A stretch of DNA of 64,000 nucleotides. Origin: Acidobacteriota bacterium (GTDB lineage: Bacteria > Acidobacteriota > Terriglobia > Terriglobales > Acidobacteriaceae). Of this stretch, positions 1 through 64,000 are shown piece by piece. The notes below the pieces were generated by a model, which worked only from the letters and a program-made list of their open reading frames with translations, made no database searches and was not told the origin of the DNA. The stretch lies in the NCBI GenBank assembly GCA_003225495.1, contig QIAJ01000169.1, positions 24,826 to 88,825 on the forward strand, read 5' to 3'. Both the position numbers and the translations under genes were made by a program. Position 1 is the stretch's first letter. Each line of letters opens with the position of its first letter.

Positions 1-2
1 GC

Positions 3-290
3 GTTCACAGCTACGAAATCACGCCAGAAGAATGTGGATTATCCCGAGCGACTCTCGAAGACCTCGCCGGTGGAGACGCCGCTCTGAATGCTTCGCTGAT
101 TCGCGATGTGTTATCAGGAAAGAAATCCGCCCGCCGTGATGTCGTGCTTCTCAACGCGGCTGCCGCCTTAGTCGCCGCTGGCCGAGCCGATCATGTGCGG
201 GATGCCGTGGCTACGGCCGCGAATGCCATTGATACAGGCGCGGCGCTCGGTAAATTGCAGGCTCTCATTAAATTCTCGAGTTCGTCGTGA
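3..290 (+). CDS. trpD: Anthranilate phosphoribosyltransferase, C-terminal part (5' end outside window)
   Basis: Frame 3 is open from the window edge: VHSYEITPEECGLSRATLEDLAGGDAALNASLIRDVLSGKKSARRDVVLLNAAAALVAAGRA..., which looks like a TrpD C-terminus. Confidence 0.85.
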   Translation, partial: VHSYEITPEECGLSRATLEDLAGGDAALNASLIRDVLSGKKSARRDVVLLNAAAALVAAGRADHVRDAVATAANAIDTGAALGKLQALIKFSSSS

Positions 291-407
291 ACTCTCATCC
301 TGAGGGACCTTCTCAGGTAATCCTGCAACTGTGGCGGCAATTTCTTTCGGGCTTTTTTCGCCTCGTCCAGATGTTTCTTGAATTCCGCTTCCCATGGATT
401 GCCAACT

Positions 408-1841
408 CTACTTAACGTCAACTTTTTGCATGTACTGCGCGACTTGCACGTTCCACCCCAATTCATTGCCGATCGCCTCGCGCAGCTGTGACGACGCCGA
501 AGGTTCGCCATGCACGAGATACGTCACCGCCGGCTTGCTCGTGAATGTATGCAGCCATTTCAGGAGTTCCGGCGTGTCAGCATGGTCGCTGAATTGTTCC
601 AACGACGCGATCTGCGATCGAATCGGGACGAAGTCTCCAAATATCTTCACCTCGGGCGCGCCACTCTTGATGATTGCGCCGCGCGTGCCCGGGGCCTGGA
701 AACCGATAAAGAGGACGAGATTTTTCGGATCCGGCAATCGCTGCGACAGATGATGCAGAATACGCCCCCCCGTCACCATGCCACTCGACGAAATGATGAT
801 CGACGGATACTGGCTGGCATTGATTTTCTTCGACTGTTCAGCCGTCTGTGCAAATGTGAGTCCCGGCCAGCTAAGTGGCGACCCATACTTCTTGATCAAT
901 TCGGTCGTCTGCGACGTGTACTCTTCAGAGTGCTTCAGAAAAATATCGACTGCCTTGATGGCCATCGGGCTGTCACAAAAAACTGGAACCCGTGGAATCT
1001 GGCCCGACTCCATCAGTTCCTTCAACATGAAGACAAATTTCTGCGTGCGTTCCACCGCAAACGCGGGCACAACCACGCTTCCGCCGCGCTGCACCGTTTC
1101 GCGGATTAGACGCGCGAGTTCTGGACGGGGATCCGTATCAGGGTGTTTCCGATTGCCATAGGTGGACTCCATTACCAGCACGTCGGCCGTCTCCCCCTCT
1201 TGCGGCCCCGAGTGGACGACCTTCCCCGGAGCAATCTCACTGTTGCGCACTCGTCCGATGTCGCCCGTGAACAGTAGTCGCTTGGTCTCGCCTCCAGTAG
1301 TCAAACTGACTTCTGCCATGGTCGAACCGAGAATATGCGCGGCCGGCACAAACCGAAAAGAAAGCTCCGGGCTCACCTGCGTGGTTTGCCCGACCGCCAC
1401 CGGCTTGAAGTACTGCATGCAATCCTGAGCTTCCTTCAATGTGTATAGCGGCAACGCGACGTCATGCTTGGAGGCTTTTTTCTTGTTGTAGAAGGCAGCA
1501 TCTTCTTCCTGAAGATGTCCGGAGTCGGCCAGCACCACCGAACAGAGTTCGACCGTAGCCTGCGTCGCATAAATCGGACCGTGAAAGCCCTGCTTCACCA
1601 GACGCGGAATCCAGCCGCAATGGTCAAGGTGTGCGTGGGTGAGAATGACGGCATCAATGTCGCGCGCCGGAACTGGCGGGCTTTGCCAATTGCGCTCGCG
1701 CCATTCCTTCTGTCCCTGAAACATTCCGCAATCGATCAGAACCTGAAGGCCCTGTTTGCCGCCCGAGTCGGTCGCGGTATTGATGAGATGTTTCGAGCCG
1801 GTAACGGTCCCGGCAGCGCCAAGAAATTGGATGTAGGACAA
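408..1841 (-). CDS. MBL-fold / beta-CASP metallo-hydrolase (RNA-specificity exonuclease family)
   Basis: 477 aa; LTHAHLDHCG motif, TGDIGR, and C-terminal VHGEP typical of beta-CASP proteins. Confidence 0.9.
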   Translation of the reverse strand: MSYIQFLGAAGTVTGSKHLINTATDSGGKQGLQVLIDCGMFQGQKEWRERNWQSPPVPARDIDAVILTHAHLDHCGWIPRLVKQGFHGPIYATQATVELCSVVLADSGHLQEEDAAFYNKKKASKHDVALPLYTLKEAQDCMQYFKPVAVGQTTQVSPELSFRFVPAAHILGSTMAEVSLTTGGETKRLLFTGDIGRVRNSEIAPGKVVHSGPQEGETADVLVMESTYGNRKHPDTDPRPELARLIRETVQRGGSVVVPAFAVERTQKFVFMLKELMESGQIPRVPVFCDSPMAIKAVDIFLKHSEEYTSQTTELIKKYGSPLSWPGLTFAQTAEQSKKINASQYPSIIISSSGMVTGGRILHHLSQRLPDPKNLVLFIGFQAPGTRGAIIKSGAPEVKIFGDFVPIRSQIASLEQFSDHADTPELLKWLHTFTSKPAVTYLVHGEPSASSQLREAIGNELGWNVQVAQYMQKVDVK

Positions 1842-1946
1842 ACGTTCCTCCGGGGAAATGCAGCTTGCAGAAGCGAGACCGCGGATATGATGAACCCGCT
1901 TTTGATTTTACCTCTGCATTCTGGCCTTTGACCTCTGACCTGCCTG

Positions 1947-3665
1947 CTACGGTTCCGTAATCTTGAAGATGTTATTCGTCAGGTCGCTCTCGGGCACGCT
2001 CCCATCATTCACCACCACCTCCGCCGCCGTACCCGGCACTTCTACCCGAGTCGTCGCCGTCGACTTACCCCGGACTTCGATGCGACGCGTGATCTGACCA
2101 CTCCCAAAACGAATCGTGAACGGAACCTCCGCGCCGGCGCTGCCCAGATTTTCGATCGTGACGGTCACAATCTGCGTTTCCTTTGTGCTCTTCCAAGGAT
2201 GTACTGCCAGCACGTGAAAATCCGGCAGGCCGCGATCGTGGTAGACCCAATCGTCAAAGAACCAGCCAAGGTCGCGCTTGGCCGCCGCAGCAATCACTTG
2301 TTCCATGTATTTCGAGTCCTTGTCGTCAGCGGCCCGGTAGTTGTGGATCACCTGCTTCAGAGCCTCCTCGCCGATCATGTCGCGCAACATCCACCAGACA
2401 TATGCAGCCTTGCTGCGGTAGTAGCTCTCATCGAAGGTGCTGACGAGAGGTTCGCCGGGATTTTTCTGCGGCGAAACAGCAACATCCTTTTCCGCTTCGA
2501 CAAATGTCGTTCGATGTAAATTCAGAAAATCCAGGGCGGCGGCGCGGCCTTCTTGATTCTGTTCGCGATACAGGGCCTCGGCAAAGTGCGCGAGCCCTTC
2601 GTTGATCCAAGGCCGCGATGAGGTAAATGCTGAATGCACGAGTTCGTGAACCAGGTTGATCTCGGCTAGTTTCGTTTCCTCGCGCGCCATGGACGTCAGC
2701 AACAACGTGCCGCTTTCGAAAGGCGCCGCATCGGAATCTGCCACATCAGCGATTGCGATGGCTGAACTCGGGGCACCAAACCAATCAGAGACAAATTCGA
2801 ACGCAGACTCAATCGCGTCAGAGTACAGACCTGCGCCAGCTTGATGGTCAGGCAACCTGAACACACGGACCAACTGATGCTTTGCTCCAACATCGAGGTC
2901 ATACCGCGCCATAACGAAAGTTGGAGTAACGGTACCCAGCGGCTTCCAAGAACATTCGGCACTGACTTTCTGCGCGCGACCTAATTGCTCTATCCCTCCT
3001 GTGTCACCGTGAGCACAAACGAGCGCTGGAGGCTGTTCCCCACTGTCACGAGCCATGCTGATCTTGGCGCTAAACTCACTCTCCGCTTCCCGCGCTCGCC
3101 ACCGATCTGCCACCTGGAACATGCTGTTGCCTTCCGAAAAATCCGCTGACTCTGTGGCAATTGGATACCACGCGACGTAACCCGCGCCCCGCACCGCTGT
3201 AAACGTCGCGCTGATCTGATCCCAACTGGAGTGCTTGGCAATGTCCTCCGGGATGCCCATCTGTATCAGCCGGGTGCCGTCCTGAACAATCGTTCCTTCA
3301 TAGCCGATTTCAAGCTCCACCGATTCCTTGGGTTTGATCACAGCGGGCAGAGTGACGATGGCCTCGGAGAGTGCTCCAGTATGGTCAATATCGGAAGTGT
3401 ACGGTTGCGACACAAACTGCACCGCTTTGCCGTCAACCTTGATCGATCGCCAGTCGAGTGACGAAGAAATCTGTAACACGGCGATTTTCTGCGGAAGGGG
3501 TGACTCGTTACGCAACGTGATTTTCCCGCGCGCGCCGAGCCTTTGCTGGTCCGGCTCGAGTCGGATTTCAAGGTCGTATTTTGTGACGGTGAATGCTTCT
3601 CGATCGATCGCCAAGGCAGACGAGACTAGACCGCAGACGACACATAAAGCACAAAGCAACTTCAT
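1947..3665 (-). CDS. Secreted M1-like (gluzincin) metallopeptidase with C-terminal CARDB-like domain
   Basis: HELVHS...E-type motif, signal peptide MKLLCALCVVCGLVSSALA at the internal ATG (3665); the longer ORF overlaps rlmB. Confidence 0.75.
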   Translation of the reverse strand: MKLLCALCVVCGLVSSALAIDREAFTVTKYDLEIRLEPDQQRLGARGKITLRNESPLPQKIAVLQISSSLDWRSIKVDGKAVQFVSQPYTSDIDHTGALSEAIVTLPAVIKPKESVELEIGYEGTIVQDGTRLIQMGIPEDIAKHSSWDQISATFTAVRGAGYVAWYPIATESADFSEGNSMFQVADRWRAREAESEFSAKISMARDSGEQPPALVCAHGDTGGIEQLGRAQKVSAECSWKPLGTVTPTFVMARYDLDVGAKHQLVRVFRLPDHQAGAGLYSDAIESAFEFVSDWFGAPSSAIAIADVADSDAAPFESGTLLLTSMAREETKLAEINLVHELVHSAFTSSRPWINEGLAHFAEALYREQNQEGRAAALDFLNLHRTTFVEAEKDVAVSPQKNPGEPLVSTFDESYYRSKAAYVWWMLRDMIGEEALKQVIHNYRAADDKDSKYMEQVIAAAAKRDLGWFFDDWVYHDRGLPDFHVLAVHPWKSTKETQIVTVTIENLGSAGAEVPFTIRFGSGQITRRIEVRGKSTATTRVEVPGTAAEVVVNDGSVPESDLTNNIFKITEP

Positions 3666-3667
3666 GC

Positions 3668-4408
3668 TTACTTCGATGCGGCCAGACGCCGCTGCCGCAC
3701 AACTTCGAACAACACAATTCCCGCCGCCACCGACACATTCAGAGACGGCACTCTGCCCAGCATCGGGATCGACACCAGAAAGTCGCAATGCCTTCGGACA
3801 AGATCGTGTAGACCCTTGCCCTCAGCTCCCAGAACGACCGCGCAATGCATCTTGTAGTCGATTGCGTCATACGTTTGTGGACCCCGCTCGTCCAGACCGA
3901 CGATCCACAAATCATCCGACTTCAATTCTTCAAGGGAGCGCGAAATATTCGTAACTTTTGCAATCGGAAGATGCTCGCTTGCCCCAGCGGACACTTTCGC
4001 CACAGTTCCCGTTACACCCGCGGCTCGGCGGTCCGGGACCACCACACCGTCCGCCCCGGCAGCGTCCGCGGTTCGCAGGATCGCTCCCAGGTTGTGCGGA
4101 TCCTCGACGCCATCCAGCACCACAATCAATGAGTGCTCGCCGCGCCGCGCCGCGATCAGATCATCGAGATCGTTGTACTGTTTCGCGGATGTAACGGCCA
4201 CCAGCCCCTGGTGCGCGGCATTCCCGGCCAGCCGGTCGAGTTCTACCCGCGACAGAAATTTGACCTGCACGCCGATCTTGCGGCACTCGTCAATCACCCG
4301 CTTGAGGCGGATGTCCTTCCGCTCGGTGGCAACGCCCACCCACTCAAACGCGCGTCCGCGCGCCTTCAACGCCTCGGCAACAGTGTTAATTCCGTAGAGA
4401 ACATTCAT
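3668..4408 (-). CDS. rlmB: 23S rRNA (guanosine-2'-O-)-methyltransferase RlmB (SpoU family)
   Basis: VLYGINTVAEALKARG; LDGVEDPHNLGAILRTADAAGADGVV; VLGAEGKGLHDLVRRHCD; IPMLGRVPSLNVSVAAGI. Confidence 0.93.
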   Translation of the reverse strand: MNVLYGINTVAEALKARGRAFEWVGVATERKDIRLKRVIDECRKIGVQVKFLSRVELDRLAGNAAHQGLVAVTSAKQYNDLDDLIAARRGEHSLIVVLDGVEDPHNLGAILRTADAAGADGVVVPDRRAAGVTGTVAKVSAGASEHLPIAKVTNISRSLEELKSDDLWIVGLDERGPQTYDAIDYKMHCAVVLGAEGKGLHDLVRRHCDFLVSIPMLGRVPSLNVSVAAGIVLFEVVRQRRLAASK

Positions 4409-4547
4409 GTATGAGTCGCCGCTTGCTGCAGCTGAATCTATTCGTAGAGACGCAACATACCCTATCTTACGAAGTACCAGTCTACCCTTTGCCGTGGCGA
4501 CGAACAGCCGCTGCGCGCGATGCTAGACTGAAAACATTCGGGAGTCA

Positions 4548-5729
4548 TTGTTGAACGACGTATACATCATCTCGGCCGTCCGCACGCCGATCGGGAAATT
4601 TGGCGGCTCGCTCGCCTCGCAGACCCCCGCCGACATGGGTGTAGTCGCGGCCAAGGCCGCCATGGAGCGTGCCGGAATTAGGCCGCAACAGGTGGAAGAA
4701 ACGATTTTCGGCAACGCTCGCCAGGCGGGCGGCGGTCCAAACCCGGCGCGGCAGGTTTCGATTCGCAGCGGCGTTCCCCAGGAAGTGCCCGCCTATACCG
4801 TGAACAAGGCCTGCGCCTCCGGCATTAAGAGCATCGCCCTCGGCTTTCAGGAAATCGCCACCGGCAATCTGGAGTGCATTCTCGCAGGCGGCACTGAGTC
4901 CATGTCGCGACTTCCTTTTTATCTCGAGGGCGCGCGCTGGGGATATCGCATGGGCCATCAGGAAATCATCGATGGCATGTACCGCGACGGTTTTTTCTGT
5001 CCGATGGCGAAATTGTTGATGGGTGAAACCGCCGAACTTCTGGCTGAGCAATACAAGATTTCCCGCGAAGAGCAGGATCAGCTTGCACTCTGCTCCCAAA
5101 AACGCGCTGCGGCCGCCCAGTCCACCGGACGATTCGAGGCCGAGATCATCCCGGTCACCATCGAAGGCAAGAAGAGCGCAACTGTCTTCTCCCGGGACGA
5201 GCACTTATTTCTCGAAGCCACCGCGGAAAAAATGGCCAACCTTGCACCCGTCTTTTCGAAGACCGGCACCATCTCAGCCGGCAATTCATCTGGAATCACT
5301 GACGGCGCCGCCGCTGTGGTTCTAGCGAGCGCAAACTTCGTAAGTCAGAACGATCTCAAGCCATTGGCTCGGATCATGGCCGTGACCTCCGCTGGCGTCG
5401 ATCCGCGCCTAATGGGCATCGGCCCCGTCCCAGCCATCCGAAAGCTCGAAGCAAAGCACGGCCTCAAACTCGCTGACTTCGATCTCGTCGAACTCAACGA
5501 AGCATTCGCCGCCCAGGTGTTGGCTTGCGACCGCGAACTTCATTTCGATCGCGACAAACTCAATGTCAACGGCGGAGCGATTGCGCTCGGCCATCCCATC
5601 GGATGCACCGGTGCCCGCATCACCGTCACGTTGGTTCATGAGATGTTAAAGCGCAAGTCCAAACGCGGCCTTGCCACGCTCTGCGTAAGCGGCGGCATGG
5701 GAATGGCCCTCGCGCTGGAAGAGTCCTGA
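4548..5729 (+). CDS. Acetyl-CoA C-acetyltransferase (thiolase)
   Basis: Thiolase motifs: [46 protein letters not shown]. Confidence 0.95.
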
Positions 5730-6061
5730 TGTAGGGCGGGCACTCTTGTTCGCTCCTGCTTTCAGTTCGACTAGATATGGCCTCGCCGCCTGCATACTAG
5801 ATAGCCGCCCACAAAACGCAGCCAGCACACATCAAACTAACTCCGGCGGACAAGGTTTTTCGTCTCACTTATACCTGCCGCTAACTGCAGTTCCAAATCG
5901 GGAAAAATGTGTCACGTCTGCTCATTGACCGTCCGCTCCTTCCGGGCTAACATTTCCCACTGCGGATGGGCACGCAGAGCCCGGTGCGCGCCAGGTCACC
6001 CCGCCTGTTGAGCCGGACCGTTTAACGATCGCTGAGCGTCTCTCCGCCCCGGCGGTTTTCC

Positions 6062-8836
6062 ATGAGAGGATCTGTCGTGAAGATGCAGTCTCGGAAGACC
6101 GCGTCTCCGGCGCTTCGCAACAATCGCCCCGCGCCCTTTCCTATTGTGGGTATCGGAGCCTCTGCTGGCGGGCTCGAGGCCTTCTCCGAACTGCTGCGTC
6201 ACCTGCCTCTGAAGACGGGGATGGGGTTTGTTCTGGTACAGCACCTCGACCCGAAACATTCCAGCGAATTGCGGGAAATTCTGGCCCGGACTACCAAAAT
6301 TCCCGTGGTAGAAGTCACTGATGGAACAATTGTGCGGCCGGATCACATCTATGTAATCCCGCCCAATACCGTCATGGCGATCAAAGATGGAACCTTACGC
6401 CTTTCGGCGCGGGTGCTGGAGCGCGGAGTGCATCTTCCCATCGATCATTTTCTGCGCTCGCTTGCGGAAGACTCCGACGAGCGCGCCATTAGTGTGATCC
6501 TGTCGGGCACTGCGTCCGACGGAGCCGAGGGCCTCCGGGCGATCAAAGCCGCCGGAGGAATTACTTTTGCGCAGGACGAGCAATCGGCCCGGTACGGCGG
6601 CATGCCTCAAAGTGCCGTTCGCACCGGATGCGTCGACTTTGTCTTGCCACCCTCCGCGATCGCGCAAGAGTTGGCCAGAGTCGCACAACATCCGTATCTC
6701 GCGCCCGCAACGGCCGAGAAACCCGAGTTGACCATTGCTGCCGGCAATCAGATGGAGACGCTCCTGTCAATGCTCCGCCTCACCTCAGGCGTCGACTTTA
6801 CTCACTACAAGCAAACTACGCTGCAAAGACGCATCAAGCGCCGCATGATTCTGCATAAGCTCGAAAAGGTGGAGGATTACGTCCGTTACATTAAGAACCA
6901 GCCGGCTGAACTCGATGAGTTATACAAAGATATTCTCATTCATGTCACCAGTTTCTTTCGCGACCCCGAGGCCTTCGACGCATTGCGTAAGAATGTCTTT
7001 CCCAAACTCTTTCAGGACAATAAATCCGGCACGGTCCGAATCTGGGTGCCGGGATGTTCCACTGGAGAAGAGGTCTACTCGCTCGCCATGGCGATGCTCG
7101 AATACATCTGGCTCGAGACCCGGAAAACAGCGCGGCCGAGCCCCGGCAGCATCCCATTCCAGATTTTCGCCACCGATATTAGCGATAGTTCGCTCGACCG
7201 CGCCCGCGCTGGAGTTTATTCCCAGGCTGTAGTCGCTGAAATTCCTCCCGAGCGTCTGCGGCGCTTTTTCGTCAAACTGGACGGTGGCTATCAGATCAAT
7301 AAGTCCGTTCGTGAGATGTGCATTTTTGCCCGCCAGAACGTCGCCAAAGATCCGCCCTTTTCCAATCTCGATCTCATCACCTGCCGCGACCTGCTGATCT
7401 ATCTGGGCGCAGCTCTACAGAAGCACGCCATCCCCACTTTGCACTACGCGCTGAAGCCCGACGGATACCTCTTGCTGGGTGGCGCCGAGACTCTCGGCAC
7501 TTTCGCGGAATATTTCCATCCGATCGATAAAAAGAACCGGCTCTTCCAGAAGAAAAAAACTGCCGGCCGCCTTACTACCTATTTCAGCGGGGTAGATTAC
7601 GGCATTCGCCAGGTCGAAGACAGCAAGCCTGTCCGGGAGGCCGAAGGATCGAGCCTTGAAAAAGCGGCCGAGCGCGCTCTCGCGAACCGTTTCGTTCCTG
7701 CCAGCATTGTGATTAACGAGGCGATGGATATCGTGCAATTCCGCGGGAAGACGGGTGCATACCTGGAACCGGCGTCGGGTCACCCAACTTTTAACCTGGT
7801 CAAAATGGCCCGCGAGGGCCTGCTCGTGGACTTGCGCGCTGCGATTACCAAGGCGCGCAAGGAAAAAGCGCTGGTGCGGAAAGAGGGAGTAATCATTCAC
7901 TCCATCGAAGGCACGCGCGAAGTGGACCTGGAGGTCATGCCGATTCGCGCCGAAGGCATGCTCGAGCGCTTCTATCTCGTCGTCTTTCAGGACGCATCGA
8001 CTTCCGATTCAGCCACAGATCGCAAAGGCGGAAAGAGAACTCGCGCGGCTAAAGGCATTCCTACGCGGGAAACAGAGCGCTTGAAGCGCGAAACAAGTCA
8101 GCTCCGGGAACAATTGCAGGGCCTGATTGAAGATCACGACACCATCACCGAAGAATTCAAAGCCTCCAATGAAGAGGTCATGTCAGCCAACGAAGAACTA
8201 CAAAGCACCAACGAGGAACTCGAGACTGCAAAGGAAGAATTGCAATCGACCAATGAAGAGCTCACGACTCTGAATGAAGAGCTCCAGCACCGGAATGCCG
8301 AATTATCTCTGGCCAACAACGACTTGCTCAATCTCCTGGATAACGTGAGTATCCCGGTGGTGATCGTCGGCAACGACCTCCACATCCGGCACTTCACGCC
8401 GCCGGCACAAAAAATGCTGAACCTGCTGCCCGGCGACGTCGGACGCCGCCTGCACGAAATTCGTCCTAACCTCGAAATCCAAGACCTCGGGCCGATCGCG
8501 CGCGAAACCATCGACACCATGTCCCCCCACGAACTCCAGGTTCGCGAGAGCGAAAATGGCAAATGGCACTTGATGCGTGTACGCCCCTACAAGACCTGGG
8601 ACAACAAGATTGAGGGCGCGGTCATCAGCATTCAGGATATCGACACCTTGAAACGCAATCTTGAACAAGCACAGCTGTTCGCCGACGCGATTAGCGAGAC
8701 GTCCCGCGAAGCAATTCTTGTACTGGACAGCAACCTGCGCGTCACCAATGCCAATCCGGCTTTCTACCGGAATTTCGAAGTGTCACGCGACGAAACCGAG
8801 AATCGCGCGATTTACGATCTCGGCGGCAAGCAGTAG
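6062..8836 (+). CDS. CheB methylesterase / CheR methyltransferase / coiled-coil / PAS protein, interrupted by in-frame TAG at 8834-8836
   Basis: CheB GASAGG and VQHLDP, GTASDGAEG; CheR domain; NEELQSTNEELETAKEELQSTNEEL helix; PAS domains; same-frame sequence continues to 9034. Confidence 0.9.
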   Translation: MRGSVVKMQSRKTASPALRNNRPAPFPIVGIGASAGGLEAFSELLRHLPLKTGMGFVLVQHLDPKHSSELREILARTTKIPVVEVTDGTIVRPDHIYVIPPNTVMAIKDGTLRLSARVLERGVHLPIDHFLRSLAEDSDERAISVILSGTASDGAEGLRAIKAAGGITFAQDEQSARYGGMPQSAVRTGCVDFVLPPSAIAQELARVAQHPYLAPATAEKPELTIAAGNQMETLLSMLRLTSGVDFTHYKQTTLQRRIKRRMILHKLEKVEDYVRYIKNQPAELDELYKDILIHVTSFFRDPEAFDALRKNVFPKLFQDNKSGTVRIWVPGCSTGEEVYSLAMAMLEYIWLETRKTARPSPGSIPFQIFATDISDSSLDRARAGVYSQAVVAEIPPERLRRFFVKLDGGYQINKSVREMCIFARQNVAKDPPFSNLDLITCRDLLIYLGAALQKHAIPTLHYALKPDGYLLLGGAETLGTFAEYFHPIDKKNRLFQKKKTAGRLTTYFSGVDYGIRQVEDSKPVREAEGSSLEKAAERALANRFVPASIVINEAMDIVQFRGKTGAYLEPASGHPTFNLVKMAREGLLVDLRAAITKARKEKALVRKEGVIIHSIEGTREVDLEVMPIRAEGMLERFYLVVFQDASTSDSATDRKGGKRTRAAKGIPTRETERLKRETSQLREQLQGLIEDHDTITEEFKASNEEVMSANEELQSTNEELETAKEELQSTNEELTTLNEELQHRNAELSLANNDLLNLLDNVSIPVVIVGNDLHIRHFTPPAQKMLNLLPGDVGRRLHEIRPNLEIQDLGPIARETIDTMSPHELQVRESENGKWHLMRVRPYKTWDNKIEGAVISIQDIDTLKRNLEQAQLFADAISETSREAILVLDSNLRVTNANPAFYRNFEVSRDETENRAIYDLGGKQ

Positions 8837-9034
8837 GACATCCCAAAACTGCGAGAACTACTGGAGAGGATTCTGCCTAACAATGAATTAGTCCAAGACT
8901 TCGAGGTGCGGCACAATTTTCCTCATCTTGGTACCCGCGTAATGATGCTTAACGCCCGCCGCATCGAACCGCAACCCGGTCGCCAACTGATTCTGCTTCA
9001 CATCGAGGATGTGACTGGGAAGAAACTCAACTAG
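8837..9034 (+). pseudogene. Continuation of the CheB/CheR/PAS reading frame beyond the TAG codon
   Basis: Same frame as 6062..8836: DIPKLRELLERILPNNELVQDFEVRHNFPHLGTRVMMLNARRIEPQPGRQLILLHIEDVTGKKLN*, a PAS C-terminal half. Confidence 0.8.
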
Positions 9035-9274
9035 CGCCCCAATCCGCCTGCTCCAGTACGTACGAAATGCACCCGATCAAATCGGGCGACAACAACACCA
9101 TCTTGGGCTGGCATGGGGTTTAACGCCGCCGTAAGCCTGTATATGTACCCTTCAGCCCCGACGTACCCTCCCCGCAGATTTTTCAGCAAAACTATAAGCC
9201 GCCTGGGGAGCGACCTTAAATTTATGAGCCCCATTATCCACAAAGAACGCGAATGAATGGGGCCCAATTCATGT

Positions 9275-11443
9275 CTAGTGCGGTAGAGCGTGTGCCTGTA
9301 CCATCAGCCACACTCCCTGCGCGATCAAGGCCCGGGCCTTTGCATCGCTGAACGATTGTCCGTTGAATGTGGCGCCTTCCAGCAGTGCCTTCATCTGCGT
9401 GGAAACCGCATCCCGTTGCGAAGTGAGTGACTGAATCTGTCCTTCAACGGAGTTGTAGGTTGCATCGCCAGCATCATTAGAGGCCAATGCAAACGTGGAC
9501 GATTTAAGCGTATCCATCGCAAACTGCCCGAACGGTGCGTTCAACTGTTTATACGTTCTAGCTAGCGCGATAAAGCTCTCGCTTCTTTTCACAGCTTTCG
9601 GTACCGAGTTACCCTCAAGAATCTCCGCGATCAAGCGCCCGTCATGAACATAGTCGTCCTTCAGGCCGACCAAGTTCAGGATCGTCGGTCGGAGATCGGT
9701 GTGATCCGACCAGGTTCTTGAGTCGACGCCTCTACCCTCCACGCCCGGCCCAACATAGCCGGCCCAGGTCGAGGCAATCTCATCTTGGATGTCACCATGG
9801 TTCCACGCAAAGCTCTGTGAACTACGCGCCGGAATAAACGCGCAATCGCTCGGCGTCACACAAATACCCCCACCGGTGGCGAAGAAGAACCAATTCGGAT
9901 CGGCAAACGGCGTGAACGTAGGCGTACGGAACGGATCCGCTGTGACCATGTGCAACGTCTTCATCCCAGTGTGGTCTGCGAGCGCCACCATGATGTTGTT
10001 TTCGACCACGTTTGTGTATGGGTTCAGCCAGTTCAACTGAGCCAACTCGCGTTCCAGGCTGCGGACAACCGGATCAGTCTGATCCCGAAGAGGCTGCGTG
10101 CTTGTGCCATTGACATACACGGTTGGGGCGTCGTCGGAATGCACCGAGAATACCGTCGAGTCGCCGGACTGAGTAAGAGTCATGCGCCGGAGATCGGCAT
10201 TGATTTCGCCCACGCGGTTGTAGTTGCATGGCGTCGTCACGCCGTCGCAACCGGCAGGTGTCGGTTGATCGCCGGCAAAGTGGTCGCCCTCATCTACCGT
10301 GAAGACGAAGAGCGTGTTCTTGCGGTTGATTCCATCCGCTTCGAGTCGATCAAAGAACTTTTGGAACGCGACATCGTAGTCGTGCAACTGCTGAACATAC
10401 CCAGCCTCGCCCGGACCGTACGCGAAGTGAATGTTGCCGGACGTCCCATGTCCGTCATGTGCATCCGAAACGTATGCATAAGTTACCGGAATTCCCGCTT
10501 CCTGCATTTGCGCAACATAGGACAGCGAGACCGTCGCTTCCATGCCGTCGAATCCCGGGAACCCAATATGCCCAGTCGCATCCTGGATCACATTGCCGTT
10601 GAGATCGGTCATCGGTCCGCTCGCCTTGATCACCGGATTGACGTACTTCGCGCCAAACAGCCCGCTAAATCCGGAGTATCCACCGGGTTCGTCCGGCAAC
10701 AAATCGGGACGGACATGGCTCGAAGCCGCGCATACCGCCGATCCCTGCGCACAATGCACGCCGATGCCGACAAAATCCGCGAAGCCCTGTGCCGGATCGG
10801 CAGCCACTTCGGCCGCTTCCTCCGAGTTGGGTCCAAAAACGATCGGAATGTCGATTGCTGTGTTCTCAAGAACTGTGTTCGCTGTAGCAACTGCCCCGAA
10901 ATCACATCCCGCACGCGCAAATGGAACCCACGGCGCCGGTGCGATTTTGCCGTTCTCGTTGATCATCTCGGGAGTGGTATCCGTACTGCTGCCCGCGGGA
11001 TCAAAGAGCGGCGCCGTCCAGTAAGCGAATGAAACCCCGGTGCGGGTCGTACCATCCGTCTTGAAATAGCGGAAGCTATTCGACACCGGCTGCCCCATCC
11101 GGTCCGGATAAACGCCGGCCAACGATGTCAGAATTCCAGTGGCTGTGTGGGAGATCAGAGCAGTATGGTCGTTGCTGAGCAGCGTTCCATGGCTGGTGAT
11201 GAAGTTGAGGAGGTGCGGCATCTGCTCGAGGTCAGACGGCACATTCGGATTATCGCGGCGAAAATGCGTGTTGTCGAACTGAATATAGATCACATGATGA
11301 ATGTTGCTTTTCGGCGACTGAAGCTGGCAACCGCTCCCGTTCGAGGAAGCGGCAGCGACTCCAAAAGGCGTAATCATTAGGAAGGCTGAAAACACAAAAA
11401 GCAGATGCATTCTGCTTCGCTGGCTTGACTGGAAGGTAGGCAT
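9275..11443 (-). CDS. Secreted alkaline-phosphatase/sulfatase-superfamily hydrolase
   Basis: Signal-peptide-like N-terminus; HHVIYIQFDNTHFRRDNPNVPSDLEQMPHL, FTVDEGDHFAG, HNHGDIQ/SDHTDLRPTIL pattern; RBS-like GAGGAG precedes ATG at 11443. Confidence 0.65.
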   Translation of the reverse strand: MPTFQSSQRSRMHLLFVFSAFLMITPFGVAAASSNGSGCQLQSPKSNIHHVIYIQFDNTHFRRDNPNVPSDLEQMPHLLNFITSHGTLLSNDHTALISHTATGILTSLAGVYPDRMGQPVSNSFRYFKTDGTTRTGVSFAYWTAPLFDPAGSSTDTTPEMINENGKIAPAPWVPFARAGCDFGAVATANTVLENTAIDIPIVFGPNSEEAAEVAADPAQGFADFVGIGVHCAQGSAVCAASSHVRPDLLPDEPGGYSGFSGLFGAKYVNPVIKASGPMTDLNGNVIQDATGHIGFPGFDGMEATVSLSYVAQMQEAGIPVTYAYVSDAHDGHGTSGNIHFAYGPGEAGYVQQLHDYDVAFQKFFDRLEADGINRKNTLFVFTVDEGDHFAGDQPTPAGCDGVTTPCNYNRVGEINADLRRMTLTQSGDSTVFSVHSDDAPTVYVNGTSTQPLRDQTDPVVRSLERELAQLNWLNPYTNVVENNIMVALADHTGMKTLHMVTADPFRTPTFTPFADPNWFFFATGGGICVTPSDCAFIPARSSQSFAWNHGDIQDEIASTWAGYVGPGVEGRGVDSRTWSDHTDLRPTILNLVGLKDDYVHDGRLIAEILEGNSVPKAVKRSESFIALARTYKQLNAPFGQFAMDTLKSSTFALASNDAGDATYNSVEGQIQSLTSQRDAVSTQMKALLEGATFNGQSFSDAKARALIAQGVWLMVQAHALPH

Positions 11444-11801
11444 GTTGAATCTCCTCGTGCGTAAAGATATCAATCTTTGGGTGCAGCAAGATTAAGGGCA
11501 GATGAAGATTGGACAGCAGCACGGTCTATTGCGCGGTCGCCTCTTCGCGGGTATTGAACCTGATACGCCTCCATCACCACCTCCCGTTCTGGAATTCGGA
11601 GCAGGTTGGCCAGATCAGCCTAAGGGCGGCGCATCCGCCCACTTACTTCAAGTTGGGAATGGCCCCCAACAGTGAGAACGATACGCCAGAAACCTGTTAG
11701 TCATCAAGCGCTCCTGAAGACGGGTTTGCTCCGCATTTCCGCGGTGGCTATACTCACCAATGGTGGCGCTGCGATGTCTTCGTCGCCTGGCTCTGAACGT
11801 T

Positions 11802-12581
11802 ATGCCACTTTCCGCGGTCATCGTCGATGACGAACAACTGGCGCGCGACGAACTCGCCTTCCTCGTCCAGAGTCTTGCCGACGTGAATGTCGTCGCCCAG
11901 GGCAAGAACGGACTCGAAGCCGTCAACCTGATCAAGGAGCACAATCCCGACCTGGTCTTTCTCGATGTTCAGATGCCCGGCTTGGACGGCTTCGGCGTCA
12001 TCAAAAAGCTTCTCGACCGCAAAGTAGCGCTTCCCAAGTTTATTTTCGCCACCGCCTTCGATCAGTATGCAGTCAAAGCCTTCGAAGTGAACGCCGTTGA
12101 CTACATTCTTAAGCCCTTCGACAAGAAACGAGTGGCGCAGTCGGTGGAAAAAGCGCGCGCCAAGATCGAGGGCGGCGCCGGGTCGGACGAAAAATTCGAG
12201 ACACTCGTGCGCATGCTCGAGTCGCAGAAATCACAGACCGCAAAGATCCTTATCAAAGCGGCGGGCCGGCTATTCCTGGCTGACTCAAAAGACATCTGTT
12301 ACGCCACGATCGAAGATGGAGTCATCACAGTAGTGACAAGCGGCCACACCGGCATGGAAGGCCAGTCGAACTGCCGCACTCTGGAAGAACTGAATGACAA
12401 CCTAAACCCTAGTTTGTTCTGGCGGGCGCACCGATCCTTCCTCGTAAACATCCAGCACATCCGGGAAGTGGTGCCCTGGTTCAAGAGTTCCTACCAGCTC
12501 CGCATGGACGACAAGAAGCAGACAGAAATTCCCGTCAGCCGGGCGCAGACGCGCCGCTTGCGCGAACTCTTCAACCTGTAG
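11802..12581 (+). CDS. LytTR-family response regulator
   Basis: Receiver AVIVDDEQLARDEL...LVFLDVQMPGLDGFG plus LytTR domain HRSFLVNIQHIREV. Confidence 0.92.
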   Translation: MPLSAVIVDDEQLARDELAFLVQSLADVNVVAQGKNGLEAVNLIKEHNPDLVFLDVQMPGLDGFGVIKKLLDRKVALPKFIFATAFDQYAVKAFEVNAVDYILKPFDKKRVAQSVEKARAKIEGGAGSDEKFETLVRMLESQKSQTAKILIKAAGRLFLADSKDICYATIEDGVITVVTSGHTGMEGQSNCRTLEELNDNLNPSLFWRAHRSFLVNIQHIREVVPWFKSSYQLRMDDKKQTEIPVSRAQTRRLRELFNL

Positions 12582-12646
12582 GAAATCCCGGGAAAATTGG
12601 GGGCGGGCCCAACCCTGCCGAGCATCCGCCCCAGGGGAGGAAATGA

Positions 12647-13357
12647 CTACGAGGCAATAGCCTGCAACGCAATGCGATTCGAAATCACCAGTGTCGACCC
12701 TTCCAGTCGAATCAACTCTCTTCGTTTCATATCACTAAGTAATCGGGTTACGGTTTCTCGCGACGATCCAATCATTTGGGCGATCTCTTCGTGGGTGAAG
12801 TCGGTGGCTACGTGAACCTCCAGGTTGTGAGGCTCCTTCGACGCCCACGACAGCAACAGCCGAGCCAGTTTTTCTGTCGAACTACGCGCCAGCAGCAAAT
12901 CGTGCACATCACGGAAGGTGGTCCCGATCTCCTGGCTTATAAGCCGGGCGCAGGCCAGCGCCGCGTGGCCGTTCTGATCGATAAGATGGAGAAAACTTTC
13001 GCGGTCGACGAACTTGATCTGGCACAGTTCCACCGTAGTTGCCTCAATGGGGGAGGGCTGACCGGAAACCAATGCGCTCAATCCCAATACCTGGCGTTCG
13101 CCGGCTACTTTCAGAATCACCGTCTTACCATCTTTCGCCTCCACCGAAAGCTTAACGCGTCCGGAACAAACGATATACACGCCCCGCGGCGCCTGGCCTT
13201 CAATCATCAGCACCACATCCGGTGGATACAGCGTCAGGTGTCCCAGCCCATGCAATTCCGTAAGGAGCGGATGCGGCAGGTCGCAGAAGTCACCCTTGCG
13301 CCGCAAGGTGCAGCCGAGACAGCCGTCGGAAAACATGAAATGCCGGGGCACACCCAT
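12647..13357 (-). CDS. Crp/Fnr-family transcriptional regulator
   Basis: cNMP-binding-like domain, HTH THEEIAQMIGSSRETVTRLLSDMKRRELI; N-terminal Cys residues (CLGCTLRRKGDFC). Confidence 0.9.
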   Translation of the reverse strand: MGVPRHFMFSDGCLGCTLRRKGDFCDLPHPLLTELHGLGHLTLYPPDVVLMIEGQAPRGVYIVCSGRVKLSVEAKDGKTVILKVAGERQVLGLSALVSGQPSPIEATTVELCQIKFVDRESFLHLIDQNGHAALACARLISQEIGTTFRDVHDLLLARSSTEKLARLLLSWASKEPHNLEVHVATDFTHEEIAQMIGSSRETVTRLLSDMKRRELIRLEGSTLVISNRIALQAIAS

Positions 13358-13565
13358 TGAGACTCCTGCTCGCCACGATCTTTGGTTGGCAGATCGTTTT
13401 CAGGGGGAGTGAAAATGTGCCGAGCAAATAAAGGTATGCACACGGTTGACCAGACCAACCCTTCGATCAAGTGGAACAAAGCAGGATTCTTATTGAGTCA
13501 TCGGCGCTCATGGGTAGGTTCGATCGCCGGGGGAATGGCACTCCTGACGGAGGATCGGCATGACT

Positions 13566-15680
13566 TCACGCGATATATTCTGTGCGGGAGATACCCAGTC
13601 TCTGGAGCTTGTATTGAAGTGTCGTCCGCTTTAGTCCCAATCGCGCCGCCGCTCCTCTTGGACCGGAAAGAACGCCGCGAGTCTGGCGCAGCACTTCGAT
13701 AATATGTTCTCGCTCCCGATCTTCAAGAGTGCCCTCCGCGCCACCCCGCTGTCGTGAAATCTCCTGTCTTAACTCAGCGAGCGGCGCCCGCAGAACGCTG
13801 CCTTCTGACAGGATCACTGAACGCTCAATAAAGTTTTCCAGCTCACGAATGTTCCCTGGCCAACTCCACTGTCGCATAGCCGCGAGCGCTTCAGCAGGAA
13901 CTGTCTCAATCCTGCGTGACAGCCGGACCCCCGACTTTTCCACGAAATGATTGACGAGCATCGGAATGTCTTCGCTCCGGTCGCGCAACGCAGGCAGGTG
14001 CAATGGGAAAACATGCAGCCTGTAAAACAGATCGCTGCGGAACTGCTTTTCTTCTACTGCGTGCGCCAAGTCACGATTGGTTGCCGCGATGAGCCGAGTG
14101 TCCACCCGAATCGTGCGAGTGCCGCCGAGCCGCTCGAACTCCTGATCCTGGAGAACGCGCAGCAACTTCGGTTGTAACTCCAGCGCGATTTCGCCGATCT
14201 CGTCCAGAAACAATGTGCCTTTGTCCGCCAGTTCCAGTCGCCCGATCTTTTGGCTTACTGCTCCCGTAAACGCACCCTTCTCGTGCCCGAACAACTCGCT
14301 TTCCAGCAGTCCAGTTGGGATCGCTGCGCAATTCACCTTGATAAAACTGCGCTCTTTGCGACGGCTCATAGCATGGATGGCGCGAGCCACGCGCTCTTTG
14401 CCTGTACCGGTTTCACCTGTGATCAGGACCGTGGAATCCGTAACAGCGACTATCGAGGCGTAATCCAAAACGCGCTTCAACGCTGGGCTACTGCCCACAA
14501 TTTTGTCCCACCCCTTCTCGCTTCGGATTTCGCTCTCCAGATAGCGCTTTTCACCCGCGAGACGGTCCTTGAGCTGTGCGACCTCGCGATAAGCATTAGC
14601 GTTTCGGATCGCCGGCGCAATCAAGTTCGCGACCTGCTGAAGATATTCCGTATCTTCCGGATGAAATGCATTCCTGCGGAGGCTGCCCACATTAATGGAC
14701 CCGAGCACCTGTTCCCCTAAGAGCAACGGGACATTACACAGCGAATGAATGCCCGCCTCCAGCATTTTCTTCGTCACTGGGATTCCGGACTTCTCCAAGT
14801 CTTCTGTGGTCCACACCGTGACACTGCGCGTCTCGATCGCACGGGCAGCCGTACCTTCTGCGGTCAATACGCGGCGGTAACGGTCAGTCAGCAACGACTC
14901 CAGTCCGGGCACATGATCCACGGCATACGCGCGCAGAAATTTCCTGTCATCTTCCAGAAGAGCGAGAACAGTGTGATCGCAACCCGTGATTTGCCGCACA
15001 TTGGCAAACACCAGCGTCAACAGCGTCTCGAGTTCCAGGCTGGAACTCAGCTGCCGGCCAATTGTCACTAAACCCTGCAAACGTTCCCGCTGCTCTTTAC
15101 TGTCGCGGTGGGCTTGCTGATTCTCCAGGGCCAGAGAAACTAAGAAGGCGACTCGGTGAAAGAATTCCAGATCTCCTGAATCCAGAATCTCGGGAACTTT
15201 CTTACCCAGTCCGATGGCTCCGAAACGACGTTTCGCGGTGCTCACGGGCAGCACCGTATACGACCGTACTCCATGCTTGCGAAGCTCCTGCATGCAAGTG
15301 GGATAGCGCTTCTCCTTCTCGACGTCGGAAATGGTAATCGTCTCCTGGCGCATCCAGACCCATCCGGTCACGCACTCGTCCACCGCGAATGCATCGCACT
15401 GGCCGCTCTCCTGGGTTCGGCTCCAGTAGTGCGTCACCATACAGTTCTGACTTGGATCGTGCTGGGAGAATTTCAGGAAGTCGCACTCCGTCAGGTCCAG
15501 AATGCGCGGCGCAATCTCTCGAAACAAATCCGGCGCGCTTCGCGACCGGATCACTAAATCGACTGCTTCGATTAGTCCCCGGTCACGGGAACCATCCTGC
15601 CCGGATGCCCCCGATCGATTGTCATGCTGATTCTCGTTCGGCCGTGCCTCTTCCCCAAGCCGAGGCGAATCCTCCGCCAT
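13566..15680 (-). CDS. GAF-GAF-AAA+-Fis sigma-54-dependent transcriptional activator (FhlA/NtrC type, no receiver domain)
   Basis: GETGTGKERVARAIH, ESELFGHEKGAFTGA, LFLDEIGEI, WPGNIRELENFIERSVIL; Fis-type C-terminus. Confidence 0.92.
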   Translation of the reverse strand: MAEDSPRLGEEARPNENQHDNRSGASGQDGSRDRGLIEAVDLVIRSRSAPDLFREIAPRILDLTECDFLKFSQHDPSQNCMVTHYWSRTQESGQCDAFAVDECVTGWVWMRQETITISDVEKEKRYPTCMQELRKHGVRSYTVLPVSTAKRRFGAIGLGKKVPEILDSGDLEFFHRVAFLVSLALENQQAHRDSKEQRERLQGLVTIGRQLSSSLELETLLTLVFANVRQITGCDHTVLALLEDDRKFLRAYAVDHVPGLESLLTDRYRRVLTAEGTAARAIETRSVTVWTTEDLEKSGIPVTKKMLEAGIHSLCNVPLLLGEQVLGSINVGSLRRNAFHPEDTEYLQQVANLIAPAIRNANAYREVAQLKDRLAGEKRYLESEIRSEKGWDKIVGSSPALKRVLDYASIVAVTDSTVLITGETGTGKERVARAIHAMSRRKERSFIKVNCAAIPTGLLESELFGHEKGAFTGAVSQKIGRLELADKGTLFLDEIGEIALELQPKLLRVLQDQEFERLGGTRTIRVDTRLIAATNRDLAHAVEEKQFRSDLFYRLHVFPLHLPALRDRSEDIPMLVNHFVEKSGVRLSRRIETVPAEALAAMRQWSWPGNIRELENFIERSVILSEGSVLRAPLAELRQEISRQRGGAEGTLEDREREHIIEVLRQTRGVLSGPRGAAARLGLKRTTLQYKLQRLGISRTEYIA

Positions 15681-16545
15681 GCGCACACCCCTCCGCCTTC
15701 TGCGTAGACGCATCGAGCAGTTACACTGAGCCGGAAATCTTGGGGGGATTTGCCACCGGCCTTTTTACAGGCGGTGCAACGCGATTTCGTCAAATATTAT
15801 TCGCCCTGCGTCGCAGTCGCCGGTTCCATTCTTGGAATCCGGTCTCTTTACTCCCGGTCGGGAGTCCCCCTCAGGTCTGCGACCTTAATCTCCAAAGAGC
15901 GCCCCATCTGGAGAGCACATCCTGACTTGACCACAAGTTACTAGTCAAGGCTTTTTGATGCCTCCTTTTGCTTCGGTCCTGGCATGTTCGCTTTTTGGAA
16001 CAGGGCAGACGGCCCCGCTAGACTTCCCAATGACGGCTAACTGCACTATAGATTCATTAGGATTTAGAGGATATCTCGACTAACAGCGTTCGAACCCAAC
16101 GAAGATGAGCATAGGTGTAACGCTGCCCGGCGGCCAGAATGTCCGAGGATCCTACATCCGCACGGCATTTAGAGAGAGTGCAACAAATCAGGAACGCATA
16201 GTCCGAATAGGCAGTTCTGCTCCCGTTTGACTGTTTCACTTCCAGCAACAATTCACCACGCGGGTTCTGGTAGTCTCGTGATCCTGTACCCTTTTGGGAA
16301 ATTAAGAAGGTAGAACTTAGTACTTTTACAAAATCAAAACAACCTTCTCTGAAGCACACGAAGCAGCAGTCCCAAAACAGGAATTAAACCCAGACTAGGG
16401 AGGGTCCGCGACCCACAGTTCGGTGCTAGAATACCGCCTCGCGTGTTCCGCAATACGAACAAGAAGGCTTCAGACCTTCCCTTCGAAGAATAGAAGGTAG
16501 CGGCGCGCTTTGTTACATTTTCAAAAAAGTGCAGAGGGGTGCGCA

Positions 16546-16938
16546 GTGGAACTTAAGGGAGGATACAAACTTCGTGTTTTGAGGGAAGCCCTCGGCTGCA
16601 CGATGCGTGACGTTGAAAACGCGAGCCTTCAGATTGCGCGGAGGCTGGGAAGCGAGGAATTTGGTATTCCTCCCAGTCGATTGTCGGACATCGAAACCAA
16701 GGGAGTTGTTCCCAGCGTTTTCCGGTTTTATTCCTTGGCGGCGATTTATCGTCGTGACTATCGGGAATTACTTTCGTGGTACGGCGTGGACCTGAACGAC
16801 ATCCATCTCGATGTCGGTGCCGCACATCCCCCAAACTCACATCTTACTAAGGCTTCCGAAAGCATCGCCCAAATTTCCATTCCCGTTCGCCTGGACCCAG
16901 GATTCAGCCTCAAGACGACCACGAACTTGGTCGAATGA
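16546..16938 (+). CDS. XRE-like HTH N-terminal part of a regulator (probably split from 16935..17357)
   Basis: GTG start after an AGAGGGG RBS-like stretch; ELKGGYKLRVLREALGCTMRDVENAS...IPPSRLSDIETKGVVPSVFRFYSLAAIYRRD. Confidence 0.7.
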   Translation: MELKGGYKLRVLREALGCTMRDVENASLQIARRLGSEEFGIPPSRLSDIETKGVVPSVFRFYSLAAIYRRDYRELLSWYGVDLNDIHLDVGAAHPPNSHLTKASESIAQISIPVRLDPGFSLKTTTNLVE

Positions 16939-17357
16939 TCGAACAATGGGGCGTTGTGCCGCTCTCTTATTTGTCTATGTTTGCTGCGGACGACCGTTAC
17001 TCATACGGCTACATCGGGTCGGAGGATTTCACCATGTACCCGATTTTGCCGCCCGGCAGTTTTGTGCAGGTGGACGAACGCAAGAACAAGGCGGCAGAGG
17101 GCGCATGGCGCACGGAGTTCGAGCGCCCCATCTACTTCGTCGAGACCCGTGAGGGCTTTGTCTGTTCCTGGTGCCAAGTGCAGCGGGACAACATCGTGCT
17201 GCAACCGCATCCCTTGTCGTCTGTGCCTGTTCGCATTCTGCGGCATCCACAAGAGGCTGAAATTATCGGACAGGTGGTCGGGGTGGCGATGTGTCTTGGT
17301 GACTGGCGTGTGCTTGGGTCTCCACTAGAGCCGACAATGCGTGCAGAACTGCCATAA
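16935..17357 (+). CDS. S24/LexA-like C-terminal part of the same regulator, in another frame
   Basis: MIEQWGVVPLSYLSMFAADDRYSYGYIGSEDFTMYPILPPGSFVQVDERKN; ATGA overlap with the previous ORF. Confidence 0.65.
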   Translation: MIEQWGVVPLSYLSMFAADDRYSYGYIGSEDFTMYPILPPGSFVQVDERKNKAAEGAWRTEFERPIYFVETREGFVCSWCQVQRDNIVLQPHPLSSVPVRILRHPQEAEIIGQVVGVAMCLGDWRVLGSPLEPTMRAELP

Positions 17358-17706
17358 GGTGGCTCTGCGAAGCCGCCGCCGCGCCGGCTGGCAGCGCTTG
17401 CAGTGTCAGCTTTCCCAAAGACGAGAGGAACGCAACGGCTGTGATCTGAGCACTTGACGCGGAGCTACTCAGATCCTCGACCAACACGCGCAAAGGAGTT
17501 CGTAATATCCGTGTAAGTACCGCACCATGAGATGTGCGCATCGCTCGCCGGGCCGCTTCCTCGCCATGCACCCTTCCCATTCCCCAGTGAGAATACTTCC
17601 CGCGGCCATCGTGCAACTCAGCGAAGTAGTTCAATTTTCCTAGAAGTCCGGGAATGGCGCCTAAGCTGGTGCCTTCGAAGTCTTCAAGAGCGGATCTGAG
17701 CGGCAC
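17263..17706 (-). CDS. Conserved-looking hypothetical protein
   Basis: 147 aa with plausible composition (AIPGLLGKLNYFAELHDGRGKYSHWGMGRVHGEEAARRAMRTSHGAVLTRILRTPLRVLVEDL); no opposing gene over most of its length. Confidence 0.55.
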   Translation of the reverse strand: MPLRSALEDFEGTSLGAIPGLLGKLNYFAELHDGRGKYSHWGMGRVHGEEAARRAMRTSHGAVLTRILRTPLRVLVEDLSSSASSAQITAVAFLSSLGKLTLQALPAGAAAASQSHLMAVLHALSALVETQAHASHQDTSPPRPPVR

Positions 17707-17860
17707 AAAAGAATTCTTCCCTAGAAAAGCTTCGAAAGCGGATCTCGATCCGTAAATTTACTGTTTCCGAAAACCTGTTAAGTGGGCCGCTCTCGTACAA
17801 CCGTACGCTGCTAAGCGCAAAGTATCACGGAACAATTCCCTTTTCCAAAGGAGAAACACC

Positions 17861-17989
17861 GTGAAAAAAATGTTATTCGTGCTCGCAGCCCTTTTGTTGC
17901 TAACCACCGCCAGCGTGCCCTGCCTCGCTGACGGGAACCCCTGGCCTCGCGGTACTCAATGTCCTCCCGGGACGGTTTGCCCGGCCTAA
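17861..17989 (+). CDS. Small secreted peptide (42 aa), absent from the supplied ORF track
   Basis: RBS AAAGGAG 5' of GTG; MKKMLFVLAALLLLTTASVPCLADGNPWPRGTQCPPGTVCPA*: Lys-rich n-region, hydrophobic core, short polar tail with CPPGTVC. Confidence 0.65.
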   Translation: MKKMLFVLAALLLLTTASVPCLADGNPWPRGTQCPPGTVCPA

Positions 17990-18008
17990 CCTCGGGGGCG
18001 CGATTTGA

Positions 18009-18037
18009 TTGCAAATTTGCGGCGGGCGCAATATAGT
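18009..18037 (+). promoter_or_regulatory. Candidate sigma-70-like promoter for the membrane-protein gene
   Basis: TTGCAA (18009-18014), 17-bp spacer, TATAGT (18032-18037); ATG at 18051 with no obvious SD. Confidence 0.4.
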
Positions 18038-18050
18038 GCCCTCCAGCAAT

Positions 18051-18785
18051 ATGACGCAGTGGTATAACTTCGTTCTGCATTACCTTTGGATCGCGCCCCA
18101 CGCTCTGCTTGCGGTTTTGTCGGTGGTTATGTTCGTCCGGCGGCTCCACAAGAACTTTCCTGTTTTCTTCTTGTACACATTGTACGAAACCATAGAGTTT
18201 CTTCTTCTCTTTGCTATCGCAGGAATTGCTCCTACTCATAAGGTCTTATATCGAGACGTTTTCACAGCGACTCTGGCAGGAAGCATCGCGCTGATATTCA
18301 ACCATGTGTTTCATGACTATTCGCGTCTCGAGACCCTTGGCATGGCTTCGATGCGTTGGCTAACCGGTTTCTTGGCAGCTGTCGCGATCTTATCGGCGTT
18401 CTATTCCTCTGGGGCTGTTCCCGATAGTTTGTTGGCGGGACTCGCATTGCTCAGCAGGAGCGTGGCAATCATTCAGGCCGGGTTACTGCTCTTTCTTTTC
18501 CTGTTTTCCCGCATGTTCGGCCTGTCATGGCGCAGTTACACATTTGGAATCGCATTCGGTTTCGGAATCTTCGCCAGCACCGAGCTTGCGGTTTCTGCAC
18601 TGCATCTGACCGATCTCACTGAACATGGCAAAGACTTGCTGGATCTTCTGCCGACTGGAAGCTACCACGTTTCTGTTGTGGTTTGGCTGGGCTATTTGCT
18701 GGCAGCAGAAAAACCGGTCGTCGCCGCCACCGACACGGTACCCGAAATGGATCAATGGAGCGGAGAACTGGAGCGTACCCGATGA
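18051..18785 (+). CDS. Integral membrane protein, about seven hydrophobic segments by eye
   Basis: MTQWYNFVLHYLWIAPHALLAVLSVVMFVRRLHKNFPVFFLYTLYETIEFLLLF...; repeated long hydrophobic stretches. Confidence 0.75.
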   Translation: MTQWYNFVLHYLWIAPHALLAVLSVVMFVRRLHKNFPVFFLYTLYETIEFLLLFAIAGIAPTHKVLYRDVFTATLAGSIALIFNHVFHDYSRLETLGMASMRWLTGFLAAVAILSAFYSSGAVPDSLLAGLALLSRSVAIIQAGLLLFLFLFSRMFGLSWRSYTFGIAFGFGIFASTELAVSALHLTDLTEHGKDLLDLLPTGSYHVSVVVWLGYLLAAEKPVVAATDTVPEMDQWSGELERTR

Positions 18786-19309
18786 GCGCGACCCTGGTGT
18801 TTGTTCTACTCTCAATCACACTACTGGTGTTGTTTGCCTACCTGGCGACCCGGCGCGCGAAGGACTTGCCTGACCTCGATCGAACCATTACAGCCATTCG
18901 GGCGCTCGACGTGGAAGCGTTCCGAAATTTGGTGGATCCCGAGGAGGAGGAGTTCCTGCGGGTCAGCCTGCCTGCCCAGGCATTCAGAAGAATAAAACGT
19001 GAACGCTCTCGGACAGCTCTTGTCTACACGAAAGAACTATCGAGGATCTCTCTGCAATTCGCACGTTTCGGCGGTGCAGCCCAACGGAGTCCGGATCCCG
19101 CCATCGCAGCCTGGGGAAAACAGATCGCAAATAGCGCGATTTACCTTCGTTTGCGTGCCCTGGATGCGACTGCGCAGCTGATGTTGTCGGCGACCTTCCC
19201 AGGTTTACAGCCGCGGCCCCTGCGCTCGCTGCTTGAACAATACGATCGTGCCACCGGCCTCCTCCTCAATCACAACGCACTAAGGCGCGCGCAGATTCAG
19301 GCACCCTAG
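18782..19309 (+). CDS. Hypothetical protein with one N-terminal TM anchor
   Basis: ATG overlaps the upstream TGA (ATGA); MSATLVFVLLSITLLVLFAYLATRRAKDLPDLDRTITAIRALDVEAFRNLVDPEEEEFLRVSLPAQAF... Confidence 0.65.
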   Translation: MSATLVFVLLSITLLVLFAYLATRRAKDLPDLDRTITAIRALDVEAFRNLVDPEEEEFLRVSLPAQAFRRIKRERSRTALVYTKELSRISLQFARFGGAAQRSPDPAIAAWGKQIANSAIYLRLRALDATAQLMLSATFPGLQPRPLRSLLEQYDRATGLLLNHNALRRAQIQAP

Positions 19310-19411
19310 CTGTTTTTGTCGCTCGAATGATGTCCCGATGTCGGAATTGGCTGACAAGGGACAGCAGGGAAATCAAGGATTTTTTGGTTTCAATGCGATA
19401 GGATTCCCACC

Positions 19412-19654
19412 ATGGCACGAGGTTGGGAAAGTAAGTCAATCGAACAGCAACAGGATGCGATGGCGGAGCGGCACAAGCCGGCCCGTCCTGCACTGTCGCC
19501 CGAAGAACGCGACCGCGATCGCAAACGCCAGGGGCTGCTTCTCTCCCGCAGCCGCCTGTCCCGCCAGTTGGAAACGGCGGCCAACCCCCGGCATCGTCAG
19601 ATGCTGACTGACGCAATTGCGGAACTCGATCGCCAACTCTCATCTCTTGAGTAG
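19412..19654 (+). CDS. Small charged hypothetical protein
   Basis: 80 aa, strongly charged helical composition; no known family recognised. Confidence 0.4.
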   Translation: MARGWESKSIEQQQDAMAERHKPARPALSPEERDRDRKRQGLLLSRSRLSRQLETAANPRHRQMLTDAIAELDRQLSSLE

Positions 19655-19758
19655 TTTACGCAATTAAGAGCGCATCATCCGCATAGCTTCTGTCGATACT
19701 CGCCATAACAAAAACCAGAGCCGTAATCGCGTTTGCCTCACGTATAATGAGCTAGTTC

Positions 19759-20007
19759 ATGAAGGCTTACGTTTATGTGTCGCTGAAGAAGAGCGTGCTC
19801 GACCCGCAGGGTAAAACCATTCAAGGTGCACTGCATAAAATGGGCTATAGGGGCCTGCAAGAAGTCCGCCAGGGTAAATACTTTGAGATTTCCCTGAACG
19901 GCGGCCTTTCCAAAGATCAGGCTCAGTCCGAGGTAGAACGGATCGCGCGTGAAGTCCTGACTAACCCCGTAATTGAAGAGTTTCGTTTCTCCCTCGAAGA
20001 CAGTTAG
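19759..20007 (+). CDS. purS: Phosphoribosylformylglycinamidine synthase subunit PurS
   Basis: MKAYVYVSLKKSVLDPQGKTIQGALHKMGYRGLQEVRQGKYFEISLNGG...LTNPVIEEFRF. Confidence 0.93.
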   Translation: MKAYVYVSLKKSVLDPQGKTIQGALHKMGYRGLQEVRQGKYFEISLNGGLSKDQAQSEVERIAREVLTNPVIEEFRFSLEDS

Positions 20008-20096
20008 TCGCTCGGTTCGTCGCGAACCTGACGTACGTCAACTTGACCAGGCATGACCCGGTTCCCCCCGCCGATTAACGAAGGAGTCCATAAGCT

Positions 20097-21971
20097 ATGT
20101 GTGGCATTGTCGGATACGTGGGGAAGAAGGAAGTCGTCCCGGTCATCATCGAAGGCCTGAGGCGGCTCGAGTATCGCGGTTATGACTCCGCCGGAATCGC
20201 CGTCGCCGGGAATGGCGAAGGCCTCCAGATCCGCCGCGCCGAAGGCAAGCTGCGCAATCTGGAAGAGGTCATCCGCAACAAACTGCTGGACGGCACCTAC
20301 GGCATCGGACACACGCGCTGGGCCACGCACGGCCGCCCCACCGAGGAGAACGCCCACCCCCATCGTGACTGCACCGGACGCATCGTCGTCGTTCACAACG
20401 GTATCGTCGAGAATTATTTGTCCCTCAAAAGGAAGCTCAGGGAAGAGGGCCACAAGTTCAGCACCGAGACCGACACGGAAGTTATTGCTCACCTGATCGA
20501 GAACCACTATCTGAAAACCGGCAACGGCCATCGGCCCGTTCTCGAAGAAGCAGTGCGCAAGGCGGTAAAGGAATTGACTGGCGTGTTTGCCCTGGTCGTG
20601 ATCGCCATCGATGATCCCAACAAGATTGTCGCCGCCCGCAACGGCCCGCCCGCCGTGATCGGTCTGGGCAAAGACGAATTCTTTGTCGCCTCTGACGTGC
20701 CCGCGATTCTCCATCACACTCGCGACCTTTTCTTCTTAGCTGACGGCGATCTCGCAGTGATCACGCAGCAAGGCGTCAAGCTCACCGATTTCGACGGCAA
20801 CCCCGTCGAGCGCCAGGTCCAGCGCATTACCTGGGATCCCATCATGGCAGAAAAGGGCGGCTTCAAGCACTTCATGCTCAAGGAAATCTACGAGCAGCCC
20901 CGCACCATCCGCGACACCACCCTCGGACGGGTTTCGCAGGACAGCGGCCAGGTATTCCTCGACGAGATGCAAGTCACCGCGGATGAATTCAAGGCGATGA
21001 AGAAACTCAACATCACCGCCTGCGGCACCAGTTGGCACGCCGGACTAGCCGGCAAGTTCATGATCGAGACCCTCGCACGCGTCCCCGTCGAAGTTGACTA
21101 CGCTAGCGAGTGGCGCTACCGCGATCCCATCATGGGTCCGGACACACTCACCTTACTGATCTCCCAGTCCGGCGAAACCGCCGACACCATCGCCGCCCAG
21201 CGGGAAGCCAAAACCAGAGGTTCGAAGACACTCGCCATCTGCAACGTCGTTGGCTCCATGATCACCCGCGAAGCCGCTGGCACCATCTATACGCATGCCG
21301 GTCCCGAGATTGGCGTAGCCTCAACCAAAGCGTTCAGCGGACAGCTCACTGCCCTCTACCTTTTCGCCCTCTACCTCGGGCAGGTACGTGGCACGCTGAC
21401 CCCCGCGCAAGCCAAGGCCCTGGTCCAGCAGCTCACCCACATTCCTGGCAAGCTCGAACAGATCCTCACTCACGACGAAGCCTGCAACGAGTTATCGAAA
21501 ACTTATGTCCGCGCCCAGGATTTCCTCTTCCTCGGCCGCGGCATCCACTACCCAATCGCCCTCGAAGGCGCCCTCAAGCTCAAAGAGATTTCCTACATTC
21601 ACGCCGAAGGATACCCCGCCGGAGAGATGAAGCACGGCCCTAACGCCCTCATAGACGAGAACCTTCCGGTAGTAATCATCGCCACCCGAGACGTGAACAG
21701 TCCCGCCTCGATGACCCGCTACGAAAAAACCATCTCAAACCTTCAGGAAGTGAAAGCCCGCTCCGGTATCGTGATCGCGCTCGCCACCGAGGGTGACGAT
21801 CAAATCCAGGAAGATGCCGATCACGTTCTCTACATTCCACCCGCTCCCGAGGAGTTGTCCGCAATTCTCGAAATCGTACCTTTACAACTGCTGGCCTACC
21901 ATATCGCCGTCCGCCGCGGCTGCGACGTCGATCAACCCCGCAACCTGGCCAAGTCGGTTACGGTGGAGTAG
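20097..21971 (+). CDS. glmS: Glutamine--fructose-6-phosphate aminotransferase (isomerizing)
   Basis: [36 protein letters not shown] domains; C-terminal [15 protein letters not shown]. Confidence 0.97.
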
Positions 21972-22114
21972 AGAATTGCCGTTTCGTTGCTCTGCCCTCC
22001 AGCTTCAGGTTGCTAGCTCCTTGCTGGAAGTCAGCAACCGTCCTCATTTCTAACCCGGTCCACGTTGACGGCCTTTCGCGTTACCGCCTAGCATGAATGC
22101 GAAAGGAGCACTCT

Positions 22115-24292
22115 GTGATCGGTCAAGTGCTCGGCCATTGCCGCATCGTAGCCAAGATTGGGCAAGGAGGGATGGGTGTCGTCTATCGCGCCCAGGATGA
22201 AGTGCTGCATCGCGACGTGGCGTTGAAGGTTGTCAGCAAGAACACTTCTCTCGATTCGTCCGGACGCCAGAACCTCCTGCACGAGGCGCGAGCTTCTTCT
22301 GCTCTCGCACATCCCAACATCTGCACCATCTACGAAGTAGGCGAGAGCGATGGCGAACTCTACATCGTAATGGAGTTGGTGGAGGGCAAGTCTCTCCGCG
22401 AGTTGAGCGGAGATCACGGATTGCCCCCTGAGTCAGTGCTGCGCTACGGCGTTCAGATCGCCAGCGCGCTCGTCCGCGCCCACGACAGAGGCATCATTCA
22501 TCGCGATCTAAAAGCGGCAAACATTGTCGTCACGGCCGAAGGATTAGTTAAAGTACTCGACTTTGGACTAGCCAAGAAAGTCGGCGGCACAATTTTCGAT
22601 GCCGTCACCCGCTCGTTCGAAACCATGCTTGACGCTTCCGGCGTAAGCGGCACTCTGCCATACATCGCTCCCGAAATCCTGCGCGGCGAAGGGACTGATT
22701 ACCGCAGCGATCTGTGGGCACTCGGTGTAGTGCTCTATGAGGCCGCTTCCGGACGTCTGCCCTTCGATGGCCGCACCGGCTTCGAGATCAGCTCAGCCAT
22801 CATGCGTGAGCTGCCCAAGCCGCTTGGACCTCCCGTCCCGCCCGGACTCTGGGCCATCATTCAACGCTGCCTGGCGAAGGAACCCTTGCATCGATACCAG
22901 CGCGCCGGCGAAGTCCAGGCCGCTCTCGAAGCGGTGCAGTCGGCCGTCAACGTGTCTCCTGCTCCCCCCGCCGAGGTGAGCCAACCCAGAACCACAATGT
23001 TGCATGGCGTTCAGCATATTCACGTCAAGAAGGGGGACTTCCTTCTGCTCGTAGGAACCACCAAGGGAGCCTTCCTTCTGCGCTCGAACCGGCAGCGCAC
23101 GCGCTGGGAATTGGGTGGCCCTTACTTTCACGGACACAGTGTCTATTCGATGGCTTACGACGGCCGCGGCGGCCAACATCGCATATGGGCCTCAACTCAG
23201 AATTATTGGGGAACGCTTCTTCGTTCCAGCGATGACTTTGGAAAAAGCTGGACGAATCCGCAGGAACCTCCGATTCGATTTCCGCCCGATACCGGAGTAT
23301 CCCTCAAAAACATCTGGCAGATATCGCTCGGCCCGATGAACGATCCCGAAGTGCTCTATTGCGGAGTAGAACCGGCTGCGCTCTTTCAAACCCGTGATGC
23401 TGGTGAGACCTGGTCGCTCGTCCGCGGTCTGTTCGATCATCCGCATCGGCCGCGATGGGTGCCCGGCAACGGGGGACTGGCTCTGCACACCATCGTGCTT
23501 GATCCCGCCAACAACCAGCGCATGTATGTGGCAATTTCATCGGGCGGAGTCTACCGTACCGATGATGGCGGCCAGACATGGTCGGCGCAAAACCGAGGCG
23601 TCCGCGTCGTGTTCCTGCCCGACAAGTATCCTGAGTTCGGACAGTGCGTCCACAAGATTGCCATGCATCCCGACCATCCGGAACGTCTGTTCCTGCAAAA
23701 TCACTGGGGCCTTTATCGATCGGACGACTGGGCGGAAAACTGGTTTGATATCGCCAATGGCGTGCCCTCCGATTTCGGATTTGCCATGGTCATGCATCCC
23801 CGAAACCCTGATTGGGTGTACATCGTTCCGGTCGAATCCGACGAATTCCGCTGTACCTGTGACGGACGCTTGCGTGTCTATCGAACGCGCAATGCGGGCG
23901 CTTCATGGGAACCGCTTCAGCGCGGCTTGCCGCAGAAGCGCGCCTACGAAACCGTTCTGCGGGACGCAATGACAGCCGATTCGCTCGATCCGGTCGGACT
24001 CTATCTGGGGACAAGAAACGGACAGATCTTCGGCTCCCGCGACGAAGGAAAAACGTGGCAAAAAATTATCGAGGGACTACCGGCGATTGTCTGCATTCGT
24101 ACGGCACTGGTCCAGGACTCATCACGTGTCTCGGCGATGACGTCGTCGAAAACCTCATCCAGTACCGCTTCTGTGTCTAAGACTGTCTCGAAGCTTTCGG
24201 TCGCGACCTCTTCCCGAGGAAAATCTTTCAGTAAGAGCAAGTCACGCGGAGCCAGTTCGCGCGGAACGAATTCGCGGGGAACCAGAAGATAA
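22115..24292 (+). CDS. Ser/Thr protein kinase fused to a BNR/sortilin-type beta-propeller with a Ser/Thr/Arg/Lys-rich C-terminal tail
   Basis: IGQGGMGVVYRAQD, HRDLKAANIVV, DFGLAKK; then repeated RDAGETW/TDDGGQTW/RDEGKTW propeller motifs; AAAGGAG before GTG 22115. Confidence 0.88.
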   Translation: MIGQVLGHCRIVAKIGQGGMGVVYRAQDEVLHRDVALKVVSKNTSLDSSGRQNLLHEARASSALAHPNICTIYEVGESDGELYIVMELVEGKSLRELSGDHGLPPESVLRYGVQIASALVRAHDRGIIHRDLKAANIVVTAEGLVKVLDFGLAKKVGGTIFDAVTRSFETMLDASGVSGTLPYIAPEILRGEGTDYRSDLWALGVVLYEAASGRLPFDGRTGFEISSAIMRELPKPLGPPVPPGLWAIIQRCLAKEPLHRYQRAGEVQAALEAVQSAVNVSPAPPAEVSQPRTTMLHGVQHIHVKKGDFLLLVGTTKGAFLLRSNRQRTRWELGGPYFHGHSVYSMAYDGRGGQHRIWASTQNYWGTLLRSSDDFGKSWTNPQEPPIRFPPDTGVSLKNIWQISLGPMNDPEVLYCGVEPAALFQTRDAGETWSLVRGLFDHPHRPRWVPGNGGLALHTIVLDPANNQRMYVAISSGGVYRTDDGGQTWSAQNRGVRVVFLPDKYPEFGQCVHKIAMHPDHPERLFLQNHWGLYRSDDWAENWFDIANGVPSDFGFAMVMHPRNPDWVYIVPVESDEFRCTCDGRLRVYRTRNAGASWEPLQRGLPQKRAYETVLRDAMTADSLDPVGLYLGTRNGQIFGSRDEGKTWQKIIEGLPAIVCIRTALVQDSSRVSAMTSSKTSSSTASVSKTVSKLSVATSSRGKSFSKSKSRGASSRGTNSRGTRR

Positions 24293-24295
24293 GCC

Positions 24296-24577
24296 ATGCC
24301 CGTGACCTTTCACATTCCCGGCGGATTGCGTGAATTCACCGAAGGACGACACAGCGTTGTGATTGAACACTCCCCCGCAACCCTGGGCGAAGCATTGTCT
24401 CTCTTGTGGAATCTCTATCCTGGCGTTCGCTCCCGCATGGCAACCGAGCAGGGAGAGATTCGCGAACACATCAACATCTTCATCGGGGATGAGAACATGC
24501 GATACACCGGCGGCCTGGCAAGCCCCCTCCCCGCCCCTTCCGAAATCTCCATCGTCCCCGCCATTAGCGGAGGATGA
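24296..24577 (+). CDS. MoaD/ThiS-family ubiquitin-like protein
   Basis: MPVTFHIPGGLREFTEGRHSVVIEHSPATLGEALSLLWNLYPGVRSRM...NIFIGDENMRYTGGLASPLPAPSEISIVPAISGG (C-terminal GG). Confidence 0.88.
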   Translation: MPVTFHIPGGLREFTEGRHSVVIEHSPATLGEALSLLWNLYPGVRSRMATEQGEIREHINIFIGDENMRYTGGLASPLPAPSEISIVPAISGG

Positions 24578-24728
24578 GTTCTCAGTATTTGCGGGCATGC
24601 AAGCATATCCGTTTCTCTTTTTGCATGACGCGACTTCCTCCGCAATGCCGCTGGACCACGGACTTCATCCCCTTAGGGACCAGCCCACGCAGCCGACTTC
24701 AGCGGGCTATAATTCTCACTCTCAATCC

Positions 24729-25757
24729 ATGCCCTTTCGCCGAGGAGACCCGACCTTGTACGTACCCGAAATCAACCGCTACGACACCATGCAGTATCGC
24801 CGCTCCGGACGCAGCGGCATTCAACTTCCCGCCATCTCACTCGGCCTCTGGCACAATTACGGAGGCGTTGACAATTTCGAAAACGCCCGCACCATGCTGC
24901 GTCGCGCCTTCGACCTCGGCATCACGCACTTCGATCTAGCCAACAACTACGGCCCGCCCTACGGCTCAGCCGAGGAAAATTTCGGCCAGATCCTAAAGAA
25001 AGATTTCATTCCCTATCGCGTCGAACTGATCATCTCCACCAAAGCCGGATGGGACATGTGGCCCGGCCCCTACGGAAACCTGGGCTCGCGAAAGTACATC
25101 CTGGCCAGCCTCGATCAAAGCCTCAAGCGCATGGGCCTGGAGTACGTCGACATCTTTTATCATCACCGTCCCGATCCCGACACGCCGATGGAAGAGAGCC
25201 TCGGTGCTCTCGACACTGCCGTGCGCTCCGGCAAGGCGCTTTATGCTGGCATCTCCGCATACAGCGCCAAGCAAACTGCGGAAGCGGTCAAGATCATGCG
25301 CAGTCTGGGAACGCCCTGCGTGATTCATCAGCCCAAGTACTCAATGCTGGTGCGTGATCCCGAGCAGGGTTTGCTCGATGTGCTCGGCAAAGAAGGAGTC
25401 GGCTGCATCGTCTTCAGCCCGCTCGCGCAAGGTTTACTTTCGGATCGTTATCTGCAAGGCATTCCCTCAGACTCCCGTGCAGCGCGTGATTTCTTCCTGA
25501 AGAGAAAAGATATCGATGAGCGCAAGGTCGCGATGCTGCAGGAACTGAACGCCGTTGCAAACCAACGCGGACAATCTCTCGCCGAGATGGCTGTCGCCTG
25601 GGTACTGCGCGATCCGTGCGTCACCAGCGCGCTGGTGGGAACCAGCAAAGTTCAACAGGTCGATGACAACGTAGCCGCCCTGAAGAATCTGGCCTTTTCG
25701 TCCGAAGAGTTGAAAAAGATCGACGGTATTCTCGCCAGCAAGCAGTCCGTAGCATAA
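24729..25757 (+). CDS. Aldo/keto reductase (glyceraldehyde-3-phosphate reductase YghZ-like)
   Basis: FDLANNYGPPYGSAEENFG, STKAGWDMWPGPYG, YVDIFYHHRPDPDTPMEE; start could also be TTG 24756. Confidence 0.9.
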   Translation: MPFRRGDPTLYVPEINRYDTMQYRRSGRSGIQLPAISLGLWHNYGGVDNFENARTMLRRAFDLGITHFDLANNYGPPYGSAEENFGQILKKDFIPYRVELIISTKAGWDMWPGPYGNLGSRKYILASLDQSLKRMGLEYVDIFYHHRPDPDTPMEESLGALDTAVRSGKALYAGISAYSAKQTAEAVKIMRSLGTPCVIHQPKYSMLVRDPEQGLLDVLGKEGVGCIVFSPLAQGLLSDRYLQGIPSDSRAARDFFLKRKDIDERKVAMLQELNAVANQRGQSLAEMAVAWVLRDPCVTSALVGTSKVQQVDDNVAALKNLAFSSEELKKIDGILASKQSVA

Positions 25758-25922
25758 AAGCTCTAGGGTAGAGGCGCGGCTTGCCGCGGCTCTGTCGGCG
25801 CCGGAATGATCCAAGCGCATGCCCAACCGCTGGCGACGGACACCGGGCACGCCACGTCTCTACTGCCGATTTTTGGAAGACGGGTTGGGTCGCGGCGTGA
25901 CGCTGCATCATCCATATACCCA

Positions 25923-26645
25923 ATGGCACAATTTCAGACATTGCAAGCATCTCTGGCTGCGGCCAGAGATTTATCCGAATTCACAAAGCACCTTGAGTTC
26001 GAATTAAAAGACGCACCGCGCTTGGGGTTTGTCCCAGGGCAGTGGCTTTCGCTGAGAGCCTCGACGCCTGACGGCGAGGAAATCACGCGAGCTTATTCGA
26101 TTGCTTCCCCGCCAACCGAAGATGGCCGCTTCGCCTTCTGCCTCAATCGCGTACCTGAAGGATTCATGTCGAACCACCTCTGCGACATGCGTGAGGGGGC
26201 AGAGATTACGTTCGAGGGTCCGTTCGGCGGTTTCATCCTGCGTCCGCCATTGCGCGACACCGTATTCATCGCAACCGGAACCGGAATCGCACCATTTCGA
26301 TCGATGCTGCATTGGCTGCTCGCCGACCGGACGCGACATGAGGGACGTCAATTCTGGCTAGTGTTCGGCGTGCGCTACGAGCAGGACATCTACTATCGCG
26401 AAGAATTCGAGCGGCTCGCGCAGGAGCACTCCAATTTCGAGTTCTTGCCGACGCTCAGCCGCGGGGGTCCCGAATGGAAAGGACTGCGCGGATATGTGCA
26501 GGAGCATGTGCCGGGCATAGTCGGCGATCGCACCGACATGCACGCTTACATCTGCGGACTCGATAAAATGGTCAGTGCCAATCGCCAGTTGCTGAAGTCG
26601 TTGGGATGGGATCGCAAACAGATTCTGTATGAAAAGTACGATTGA
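25923..26645 (+). CDS. Ferredoxin/flavodoxin-NADP+ reductase-like FAD-binding oxidoreductase
   Basis: RAYSIASPP, GPFGGFIL, FIATGTGIAPFRSML, YICGLDKMV. Confidence 0.88.
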   Translation: MAQFQTLQASLAAARDLSEFTKHLEFELKDAPRLGFVPGQWLSLRASTPDGEEITRAYSIASPPTEDGRFAFCLNRVPEGFMSNHLCDMREGAEITFEGPFGGFILRPPLRDTVFIATGTGIAPFRSMLHWLLADRTRHEGRQFWLVFGVRYEQDIYYREEFERLAQEHSNFEFLPTLSRGGPEWKGLRGYVQEHVPGIVGDRTDMHAYICGLDKMVSANRQLLKSLGWDRKQILYEKYD

Positions 26646-26690
26646 AAATCGCCGCATCAGCGGGTCGGTGTTGCAAACAAAGCCAATAAA

Positions 26691-27275
26691 ATGAAAACGA
26701 CTAAGACTCTCGCGCGCTGTGCATGGCCCACGAACGATCTTGCGATTCTTTATCACGACCAGGAGTGGGGTGTTCCACAACATGATGACCGCGTGCTGTT
26801 CGAATTTCTGATCCTGGAAGGAGCACAGGCCGGCCTAAGTTGGGACACGATTCTAAGGAAGCGCGAGAATTACCGCGCTGCCTTCAGTGGTTTCGACGCG
26901 AAGAAAATTGCCCGCTACGATCGTCGAAAGATTCTAGCCCTGATGCAAGATGCCGGAATCGTCCGCAACCGGCTGAAGATCGCAGCAACCGTACAGAACG
27001 CGAAAGCCTTCCTCGCAGTCCAGAAAGAATTCAAGACCTTCGACCGTTACATCTGGCAATTCGTGGGAGGCAAGCCTCGCGTCAACATCTGGAAGGCCGG
27101 GCAGGGGGTTCCGGCGAGCACCGCCGAATCCGACGCAATGAGTAAGGATCTCAAGAAGCGCGGATTCACCTTCGTCGGCTCGACCATCTGCTATGCGTTC
27201 ATGCAGGCGACTGGAATGGTGAACGACCATGCAGTCGCGTGCTTCCGCTATCGCCAACTTCGTCCGCAACCTTAG
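26691..27275 (+). CDS. tag: DNA-3-methyladenine glycosylase I
   Basis: RCAWPTNDLAILYHDQEWGVPQHDDRVLFEFLILEGAQAGLSWDTILRKRENYRAAFSGFD. Confidence 0.95.
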   Translation: MKTTKTLARCAWPTNDLAILYHDQEWGVPQHDDRVLFEFLILEGAQAGLSWDTILRKRENYRAAFSGFDAKKIARYDRRKILALMQDAGIVRNRLKIAATVQNAKAFLAVQKEFKTFDRYIWQFVGGKPRVNIWKAGQGVPASTAESDAMSKDLKKRGFTFVGSTICYAFMQATGMVNDHAVACFRYRQLRPQP

Positions 27276-28324
27276 CTAACTTTGAGTTGGGTCTCGGCAG
27301 GTAACTGAAACGCGGCCACCGGCGCGGTTTCTGGCGGCGCACTCTCAGCGGACTCGGGGGATCTAGCCAGTTTCTCGCGCAGACGCAACATCGGCTGTTC
27401 CACCAGATAGTACGAGAGGCAGGCTGCGGCGAGCGCCATCAGGGCGAGAGAGTACCCCTGCCGTAGTACCGGGTTAGAACAAAACACTTCCTGCCACAAA
27501 TAGAGGCTGTAGCTCACTCTTCCCAGCCACGCTACAGGCGCCCAATTCAGCGCACGATACGGCACCTGAATCACATGCAATACAACTCCGGCAATCGAGA
27601 AGTTAAGCAAGGGCTTCAGCACAAACAGCAAGAAGAGCGTGCGCGCCGCGCTGGTGGCTGGAAACCACGGGATGAAAATCATCGCCAGGAGCATCAGAAC
27701 AGCCAGAGAGCCATTGATCTTGGGGAGGCGAGGCGCAAAGATGGCCAGCAAACATCCGATCGCCAACTGGTCCGCGAATACCGGCAGACTTCCAATGAAC
27801 CCGTTGTGGACTTTGAAGGCATACAGCGCCGCGCGAAACACTGGCGTAGCCAGAAAGACACACACAAGAATGGCAGTCTTGTGGCGGTGCCACTTCTTCA
27901 GCGTAAGCGGCCACAGCAGATAGAATTGTTCTTCAATACTGAGCGACCACAAGTGCCCGAAGACCCACGGGCGCGCGATGTCCATGTTCGCGACGTAGAA
28001 CAGTGCCGCCGCCACGTGATACCAGCGCATCTCGTGCCGATAAAAAACAACCACGACCGCCAGAAAAACCAAGGCTGCGGGAAATATTCGGAAGGCCCGG
28101 CGAATGTAGAACTCGCGCAGACTAATCGTGGACGTCCGCTCGTGTTCGCGCAGCAGGATGTTTGTGATCAGATATCCGGAAAGCACGAAAAAAACCTGGA
28201 CGCCCAGCGCGCCGTAGCCCTGCATCAGGCCGAGTGAAACATGTTTCCACTTGATCAGATGGCTGAGCACCACCAGCGAGATCGATATTGCCCGCAAGCC
28301 GTCGAGTGAGGGTATACGTTGCAT
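27272..28324 (-). CDS. Acyltransferase 3 family (OafA/YrhL-like) membrane protein
   Basis: MQRIPSLDGLRAISISLVVLSHL...VQVFFVLSGYLITNILL...FGHLWSLSIEEQFYLLWPL. Confidence 0.92.
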   Translation of the reverse strand: MQRIPSLDGLRAISISLVVLSHLIKWKHVSLGLMQGYGALGVQVFFVLSGYLITNILLREHERTSTISLREFYIRRAFRIFPAALVFLAVVVVFYRHEMRWYHVAAALFYVANMDIARPWVFGHLWSLSIEEQFYLLWPLTLKKWHRHKTAILVCVFLATPVFRAALYAFKVHNGFIGSLPVFADQLAIGCLLAIFAPRLPKINGSLAVLMLLAMIFIPWFPATSAARTLFLLFVLKPLLNFSIAGVVLHVIQVPYRALNWAPVAWLGRVSYSLYLWQEVFCSNPVLRQGYSLALMALAAACLSYYLVEQPMLRLREKLARSPESAESAPPETAPVAAFQLPAETQLKVS

Positions 28325-28491
28325 GTTCAGACTTGATTCGCTGCCGTAGCGGACGACGATTCTGCTGAACATAGCACGACCGCCCATCCTTCCGCACCGC
28401 GGGCTGATATTATCTACGACTCATCGCCAGACACACCGGCATGTTGGAAAGGTAGCTAACTTATTCATTCTTTTGGGTTGAGAATGAGATG

Positions 28492-28511
28492 AATGTTCCA
28501 CGTGGAACATT
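28492..28511. promoter_or_regulatory. parS-like ParB-binding site
   Basis: Perfect 20-bp palindrome AATGTTCCACGTGGAACATT; core TGTTCCACGTGGAACA resembles known chromosomal parS sites. Confidence 0.75.
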
Positions 28512-28556
28512 GTACCGGTGATACTGTATGTACGAGTAACGAGGATTTGGCGCGAA

Positions 28557-28802
28557 ATGAAACAACGCGAACGAGTTGCAAAGAAGCGACGATCCAAGAG
28601 CAAGGCGAAGGCGGCCAAGAAGCGCGCACCCTACCTACTGCCCGAATTCGCGGCGCTTTACAAGCCACTCAAGATGCCCGTAACCCTCCGGTTGGATGCT
28701 GACATCGTGGCATGGTTCAAGAAACAGGGGCAAGGCTACCAGACCCGAATCAACCAGGCCTTGCGGAAGTTGATGACGGGCGATCGCAAGAGGACTGGAT
28801 AG
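28557..28802 (+). CDS. BrnA/DUF4415-like antitoxin-type protein, no BrnT partner adjacent
   Basis: LKMPVTLRLDADIVAWFKKQGQGYQTRINQALRKLM is the BrnA-type ribbon-helix-helix signature. Confidence 0.8.
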   Translation: MKQRERVAKKRRSKSKAKAAKKRAPYLLPEFAALYKPLKMPVTLRLDADIVAWFKKQGQGYQTRINQALRKLMTGDRKRTG

Positions 28803-28964
28803 CAGGGCCAAGCCAGTGCGCGAGATACTGTTCAGGATTTTTCTCAAGTTCCCCCCCGCGCGAAGTTGGGACTTGGTTTGACAGCCTACGACTTTGCGGA
28901 AATCGTTACGCTAAAATTTTGGTGGTGATGCCACCTGATTCACACTCTTACGAGGTTCATCCGC

Positions 28965-29798
28965 ATGAAGCAAACGCGCGTTGCTGTTTTGCTAGTTGCC
29001 AGCTGCATTTTTACTTTGAATGCTTTCGCCCAGGACGAGACTCCTACCGATGCTGAAGGATGCAAGGACTCGCCTTTAATCACCCGCATGCCAGGAAGTT
29101 TGATAAAGAGTTGCGAGAACAAGGAGTTTGATCAGGCGGAAATGCCGGCGGATAAGGATGCCGAAGGAAACATCCAGCAGAAAACTTTGGAGGGCGAGCT
29201 TCACACCTGGGATTACGGCACGCGCGCGGGAGTGAGCGAAATCCAGGTGTTCCGCAACTTCGAGACGGCGCTCAAGCAGGCGGGCTTCAGCATTGTGTTC
29301 GAGCAATCGCCCGGAACGATCACCGCGCATAAGGGCAATACCTGGTTCATGCTCGACAACAAGGGAGAGTTTTACTACCAGACGGTCATCACTGTGAAGC
29401 AGATGACTCAGGAAGTAACAGCGGATGCATCCAGCATCGCTGATGAACTGAACAAGAGCGGGCACATCGCGCTCTACGGCATTCACTTTGAAAGTGGCAA
29501 AGCGGCGATCCTGCCGGACTCTGAAAGCGTGCTGGGCGAAATTGCAAAGATGTTGCAGCAGAATCCGGACGTGAAAATCAGCGTCGAAGGACACACGGAC
29601 AATGTAGGCTCAGCGGCCAGCAACCAGGCGCTGTCGGAAAAGCGCGCACAGGCTGTGGTGACATGGCTGACTTCGCATGGAGTGGCGGCGGCGCGCCTTA
29701 AGGCAAAGGGATGGGGACAATCCAAACCACTCGCCGACAACGGCTCGGATGAGGGCCGCGGAAAAAATCGGCGCGTCGAACTGGTGAAAGCGTCGTAA
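28965..29798 (+). CDS. OmpA-family protein
   Basis: Signal peptide; C-terminal IHFESGKAAILPDSESVLGEIAKMLQQNPDVKISVEGHTDNVGSAASNQALSEKRAQAV. Confidence 0.92.
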   Translation: MKQTRVAVLLVASCIFTLNAFAQDETPTDAEGCKDSPLITRMPGSLIKSCENKEFDQAEMPADKDAEGNIQQKTLEGELHTWDYGTRAGVSEIQVFRNFETALKQAGFSIVFEQSPGTITAHKGNTWFMLDNKGEFYYQTVITVKQMTQEVTADASSIADELNKSGHIALYGIHFESGKAAILPDSESVLGEIAKMLQQNPDVKISVEGHTDNVGSAASNQALSEKRAQAVVTWLTSHGVAAARLKAKGWGQSKPLADNGSDEGRGKNRRVELVKAS

Positions 29799-29870
29799 GG
29801 CAACGCGTCGTTCAGAGTACCTTGTTTTGGGTATATAAGAGCTGGACTCGCTTGGTTAGCATTTTCGTTC

Positions 29871-30746
29871 GTGGAGTCTACGAATGAAATTGCAGGAGTA
29901 CGAGCCTTCTCTTGGGCAGTTTTTGCAAATCTTTCTCTCAGCGGGTTAATTATTTGTCAGACGGTGGAGTTGCCGACTTCGACCGCGCCTGCCGCCATTC
30001 CGGCCCCTGCTCATGTGATTGTCGTCATTGAGGAAAATCACGGGTACTCGCAAATCATAGGCTCCGGTCAGGCTCCCTATATTAATTCTCTCGCCACTCA
30101 AGGAGCGCTATTCACCAATTCATTCGCGGTTACGCATCCGAGCGAACCCAATTATTTGGCATTATTCTCAGGATCGAAGCACGGGATTACCGACGACTCC
30201 TGTCCGCATACCTTCACATCGCGATCACTGGAGAGCATGCTGATCGCAGCGGGAAAGACTTTCACGGGTTATTCAGAAGACCTGCCGGGAGTGGGCTCGC
30301 AGGTTTGCGGCTCAGGAAAGTATGCCCGCAAGCACGCTCCGTGGACAGACTTCTCGAAGGACCTTGCAACTGACAACCAGCCTTTCAGCAACTTCCCGTC
30401 CGACTTCTCGAAGCTGCCAACCGTCGCTTTCGTAGTTCCGAACCTCGACAATGACATGCACGATGGGAGCATCCAGCAAGGCGACCGCTGGCTGCAAACG
30501 AATCTGTTGCCGTACGTAACCTGGGCACAGAACAACAACAGTCTGCTAATCATCCAGTTCGACGAAGACGATGGCACAAGTGGCAACCACATCGTCACAA
30601 TTTTTTTGGGGCCGATGGTCAAGCCAGGGAAGTACGGCGAAAAGATCAATCACTATAGCGTGCTCCGTACGTTTGAGGACATGTACGGGCTGGCGCATCT
30701 GGGCAGGACGGCAACCGCGACGCCCATCACGGATGTGTGGAAGTAG
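29871..30746 (+). CDS. Secreted phosphoesterase / acid phosphatase family protein
   Basis: HVIVVIEENHGYSQIIGSGQAPYINSLATQGALFTNSFAVTHPSEPNYLALFSG. Confidence 0.82.
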   Translation: MESTNEIAGVRAFSWAVFANLSLSGLIICQTVELPTSTAPAAIPAPAHVIVVIEENHGYSQIIGSGQAPYINSLATQGALFTNSFAVTHPSEPNYLALFSGSKHGITDDSCPHTFTSRSLESMLIAAGKTFTGYSEDLPGVGSQVCGSGKYARKHAPWTDFSKDLATDNQPFSNFPSDFSKLPTVAFVVPNLDNDMHDGSIQQGDRWLQTNLLPYVTWAQNNNSLLIIQFDEDDGTSGNHIVTIFLGPMVKPGKYGEKINHYSVLRTFEDMYGLAHLGRTATATPITDVWK

Positions 30747-30788
30747 CCGCACCCGGCTAATTCTCCATGAGAACGTCGGCGCCTGGCG

Positions 30789-31280
30789 TCAATCGAGCGG
30801 CAACATGTATCCGGGCGTTCCGCCCAATCGGCCTCCAAAGGCTTGGGCGTCCAGTACTGCCATGTCCCACGAGAACCATGACACGGGCGTGAGCCGTATG
30901 GTGACATCATCGAACGATGCAAACACAGCCCCGACGTGGGGATCGGAGATCGCGGCGGCGCTCAGATATCGGCTGTGGATGCGCAGATTTATTTCCTTGG
31001 ACTGCTCTCCTGAAAGCACATCCACTCTTCCGGCAGCAGTTACACCCCGCTCCGTTCCAGGCTTTCGCGCGTCGACCATCAGCGAAGCCTTGGGCCGCGC
31101 CGCCACGTTACGAGCTTTCTGGGTCTTGGAAGAGGTCGCGATGAACAGGCTGCCGGACTCGAAGAGATACCAGACCGCAGTCAAGTGGATGCTCCCATCT
31201 GCGTTCTCGGTTCCGAGTGACGCAATGTGGCGTCCTTGCAGGAATTTCTGAAGACTTGAGTCCAGGGTTCGAGTCGGCAT
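30789..31280 (-). CDS. Pyridoxamine 5'-phosphate oxidase-like FMN-binding-fold protein
   Basis: LQGRHIASLGTENADGSIHLTAVWYLFESGSLFIATSSKTQKARNVAARPKASLMVDAR. Confidence 0.85.
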   Translation of the reverse strand: MPTRTLDSSLQKFLQGRHIASLGTENADGSIHLTAVWYLFESGSLFIATSSKTQKARNVAARPKASLMVDARKPGTERGVTAAGRVDVLSGEQSKEINLRIHSRYLSAAAISDPHVGAVFASFDDVTIRLTPVSWFSWDMAVLDAQAFGGRLGGTPGYMLPLD

Positions 31281-31547
31281 TTTTTCCTCCGCAGCTGTAT
31301 TTCGCGCCCGCCCAAGCTAAACACAAAAGTGCGGGACGGCCCGAGGCACGCCCGATTCCACCCTCATTCTCGCATGTGAAACTTATTTGGTTCGGCGGTG
31401 CGTTCACTTTAGACGAGCGGGATCAGGAAAGGTATTTCTTATCGAGGCGCGGGTCATCGGCAAGTTGGACCCATTGAAATCTTTTTCAAAATGGGCGCGC
31501 TCTGCATTTCTGTTTGGCATCCAAATTCCAACCCGGAGGATTTGTCA

Positions 31548-32081
31548 ATGGATGACAAGCTAATGCGGGAGTTGGTAAATGAACTGTCGTCAGCCCTCGA
31601 GGGTCTGGAAACACAAAACCTCGCGGTGCTGGAGTTCCTGAAAGCGCAAAAAAAGGGCGCGGACAAATTGGCTCCTTACCTTGAGCAGGCCGAAAAGACG
31701 AGTAGCGTGAAATGGATGGCCACCCGGGCACGGCTTAATCATCTCCTCGATGGGGCAGCCCGAGAAGCGGAGCGGGCGGCAGAGAAATCCGCAGAGACGC
31801 AGGCTAAGCCAGCAGAGGCGGCGGCGAAGATCGAGAAAAGCAGCGAGAGTGAAAACACAAAATCCAACGAAGCCCCGTCGGGGCAGCGCGAAAAATTAGA
31901 AGGCAGAGAAAAAACCGCGGAACTGAGGAAATCAGAACATACGATAAACGACACTGCCTCACGAACAAGTGAAAAAACATCATCTGGCAAACCGAAGACC
32001 GCAGAATCAACGGACAATCAAGCTGACGCAAAGCCATCAACCGAAAAACAATCGGGTCACGCGACAAAAAGTGCGGCGTAA
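31548..32081 (+). CDS. Hypothetical protein with helical N-terminus and Lys/Glu/Ser/Thr-rich low-complexity C-terminus
   Basis: MDDKLMRELVNELSSALEGLETQNLAVLEFLKAQKK... then charged low-complexity tail. Confidence 0.5.
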   Translation: MDDKLMRELVNELSSALEGLETQNLAVLEFLKAQKKGADKLAPYLEQAEKTSSVKWMATRARLNHLLDGAAREAERAAEKSAETQAKPAEAAAKIEKSSESENTKSNEAPSGQREKLEGREKTAELRKSEHTINDTASRTSEKTSSGKPKTAESTDNQADAKPSTEKQSGHATKSAA

Positions 32082-32200
32082 GCGACGACGGAAGCCCCCT
32101 GCAGGAGTGTCGTTTTCAGCCGTCTCGTCAAGGGGGCGAAAACTCGATTGGTTCGTTAGCCCCTGAGCGGGTCGCCGCGGCGAGTTCGATGCCGCGGCCA

Positions 32201-32346
32201 TGCAGCGCCTGAAGGCGGACTGAAGAGGCGCTGTTACGGCACGCCTGAAAGGCGTGCCTTGATACGAACCTTACACTCGCAAGTGGGCGGAGCGAGAGAA
32301 AAGCCGGGACGGAAAGCTTCGTATCAGGATGCGGCTTCAGCCGTAT
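32201..32346. repeat. Left copy of RAYT-flanking REP-like repeat unit
   Basis: Hairpin GGCACGCC-TGAAA-GGCGTGCC (32238-32258), then TTGATACGAACCTT and CGTATCAGGAT + imperfect hairpin around GGCTTCAGCC. Confidence 0.75.
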
Positions 32347-32897
32347 CGACCAAGCGGCGTACCTCGACGGGCTTTAGCCCCTGCGGCGGTGGATCGAGTT
32401 CGAGCCCAGACCTCGCCGAGGAAAACGGATACTGCTCCGCTGTCAGGACCAAGCGCCGCTTTACGGGATTGTTGCGAATGTAGTCTCGAACCTTAGCGTA
32501 CGCCGATGAGTCCACGATACGCACTTCAGAGAATCCCTTGTGCCAGACTGGGGCTTTCAAGTCCAGTTCCTTTCCGGCGCGGAATGCGAATCCACCCTTA
32601 ATGAATTGGACCGCCTTCTCAATACTGATCTCATTTCCCACCGTTAGCAGCAGATGAAATGTCAGGCATGACCACGAATTCATGCAGTCGGAACTTTCCT
32701 TGTGCTCGATATTCGTATAGCACTTTGAGAAACAATCCCGCAGCGCGGTCGGATTGAAGCATGTTGCGCTTGTTGCAGGTGGACGAGGTTACGAAGAAAG
32801 TGCGGGCGTTGGAGGTGATCTGCGCCAGTTCAGCGCGGCGCGGAGGGATGGACATTAAATGACGATGAATTGTGACGGGATCAGTTGTATGTGACAA
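32324..32897 (-). pseudogene. REP-associated tyrosine transposase (RAYT, IS200-like) with frameshift near 32657-32660
   Basis: Frame A ...RTFFVTSSTCNKRNMLQSDRAAGLFLKVLYEYRAQGKFRLHEFVVMPD; frame B ...FHLLLTVGNEISIEKAVQFIKGGFAFRAGKELDL...VWHKGFSEVRIVDSSAYAKVRDYIRNNPVKRRL. Confidence 0.85.
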
Positions 32898-32932
32898 GGG
32901 TCACGAGAGAAATGTGATGATCCCACATTGGG

Positions 32933-33083
32933 CCTGCAGCGCTTGAAGGCGCACTTCTCCATGACGCTGTTGCGGCACGCCTGAAAGGCGTGCCCTGATA
33001 CGAACCTTTCGCTCGGATGGCGGCAAGCTATGGACAAACCAAGAGGAAAAGGATTCGTATCAGGATATGGCTTCAGCCATATC
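32933..33083. repeat. Right copy of RAYT-flanking REP-like repeat unit
   Basis: Hairpin GGCACGCC-TGAAA-GGCGTGCC (32974-32994), CTGATACGAACCTTT, then CGTATCAG and hairpin GATATGGCT-TC-AGCCATATC (33064-33083). Confidence 0.78.
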
Positions 33084-33557
33084 AAAGTTGAGACATCACG
33101 ATGGCTTGAGCCGCTGCGGTCGGCGCGGTGAAATGGGGATGTCTCGACACTGCGAGATATGCCGGCCCGGTCAACGAATTGTGGATCCGGTCAGCTTAAC
33201 GTTTCTAGCTTGAGGCGTTCAAGTTCTACTGTTTTGCGAAGATTCAACCATGGCCGGCGACTCTTCCGACTGCTCCGGGTTATAGCCGAGCGCCTCGGAC
33301 GGTTCACAACAATGCCCACAAGCTCGCCCACGTGGCTCTTGAAGCAATCAAACGGGTCTGTCACCTGCTTAGAATGGCTTCCCTAGGCCCCTGTATTAAT
33401 AGCATTCGGAAGGCGGCAAAGATGGAGTAGAGCCATGCCGTCGGGAACGAGATACCTAGTTTCGCTTCCTGAGCTTCGCGAGAGCACGTGCGCTCTTTTG
33501 TGGACCCCCAATGATCCCACTTTTGTGTAACCGAGCATCTGGCCTACGCATCTAATT

Positions 33558-33587
33558 CTTGACAGTGACCCACTCAAGTTCTAGCAT
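33558..33587 (+). promoter_or_regulatory. dnaK promoter overlapped by HAIR-like (HspR) operator
   Basis: CTTGACA-N7-ACTCAAG (33558-33578) vs HAIR consensus CTTGAGT-N7-ACTCAAG; -35 TTGACA (33559-33564), 17-bp spacer, -10 TAGCAT (33582-33587). Confidence 0.72.
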
Positions 33588-33650
33588 GCTTTAGGACGCA
33601 AGCGTAATACCATTGATTGTAAAGCACTTATTAATTTAGGAGGACGCGAT

Positions 33651-35591
33651 ATGGGAAAGATTATTGGAATTGACTTGGGCACCACCAACTCTTGCGTGGC
33701 GGTTATGGAGGGTGGAGAGCCGAAGGTGATCCCCAATGAAGAGGGGGGCCGGACCACGCCTTCGGTGGTTGGGTTTACCAAGACCGGGGAGAGGCTGGTG
33801 GGGCAGGTTGCTAAGCGGCAGGCCATTACCAATCCGGAGAACACGATTTTTTCGATTAAGCGCTTTATGGGACGGCGCTTCGACGAAGTGAATGAAGAAA
33901 TGAAGATGGTCCCGTACAAGGTCGAGCGCGATGGGGATAACGTCGCGATCGTGGCGCAGGGGAAGAAATATTCTCCGCCCGAGATCTCGGCGATGATCCT
34001 GCAAAAGCTGAAGAAGGCGGCGGAAGACTATCTGGGCGAGAAAGTGACCGAGGCGGTCATCACCGTGCCGGCGTACTTCAACGATGCGCAGCGACAGGCT
34101 ACGAAAGATGCCGGGAAGATTGCCGGGCTCGATGTAAAGCGCATTATCAATGAGCCAACGGCGGCGGCGCTCGCTTACGGGCTCGACAAGGGCAAGGACG
34201 AGACAATTGCGGTCTACGACTTCGGCGGTGGAACGTTTGATATCTCGGTGCTGGAAGTCGGCGAAGGCGTGATTGAGGTCAAGGCTACCAACGGCGACAC
34301 TCACCTGGGCGGTGACAACATCGACCAGCGACTGGTCGACTGGCTGATCGACGAGTTCAAGAAAGACGAAGGGCTCGACCTTCGTGGCAAGGGCAACGAA
34401 ATGGCGCTGCAGCGTCTAAGAGACGCGGCGGAACGCGCCAAGATCGAGCTCTCGACCACCATGGAACACGAGATCAATCTGCCGTTCATCACTGCGGATG
34501 CTTCTGGTCCGAAGCACCTGGTGAAGAAGCTGACGCGGGCGAAGCTCGAGTCGATGGTGGAAGACCTGATTCAGAAATCGGTCGGGCCTTGCAAACAGTG
34601 CATGAAGGATGCGGGCGTCGATGCCAGCAAGATCAATGAAGTCGTGCTGGTCGGCGGACAGACTCGCATGCCGCGCATTCAGGCGCTGGTGAAGGAACTG
34701 TTTGGCAAAGAACCGCACAAGGGCGTGAATCCGGATGAGGTCGTGGCGGTCGGCGCGGCGATTCAGGGTGGCGTGCCGGGCGGCGAAGTGAAAGACCTGC
34801 TGCTGCTGGATGTGACTCCGCTGACACTGTCGATTGAAACGCTGGGCGGCGTGGCTACGCCGATGATTCCGCGCAACACCACGATTCCGACGAAAAAGAC
34901 GGAAACGTTCTCGACGGCGGCGGATAGTCAGACGTCGGTTGAAGTGCATGTGTTGCAGGGCGAGCGTCCGCTGGCGGCGCAGAATCGGACTCTGGGCAAG
35001 TTCCATTTGACCGGATTGCCACCGGCTCCGCGAGGTGTGCCTCAGATCGAGGTGACGTTCGATATTGATGCCAATGGCATCCTGAATGTCACGGCGAAAG
35101 ATAACGCGACCGGCAAAGACCAGAAGATTACGATTACGTCGTCTTCGGGCTTGTCGAAAGAAGAAGTCGAGCGCATGGCGAAAGAAGCCGACGCACATTC
35201 GGCCGAAGACAAAGCGCAGCGCGAGGCGATTGAGGCCAAGAATCAGCTCGACACGCTCGTCTACAACATCGAGAAGATGCTGAAGGAGCATGGCGACAAG
35301 ATCGACGGCTCGGAACGCGGCGATGTCGAGAACGCACTGGCGGACGCGAAGAAGGCCATCGAGTCAAACGACAAGGCGCAAATGGACTCGGCGCGCGAGA
35401 AGCTGACGGCGGCATCCCACAAGCTGGCGGAGCAGATGTATAAGGCTACGCAGGCTGCGGGTGCTCCAGGAGCTGGGCCTTCGGCGGAAGCGGGGGCGGC
35501 TCCGGGCGGAAACGGTCAGGGGCAGCAATCGCAGAAGAAGGACGAAGGCGTAATCGACGCTGAGTACGTGGACGTCGAGGACAAGAAGTAG
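33651..35591 (+). CDS. dnaK: Molecular chaperone DnaK
   Basis: [40 protein letters not shown]...; [10 protein letters not shown]-like C-terminus. Confidence 0.98.
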
Positions 35592-35623
35592 GCGAAGCAG
35601 CATTCACGATGTAACACTTTTGT

Positions 35624-35643
35624 GGGGGCGCGCTTGCGCCCCC
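35624..35643. terminator. GC-rich hairpin after dnaK
   Basis: GGGGGCGC-GCTT-GCGCCCCC; no clear T-tract follows. Confidence 0.4.
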
Positions 35644-35668
35644 AAATTGCATCTGACTCTTTATAGAG

Positions 35669-35743
35669 CTGTCATCCCGAGCGAAGCGAGGGATCTGTAG
35701 TCCGCGGCGAAATGCAGATCCCTCGCTCCGCTCGGGATGACAG
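35669..35743. repeat. Long palindromic REP-like repeat
   Basis: CTGTCATCCCGAGCGAAGCGAGGGATCTG ... CAGATCCCTCGCTCCGCTCGGGATGACAG: about 29-bp arms with one mismatch. Confidence 0.85.
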
Positions 35744-35776
35744 ATTTGAAAAACGAACCGGAAAGAGGAAAGCGAA

Positions 35777-35956
35777 TTGAGATTTGAAGTGAATGGACAG
35801 ATGTTTTTTGTGAACTTTGTCCCGGAAGAGGGACGGTGGTATTGCTACGCGCCCACCGATACGGGCGTGCAGCGGATTCCTGTGTCCATGGATGCTGCGC
35901 CGTTTGAAGCGTTTGCCATTCCGATGGACGAGCAGGCTAAGGAAGTGGTGAACTGA
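35777..35956 (+). CDS. Small protein (59 aa, TTG start) between dnaK and dnaJ, absent from ORF track
   Basis: (M)RFEVNGQMFFVNFVPEEGRWYCYAPTDTGVQRIPVSMDAAPFEAFAIPMDEQAKEVVN*. Confidence 0.6.
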   Translation: MRFEVNGQMFFVNFVPEEGRWYCYAPTDTGVQRIPVSMDAAPFEAFAIPMDEQAKEVVN

Positions 35957-36051
35957 GAAATCAGGTCTCAGGTGTTAGGTCTCAGTTGTCAGGCGAGCCG
36001 ACTATCGCTGACTTGCGAGTTAAGAAGCGGCTGAGTGCTGATCGTTAACAA

Positions 36052-37296
36052 ATGGCCACTCAAACTAAAGATTATTACGGCGCTCTCGGTGTGAAGAAGT
36101 CGGCGTCGGTCGATGAGATCCGCAAGGCATTTCGCAAGCTGGCACGCAAGTACCATCCTGACGTTAATCCTGGGGATAAGAGTGCAGAGGAGAAGTTCAA
36201 GACAATCTCCGAAGCCAATGAGGTCCTGAGCGATCCGAAAAAGCGCAAGATCTACGATCAGCTTGGGTTTTATTCGGACAATATCGACCCGGCGGCAGCT
36301 GAGGCTTATGCGCGCGGAGGTGGACAACCAAGCGCGGGCGGCTTCGACGGATTCCCGGGAGCGCAACAAGGGGCCGGATCGGCGGGCGCTGGCGGCGTTC
36401 ACTTTGATTTTGGCGGGTTTGATTTCTCCGACATGTTCGAAGGTGGGCGCGGCGGCGGGCGCAAGTCTTCAGGCAGCGGGGGCGGATTCCGCGATATTTT
36501 TTCCAACATTTTTACTGGCGGCGGACGGAATGCAGCTACAGAAGAAGGTCCTGAGCCGGGGAATGATCTGGAATATCAGGTGAATGTTCCGTTCTGGACG
36601 GCGATCCGGGGCGGTGTGATGCGTATTAATATTTCGCGCCGCGATGTCTGCGGAAATTGCCACGGGGAAGGGTATCTCGAGGCACCAGGGACTTGCCCAC
36701 AATGCAAGGGCAAAGGAACGATCGAGCAGACCGGCGGGCGGATGAAGTTCAATGTGACGTGTCCGCGATGCCATGGCACCGGGAAGAATATTTCAACTTG
36801 TCCGGTGTGCCATGGGGAAGGCACGGTCGAGCGCACCGATCCACTGGAAGTCCGCATCAAGGCCGGAACAAGGTCGGGGCAGAGGATTCGGCTCGCGGGT
36901 CGCGGGAATGCGGGATTGCGAGGCGGTCCGGCAGGCGACCTCTACGTGATCATCCGGACGGACGAGCATCCGGTGTTTCGTCGTGAGGGCGATGACATTT
37001 ACGTATCGGTACCGGTTACGGCGGTAGAAGCGGCGCTGGGAGCGAAGATCGAGGTGCCGACCATTGATGGCCGTAGCACACTGAAGATTCCTCCTGGGAC
37101 GCAGTCGGGCCAGAAACTGCGGCTGCGGGAAAAGGGTGTGCCGTCTGCTACTCAGGACGGCAAACGCGGTGATGAGATTGTCGAAGTCAGGGTCACGGTC
37201 CCGATGCCGCGTGATGAGAAGACGAAAGAATTGCTGCGGGAACTGGCGAAGCTGAACCCGGAGGATCCGCGGGAAGAGTTGTGGAAACAAATTTAA
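36052..37296 (+). CDS. dnaJ: Molecular chaperone DnaJ
   Basis: J-domain [37 protein letters not shown] region; CxxCxGxG zinc repeats ([32 protein letters not shown]). Confidence 0.97.
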
Positions 37297-37359
37297 GTTT
37301 GCCGGCGGCAACGCACTCGCGAACGATTTTTGCCGATTGATGATGTCAATAAAAATTAG

Positions 37360-37372
37360 TTGACTGAGTCAA
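37360..37372. promoter_or_regulatory. Palindromic candidate operator upstream of MarR/GNAT gene
   Basis: TTGACT-G-AGTCAA, 43 bp 5' of the ATG at 37415. Confidence 0.4.
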
Positions 37373-37414
37373 TATATTGCAACTACCCTTGGGAGTAGTG
37401 ACTCGGAGGCAAGC

Positions 37415-38347
37415 ATGCCATCCTCTCCCAATGCATACGTCCAAACTGTCCGCAATTTCAATCGGTTTTATACCCGCCAGATCGGGCTCCTGAATGAAGG
37501 CTTGCTCGATAGCCCATTCTCTCTTACTGAGGTTCGCGCACTCTACGAGCTCGCGCATCGAGAACGCCCGACTGCATCGGATCTGTGCAAGGATCTCGGC
37601 TTGGATGCCGGTTATGCGAGCCGCATTCTGCGGAGTTTCGAAAAACAGGGTTTGATCGAGAAGAAGCCTTCCCCGCAGGATGCTCGCCAGAGCCTCCTGA
37701 GTCTGACTGGCAAGGGCCGGAAGATTTTCGAACCTCTGGATACGCGATCGGATGAGCAGGTGGACGGGATGTTGAAAGCACTGTCACCGGCGCAACAGGA
37801 AAATCTGGCACGGGCCATGCGGGTGATCGAGGCGGTGCTTGGTGGCCGTGAAAAACCTGAAGGCGCCTATGTGCTGCTGCGACAGCATCGACCGGGAGAC
37901 ATGGGGTGGGTCGTGCAGCGGCACGGGGAACTCTACTGGCAGGAGTACCAGTACGACGAGCGCTTCGAGGCGTTGGTAGCGAAGATTGCGGGTGACTTTG
38001 TCGAGAAACTTGTTCCGGCGCGAGAGCGCTGCTGGATCGCAGAGCGGAATGGCGAACGGGCTGGTTCGGTGTTTCTGGTGCAGAAATCAAAGACGATCTC
38101 GAAGTTGCGGTTGCTGCTGGTGGAGCCCTCGGCGCGGGGCCTCGGGATCGGAGGCCGGCTTGTTTACGAATGCGTGCGCTTTGCGCGCGAGGTTGGGTAC
38201 AAGAAAATGATGCTCTGGACGCAGAGTGAACTTACTTCGGCGCGAGCGATTTACCAGAAGGCGGGCTTTCAGTTGGTGGCTAAGAAGCGGCATCAGAGTT
38301 GGGGACGTAAGGATCTCGTCGCAGAGACTTGGGAGTTAGCGCTGTAA
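37415..38347 (+). CDS. Bifunctional MarR-type HTH / GNAT N-acetyltransferase
   Basis: MarR-like wHTH (LTEVRALYELAHRERPTASDLCKDLGLDAGYASRILRSFEKQGLIEKK) plus GNAT (LRLLLVEPSARGLGIGGRLVYECVRFAREVGYKKMMLWT). Confidence 0.92.
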   Translation: MPSSPNAYVQTVRNFNRFYTRQIGLLNEGLLDSPFSLTEVRALYELAHRERPTASDLCKDLGLDAGYASRILRSFEKQGLIEKKPSPQDARQSLLSLTGKGRKIFEPLDTRSDEQVDGMLKALSPAQQENLARAMRVIEAVLGGREKPEGAYVLLRQHRPGDMGWVVQRHGELYWQEYQYDERFEALVAKIAGDFVEKLVPARERCWIAERNGERAGSVFLVQKSKTISKLRLLLVEPSARGLGIGGRLVYECVRFAREVGYKKMMLWTQSELTSARAIYQKAGFQLVAKKRHQSWGRKDLVAETWELAL

Positions 38348-38511
38348 GCTCAACCACGAGCTTGAGCGGACGATCAGGGAAGAAACTCTCCACTGTTTGC
38401 GGGCGAACTACCGTGACTGCTGTACCTCGCCTCTCCTTGACAAAAATTTTCAAAAAAATTCTTGCATCTGTGGAAATTTCCCGTAATCTCACAGACGCAA
38501 AGGGAGACGCG

Positions 38512-39957
38512 GTGGTGAGAGTGAGTCGCTTTGGGAGGAAGCCATCGGAATTGGCAACTGCAACCGCACCCTCTAACCTGGTCCAGCCTAGCTCTATTCC
38601 TGCTCTCACACCCCGGAAAAAGTCTATCCGCCTCACGCTGTGGCCGCTGGTCGCTGCGACGTTCTTTATGGTCTCGGGCGGGACATATGGCACGGAAGAT
38701 ATCGTGCACGGCGCGGGCTATGGCCGGGCGATTCTTATCCTACTGCTGACTCCTCTTCTCTGGAGTTTGCCGACGGCCTTCATGATCGGCGAGTTGTCGA
38801 GCGCTCTACCCTTTGAGGGCGGCTACTACGCCTGGGTGCGCCGGGCGATGGGGAACTTCTGGGGATTCCAGGAAGCATGGCTGTCGCTGATCGCGTCGAT
38901 CTTTGATATGGCGATTTATCCCACGCTGTTTGTCGCCTACCTGACGCGCATGTTTCCGTGGTTTCAGGTGAATCATCGGGGCGTGATGGTGGCGCTTGGG
39001 GTTGTGATTGTGTGTGCGCTGTTGAACATTGCGGGGGTGAAAGTCGTTTCCACCACTTCGCTCTGGCTTTTCTTCGCCCTGTCGGCGCCGTTCGCGGTGA
39101 TCTTCGTTCTGGCTCCGTTCAAAATCGGGGCGCTGGCGAATGCGGTGACGAAGCCGACTACCTCTCACGTGGATATTCTGGGCGGGCTGCTCATCTGCAT
39201 GTGGAATTACATGGGATGGGATAACGCATCGACGATTGCGACGGAAGTGGAGCGTCCGCAGCGGACTTATCCGAGAGCGATGCTGGCGGCGGTTGTGATT
39301 GTTTGCCTGACCTACGTGTTGCCGTTTGCGGCGATGTGGATCACCGGTCTTCCGGCGAGTGCATGGGAGACTGGTGCATGGGCGGATATCGCGCAGTTGA
39401 TGGGCGGTCCGGCGCTGCGCATTGCGCTGGTAGCGGGCGGGATGATGAGCGGATTTGGAATGTTCAACGCTCTGGTCATGAGCTACTCGCGTCTGCCTTT
39501 GGCGATGGCGCAAGACGGAATGCTGCCGAAAGTCTTTGGCAAGCTGCATCCGAAATCTCGCGCGCCGTGGGTCGCGATTATAGCTCTCGCCCTCGGTTGG
39601 GGCTTGGCGCTTAATCTCGGCTTCGAGCGGCTGGTAACTATGGACATCATGATCTATGGAGTTAGCCTGGCGCTAGAGTTTACGGCGCTGGTATGGCTCA
39701 GGATCCGGGAACCAGAATTGCCACGGCCGTTCCGCGTGCCGGGCGGCATGTTTGGAGCGATCGCTGTCGGGATTCCTCCGGTGCTGCTTCTCGGGTTCGC
39801 GATCATGCGCAGCCAAAGCGAGACTGTGCTGGGGATGAGTTCGTTTGCTTTCGGGCTTATCCTGATGGGCGCGGGGGTTGTCGTTTATCTCCTCAACCGT
39901 GCGCTGAAACCGGCGGGATGGGCTTCGGCGGGGCGGAATCCGGAGATTGTTGCATAG
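38512..39957 (+). CDS. APC-superfamily amino acid permease
   Basis: LVAATFFMVSGGTYGTEDIVHGAGYGRAILILLLTPLLWSLPTAFMIGELSSALPFEGGYYAWV; GTG 38512 with AGGGAG upstream chosen over ORF start 38329. Confidence 0.85.
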   Translation: MVRVSRFGRKPSELATATAPSNLVQPSSIPALTPRKKSIRLTLWPLVAATFFMVSGGTYGTEDIVHGAGYGRAILILLLTPLLWSLPTAFMIGELSSALPFEGGYYAWVRRAMGNFWGFQEAWLSLIASIFDMAIYPTLFVAYLTRMFPWFQVNHRGVMVALGVVIVCALLNIAGVKVVSTTSLWLFFALSAPFAVIFVLAPFKIGALANAVTKPTTSHVDILGGLLICMWNYMGWDNASTIATEVERPQRTYPRAMLAAVVIVCLTYVLPFAAMWITGLPASAWETGAWADIAQLMGGPALRIALVAGGMMSGFGMFNALVMSYSRLPLAMAQDGMLPKVFGKLHPKSRAPWVAIIALALGWGLALNLGFERLVTMDIMIYGVSLALEFTALVWLRIREPELPRPFRVPGGMFGAIAVGIPPVLLLGFAIMRSQSETVLGMSSFAFGLILMGAGVVVYLLNRALKPAGWASAGRNPEIVA

Positions 39958-40123
39958 ACCATTCGAATGTCGAGTCAATCAGAGACGCGGACCGCTGCGT
40001 CTCTTTCTTTTTGGACTCCAGCAGGAGTGGTGGCGCGGAGGGAATTCTTTACGACAGAGGTCACTGAGGAGACGGAGGAAACCGGTGCGACTGCTCGGAT
40101 GGCCTGATGTACATTAGTGGGGA

Positions 40124-40525
40124 ATGACCAAGCGCAAATCCAAAGGTGCGTACATGATTTCGGCGGTGGCGGAGATGTACGACATTCATCCGCAAACACT
40201 CCGGCTTTATGAGCGCGAAGGGCTGCTCAAACCGAGCCGCACTGAAGGCAATACACGGCTTTATACCGATGAGGATTTGCAGCGGCTGGAGTTTATTCTT
40301 TCGCTGGCACGGGACCTGGGAGTGAACATCAGCGGGATTGCAATCATTCTGCAAATGCGGGAACGGATGGAAGAGACACAGCGGCAGATCCAGGACTTCG
40401 TGCAGTACATTCAGGCAGAAGTGCTGACGCGTGCCAACGCGGCAGCGGATCCTTCGAAGGGCGCGATTGTGCCTCTTCGACGGCAATCTATCCCTTCACC
40501 GGAACCACCGCCCAAGAGAAGATAG
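40124..40525 (+). CDS. hspR: MerR-family regulator, HspR-like
   Basis: GAYMISAVAEMYDIHPQTLRLYEREGLLKPSRTEGNTRLYTDEDLQRLEFILSLARDLGVNISGIAIIL. Confidence 0.85.
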   Translation: MTKRKSKGAYMISAVAEMYDIHPQTLRLYEREGLLKPSRTEGNTRLYTDEDLQRLEFILSLARDLGVNISGIAIILQMRERMEETQRQIQDFVQYIQAEVLTRANAAADPSKGAIVPLRRQSIPSPEPPPKRR

Positions 40526-40563
40526 GCCCTTGCTGTATCAGTTTTCAGTCAGAGTCATTCACT

Positions 40564-41079
40564 TCACAACGTGGAATCGAAATTTACATTCAAATCGGCG
40601 CTAACCCAAACGGGAGTCTTGCCATCCGTAGAGCGCGTGAAGACTACGAAGTAATGCGCAGCATCGGCCTGTGTGGTGGGGAGGGCGATGCTCACACCGT
40701 GGTCGTGCGAGGGTTCAATTGCGTAAAGGGACTCGGCGCTGCGCTTGTGGGTAAATGCGTCGTATTGATCTTCAGTCATCACCATCAATTCAACATCGGC
40801 GGATTCGTCGGCGATTCTTGCGCCGCCGGCGCCCTGCATGAATGACTTGAATTCTCCTTGCAGGCGCGGGGTGAGAGCGTGCGGCGGGACATCGAACGAA
40901 AACTTCTGGTACTTTTCCAGCTTCGAAATGCCATGGGCTACGCGTTGCGGGGCAAGCTTCGGCCCCTGCGAGACATGATCGAGGCCCGAATCTTCGTTCA
41001 GGTCGCGCTTTGGCCCGTTATTGCAACCGAGCAGCGTGAGAGCGATTGCGGTGAACGCGAGACTGAGCGAGGATTTCAT
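40564..41079 (-). CDS. Putative lipoprotein
   Basis: Lipobox-like LTLLGC after hydrophobic N-terminus; family not recognised. Confidence 0.6.
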   Translation of the reverse strand: MKSSLSLAFTAIALTLLGCNNGPKRDLNEDSGLDHVSQGPKLAPQRVAHGISKLEKYQKFSFDVPPHALTPRLQGEFKSFMQGAGGARIADESADVELMVMTEDQYDAFTHKRSAESLYAIEPSHDHGVSIALPTTQADAAHYFVVFTRSTDGKTPVWVSADLNVNFDSTL

Positions 41080-41143
41080 GAATTCATCAAACTTTCATTT
41101 TGCTGCAACCAAAAGATGGGATTCCTTGTCATACGTTAGAGGC

Positions 41144-41575
41144 ATGAAACCGGAAAATCCAGCTGACGCTCGGGGTTTGCGGGTTACTCATGTAACGGCC
41201 GACCGCGAAAGAAATCTTAAGTTGAGTCTCGAGGCTCACACTGGTGGGACACTGGTGCTGTGTTGTAAGGGTCGCATCATCTTTGGACCGGAAGCGCGGT
41301 CGCTCACGGAATTCGTCTCTGAAATATTGCCGGCAGCACGCAGGCTGGTAATCGATCTGACAGGGATCGAGTCGGTGGATAGCGCCGGTCTCGGCGAAAT
41401 GGTGTTTCTCCACACGTGGGCGGATGCGGCTGGATACGCATTGAAATTTGCGGCGCCGAGGAAATCCATCCGGCAATTGCTCGAGCTTACTAATCTGATA
41501 TCGGTTTTCGACGTTCACGAAAGCGTGATTGAAGCTGTGGCAGCTGTCCGTGATGAAGAGATATGCTCGGCGTAA
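41144..41575 (+). CDS. STAS-domain anti-sigma factor antagonist
   Basis: GTLVLCCKGRIIFGPEARSLTEFVSEILPAARRLVIDLTGIESVDSAGLGEMV. Confidence 0.88.
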   Translation: MKPENPADARGLRVTHVTADRERNLKLSLEAHTGGTLVLCCKGRIIFGPEARSLTEFVSEILPAARRLVIDLTGIESVDSAGLGEMVFLHTWADAAGYALKFAAPRKSIRQLLELTNLISVFDVHESVIEAVAAVRDEEICSA

Positions 41576-41601
41576 GAATCGATGCTGTGACTGCCTCCGA
41601 C

Positions 41602-42519
41602 TTACTTCTCCCGCTGGAAGCGATAGTGCCCACCGCGCTCGCGGGCAAACTGTTCCGCAACTTTCAGGAAGGCGCGTCCGGCGTGCGAGAGCGTTGACTC
41701 CTGGCGGTGAACCAGACGCAGCTTGCGTTGGAAACGTAATTCGCGCACAGGAATGCGGACCAGTTCGCCTCGGCTGATTTCATTCTCCACGCTGATTGCA
41801 GGCACCAGGGCCACACCGTTTCCCATACTCACGAATCTCTTAATGGCTTGCAGGGTGGGCAGTTCCACGTCCATGTGGAGAGGAGTCTTGTGCTGGCGGA
41901 AGGCTTCGATGACTTTGTCGCGATAGGGCGAACTCACGATGTGGGCAACGAACGATTCGGTTCCCAATTGGCGAATGCTGACTTCGCTCGACGAAGCCAA
42001 GGCGTGCCCGGGCGGGACTACGAAAACCAACTCGTCGAGATAGACGACTGCCGATTTCAGCTGCGGCTCTTGGGGGTCGTAGGAGAGTACTCCCATTTCT
42101 ACATTGTGCTTGAGTACATCGTCAGGAATGGTGCTGCCAAGGGAACGCCGCACAACAATTCGGATCATCGGGTGCAGACGGCGGAATTCCGCCAGCACGG
42201 GCAAAAGGTAAAGTGCGGTGAACTCATTGGCGGCCATCACCAACTTGCCTTTTTGCAATTCACGTAATTCCACCAGGGCTTCCTTCGCGTCCTGACGCAG
42301 ATTGAGCAGTTTTTCTGCGTATTCCTGGAGAACGCGACCGGCGTCGGTGAGGTTGCCATCCCGCGAGGAGCGGTCAAAAAGAGGCTCTCCGATCTCCAGT
42401 TCCAACTTTCGGACCGTTTGGCTGATTGCGGATTGGGTTCGAAAGAGCTTTTCGGCGGCGCGGGAAAAGCGGCGCTCGCGGGCTACGGCGACAAAGACTT
42501 CAAGTTGGGAAAGGTCCAT
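41602..42519 (-). CDS. LysR-family transcriptional regulator
   Basis: [61 protein letters not shown]. Confidence 0.94.
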
Positions 42520-42728
42520 GGAGTTTCTCCTCGGCCCCAGAATCAACGGTGGAGACAAAGCGTCTCTGCGGTGGATTCCTGTCAGCCACAAATATCTTTA
42601 TCAAAAAAGCATTGCGAATAAGCAATTCTTATATTAGTAGATTATCTAATTATAATGTAAACATAATAAACTTCTCTTTTGGCATGCCGATTCTTATTCT
42701 AGGTAGGTATCCAAGGAGGACCAGATCG

Positions 42729-44075
42729 ATGGATCGCCCCCGCATTATTATTTTCGACACTTCTCTTCGTGACGGTGAGCAGTCGCCCGGTTGCAGCATG
42801 AACGTAGAGGAGAAGTTACGCCTGGCTCAGCAACTCGATCGTCTTGGCGTGGACGTGATTGAAGCGGGGTTCCCGATTGCCTCCGATGGCGACTTCGAAG
42901 CGGTGCGGGCAATTTCCGCCTCGGTGCGGCGGCCTATCATTGCGGCATTGGCGCGCGCGGTCCCGGGCGACATCGACAGAGCGTGGCAGGCTATACAAGG
43001 TGCGGCACGTCCGCGGATACACGTAGTCCTGGCTACTTCGGATATCCATCTCAAGTACAAATTGAGGATCACGCGCGAGGAGTGCCTGGAGAAGGCGAGG
43101 GAGTCAGTTCGTCGCGCGAAAGCATTGTGCGCGGATGTGGAATTCTCTCCTGAAGACGCCACCCGCAGCGATCAGGATTTTCTTTGTCAGGTGGTCGAAG
43201 CAGTAGTCGCGGCAGGCGCTACAACGGTCAATATTCCGGACACCGTCGGATACAGCACCCCGGAGGACTATGGGCGATTGCTGCGCATCCTGAGGGAGCG
43301 AGTCGCGGGGATCGAGAAAGTTACGATTTCGACGCACTGCCACAACGATCTCGGGCTGGCAGTGGCGAATTCGATGGCAGGAGTGCAGGCGGGCGCGCGG
43401 CAGGTCGAGTGCACGATCAATGGAATCGGCGAGCGCGCCGGAAACGCTTCACTGGAAGAGATTGTGATGGCGATGCGAGTACGGCCGGACCGGTACCCGT
43501 ATGAGACCGGTATCGTCGGCGAGCAGATTTATGCCTCGAGTCAAATGCTGGCCGAGATTACGCGGGTTCCGGTGCAGCCGAACAAAGCGATCACCGGTCG
43601 CAACGCGTTCGCGCACGAAGCGGGGATTCACCAGGATGGCATGCTGAAGAATCCCCTGACGTACGAGATCATGACGCCGCAGTCGGTAGGCGTTCCAGAC
43701 TCGCGACTGGTGCTCGGCAAACATTCCGGACGCCATGCGTTGGCATTGCGCTGTGAGCAACTGGGACATCAGTTTGATCGCCGTGAACTGGATGAGGTTT
43801 ATCGCAGGTTCGTGGTTTTGGCGGACCGGATCAAGAAGGTTCAGGATAGCCATCTGCTCGAATTGATCCAGGAAGTTTGTGCCCAGGGGAAGAGAATTCC
43901 TCCGGCGTCCGCGGCGATGCCTTATGCCAAGGCGGCCTCAGCGGCAGTTGCAAGTTCGAATGAAGTCCAGTTGCCATTTCCCGGTACTGCGCCCGCTAAC
44001 GGCAGCACGTCATCAATTACGGTGGCATTTGCCGATTATCACGGTGAGCAAGAGGATTATCTCTGGGGCGTTTAG
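42729..44075 (+). CDS. leuA: 2-isopropylmalate synthase, apparently without the C-terminal regulatory domain
   Basis: [81 protein letters not shown] start 42426 is an upstream extension. Confidence 0.88.
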
Positions 44076-44228
44076 AGGTCGAATCGGCTTTGCTGCAGTA
44101 TTTTCCGCAACGGGCGCTCTTCCGCGGCGATTCCTTCCAGGGTGGCTCCAAGAGTCACCCGTTTTATTTTTTTTCGTCTGTCTTGTTCCTTGACTCGCGT
44201 ATTCTGGCGGGACTAAATACGAGGGGGC

Positions 44229-45347
44229 ATGCAACTACGCGTAACTTCCCTGCCCGGCGACGGGATAGGTCCAGAAGTCATTCAACAGGCGAGACGTGTG
44301 CTAGAGCAGGTCGCTGGCGGATTTGGTCACACGCTTGAACTCGACGAAAAAGAGATCGGGGGCGCGGCTTTAACCAAATTTGGCCACCCTCTGCCGGACG
44401 GTACGATCCAAGCGTGTCTGGCGTCCCAGGCGGTGTTGCTGGGAGCGGTCGGAGGGCCGGCATTCGATCATCATCCGCGCGAGATTCGCCCTGAGGCGGG
44501 ATTGCTGCGCTTGCGGCAGGCGCTGGGAGCCTATGCCAACCTTCGTCCTGCGGTGTTTTATCCGGTGCTGCGTGAGTCTTCCCCGCTGCGGGAAGACGTG
44601 GTCAGAGGTACTGACATCCTGATTGTTCGCGAGTTGCTGGGAGGGCTCTACTTCGGACAGCCGCGGTCGATTGAAGGCGCGAACGGCAGCCGAGAGGCCG
44701 TGAACACCATGCGTTACGGCGAGGCGGAGATCGACCGTATCGCTCGCATCGGGTTCGCGCTGGCGCGGAAGCGCCGCAAGAAGCTCGTGTCGGTGGACAA
44801 GTCCAATGTTCTGGAATGTTCCCGGCTGTGGCGGGAAGTGGTCACGCGCGTAGGAAGCGAATTCCCGGACGTGCTGCTCTCACACATGTACGTGGATTCC
44901 GCAGCGATGGCGCTGGTCCTGAAACCGACAGAGTTTGACGTGGTATTAACCGAAAACATGTTTGGCGACATTTTGTCTGACCAGGCGGGAGGCGTAGTGG
45001 GATCGCTTGGTCTGCTCGCGTCAGCCAGCATCGGAGGGCCGGTCGGTCTCTACGAACCGGTTCATGGATCTGCGCCCGACATTGCCGGACGGGGCATCGC
45101 TAACCCCCTGGGCGCAATCCTGTCGGTGGCGCTCATGCTGCGGCATACTTTTCAGCTGCCACGCGAGGCGGAGTGCGTGGAAACGGCAGTCATGTCGGCG
45201 CTTGGGGGAGGCCTCCGGACGCGCGATCTGGCGCGGGCAGGCGAGAGAACAGTCACGACCGAAGAAATAGGCTGGCAAATCGCGGAGTTTGTACGTCAGG
45301 CGGCGAAGACGGGTGGGCCTTCTGATCGAGTTTCGGTATCTGTCTGA
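44229..45347 (+). CDS. leuB: 3-isopropylmalate dehydrogenase
   Basis: LPGDGIGPEVIQQARRVLE; LLGAVGGPAFDHHPREIRPEAGLLRLRQALGAYANLRP; TENMFGDILSDQAGGVVGSLGLLASASIG. Confidence 0.96.
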   Translation: MQLRVTSLPGDGIGPEVIQQARRVLEQVAGGFGHTLELDEKEIGGAALTKFGHPLPDGTIQACLASQAVLLGAVGGPAFDHHPREIRPEAGLLRLRQALGAYANLRPAVFYPVLRESSPLREDVVRGTDILIVRELLGGLYFGQPRSIEGANGSREAVNTMRYGEAEIDRIARIGFALARKRRKKLVSVDKSNVLECSRLWREVVTRVGSEFPDVLLSHMYVDSAAMALVLKPTEFDVVLTENMFGDILSDQAGGVVGSLGLLASASIGGPVGLYEPVHGSAPDIAGRGIANPLGAILSVALMLRHTFQLPREAECVETAVMSALGGGLRTRDLARAGERTVTTEEIGWQIAEFVRQAAKTGGPSDRVSVSV

Positions 45348-45496
45348 TGTAGTTTTTTACAGTCTCGCAATGGCATCCCGCTGGTTGCGAATGGAAGTGT
45401 CCCGATTAGGATTTTGACACTGAACTTCCGTGCAATTCCTCACAATTTTTCTGAACGGATTTTCCCTTATCATCGAAGAAATTGATACGGGAGTCC

Positions 45497-45751
45497 ATGC
45501 TTTCGAAGTGTTCGAATCCGGGCTGCTCTGCGGTCTTTCTTCGTCTTCAGACTGGAAAACTTTTTCGTTTCGATTCTCCAAATCGACATCGGGCCGGCGA
45601 CCGTGCATTTTCGAAGTCACCCCGGGGGGTTGAGTTTTTCTGGTTGTGCGCGCCGTGCTCGGCAAAATTCACGGTTGTCTCAGATGCTACAAAGGGAACG
45701 CGAGTAGTGGCCCTCCAGGGCCGCGCTTGGACGGCCGCTGCGGGATCATAG
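45497..45751 (+). CDS. Small Cys-rich (zinc-ribbon-like) protein
   Basis: MLSKCSNPGCSAVFLRLQTGKLFRFDSPN...FFWLCAPCSAKFTVV: CX4C and CX2C pairs. Confidence 0.6.
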   Translation: MLSKCSNPGCSAVFLRLQTGKLFRFDSPNRHRAGDRAFSKSPRGVEFFWLCAPCSAKFTVVSDATKGTRVVALQGRAWTAAAGS

Positions 45752-46495
45752 CTTACGGGGCGCAGGGACTGCAGGAACGGAATAGGCGCCCGTCAGGGCA
45801 TTCCAGCGGATTCGCATCACGTCCCCAAACATTCTCAAGCCGTCGCGAAAGGGATGGAGTCGCGTCCCCTCGCTGTGCGCCCAAACCACAGGCACCTCGA
45901 CGGTCTGCAAATTCATCCGGCGGGCCAGGTAGAGAACTTCGGGGTCAAATCCCCAGCGTTCTATTTTTTGCAGAGGAAAGATTCGCTGCTCCGCTTCCCG
46001 GCGGAAGGCCTTGAAGCCACACTGCGTGTCCCGGAAGCGCAAGCCCAGAACGAGCCGCAGCAACAGGTTGAAGATGCGTCCGAAGGCCTGCCGGTAAAGA
46101 GGCTGTCGCTCGGTTTGCAGCTCCGCGCGCAACCAGCGGGAGCCGATGGCGATATCCGCGCCTTCGCGTATCGCCTCGAACAATTTCTCCGCTTCGGCGA
46201 TGGGTGAAGACAGGTCGGCATCGGTGAAGAGACAAATATCTCCACTTGCGTGCAGCATGCCGTTGCGCACGCTGTATCCCTTGCCGCGGTTGCCAGGATT
46301 TTGGATCAACTGGACCTGCGGATGGGCGCGGCCGTATTCACGAACGATTGCGGGGGTGTCGTCACGCGAACCGTCGTCAACAACCAAGATCTCAACGTCC
46401 CACGTTTTTTCAGCCGTATAGCGCAAAATCTCATCGAGCGTGGGACGGATGCGGCTGCTTTCGTTATAGGCGGGGATGACAAGGCTGTAACTCAA
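45746..46495 (-). CDS. Family 2 glycosyltransferase (dolichyl-phosphate glucosyltransferase-like)
   Basis: SLVIPAYNESSRIRPTLDEI...EILVVDDGSRDDT...GDICLFTDADLSSPI...FRDTQCGFKAFRRE. Confidence 0.92.
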   Translation of the reverse strand: MSYSLVIPAYNESSRIRPTLDEILRYTAEKTWDVEILVVDDGSRDDTPAIVREYGRAHPQVQLIQNPGNRGKGYSVRNGMLHASGDICLFTDADLSSPIAEAEKLFEAIREGADIAIGSRWLRAELQTERQPLYRQAFGRIFNLLLRLVLGLRFRDTQCGFKAFRREAEQRIFPLQKIERWGFDPEVLYLARRMNLQTVEVPVVWAHSEGTRLHPFRDGLRMFGDVMRIRWNALTGAYSVPAVPAPRKL

Positions 46496-46584
46496 GGAAG
46501 TTCTCAGTTCCCGCGGTTCTCGACATCCGACTTAGTTTTCGAAAAAATGCTCAAAACTGTTTTGGTTGAGAACCGGGAACTGCA

Positions 46585-47631
46585 TTATGCCACTTGGCTG
46601 CGTTTGTCGAGCATACGAAAAAATTCGCGGACAAGTTCCTGATCCCAGAGGCCGGAACGGGATTCGTCGCGCATGGTGACGGAGGCCTGCTCGTGACTGA
46701 GCGCGGGTTTATACGGACGAGCAGTGCGCAAGGCGTCGTACACGTCCACCACCTGGAGGATTCGGGGCAGCAGCGGGATTTCGCCGTCGCGAAGACCATC
46801 CGGGTAACCGCTGCCGTCGGAGTGTTCGTGATGACTGCGGATAATGGGCAGTACCAGACGTAGCGACTTCAAGGGACGGCAAATCTTCTCGCCGGTTACG
46901 GGATGCTTCTTCATGATTTCCCATTCGGCAGGCGTCAGGTTGCTGCCCTTTTTCAGAATCTCGTCGGGCACTGCGATTTTCCCGAGATCATGCAGATAGC
47001 CGCCGCGGCGGAGGGCAACGATGCTGTCCTGATCGAGGCTAAGGTGTCGGCCCATCTCTGCCGCGTTGGACGCCAGTCTGTCACAGTGGCCTTCGGTGTA
47101 AGGGTCACGGGACTCCACGCTGAGGCCGAGGGTGCAGATCACCGATTCGGCGGTTTCGAGTTCGTCGGTAAATTCTTTCAACTTCAGAAGCGAACTCGCG
47201 CGCGCGAAGAGCTCTTCGGGGTTAATGGGCTTGCTGAGGAAGTCGTCGGCTCCGGCTTCGATTCCCTGGAGGCGATCCTCGCGCGCGCTCAAACCGGTGA
47301 TCATCACAATCGGGATCAGTCGCGTCAAGGGATCATCTTTCAACTGGCGGCAGAGTTCATATCCCGTCTTGCCGGGCATGATGACGTCGAGAAGAATGAG
47401 ATCCGGCGGGTCGCGGCGAATTTCAGCTTCGGCGGAGGTTGCGTCCTGCGCCGAAGTGATGCGATAGCCACGAGTCAAGAGCAACTCGGTCATGACCATG
47501 ACATTCTGCGGGTGGTCGTCCACCACGAGAATGGAGGGCTTTCGCCGGCCGGTTAAGATGTCGCCCATACTCTGATAAGAGTTGGGCTTGGAAGAAAGAG
47601 TTGTCCAGCGCTGCCCGGTGCGCAAGTTCAT
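46585..47631 (-). CDS. Response regulator with HD-GYP domain
   Basis: Receiver ILVVDDHPQN...LILLDVIMPGKTGYELC; HD-GYP GYLHDLGKIAVPDEIL, HHEHSDGSGYPDGL. Confidence 0.94.
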   Translation of the reverse strand: MNLRTGQRWTTLSSKPNSYQSMGDILTGRRKPSILVVDDHPQNVMVMTELLLTRGYRITSAQDATSAEAEIRRDPPDLILLDVIMPGKTGYELCRQLKDDPLTRLIPIVMITGLSAREDRLQGIEAGADDFLSKPINPEELFARASSLLKLKEFTDELETAESVICTLGLSVESRDPYTEGHCDRLASNAAEMGRHLSLDQDSIVALRRGGYLHDLGKIAVPDEILKKGSNLTPAEWEIMKKHPVTGEKICRPLKSLRLVLPIIRSHHEHSDGSGYPDGLRDGEIPLLPRILQVVDVYDALRTARPYKPALSHEQASVTMRDESRSGLWDQELVREFFRMLDKRSQVA

Positions 47632-47861
47632 CGCTTACCCTGTTAAGAACATTGTAACGGATCGACACTCCAATGATCATTTTTTACACCAACGACGTCA
47701 TTTTGACATGAATGATTTTTAACCCCGAAGAGGACAAATCCCAAGATGCCAAAGAGAAATCAACGGCTGGGGAGGAGGCGAGGAGAAGGGCGAAAAAACC
47801 GAACAAATTCGATGTTCACACGTCATAGCGAAGACTCTCGGACTGTGCCAACCTGCGAATC

Positions 47862-48524
47862 ATGCTGAAAAAATTTGCTCTGTTGGTCGTCGTACTGTGC
47901 ATGGCTGGAGTCGCCTCCGAGGCGACGAAGACACATGTCATCAACTTCGGGAAATGGACGTCTGTGAAATGGCCGGACGCCACCGGCAAGAAGTTGCTCG
48001 ATATGAAAGTCCGACCGCTGTATGTCGACACACTCCTGAAGGAATACACGATTGGAATGACACACGATTTGACCGATCGGTTGTTTGCTGTCCGGAGAGT
48101 GTTTCGCGTGAATGATGCATTGCCAGGTGAGAACGCCGTGCGTTGGCAATGGCAGCGCGGCGGCTGGCTTGTGGTGGATCGAGTCAGCGGAAAGGTTTCT
48201 CCGTTGAGTTTGCCGGAATTTGATCCGTTTTACTCGACCGCCAGCTGGTATCGCGACTACGTGGCCTACTGTGGGGTGTCGGAAGACGGCAAGAAGCTGT
48301 TCGCAATTGTGATGCAGGTAGGACGGCGCAAGCCAGTGCTCAAAAAGCCGGTGGGCGAACCTGCCGGAGATGATGAGCCCGACTCGGAGTGCCCGGCTCC
48401 AACCTGGGAACGCGCACCCGCGCGAGTTACATTTCAGCCCGACGAAACGCAGAAAGTTATGTTTTCGATCCGTGGGCGCGTTGTGGATATCGTCAATGAA
48501 CCGGATGAGGAAGCGGTGGAATGA
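47862..48524 (+). CDS. Secreted hypothetical protein
   Basis: Signal peptide MLKKFALLVVVLCMAGVASEA; family not recognised. Confidence 0.6.
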   Translation: MLKKFALLVVVLCMAGVASEATKTHVINFGKWTSVKWPDATGKKLLDMKVRPLYVDTLLKEYTIGMTHDLTDRLFAVRRVFRVNDALPGENAVRWQWQRGGWLVVDRVSGKVSPLSLPEFDPFYSTASWYRDYVAYCGVSEDGKKLFAIVMQVGRRKPVLKKPVGEPAGDDEPDSECPAPTWERAPARVTFQPDETQKVMFSIRGRVVDIVNEPDEEAVE

Positions 48525-48544
48525 TCATTGCACCGTCAAGACGT

Positions 48545-49495
48545 CTAGTCTCCGGCCGCTTCGACGACAGGCAGTTCTGCCGCCGCCGTGCGCTGTTTAA
48601 CCTTCGCGCTGGTCACAAGGACGACCGAGGCCACGACCACTGCCGTGCCAAGCACGATGAAGTGATCAATCCGTTCGTGAAGAACTAGCCATCCGAGAAA
48701 GACCGCGACCACCGGATTTACATAAGCATAGGTTGCGACTTTCGAAGTCGGGACATGTTGTAGCAGCCAGATGTAGGCGGTGTATCCAATCCAGGAGCCG
48801 CAGACGACAAGGTAGAGCATCGCGCCAATTCCGCGTGCAGTCCACTGAACGCCAGAGACTCTCTCGAACAGCAGGGCAAAAAGGAGGTTGGCGAGTCCGG
48901 CAAAGACCACCTGCCACGCGGTGGCGCTGAACGGATCGGCGTTTTGCCACTTTTTCGAGAGTACTGATCCGAGCGCCCACGTGAAGGATCCGCCGAGAAG
49001 TGCGATCGACCACCACAGTTCTCGTCGTCCAATTGATGCGGGAGTTGTCAATTCAGGCCAGATGAGGACGACAATACCCAAGATGCCCAGCAGCAGGCCG
49101 ATTTTTCCGCGTCGCGAGATGTGATGGTCACCGAGAATTAGACTGTCCAGCACGAGAAACCACAGGGGCGTGATCGCGATGAGAAGTGCGGAGAGCCCGG
49201 TGGGGACGATTCGCTCGGCATAGGAAAGCGTGAGATTGCCTCCCATCAGGAGCAGGATGCCTACAACCGCCATGTGAAAAAGATCGCGAGGCGAATGGCG
49301 GATGCGGCGTCCAGTAAGCGCGCACCAGGCGAGCATGACAACGCCGGCGATCGTGAAGCGGGTGGCGCACATCAAAGCGGGAGGAATGTGTTCTACTGCA
49401 ATGCCGATGGCAAGATAGGTTGATCCCCAGAAGACATAGACCAAGCCAAAGGCAACAATGACCTTCCACCGACCTGGAGACGTGGCGCTGGGCAT
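48545..49495 (-). CDS. EamA/DMT-family transporter
   Basis: GLVYVFWGSTYLAIGIAVEHIPPALMCATRFTIAG; ten-TM hydrophobic pattern. Confidence 0.9.
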   Translation of the reverse strand: MPSATSPGRWKVIVAFGLVYVFWGSTYLAIGIAVEHIPPALMCATRFTIAGVVMLAWCALTGRRIRHSPRDLFHMAVVGILLLMGGNLTLSYAERIVPTGLSALLIAITPLWFLVLDSLILGDHHISRRGKIGLLLGILGIVVLIWPELTTPASIGRRELWWSIALLGGSFTWALGSVLSKKWQNADPFSATAWQVVFAGLANLLFALLFERVSGVQWTARGIGAMLYLVVCGSWIGYTAYIWLLQHVPTSKVATYAYVNPVVAVFLGWLVLHERIDHFIVLGTAVVVASVVLVTSAKVKQRTAAAELPVVEAAGD

Positions 49496-49616
49496 GAGAG
49501 TGGGGAAGAATCAGAATATCAGAGCAGTGCGGCCACGATGAGCCTGCACACGATTTTGCCTGCCCATTACATTTTCAATTTGTAGAGTGTTTGCTGGCTC
49601 CGTGGCGAGTTGCCAT

Positions 49617-50924
49617 TTACTGTGGCGCCCCCGCACCATTCAGCAGATTCCGCAGCACGGCAACCTCCGCCTTGATTCCCGCTCTCAGTGCGGGATCCAC
49701 GTCCGGCGCAAAGAAGGGCGAGTGATTGGAAGGCAGCACGCCCTCAGCGCCTTTGGCTTCCGCAAATTTCTGCGGATCGGCGCCGCCCAGGCTGAAGTAG
49801 AGTGACGGAACACCTGCTTGAATGAAATACGAGTAGTCCTCGGAAGGCGCGATCGGAGAAGTGGCGATCACGTTTTCTTTGCCGAGGGCAGCTTCAAGCG
49901 GCGCCCGGAGACGCTGCGCAAGAGCAGGATCGTTGTAGACGGAATCGGTACTCTCATAGTGCTCGATGAGCGGTTCTTTGGTGGCTCCGGCGGCGAGAGC
50001 CTCGCCTTTGGTGATGCGAGTGATCGCAGCCAGCGCTTGTTTGCGAACGTCAGCGTTGTAAGATCGCACGGTCAGGCCAAGCTCTGCCTGATCGGGGATG
50101 ATGTTATTTTTCGTGCCCGAGCGAATGTATCCAACTGTCACTACGACCATTTCTCCGGGCTTCACTTCACGCGATGCGATGGTCTGCAATGCAAGAATTG
50201 TTCTGGCAGCAATTACGATGGGATCAATTGTCGTGTGAGGCTGAGAGCCGTGGCCGCCCTTGCCATAGATTGTGATCCGTATGGAATCCGAATTCGTGTT
50301 GTAGACACCCGGCGTAATCCCGACCTGTCCGGCTGGAAGGTTGTTCCCCACATGCAGTGCGATGCCGACGGAGGGTTTCGTGAAACGCGTGAACAAGCCT
50401 TCGGCAATCATCCGCTCGGCACCTCCCACGGTTTCCTCGGCGGGCTGGCCGATCAGCATCAGAGTGCCGTGCCAGCTCTCCTTGCTGTGCGCCATAATGG
50501 CGGCCGTTCCCAGCAGAACTGCCATGTGCAGGTCGTGCCCGCAGGCATGCATGACGGGCACGTCGCGTCCAGAGTCGTCCTTGGCATGAACTTTGCTCGC
50601 GTAGGACAGGCCGGTCTTTTCTTCAACTGGAAGGGCGTCCAGTTCTGTGCGCAGCATGACGGTTGGTCCAGCACCATTCTTCATGATCGCGACCACTCCA
50701 GTGCCGCCAACTTTCTCTGTGACCTCATAGCCTAGTTCGCGCAGACGTGTCGCCAGTTTTGAGGCGGTCTGAGTCTCATGCGCCGACAGCTCGGGGTTCT
50801 GATGCAGATCGACATACATCTCGCGGGCCGCGGGATATACCGCCTCGACTTCTTTAGGAGTGGCGACGGTCTGCGCGCAGGCGGAAATCGCCAGGAAGAA
50901 AGGGACGAAGAGTTGTACTTTCAT
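49617..50924 (-). CDS. M20-family amidohydrolase (secreted)
   Basis: YVDLHQNPELSAHETQTA, VMHACGHDLHMAVLLGTA, GGAERMIAEGLF; signal peptide at ATG 50924. Confidence 0.92.
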   Translation of the reverse strand: MKVQLFVPFFLAISACAQTVATPKEVEAVYPAAREMYVDLHQNPELSAHETQTASKLATRLRELGYEVTEKVGGTGVVAIMKNGAGPTVMLRTELDALPVEEKTGLSYASKVHAKDDSGRDVPVMHACGHDLHMAVLLGTAAIMAHSKESWHGTLMLIGQPAEETVGGAERMIAEGLFTRFTKPSVGIALHVGNNLPAGQVGITPGVYNTNSDSIRITIYGKGGHGSQPHTTIDPIVIAARTILALQTIASREVKPGEMVVVTVGYIRSGTKNNIIPDQAELGLTVRSYNADVRKQALAAITRITKGEALAAGATKEPLIEHYESTDSVYNDPALAQRLRAPLEAALGKENVIATSPIAPSEDYSYFIQAGVPSLYFSLGGADPQKFAEAKGAEGVLPSNHSPFFAPDVDPALRAGIKAEVAVLRNLLNGAGAPQ

Positions 50925-51102
50925 GGTCAACGCATGATAGCCGTGGAAAGGGAGCACTGCAAACCAGAGCTGCGGCTCGTTGGATACTTACACAGAGCAA
51001 CCTCTCGAAACGGACATTTCGGGCACTCGGTGAAATTTTCTAATTGCAGTTATGATCGATGCCGAGTTTGAGGGGCGCACAAGACGCTTCAGAGGAGAAA
51101 TC

Positions 51103-51879
51103 ATGACCACGGAATTGCGCGGCAAAGTTGCGATTGTGACCGGCGGCACCTCCGGTATCGGGCGTGATGCGGCCGTACTTTTTGCAAAGGCAGGAGTCAA
51201 AGTGGTGGTGGCGGGACGGCGCGAAGTGGAGGGAAGAGAAACCATCGACTTAATCCGTACTGGCGGCGGCGACAGCCTGTTTGTGAAGACCGACGTCTCA
51301 ATAGCCGCTGACGTTCAAGCACTCGTCCGCAAAACGGTAGAAAAGTTTGGCCGCCTGGATCTCGCGTTCAACAATGCCGGGATCGAGGGAGCCCTCATCC
51401 CGATCGCCGAACAGTCCGAGGAGGATTGGGACCGCACCATTGACATCAATCTCAAAGGCACATGGCTTTGCCTGAAGTACGAGATTCAGCAGATGCTCAA
51501 GCAGGGCGGGGGCGGAGCCATCGTCAACATGGCGTCGGTGGCAGGCCTGATTGGTTCCGCTGGTTTCGCAACCTACTGCGCGAGCAAGCACGGCGTGATG
51601 GGATTAACCAAGTCCGCCGCGCTCGAAACCGCTCGCAGCGGCATTCGGGTGAACGTCGTGTGTCCCGCAGTGATCGAGACGCCAATGGGTGAACGCATTT
51701 TCGGCGGGCCGGAGATCAAGCCGTACGCAATTGGGCTTCATCCCATCGGCCGTTTTGGCACCCCCACGGAAGTCGCGGAAGCGGTCGTGTGGATGTGCTC
51801 AGACCGCGCTTCGTTTATGACCGGCCAATCCCTGGTTCTTGATGGCGGTTTCCTGGCTGGGCCCAATCCTCCAGCCTAA
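51103..51879 (+). CDS. SDR-family oxidoreductase
   Basis: VAIVTGGTSGIGRDAA, NNAG, YCASKHGVMG, SLVLDGGF. Confidence 0.95.
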   Translation: MTTELRGKVAIVTGGTSGIGRDAAVLFAKAGVKVVVAGRREVEGRETIDLIRTGGGDSLFVKTDVSIAADVQALVRKTVEKFGRLDLAFNNAGIEGALIPIAEQSEEDWDRTIDINLKGTWLCLKYEIQQMLKQGGGGAIVNMASVAGLIGSAGFATYCASKHGVMGLTKSAALETARSGIRVNVVCPAVIETPMGERIFGGPEIKPYAIGLHPIGRFGTPTEVAEAVVWMCSDRASFMTGQSLVLDGGFLAGPNPPA

Positions 51880-51904
51880 GTTCGGAATTAAGTGGTTGGT
51901 CGGA

Positions 51905-54670
51905 CTATGGTCCGTGCGTCCCCATTTCGGACTGGTGACGGGCGCTACGGGCGTCGGGATGATTCGCGCCGAGGGTACTTTGCAAATGTTGGGCGGCGGA
52001 ACGGAAGGCGGCGTTTGCCTCATCAAGTTTGCCTTGCGATCGCAGGGCGCGAGCAAGAGCCAGGTACGCGCTACCCTGTGTGCTTGAGAAGGTCCCAGGA
52101 GTGATTCCTACTTGCGAGAGACTAAGAGCCCGTGAAGCGTCGGCTTCCGCTTGATCTGGGTGCGAGGCAGCAAGCTCAACATTGGATCGGTTGATGAGAA
52201 GAGTCGGCAGGTAGTAGCTTCCTTCTCCTCCCGCTTTGATCGCGGCTTCGTCGATGGCCACTGCACGATCCGCCAGCTTCATCGCGGTCGGAATATCGCC
52301 TCTCACCAATGCGTTCTGTGCCTTCGCCGATGCAAGCGTTGCAAATGCATAATGGCCCGGAGGAAGGCTTTTTTGCAGCCTCGGTTCCACTTCATCCAGC
52401 ATAGCGGCAGCTCGAACTGGGTCGCGGCGGGCAGTGTAGATGCGGGCGCGCTCGAGTAGCGATTGATTGATGACCAGTTGGTGGCCAACCCGTTGCGCCT
52501 TGGCATACGCGCGTCCGGCGTAATCTTCCGCTTCTGTAGTTCGGGCGAGCTCTCTTAGAGTTTTGGCATAGTTGTTGAGGACCATCGGGGAAACGGTATC
52601 TTCCGACTCGCCGGCGCGGCTGATGTCAATCGCTCGGCGATACATCTTTTCAGCTTCGAAGGGACGGCCGAGCTGGTCGAGCTCGATGGCCCAATTGTTG
52701 AACAATGTGACGGCAGTTTGCGTGTCGTCCCGCCCGAGCGACGACAACAACGTGCCCGCCCGCTCGAAAGCGGCCACCGCTTCTGCGTCGTTGCCGGCCG
52801 CGTTGTACGCCATGGCAAGGTCAGTCCAGCGGTGCAACTCCAACGCTTCGGAGTCAAACGGCGATTGCTGAAGCACAGTCTGGGCATCCCGCGCTCTTTT
52901 GATTCCTTCGGCGATGTCTCCGCGTTGCTGGGCGATTTCACTGCCGTTGTGAAGGCAATCGACGCGCTCGAGTGAGAACTGGGGGCCAATGGGCAGTTCG
53001 CGGAGCCCCTCTGCGTATAGCATCTCGGCCCGCGATAGTTCCTCGTCGCGAGCTAGCTGAGCGGCCAGTGTGCAGGAGGCGGCAGCGCGAATGGATGGAT
53101 CCGTCAAGCTGCGGGAAAGCTTGTAGGCCTTTTCGAGAGTGCGGCGCGCGCTGCTGCCTTCGTCCTGCTCCATATACTGACGGCCGATAGAAATTAACAG
53201 CGTGACGCGATTGGGATCATCGGCTGCATGCTGGCGCTCGATGGCGTGCTCGGCGCGCCTGAGAAGTTCGTTTACCGTGAAGGGTTTGCCCGAGGGCGCA
53301 GCGTCAGAGAGCAGAAATTGGTGGAAGTCGTTGAGAGCCTCGCCGCGACCAACCTGACGCAGCGCGAAATCACGTTGAGCACGCGCTGTTCTGGCCTGCA
53401 TCACCGTGCCCGCGACTCCGCCTGCCGTCGCGGCGACTGCAAGAGTGACGAGCGCGACGGCTGCACGATTCCGGCGCATGAACTTCGCCGCACGGTAGGT
53501 GATGGTATCGGGGCGTGCGCTGATCGTCTCGCTTCTCAGGAAGTGGCGGAGGTCATGTGCCAGGGCAGTTACCGACTGGTAGCGCTCACTGGGGTCTTTC
53601 TTCAGCGCTTTCGCGAGAATGGTATCGAGATCGCCACGCAGGAATCTTCGGAGTCTGTCCGGAGTCGTGGATCGGTTCACGGCGTTGGTCGCGGTGATAT
53701 CGGCATTCGCGCGCGAGATGACAACCACTTCTGACGGACGCGCCGGTTCGGTATCGACGACGGCCTTTACGAGGTCGGCGGGTGTATGCGGACCGGCGCC
53801 GGCTGGATGTTGCCCGGTCAGCAGTCCATAAAGCAGTACGCCCAAGGCGTAGACATCCGTGGCCGTTGTTACCGCTTCGCCTTTGAGTTGTTCTGGAGCC
53901 GCGTATTCGGGCGTCAATAACCGGCCACCTTCGATTGTCAGTTGCCCTGCCTCCCCCTGCTGGCCCTCGCCTTCGAGCAGTTTCGCAATGCCAAAATCGA
54001 GCAGCTTGGCCTGGCCATCATTTCCAACCAGCACATTCGAAGGCTTGAGATCACGGTGGACGATCAGGTTGGCATGCGCCTGCGCGACTGCACCCAGCAC
54101 GGAAAGAAACATCCGGATGCGCGCCTCGACTCCAAGCCTATGATGATCGCAGTAACGATCGATGTGCTCCCCTTCGATGTATTCGAGAACGATAAAGGGC
54201 TGTCCAACCTGCGACACGCCGGCATCTATGAGATGCGCAATGTTCGGGTGCGTCACGCGGCCGAGGATCTTGCCTTCGCGCCTGAACCGTTCCTCGCCGC
54301 TCTTCCCGATGAGGGCGATATTCAGAAACTTCACCGCCACGCGCCGTTCAAATCTGCCGTCGTTTCGCTTCGCAAGCCAGACGCTGCCCATGCCGCCCTG
54401 GCCGATTTGCGAGACCAACGTGTATACACCAAGCGATTGTCCGGCAAGTCCAGAGCTGTTGGTTAATCCGACGGGATGCCGCTCAAGAAAGCCTTTTTCG
54501 GACAGCGCACGGTGTTCATGAAGCAGGGACGCGAGCTCGTCTGCAAGATCCGGATTCTGAGCTCGCATGGCGAAGAGCCATGCCGAGCGCTCCTCATCCG
54601 TCATTCCAAGCGCTTCCTCGAGATATTGACTGAGGGCCTGCCATTGATTGGGACTGAGTATGGGCATCAA
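51905..54670 (-). CDS. Ser/Thr protein kinase with C-terminal tetratricopeptide-like region
   Basis: QIGQGGMGSVWLAKR, HRDLKPSNVLVG, DFGIAKLL; TM segment; helical repeats. Confidence 0.93.
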   Translation of the reverse strand: MMPILSPNQWQALSQYLEEALGMTDEERSAWLFAMRAQNPDLADELASLLHEHRALSEKGFLERHPVGLTNSSGLAGQSLGVYTLVSQIGQGGMGSVWLAKRNDGRFERRVAVKFLNIALIGKSGEERFRREGKILGRVTHPNIAHLIDAGVSQVGQPFIVLEYIEGEHIDRYCDHHRLGVEARIRMFLSVLGAVAQAHANLIVHRDLKPSNVLVGNDGQAKLLDFGIAKLLEGEGQQGEAGQLTIEGGRLLTPEYAAPEQLKGEAVTTATDVYALGVLLYGLLTGQHPAGAGPHTPADLVKAVVDTEPARPSEVVVISRANADITATNAVNRSTTPDRLRRFLRGDLDTILAKALKKDPSERYQSVTALAHDLRHFLRSETISARPDTITYRAAKFMRRNRAAVALVTLAVAATAGGVAGTVMQARTARAQRDFALRQVGRGEALNDFHQFLLSDAAPSGKPFTVNELLRRAEHAIERQHAADDPNRVTLLISIGRQYMEQDEGSSARRTLEKAYKLSRSLTDPSIRAAASCTLAAQLARDEELSRAEMLYAEGLRELPIGPQFSLERVDCLHNGSEIAQQRGDIAEGIKRARDAQTVLQQSPFDSEALELHRWTDLAMAYNAAGNDAEAVAAFERAGTLLSSLGRDDTQTAVTLFNNWAIELDQLGRPFEAEKMYRRAIDISRAGESEDTVSPMVLNNYAKTLRELARTTEAEDYAGRAYAKAQRVGHQLVINQSLLERARIYTARRDPVRAAAMLDEVEPRLQKSLPPGHYAFATLASAKAQNALVRGDIPTAMKLADRAVAIDEAAIKAGGEGSYYLPTLLINRSNVELAASHPDQAEADASRALSLSQVGITPGTFSSTQGSAYLALARALRSQGKLDEANAAFRSAAQHLQSTLGANHPDARSARHQSEMGTHGP

Positions 54671-54675
54671 TCCCC

Positions 54676-55242
54676 TTAGACGGGAAGATCCGCGCTAATG
54701 TTCCGGTGAAGATAGATGCGAGCTTTCTCCCATCTTCTTTGGACAGTACGCTCCGAGACCTTTTGCAGGGCGGCAATTTCCGCGAAGGAAAATCCGCAGA
54801 AGAATTTCAGGTCGACCAGTTCCGCGAGTTCGGGTTCAACCTCTGCGAGTTCATCGAGAGCATCGCTGATTGTAGAGAGCTCTTTTGCATCGGCTGGACT
54901 GGCGACATCGTCATTTTCTAGCGACATAATTTCAAAATCGCCACCCCGTTTGACCGCGCTGCGGCTGCGGGCATGATCGATGATGAGTCCGCGCATAACG
55001 CGGGCGGCATATCCCATAAAGCGCGCCTCATCGGGAAAGGAATAGCCATCACGCCCGGAGATGTCGAGATAGGCTTCGTGCAAGAGCGTGGTAACGCTCA
55101 GGCTTCTGGGAAAAGAATGCCGCGCCAGTTCCCGCTTGGCGAGTCGGTGCAACTCACAGTACAAAGTCCCGAACAGCACATCCGCGGATGAACTATAGCC
55201 GCTCTCTGCGGCCCCCATGATTGAGGCAAATGTCGATCCCAT
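54676..55242 (-). CDS. ECF-subfamily RNA polymerase sigma factor-like protein
   Basis: LAKRELARHSFPRSLSVTTLLHEAYLDI...VDLKFFCGFSFAEIAALQKVSERTVQRRWEKARIYL; AGGAGGAG RBS before ATG 55242. Confidence 0.9.
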   Translation of the reverse strand: MGSTFASIMGAAESGYSSSADVLFGTLYCELHRLAKRELARHSFPRSLSVTTLLHEAYLDISGRDGYSFPDEARFMGYAARVMRGLIIDHARSRSAVKRGGDFEIMSLENDDVASPADAKELSTISDALDELAEVEPELAELVDLKFFCGFSFAEIAALQKVSERTVQRRWEKARIYLHRNISADLPV

Positions 55243-55635
55243 GCAGTCTCCTCCTAAATCAAGAAGCTCCCGAGCCGCCTGACGCGTCACGGGAAAAGGA
55301 AAATGAGCTATCGGGGACGAAGCTGTGAAATTTCGTGGGTACCGACCCACTCGATTCCCGAAGCTGATCAGAGCAACAAACTCTGCAGTTTTGGAACTTC
55401 TGAATTACTGTTATCCGGGGAAATGGACGAACACAAGCATAGCGGCGGACTAAAAATGATTTGTCACGACTCTGTCACGAACGCGTCAAATGTTAATTAC
55501 TTAACAATACAAAATGTTTCGGGGCGCTGTGGTGCGCGGCAGCGTATTCTGTGCCGTCGAGACTCAACGCCGGAAGCTACGAGCAAAGGCTTTGACGTTT
55601 TTAATAAGCTAAATCAACTTGGCGGCGGAACGGCC

Positions 55636-57054
55636 CTACGCGACGCTTTCTCCGAATCCGATCGCTGCCAGAACTTTGTTTGCCGCCTCTTTTCCCGATC
55701 GCACGCAGTCGGGGACGCCAATGCCGCTGAAGGCGTTGCCCGCCAAGGCTAGTCCAGGGAGATTCTTTCGGAGCGCTTCGATGCGCTGCACGCGCTCCAG
55801 ATGACCGACGCCGTACTGCGCCATCGCGCCTTTCCATTTGTAAACGCGAACGAAAAGGGGCTCGGCTTCGACGCCGAGGATTTGTTTCAATTCGTCACGG
55901 ACAATCCCGATGATTTCGGGGTTGCTGCTGTGCAGAACATGTTCATCGCGGGAACCTCCTAGAAAGCACCGAATAAGCGCGCGGTTGTCGGGAGCACGAT
56001 GGGGAAACTTGTTGTGTGCGAATGTCGCAGCCAGCATCCGACGGCCTTCGCTGCGCGGCACCAGGAAGCCGAAGCCGGGTGGCAGAGACCGTCGAACTCT
56101 TTCGTCGTACGCTAACGTGATCGTAACGGATGAGCTGTAGCGAATGTCCCCGAGTTCGCGAGAGAGATTTTCATCGCCCACATGCAGCAGAACTGAAGCC
56201 GCCGGGGCGGGCGTGGCGACGATCAGTCCATCGAACTGGTCACTCTGATATCCGGCGGAGACTGTCCAGCCACCGTCCTGAGGAATTAGCGACTGTACAG
56301 GCGTCGACGGACGCAAGAAGTTTGCATCGAGACGCGAAAGTAGAGCGTCCACCATCTGTTGCATGCCCTCTTTGAGGGAACTGAACAGAGGCGCCGGCGG
56401 GCCTTTTGCGGCCGTAGACATTTTCTTGCGAGCCGAAAGTATTCCTCGTCCCAGGCTGCCGTGTTTGGTCTCCATATCGGCAAAGCGAGGGAGCACGGCG
56501 CGCACGCTGAGTTGCGACGCTTCTCCGCCATACACACCCGAGAGCAACGGATCCGCCAACAGGTCGACCATCTCCGCGCCATAATGGCGTTCAACCAATT
56601 CCGCAACGGTTTCGTCTGCCTTGCCCTGTTGCGGAGGTTGGAACCACTCTCGCGCCATTCGAAGTTTTGTGCGCATCGAGAACAGCGGGGAGAGCACAGT
56701 CGGCAGGATTTTCGTGGGCACCATGAACATCAGCCCTTCGGGCATTACAACGAGTTTGCCTTTTGTCAGAACGTACGTCTTGCGCTGGCTGTCGTTGGAG
56801 TCGATGAGTTGATCGCCGAGTCCAATCTGGCGGCAAAGTTCCGCTGCCCACGGCTTTTCCGTTAGAAAGGAATCCGGCCCGCCTTCAACCAGGCAGCCTT
56901 CGACGCGCTCCGTGACGAGCACACCCCCCAGCCGCGGATGAGCTTCGTACAGCACGTACTCGATTGGCATTCCCGAGCGCCGCTTCTCTTCGAGCGCAAA
57001 CGCGGCCGAGAGGCCGGAGATTCCGCCGCCGATGATGGCGATCCGTTTAGACAT
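55636..57054 (-). CDS. hemG: Protoporphyrinogen oxidase (HemG/HemY type)
   Basis: KRIAIIGGGISGLSAAFALEEKR; GGVLVTERVEGCLVEGGPDSFLTEKPW; C-terminal GNAFSGIGVPDCVRSGKEAANKV. Confidence 0.93.
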   Translation of the reverse strand: MSKRIAIIGGGISGLSAAFALEEKRRSGMPIEYVLYEAHPRLGGVLVTERVEGCLVEGGPDSFLTEKPWAAELCRQIGLGDQLIDSNDSQRKTYVLTKGKLVVMPEGLMFMVPTKILPTVLSPLFSMRTKLRMAREWFQPPQQGKADETVAELVERHYGAEMVDLLADPLLSGVYGGEASQLSVRAVLPRFADMETKHGSLGRGILSARKKMSTAAKGPPAPLFSSLKEGMQQMVDALLSRLDANFLRPSTPVQSLIPQDGGWTVSAGYQSDQFDGLIVATPAPAASVLLHVGDENLSRELGDIRYSSSVTITLAYDERVRRSLPPGFGFLVPRSEGRRMLAATFAHNKFPHRAPDNRALIRCFLGGSRDEHVLHSSNPEIIGIVRDELKQILGVEAEPLFVRVYKWKGAMAQYGVGHLERVQRIEALRKNLPGLALAGNAFSGIGVPDCVRSGKEAANKVLAAIGFGESVA

Positions 57055-57082
57055 CCAGCAATTGGCAGTTAACAATTAGCGC

Positions 57083-58087
57083 TTAGCAACCGGCCTTTGG
57101 TCTAGCGCTAATGCTAGGTGCTCTCATTCGAGTGCGCACCAATTCAGCTAACGCGGCGGTCAGAATTGGCGATCCGTTCAGCGACTCGGCGCGCCACAAG
57201 CGCATCCCTTCTTTCTCCGCAAACTGTTTGAAGACGATGTCGATGTCATATAGCACTTCGACGTGATCACATAAGAAACCGATCGGCTGCACGAAGACGC
57301 CGCCATGACCCTTCGCTTTTAGATTCAAAATCGTTTCTTCTACGGTGGGTCCGATCCATGGACCGCCCGACACGCCCTGACTCTGAAACGCGAAGACCCA
57401 ATCGTCACCGGACAGGCCTGCTTGCGTCGCGACCAATGCGGCTGTCTCTTTCGACTGCGCTTCATAGGGATCGCCTTCGGTGATGGTTCTCCGGGGAACG
57501 CTGTGCGCTGTAAAAATCACAGGCAGGCGTGATCCATGTTGCGTACATGCTCCCTCGTACCCGGAGCGCAGCTTTTCGGCAAAGGCCTGTGCCAGCAGCG
57601 GTTGATCGTGCCACTCTTCAACAAAGTCCAAGGCAAATGGAAGATTGTCTTCGCCAACTACGGCGCGGCGATAGAGTCCAACACTGGTACGCGAGTTCTG
57701 CGGCGCGAGGCAGATAGCGACAACATGCTCGAATCCTTGCGCAGCGATCGCGTTCACCGTATCGGCAATGAATGGTTTCCAATTTCTCATGCCGGCGAAG
57801 ACCGGCAGTTGCACAGATCGCGATAGTTTGTCTGCCTGCAAGAGAGTCCAGCATGTGAGCGGGGAGAAACCAATCAGCGTGTAGCGATGCCGAATTTCTT
57901 CGATGACTTGCGCCGGTAACAGGCGGCCACCGGTCACATAGCCCAGGTATTCCGGGATCTCGTCTGGCGTGTCGGGCGTGCCGTGAGCAAGCAAAAGCAC
58001 TGCAGTCTTGGAAGAGACGGCCGCGAATGAACTGTCTTGGTTGGCACAATAACAGCGGTTACCAAATCCCAGAGGGCACGCGCTCAT
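57083..58087 (-). CDS. hemH: Ferrochelatase
   Basis: AVLLLAHGTPDTPDEIPEYL, IFTAHSVPRRTITEGDPY, FQSQGVSGGPWIGPTVEE; overlaps hemE stop (ATGA). Confidence 0.93.
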   Translation of the reverse strand: MSACPLGFGNRCYCANQDSSFAAVSSKTAVLLLAHGTPDTPDEIPEYLGYVTGGRLLPAQVIEEIRHRYTLIGFSPLTCWTLLQADKLSRSVQLPVFAGMRNWKPFIADTVNAIAAQGFEHVVAICLAPQNSRTSVGLYRRAVVGEDNLPFALDFVEEWHDQPLLAQAFAEKLRSGYEGACTQHGSRLPVIFTAHSVPRRTITEGDPYEAQSKETAALVATQAGLSGDDWVFAFQSQGVSGGPWIGPTVEETILNLKAKGHGGVFVQPIGFLCDHVEVLYDIDIVFKQFAEKEGMRLWRAESLNGSPILTAALAELVRTRMRAPSISARPKAGC

Positions 58088-59049
58088 TTCTTGAACTCCG
58101 CCGAGTGCTCGCGGACGAAGTCGCAAAGCGCCTTCACGTTGTCGACCGGCGTCTCGGGAAGGATGCCGTGACCAAGATTAAAGATGTGACCCGGACGCCC
58201 CGCCGCGCGACGCAGAATATCTTCCGCGCGAGATTTCAATTCCTCCCAATCCGCAAACAAAAGTACAGGATCGAGATTGCCTTGCACTGCCCCACGGTTT
58301 TTGAGGCTTTGCCAGCCAGTGTCGAGCGGGATGCGCCAATCCAGGCCAATCACCTCCGCACCGGCTTCTTTCATCGAGGGCAGTAGAGTTGCGCTGTCGG
58401 TACCGAAGTAAATAATCGGAACTCCGGTTTTTTGCAACCGCTTCACCAATTGCGTCACGTGAGGCAAAACGTAGCGGCGATAATCTTCCACACTGAGGCA
58501 GCCTACCCAGCTATCGAAAATCTGGATTGTGTCTGCGCCCGCGCGCACCTTCTTCTTCGTGAAGATGTAATTTCGGGAACTGCCGCCTTCGATCATGTAG
58601 CTGGCCAGCGTGAACGGCGCGCCGCAAAATCCGATGATTGGAAGTTTGTCGCCAAAGTGCTTGGAGACGAGTTTGACGGCTTCCGAGACGTATCCGAGAT
58701 CGGCAGCTCGATCGGTGCGGAGGGCAGCGACGTCCTCCGGAGTTCGCACAGGCCTTTCAATTTTCGGACCTTCCCCCGCCGCAAAGTGAAAAGGTAGCCC
58801 CATGACTTCGAGAGGTAAGAGCAGGTCGGCAAAGATGATGGCCGCATCGACTTTCAGGATTTCAGCCGCTTCGATCGTCACCTGCGCCGCGATTTCAGGC
58901 TTCTTGCAGATTTCGATCAGGGAATAGCTTTTTCGGATGGTACGGTACTCAGGCATGTAACGCCCAGCCTGGCGCATGAACCAGACCGGAGTGCGTTCGG
59001 AAGGCTGAGCCTTCGCGGCCCGCACAAAGAGAGAATTGGGGGCGGACAT
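58084..59049 (-). CDS. hemE: Uroporphyrinogen decarboxylase
   Basis: PVWFMRQAGRYMPEYRTIR, GFCGAPFTLASYMIEGG, NLGHGILPETPVDNVKALCDFVRE. Confidence 0.97.
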   Translation of the reverse strand: MSAPNSLFVRAAKAQPSERTPVWFMRQAGRYMPEYRTIRKSYSLIEICKKPEIAAQVTIEAAEILKVDAAIIFADLLLPLEVMGLPFHFAAGEGPKIERPVRTPEDVAALRTDRAADLGYVSEAVKLVSKHFGDKLPIIGFCGAPFTLASYMIEGGSSRNYIFTKKKVRAGADTIQIFDSWVGCLSVEDYRRYVLPHVTQLVKRLQKTGVPIIYFGTDSATLLPSMKEAGAEVIGLDWRIPLDTGWQSLKNRGAVQGNLDPVLLFADWEELKSRAEDILRRAAGRPGHIFNLGHGILPETPVDNVKALCDFVREHSAEFKK

Positions 59050-59265
59050 GAACCATTCCAATTTAGCATTTCCGTCCGGTGCCGGTTGGTACGGAACTGG
59101 GCGCCATGCTCAGCCGCTAGTTCACCAGAAGCAAAAAAATAGGCGGTTCCTAATAGTGGAACCTTTCGACCGCGGGGAAAAGCGACCGCCGATACGGCAT
59201 TCACACCTGTAAAAGTGCGTAAACACGCGTGACAATCCGCCTCGGGACATCTAGCATTAGTTCTG

Positions 59266-59994
59266 ATGTCCTACCGTTCGAACGCCGCTGAAGCGTGGTT
59301 TCAGGAGCCGGAAGACTCGGCTGTGTCGCCTGAGGTTGCCATTGACTTACTTCCACCCGAGTCTTTGACTCGGCCGTTGTGGAAGTCGCTGCTGACCAAT
59401 TTACGAGACACAGTTACACCGGAAAAGCTGGCCCCTCTGGAGCTTACGTCAAGGCCTGTAAATGTCGGCCTACTCCTCGGCGACCGGTTGAGCCTGCCTT
59501 GGTTTCGCACGGTATTTACCAACCTGGGGGACGTCATTTCTCCGGAAACCTTGCCGCCGCTCGAGCTAGAGTCCAGTCCGCTGGACGTTGGGGAACTGAT
59601 CACCGATCAGTTGAGCCACTTCTGGTTCAGTTTGCTGCTTCGCAACCTGGCGGACCGACTGGTTCCTGAAAAGCTGCCGGCGCTGGAACTGACCTCCAAA
59701 CCGGTTGCCAATATCATTCCTGAGACCTGGATATTGTTACCGGCATGGTCGGAAGTGATTAGTACTCCGAAAGTGTTTTATCCCGATAAGCCGAAGCCGT
59801 CCGGGACGGCCCCGCCTTCGTTGGCCGTGAAGACTCCGGCAATTCCGGAAGCAATTCCTGCGCGCTCCAGTAATCCCACAGAAGCGGGGTTGCTCCGCGA
59901 CCTACGACGGTCGCGTATCCGGCGACGTATCTGGATTGGAATGGCCGCTGCTCAGGCGGGTTACCTCATCGCTATCATTTTCTGGCCGACCTAG
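59266..59994 (+). CDS. Membrane-anchored hypothetical protein with three tandem repeats of about 40 aa
   Basis: PLWKSLLTNLRDTVTPEKLAPLELTSRPV / LPWFRTVFTNLGDVISPETLPPLELESSPL / HFWFSLLLRNLADRLVPEKLPALELTSKPV; C-terminal TM. Confidence 0.75.
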   Translation: MSYRSNAAEAWFQEPEDSAVSPEVAIDLLPPESLTRPLWKSLLTNLRDTVTPEKLAPLELTSRPVNVGLLLGDRLSLPWFRTVFTNLGDVISPETLPPLELESSPLDVGELITDQLSHFWFSLLLRNLADRLVPEKLPALELTSKPVANIIPETWILLPAWSEVISTPKVFYPDKPKPSGTAPPSLAVKTPAIPEAIPARSSNPTEAGLLRDLRRSRIRRRIWIGMAAAQAGYLIAIIFWPT

Positions 59995-60102
59995 AAGGCC
60001 GGCCCCAGGTTCACTCAATCCCCCCAGCAATTCGCAATATCAACTACTGACTCCAATCGGTCAGCACTGGCACGTGCAAGTGCTAAATGCCAATTGCTGC
60101 TT

Positions 60103-63018
60103 CTAGAACGTTGTGGATACCGAGAAGCGGAAAGTCTTGCGCGGCTCGCGCAAGGTGAAATTAGATCCGAGGGTGTCGAGCGTGGTTTGAAATGTGTAGT
60201 CGCCCGCGCTTTTCAGTTTGCAGGTGTCATCTCCCGGGGTAGGGCAGGGGAACATGCCGCGCGTGATGGGAACCGGCGGATTGGTGTTTTGGTCGAGGCG
60301 GAGCGGGTTGTATGCCCAGTAGATGCGGAACGGGGCGTTGATTACGGGAAGCATGACCTGCAGTTCGATGCCGGTGGACATGCGTGGCACCCAATTGGTT
60401 CCGGGCACTGGCTGGAGGAATTGAGAAAATGGAAGCTGCTGTCCGCCGGTGCATTGGAATGCATTATTTAAGTTCGGACATCCAAACAGTGCGTTCCGAA
60501 GGTCATCGAACTGGCCATTGTTGATCTTCAACTGTGATTTGCGGATGATCGGGTTGACACCTACGTCCATGAAGGGAGCGATCACAACTGGGCCGGCAAT
60601 TGTAATGCGATATTCCAGGTTGCCGGTCAAACTCAGATCACCTCCGGGGGTGACGAGTTGCTCGAATGGGACGGGAATCGTATAACAGTTTGAAATCGGC
60701 ACACAGCGCCCATTGCTGTCCGAGCCGACGGGAATACGCGGATCCTTTGGAATGAATGAATTGTCCCGATTTCTTAGCGGGACGACCTGTGTACTCGGCA
60801 GGAAGGCAATGGGCGAGATAGTGCGAATGTCGAAACCGCGCAAATCGTTGTCGCCGCCGAGATAGGCGCGCTCAAAGGGCGGCGCCACAACGCCGTTGTA
60901 TCCCGTGATAAATGACCCCTGCACGTTGTAGCCGACTGCATTGCGTCGCTTGTTGACCGGGAAGAACTGTTTGTATTGAACAATGGGGCGGATGGTGTAT
61001 ACGGTCCCGCCGAGTCCCGAAAATTCGCCGCCCAGAAAGATGCTTTTGCCATGATGGGGCTGGTAGGCGGCATCGAGTGTGTTCATGGTGAAGCTGGGTA
61101 CCAGCTTGCTGGTAATAATGCCATTCAGCGCGTTAGGCCCATTGATTCCGCGAAAATTAATATTGGTGAACAGAATCTTCGAGGCCTCGCTCACGGCTAC
61201 CAACGAAGATCGGTCGAACGAATAGCTTAATCCAAGCCGCTTGAAGGACCGCCGCAACGGATAGCTGACGGACGTGCTGAACCCCGTGCTCGACTGCGTG
61301 TAGTTTTGCAGGTTCTGCAGGAAGGGCGAAGGCAGATTCAGATTCTGTCCGGAGATGATCGAAAGCTGCCGGGCCTGGTCAAAGTTTGACTTGCGGGTAT
61401 ATACCGTGAATCCCGCTTGAATGGGGCGATCGAACAAATACGGCTCCGTAAATCCGAAAAGCAGGTCGCGCTGCCGGTTGCCCAAACTGGCCTGCACAGA
61501 GAGCGTCTCACCCAAGCCTAGGAAGTTGTTGGTGCTGTACGTCAGGCCGATAAACGCTCCGGCTAGGCCGCTGACTCCTCCTTGCAATCCTATGCTGTTC
61601 TTGCCCTTCTCGTGGACTTTTAGCGTGAGATCGACGGTTCCACCTTTTTCGTCAAGTTTGCGATCGGTGGTGTTTGGATCGTCAGGCTTGAGCTGGTCGA
61701 AATAACCGAGTTGATTGAGACGAAGCAGACTGAGTTCCCACAGACGGGAATTGTAGATCTGGCCTTCTTCGAGCGCGATTTCGCGGCGGATGACTTTGTC
61801 GCGGGTGGTCGTATTGCCCTGGAACTCGATGCGGCGAACATAGAACTGCTTGCCTTCGTCCACGTCGATTTCGAGGTTCACGATCTTCTTCTCATCATCG
61901 AACTTCGTATCGGGGACGGAGGTGAAGTTGATGTAACCGAGTTCGCCATAGGCTTTACGGAGATTCTCCAGTCCTTTGGCGACCTTTTCGCGGGAAAAAA
62001 TCTCGCCGTCTTTGATCGCGAACAGGCTGCGAAGCGCTCGCTGGTCGGCGACCGCCTTGTTGTTCTTGAAAGTGATGCTGCCGAGGTGATACCGATCGCC
62101 TTCCTCAATCGGAATGGTGATATCGACCGACTTGCCAGACCCTTTCTGAAGACCCGGAACGTGAAAGCCGGAATGACCGGTATCGTGGATGTCCGTCTTT
62201 GGGTCATTCACGAGCACTTTGAAATAGCCGCGATTCTGGTACTCAGCACGCACACGCTCAACGTCTTCGTTGAGCTTCGTTGCGTCGTAAGTTTTAGCGA
62301 ACAGACTTTCCAGGAAAATGGAGTGCGGAATCCCGATCGGCTTCAGGTTCTTCATGGCCGCAATGAGCGTGCGATTGTTGATGTGCTTGTTACCCTGGAA
62401 ACGGATCTTGCCGACTTTGACCTTGGGACCCTCGCGGATCACGAATGTCAGCCCCACCGCCGCAGGAGGAATCGGCCGGATCTCGCTTCGGATGGTGGCA
62501 AACTGGCGGCCGTGTTCGGCTAGCAGCTCCTTTAAGGTGACTTCGGCTTTCTTGATCTTGGTGGGATCGTACTGGCTCTCTACCGAAAGTCCAACCTTAC
62601 GCTCCTTGAAACGATCAAGAACATCACTGGTGGAGACGGAGCTCAGCCCCGTGTAGTTGATCTCGCGAATGGTTGGGCGCTCTTTGACGTAGATGTGAAG
62701 AATCCAGCCCTTGGGCGTCTGCTCGCGCTCAAAACGGATGTCCTCGAAATAGCCGGTGTTCCACAAAGAGTTGAAGTCGCGTTCAATGGCTGAAAGGTCG
62801 TAGACATCCCCGATGTGTGTGAAGATACGGGACTTGATCGTGTCAGCAGGAATGCGGCGGTTGCCGTGAACGGTGATGCCGACAACCAGATCCTGCTGCG
62901 TAAGAGCGGGCAAGGAAAGCAGCAAAAGTGCGAGCACGCTCAGAAACCTTGTAGCGCGGGGTCGCTTCCAACCCCTTGATGGAAAAGAGGATGGGCAGAT
63001 GCTGGGACCGGTCCGCAT
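60103..63018 (-). CDS. bamA: Outer membrane protein assembly factor BamA (POTRA + Omp85 barrel)
   Basis: GNRRIPADTIKSRIFTHIGDVYD, multiple POTRA repeats, barrel with RGFDIR motif (NDLRGFDIRTISP), C-terminal FRFSVSTTF. Confidence 0.94.
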   Translation of the reverse strand: MRTGPSICPSSFPSRGWKRPRATRFLSVLALLLLSLPALTQQDLVVGITVHGNRRIPADTIKSRIFTHIGDVYDLSAIERDFNSLWNTGYFEDIRFEREQTPKGWILHIYVKERPTIREINYTGLSSVSTSDVLDRFKERKVGLSVESQYDPTKIKKAEVTLKELLAEHGRQFATIRSEIRPIPPAAVGLTFVIREGPKVKVGKIRFQGNKHINNRTLIAAMKNLKPIGIPHSIFLESLFAKTYDATKLNEDVERVRAEYQNRGYFKVLVNDPKTDIHDTGHSGFHVPGLQKGSGKSVDITIPIEEGDRYHLGSITFKNNKAVADQRALRSLFAIKDGEIFSREKVAKGLENLRKAYGELGYINFTSVPDTKFDDEKKIVNLEIDVDEGKQFYVRRIEFQGNTTTRDKVIRREIALEEGQIYNSRLWELSLLRLNQLGYFDQLKPDDPNTTDRKLDEKGGTVDLTLKVHEKGKNSIGLQGGVSGLAGAFIGLTYSTNNFLGLGETLSVQASLGNRQRDLLFGFTEPYLFDRPIQAGFTVYTRKSNFDQARQLSIISGQNLNLPSPFLQNLQNYTQSSTGFSTSVSYPLRRSFKRLGLSYSFDRSSLVAVSEASKILFTNINFRGINGPNALNGIITSKLVPSFTMNTLDAAYQPHHGKSIFLGGEFSGLGGTVYTIRPIVQYKQFFPVNKRRNAVGYNVQGSFITGYNGVVAPPFERAYLGGDNDLRGFDIRTISPIAFLPSTQVVPLRNRDNSFIPKDPRIPVGSDSNGRCVPISNCYTIPVPFEQLVTPGGDLSLTGNLEYRITIAGPVVIAPFMDVGVNPIIRKSQLKINNGQFDDLRNALFGCPNLNNAFQCTGGQQLPFSQFLQPVPGTNWVPRMSTGIELQVMLPVINAPFRIYWAYNPLRLDQNTNPPVPITRGMFPCPTPGDDTCKLKSAGDYTFQTTLDTLGSNFTLREPRKTFRFSVSTTF

Positions 63019-63174
63019 GACACTGCGGCGACGAAGACCCTGGGCGCAAACAGGGGTTTCCTGATGACGGCGATGAATCGCAAGTACCTCGGAAAACTGT
63101 GAGTTAGGAAAACGGTAATTATACGGTAGAGTTCGACGAAGCGTCCAAGACGGAGTAGATTCCTTCCGCCCGTG

Positions 63175-64000
63175 TCAGGCCCGAAAAAGCTCCACCTCAA
63201 CACAGACGGAATAGAACGTTGCCGCGTTGCCCATGTCGGTGAGTTTTTCTGAGGTGAGCACGTTGATATTACGTGTTCCGTGTCCGAAGCGAGCCCAATC
63301 CAGTCGAGCGGCCACCACTCCGGGAGCCACAGAACCGTTCACCTTCGCTTCTAGAACGGTCTCGCCACGCTGGTTGAACACTCGGACACGATCGCCGCTT
63401 CGGATGCCGCGCGAGTCTGCGTCGATGGCGTGCATCTCTATCATTCCAATCGCCGGTTCCAGCTTACGGACCGAGGAAATGTTCGCAAAAGTTGTGTTGA
63501 GATGATTGTCCGGCTTGCGGGATAGAAGTTCAAGCGGAAAGCCCGGTTTTTTCGACCCGTGGCGCGATTCAACCGGTGGCGTGAAAGCAACGACAGGATC
63601 GAGTCCCTGGGCCTTCAATGCCTCGCTGTAGAATTCGGCCTTGCGCGAGGGCGTTCCAAAGTTGCCTTCAGCGAAGGGGAGAAACGGGTGCTCGTCGGCT
63701 GAGCCGGCGTCTGCGGTGCCGAGGAAGTTCAGGCGAATGTGGCCTTCCCTTTCGAGACGTTCCCGTGTAATTCCCTGGAGCCAGGAATTCGGAGAATGGA
63801 GCGCGCTGTCGATCATGGAATCGACACTCTCGCGGAAACATTCCTCCTTAAAGCCCATGCGCTGTGCGAGTTCGCTGAACAAGGCGACGTTGGAGCGGCA
63901 TTCTCCCAGGGGTTGAATGGCCTGTGTGGAAACCTGGAGGTAGTAGTGTCCGTAGGCAGCTTGCAGTTCTTTGTGCTCAAAGAATGTCGTGGCGGGCAGA
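63175..64000 (-). CDS. Molybdopterin-dependent oxidoreductase, C-terminal part (N-terminus beyond right edge)
   Basis: Frame open to window end (FEHKELQAAYGHYYLQVSTQAIQPLGECRSNVALFSELAQRMGF...); molydopterin dinucleotide-binding domain IDADSRGIRSGDRVRVFNQRGETVLEAKVNGSVAPGVV. Confidence 0.88.
   Translation of the reverse strand, partial: LPATTFFEHKELQAAYGHYYLQVSTQAIQPLGECRSNVALFSELAQRMGFKEECFRESVDSMIDSALHSPNSWLQGITRERLEREGHIRLNFLGTADAGSADEHPFLPFAEGNFGTPSRKAEFYSEALKAQGLDPVVAFTPPVESRHGSKKPGFPLELLSRKPDNHLNTTFANISSVRKLEPAIGMIEMHAIDADSRGIRSGDRVRVFNQRGETVLEAKVNGSVAPGVVAARLDWARFGHGTRNINVLTSEKLTDMGNAATFYSVCVEVELFRA

Follow-up and report, generated by a model that had tools for sequence, protein, structure and literature searches.

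A candidate peptide-receptor cassette linked to an XRE-type regulator in Acidobacteriaceae

A five-gene cassette in a 64,000-nucleotide stretch of Acidobacteriota DNA (the window), with a sigma-54 activator gene on one side and purS on the other, appears to encode a conserved peptide-receptor-like system in which an exported peptide would be the partner, and the likely ligand, of a seven-helix membrane protein (7TM) under the control of an XRE-type regulator. We put this reading at slightly better than even (about 0.52). It builds on the genes themselves, their synteny, selection on the peptide, its pairing and co-variation with the 7TM, and operator-like sites, all of which we observed; signaling is the likeliest of several readings of these data, and peptide sensing is what we infer. 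The genes and sites are as follows.

16324..16340, no strand assigned: operator-like site 1, TTTTACAAAATCAAAAC, about -222 from the regulator start, with 4 mismatches to TGTTACGAAWTCCGAAC, positioned as in relatives
16444..16460, no strand assigned: operator-like site 2, TGTTCCGCAATACGAAC, about -102, with 3 mismatches, placed where relatives have their -110 site
16546..17357, + strand: XRE-type HTH regulator, ~270 aa; a 1-nt deletion near 16927 breaks the window copy, and relatives have one ORF
17263..17706, - strand (GTG start): m147, a predicted all-helical protein of 147 aa, convergent with the regulator and overlapping its 3' end; in nearly all cassettes
17755..17774, no strand assigned: operator-like site 3, AATTTACTGTTTCCGAAAAC, lineage-type, in a conserved intergenic block that separates m147 from the divergently transcribed peptide gene
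17861..17989, + strand: precursor (42 aa) of a putatively secreted peptide, with DGNPWPRGTQCPPGTVCPA as its predicted mature part; conserved position, purifying selection
18051..18785, + strand: seven-helix membrane protein (7TM), predicted N-out/C-in; the window copy is without 7 residues (RFGVIQE) found in relatives
18782..19309, + strand: anchored protein with one TM segment and a soluble domain; its start overlaps the 7TM stop

The first-pass annotation had placed a gene set between the sigma-54 activator and purS that included a 42-aa signal-peptide gene, a 147-aa ORF on the opposite strand, and an anchored protein whose ATG overlaps the preceding stop. Each of these was recovered at the coordinates given there, and relatives retain all five genes in the same order and with conserved protein sequences. 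The window genome (G000) is a 4.5-Mb draft whose closest named relatives are Candidatus Sulfotelmatobacter and Acidobacteriaceae MAGs. Because a scan of genome contigs with the 7TM protein as the lone query returned no matches, the loci of relatives were collected with the regulator alignment as query. Among 80 named loci from Terriglobales (Ca. Sulfotelmatobacter and its relatives), the usual order is XRE regulator, convergent m147, signal-peptide gene, 7TM, and single-TM anchored protein. By tblastn and HMM scans, the same order and orientation were found in most of 20 relatives and most of the 80 named loci, several of whose contigs stop inside the cassette; the two sets partly overlap and so are not independent.

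In several relatives, purS and glmS were undetected beside the cassette despite several kilobases of flank (e.g., L034, L045, L046, L049, and L050). As the cassette is intact where these flanks differ, it is a unit of its own. An 80-aa protein (MARGWESKS..., window positions 19412-19654) with no family match is conserved between cassette and purS in several relatives, and is not a constant companion of the cassette. In a distant family of the phylum (L144 and L150), the regulator and m147 were found as a pair, and the peptide, 7TM, and anchored genes were not detected, which makes the cassette look like two modules joined. Apart from the HTH, no cassette gene matched Pfam, NCBIfam, PHROGs, or PADLOC; the first-pass expectation that the membrane protein lies outside known unrelated families was thus borne out, and no PADLOC model for anti-phage defense matched the cassette.

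Of the earlier description, two parts, both concerning the regulator, needed revision, one as wrong and the other as unsupported. The regulator had been called split, and the window does carry an HTH ORF (16546-16938, GTG start) and a following ORF (16935-17357). In 19/19 aligned relatives, the regulator is a single in-frame ORF (about 266-296 aa in the relatives examined), and one base near 16927 is missing in the window alone, compared with three relatives, producing a frameshift. A split regulator as a biological feature is ruled out by the intact single ORF in all relatives examined. The 7TM gene of the window also lacks 21 nt in frame at about 18292 (versus L059 7839-7860), which removes RFGVIQE, including Glu90, a residue conserved in 96% of 68 7TM sequences. 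With two genes carrying deletions, the window copy may be decaying or misassembled, and our conclusions rest on the relatives.

The description of the regulator as S24-like found no support. PF00717 (Peptidase S24) had no match among 19 regulator members at an E value of 0.1 in Pfam, and hhalign comparison of the regulator profile with LexA C-terminal domains gave a probability of 2.3-2.4% (E value, 0.02). The N-terminal HTH is present, with HTH_31 in 16/19 members and HTH_3 in 10/19 (Pfam; best E value 3e-4, scores under the Pfam cut-offs), and the same scan of the regulators found no C-terminal TPR family. Sequence searches of the PDB with regulator, 7TM, and m147 profiles yielded nothing useful.

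The peptide gene of the window starts with GTG and has AAAGGAG upstream. Peptide genes across cassettes encode 37-60 aa with a signal peptide, and their location is fixed, with a median intergenic distance of 107 nt. Under strict criteria, the gap between m147 and the 7TM gene holds a Shine-Dalgarno-preceded signal-peptide ORF in 43/69 loci, against 0.05/69 in dinucleotide shuffles. Laxer criteria gave a set of 64 sequences, the window included, of which 53 start with GTG, 52 have ADG at the predicted cleavage site, and 61 have two Cys residues, mostly spaced by 4-5; the remaining three are without a Cys pair. The mature peptide has a median of 16.5 residues and a predicted range of 12-29. Codon analysis of 57 close pairs gave a dN/dS of 0.19 overall (0.185 for the signal part and 0.15 for the mature part), against 1.3 and 2.0 for the same DNA in other frames. 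The peptide is a real gene under purifying selection, whose absence would have counted against the first-pass reading.

The AlphaFold2 model of a close relative's 7TM has seven long helices (mean pLDDT, 90.5; pTM, 0.85), matching the earlier count of about seven hydrophobic segments. Lys and Arg are more frequent in the odd loops (3.4, 1.5, and 2.0) than in the even loops (0.4, 0.6, and 1.2), which points to the predicted N-out/C-in topology. Foldseek comparison of the 7TM with the PDB gave no significant match (best E value, 0.2). Its top list was rich in GPCRs and included proteorhodopsin, with nonsignificant TM scores of about 0.5 to proteorhodopsin and PTH1R, and any seven-helix bundle might give such matches. 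AgrB (Pfam) had no match among 20 cassette 7TM and 15 paralog proteins. The 7TM family was detected in 58/61 genomes and 57/60 genera of the family, and 15 of the 16 genomes with a 7TM match in a phylum sample belong to this same family; a plasmid collection held no relative of the 7TM paralog.

Among complete cassettes, defined as those whose contig carries the regulator as well as m147 and the anchored gene, 64 of the 67 with a 7TM also have the peptide (four peptides missed by the automatic criteria were added by hand), three have a 7TM without a detected peptide, three have neither, and none has a peptide without a 7TM. This co-occurrence, which the first-pass annotation had anticipated, gave a Fisher p of 0.0004, uncorrected for ancestry. 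The pairing also extends beyond the cassette. Most genomes of the genus carry one or two extra 7TM paralogs, typically open frames of ~300 aa, and at 23/30 of these loci, drawn from roughly that number of genera, the paralog is adjoined on the same strand, just up- or downstream, by a two-Cys signal-peptide ORF; the control, with one strand scanned around LexA/S24 genes, gave 0/45 loci. At L155, L156, and L162, three tandem two-Cys signal-peptide genes lie beside the 7TM paralog, and their mature parts are identical or near-identical (e.g., DGGPIPCPPGRKCK). No XRE, m147, or anchored genes were found beside the paralogous pairs in the flanks scanned. In one cassette (L073, 7339-9233), the peptide gene sits between two 7TM genes. 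At L054 and L058, a 7TM paralog lies near flagellar motAB-like genes, and L058 has a two-Cys peptide downstream.

Across 58 loci, mature peptide distance was correlated with 7TM distance given the regulator, m147, and anchored protein distances (partial r = 0.447, p = 0.002) in a Mantel-type test that removes shared ancestry only in part. The corresponding partial values for the mature peptide were 0.02 with m147, -0.14 with the regulator, and 0.11 with the anchored protein, and the signal-peptide part did not co-vary with the 7TM (0.004). That the peptide and 7TM are co-evolving partners is well supported. Ligand-receptor, toxin-immunity protein, and substrate-enzyme pairs would all show this kind of co-variation.

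Of the other readings, the one that fares best, though we consider it unlikely, is that the peptide is antibacterial, the 7TM protects the producer, and the regulator controls production. Small exported two-Cys peptides, tandem copies, and specific co-variation of the mature peptide with the 7TM would all suit a bacteriocin and its immunity protein. However, carriage of the 7TM family by 57/60 genera is near-universal where bacteriocins are patchy, the cassette has no dedicated ABC exporter, and there were no Pfam or PADLOC matches. If this reading were true, the pair would be a new member of an already known kind of system. Less probable again is that the 7TM processes or exports the peptide in an AgrB-like role, with the receptor lying elsewhere or being the anchored protein. 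An enzyme and its substrate would fit the tight pairing and co-variation equally well, but with its ordinary Sec-type signal peptide the precursor can do without a dedicated inner-membrane exporter; Pfam gave no AgrB or protease match, and the mature part co-varies where the leader does not. We rate slightly lower still the idea that the peptide is a microprotein that serves the 7TM as a small subunit or regulator in the periplasm and is never released as a signal; this too fits the pairing and co-variation, and a Gram-negative periplasm would retain the peptide, but the repetition of one mature peptide in tandem genes points to dosage more than to a subunit in 1:1 ratio. Chance proximity of unrelated small genes, with a fortuitous peptide ORF, is refuted by conservation, selection, and pairing and has next to no probability.

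The regulatory part of the peptide-receptor-like reading draws on a 20-bp near-palindrome, TTGTTACGAATTCCGAACAA. One copy lies in the intergenic stretch from which m147 and the peptide gene diverge, and two more lie at roughly -110 and -220 relative to the regulator. When a model trained on intergenic sites only was applied, at least one site was found upstream of the regulator in 43/56 loci and at least two in 31; the intergenic site was present in 49. Elsewhere, there were 9 operator-like sites in 569 kb. A site with 4 or fewer mismatches occurred in 1/300 random 400-bp stretches of the window, and a reversed-pattern control gave 0 matches in 14 genomes. Identity of the operator with a LexA box was ruled out, as 144 kb around LexA/S24 genes held no site within 3 mismatches. 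Outside the cassette, the sites neighbor assorted genes (a Crp-like regulator, response regulators, and PqqD/radical-SAM pairs) and form no clear regulon. The operator sequence occurs near the same Crp-like regulator gene at five loci (L276, L280, L314, L323, and L333), and with 1 mismatch upstream of a radical-SAM gene at L270 and L279 (G245:C56 and G244:C74); at L270, a PqqD-like gene precedes the radical-SAM gene, possibly as a peptide-modifying pair.

For the two remaining proteins, the AF2 model of m147 is confident and all-helical (pLDDT, 90.4), with only nonsignificant globin matches in a fold search against the PDB, and the anchored protein had no Pfam match.

Taken together, the peptide-receptor-like reading would run as follows. 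The precursor would be exported by Sec and its signal peptide cut off after a short AxA-like site, releasing a 12-29-residue peptide that is usually closed by a presumed Cys-Cys disulfide. This peptide would pair specifically with the 7TM, most likely as its ligand; the N-terminus and even-numbered loops of the 7TM would face the periplasm. The XRE regulator may bind the near-palindromic operators of two promoters, its own and the divergent one of m147 and the peptide, a placement that would let it control its own expression, that of m147, and the operon of peptide, 7TM, and anchored protein. Relaying the signal between membrane and regulator probably falls to m147 and the anchored protein. 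Points against this reading are the cassettes that have a 7TM and no detected peptide, the peptides that have no Cys pair, the nonsignificant PDB matches of the 7TM, and the paralogous pairs, beside which the flanks scanned showed no regulator gene. More tentatively, we propose a family-wide system in which cognate, receptor-like 7TM proteins sense short Sec-exported two-Cys peptides. One copy would be coupled to an XRE regulator that controls itself, and the whole would amount to a peptide-pheromone/7TM-receptor pairing in bacteria.

Acidobacteria rank with the most common bacteria of soil, and a limited search of the open-access literature found no description of peptide signaling in them or of this system. 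The peptide/7TM pairs appear to form an undescribed family, with one of its copies embedded in the XRE-linked cassette; the newness of the family is judged from the absent family matches and that limited search. If the signaling reading is true, a large system has been missed, its peptide genes being smaller than annotation usually covers and lying next to members of a 7TM family present in 57/60 genera sampled. The cassette offers a testable ligand (~16 residues, cheap to synthesize), a candidate receptor, and a candidate operator.

Several known systems invite comparison. As in LexA/S24 proteins, an HTH is followed by a C-terminal domain, and the collinear DFTMYPIL..GSFVQVD of the regulator resembles GDSM..P.l..GD.v.Vd by eye; however, there is no PF00717 match, the hhalign probability is about 2%, and in this nonsignificant alignment the Ser of GDSM falls by eye on an invariant Thr (cassette family) or a Leu (distant members) at the nucleophile position. 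Bacteriocin-immunity pairs likewise provide a specific membrane partner for a small exported peptide, but the cassette pair is near-universal in the family and a dedicated exporter is absent. In agr-type systems (AgrB/AgrD/AgrC), a short peptide precursor is also encoded next to a membrane protein, whereas the cassette has no Pfam match to AgrB or a histidine kinase, and its peptide has a classical Sec signal peptide and would be a two-Cys product rather than a thiolactone. The seven helices, N-out/C-in topology, short secreted peptide partner, and weak fold resemblance recall eukaryotic alpha-factor/Ste2 and GPCRs, but the cassette is bacterial, with no significant sequence or fold match, and the likeness is one of analogy only. 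In Gram-positive RRNPP systems (Rgg/SHP and PlcR/PapR), an XRE-type HTH regulator is likewise encoded next to a small exported peptide, and the cassette has apparent operators at its own promoters; in contrast, its regulator is without TPR in Pfam scans, its host is Gram-negative, and it is the 7TM, not the regulator, that co-varies with the peptide.
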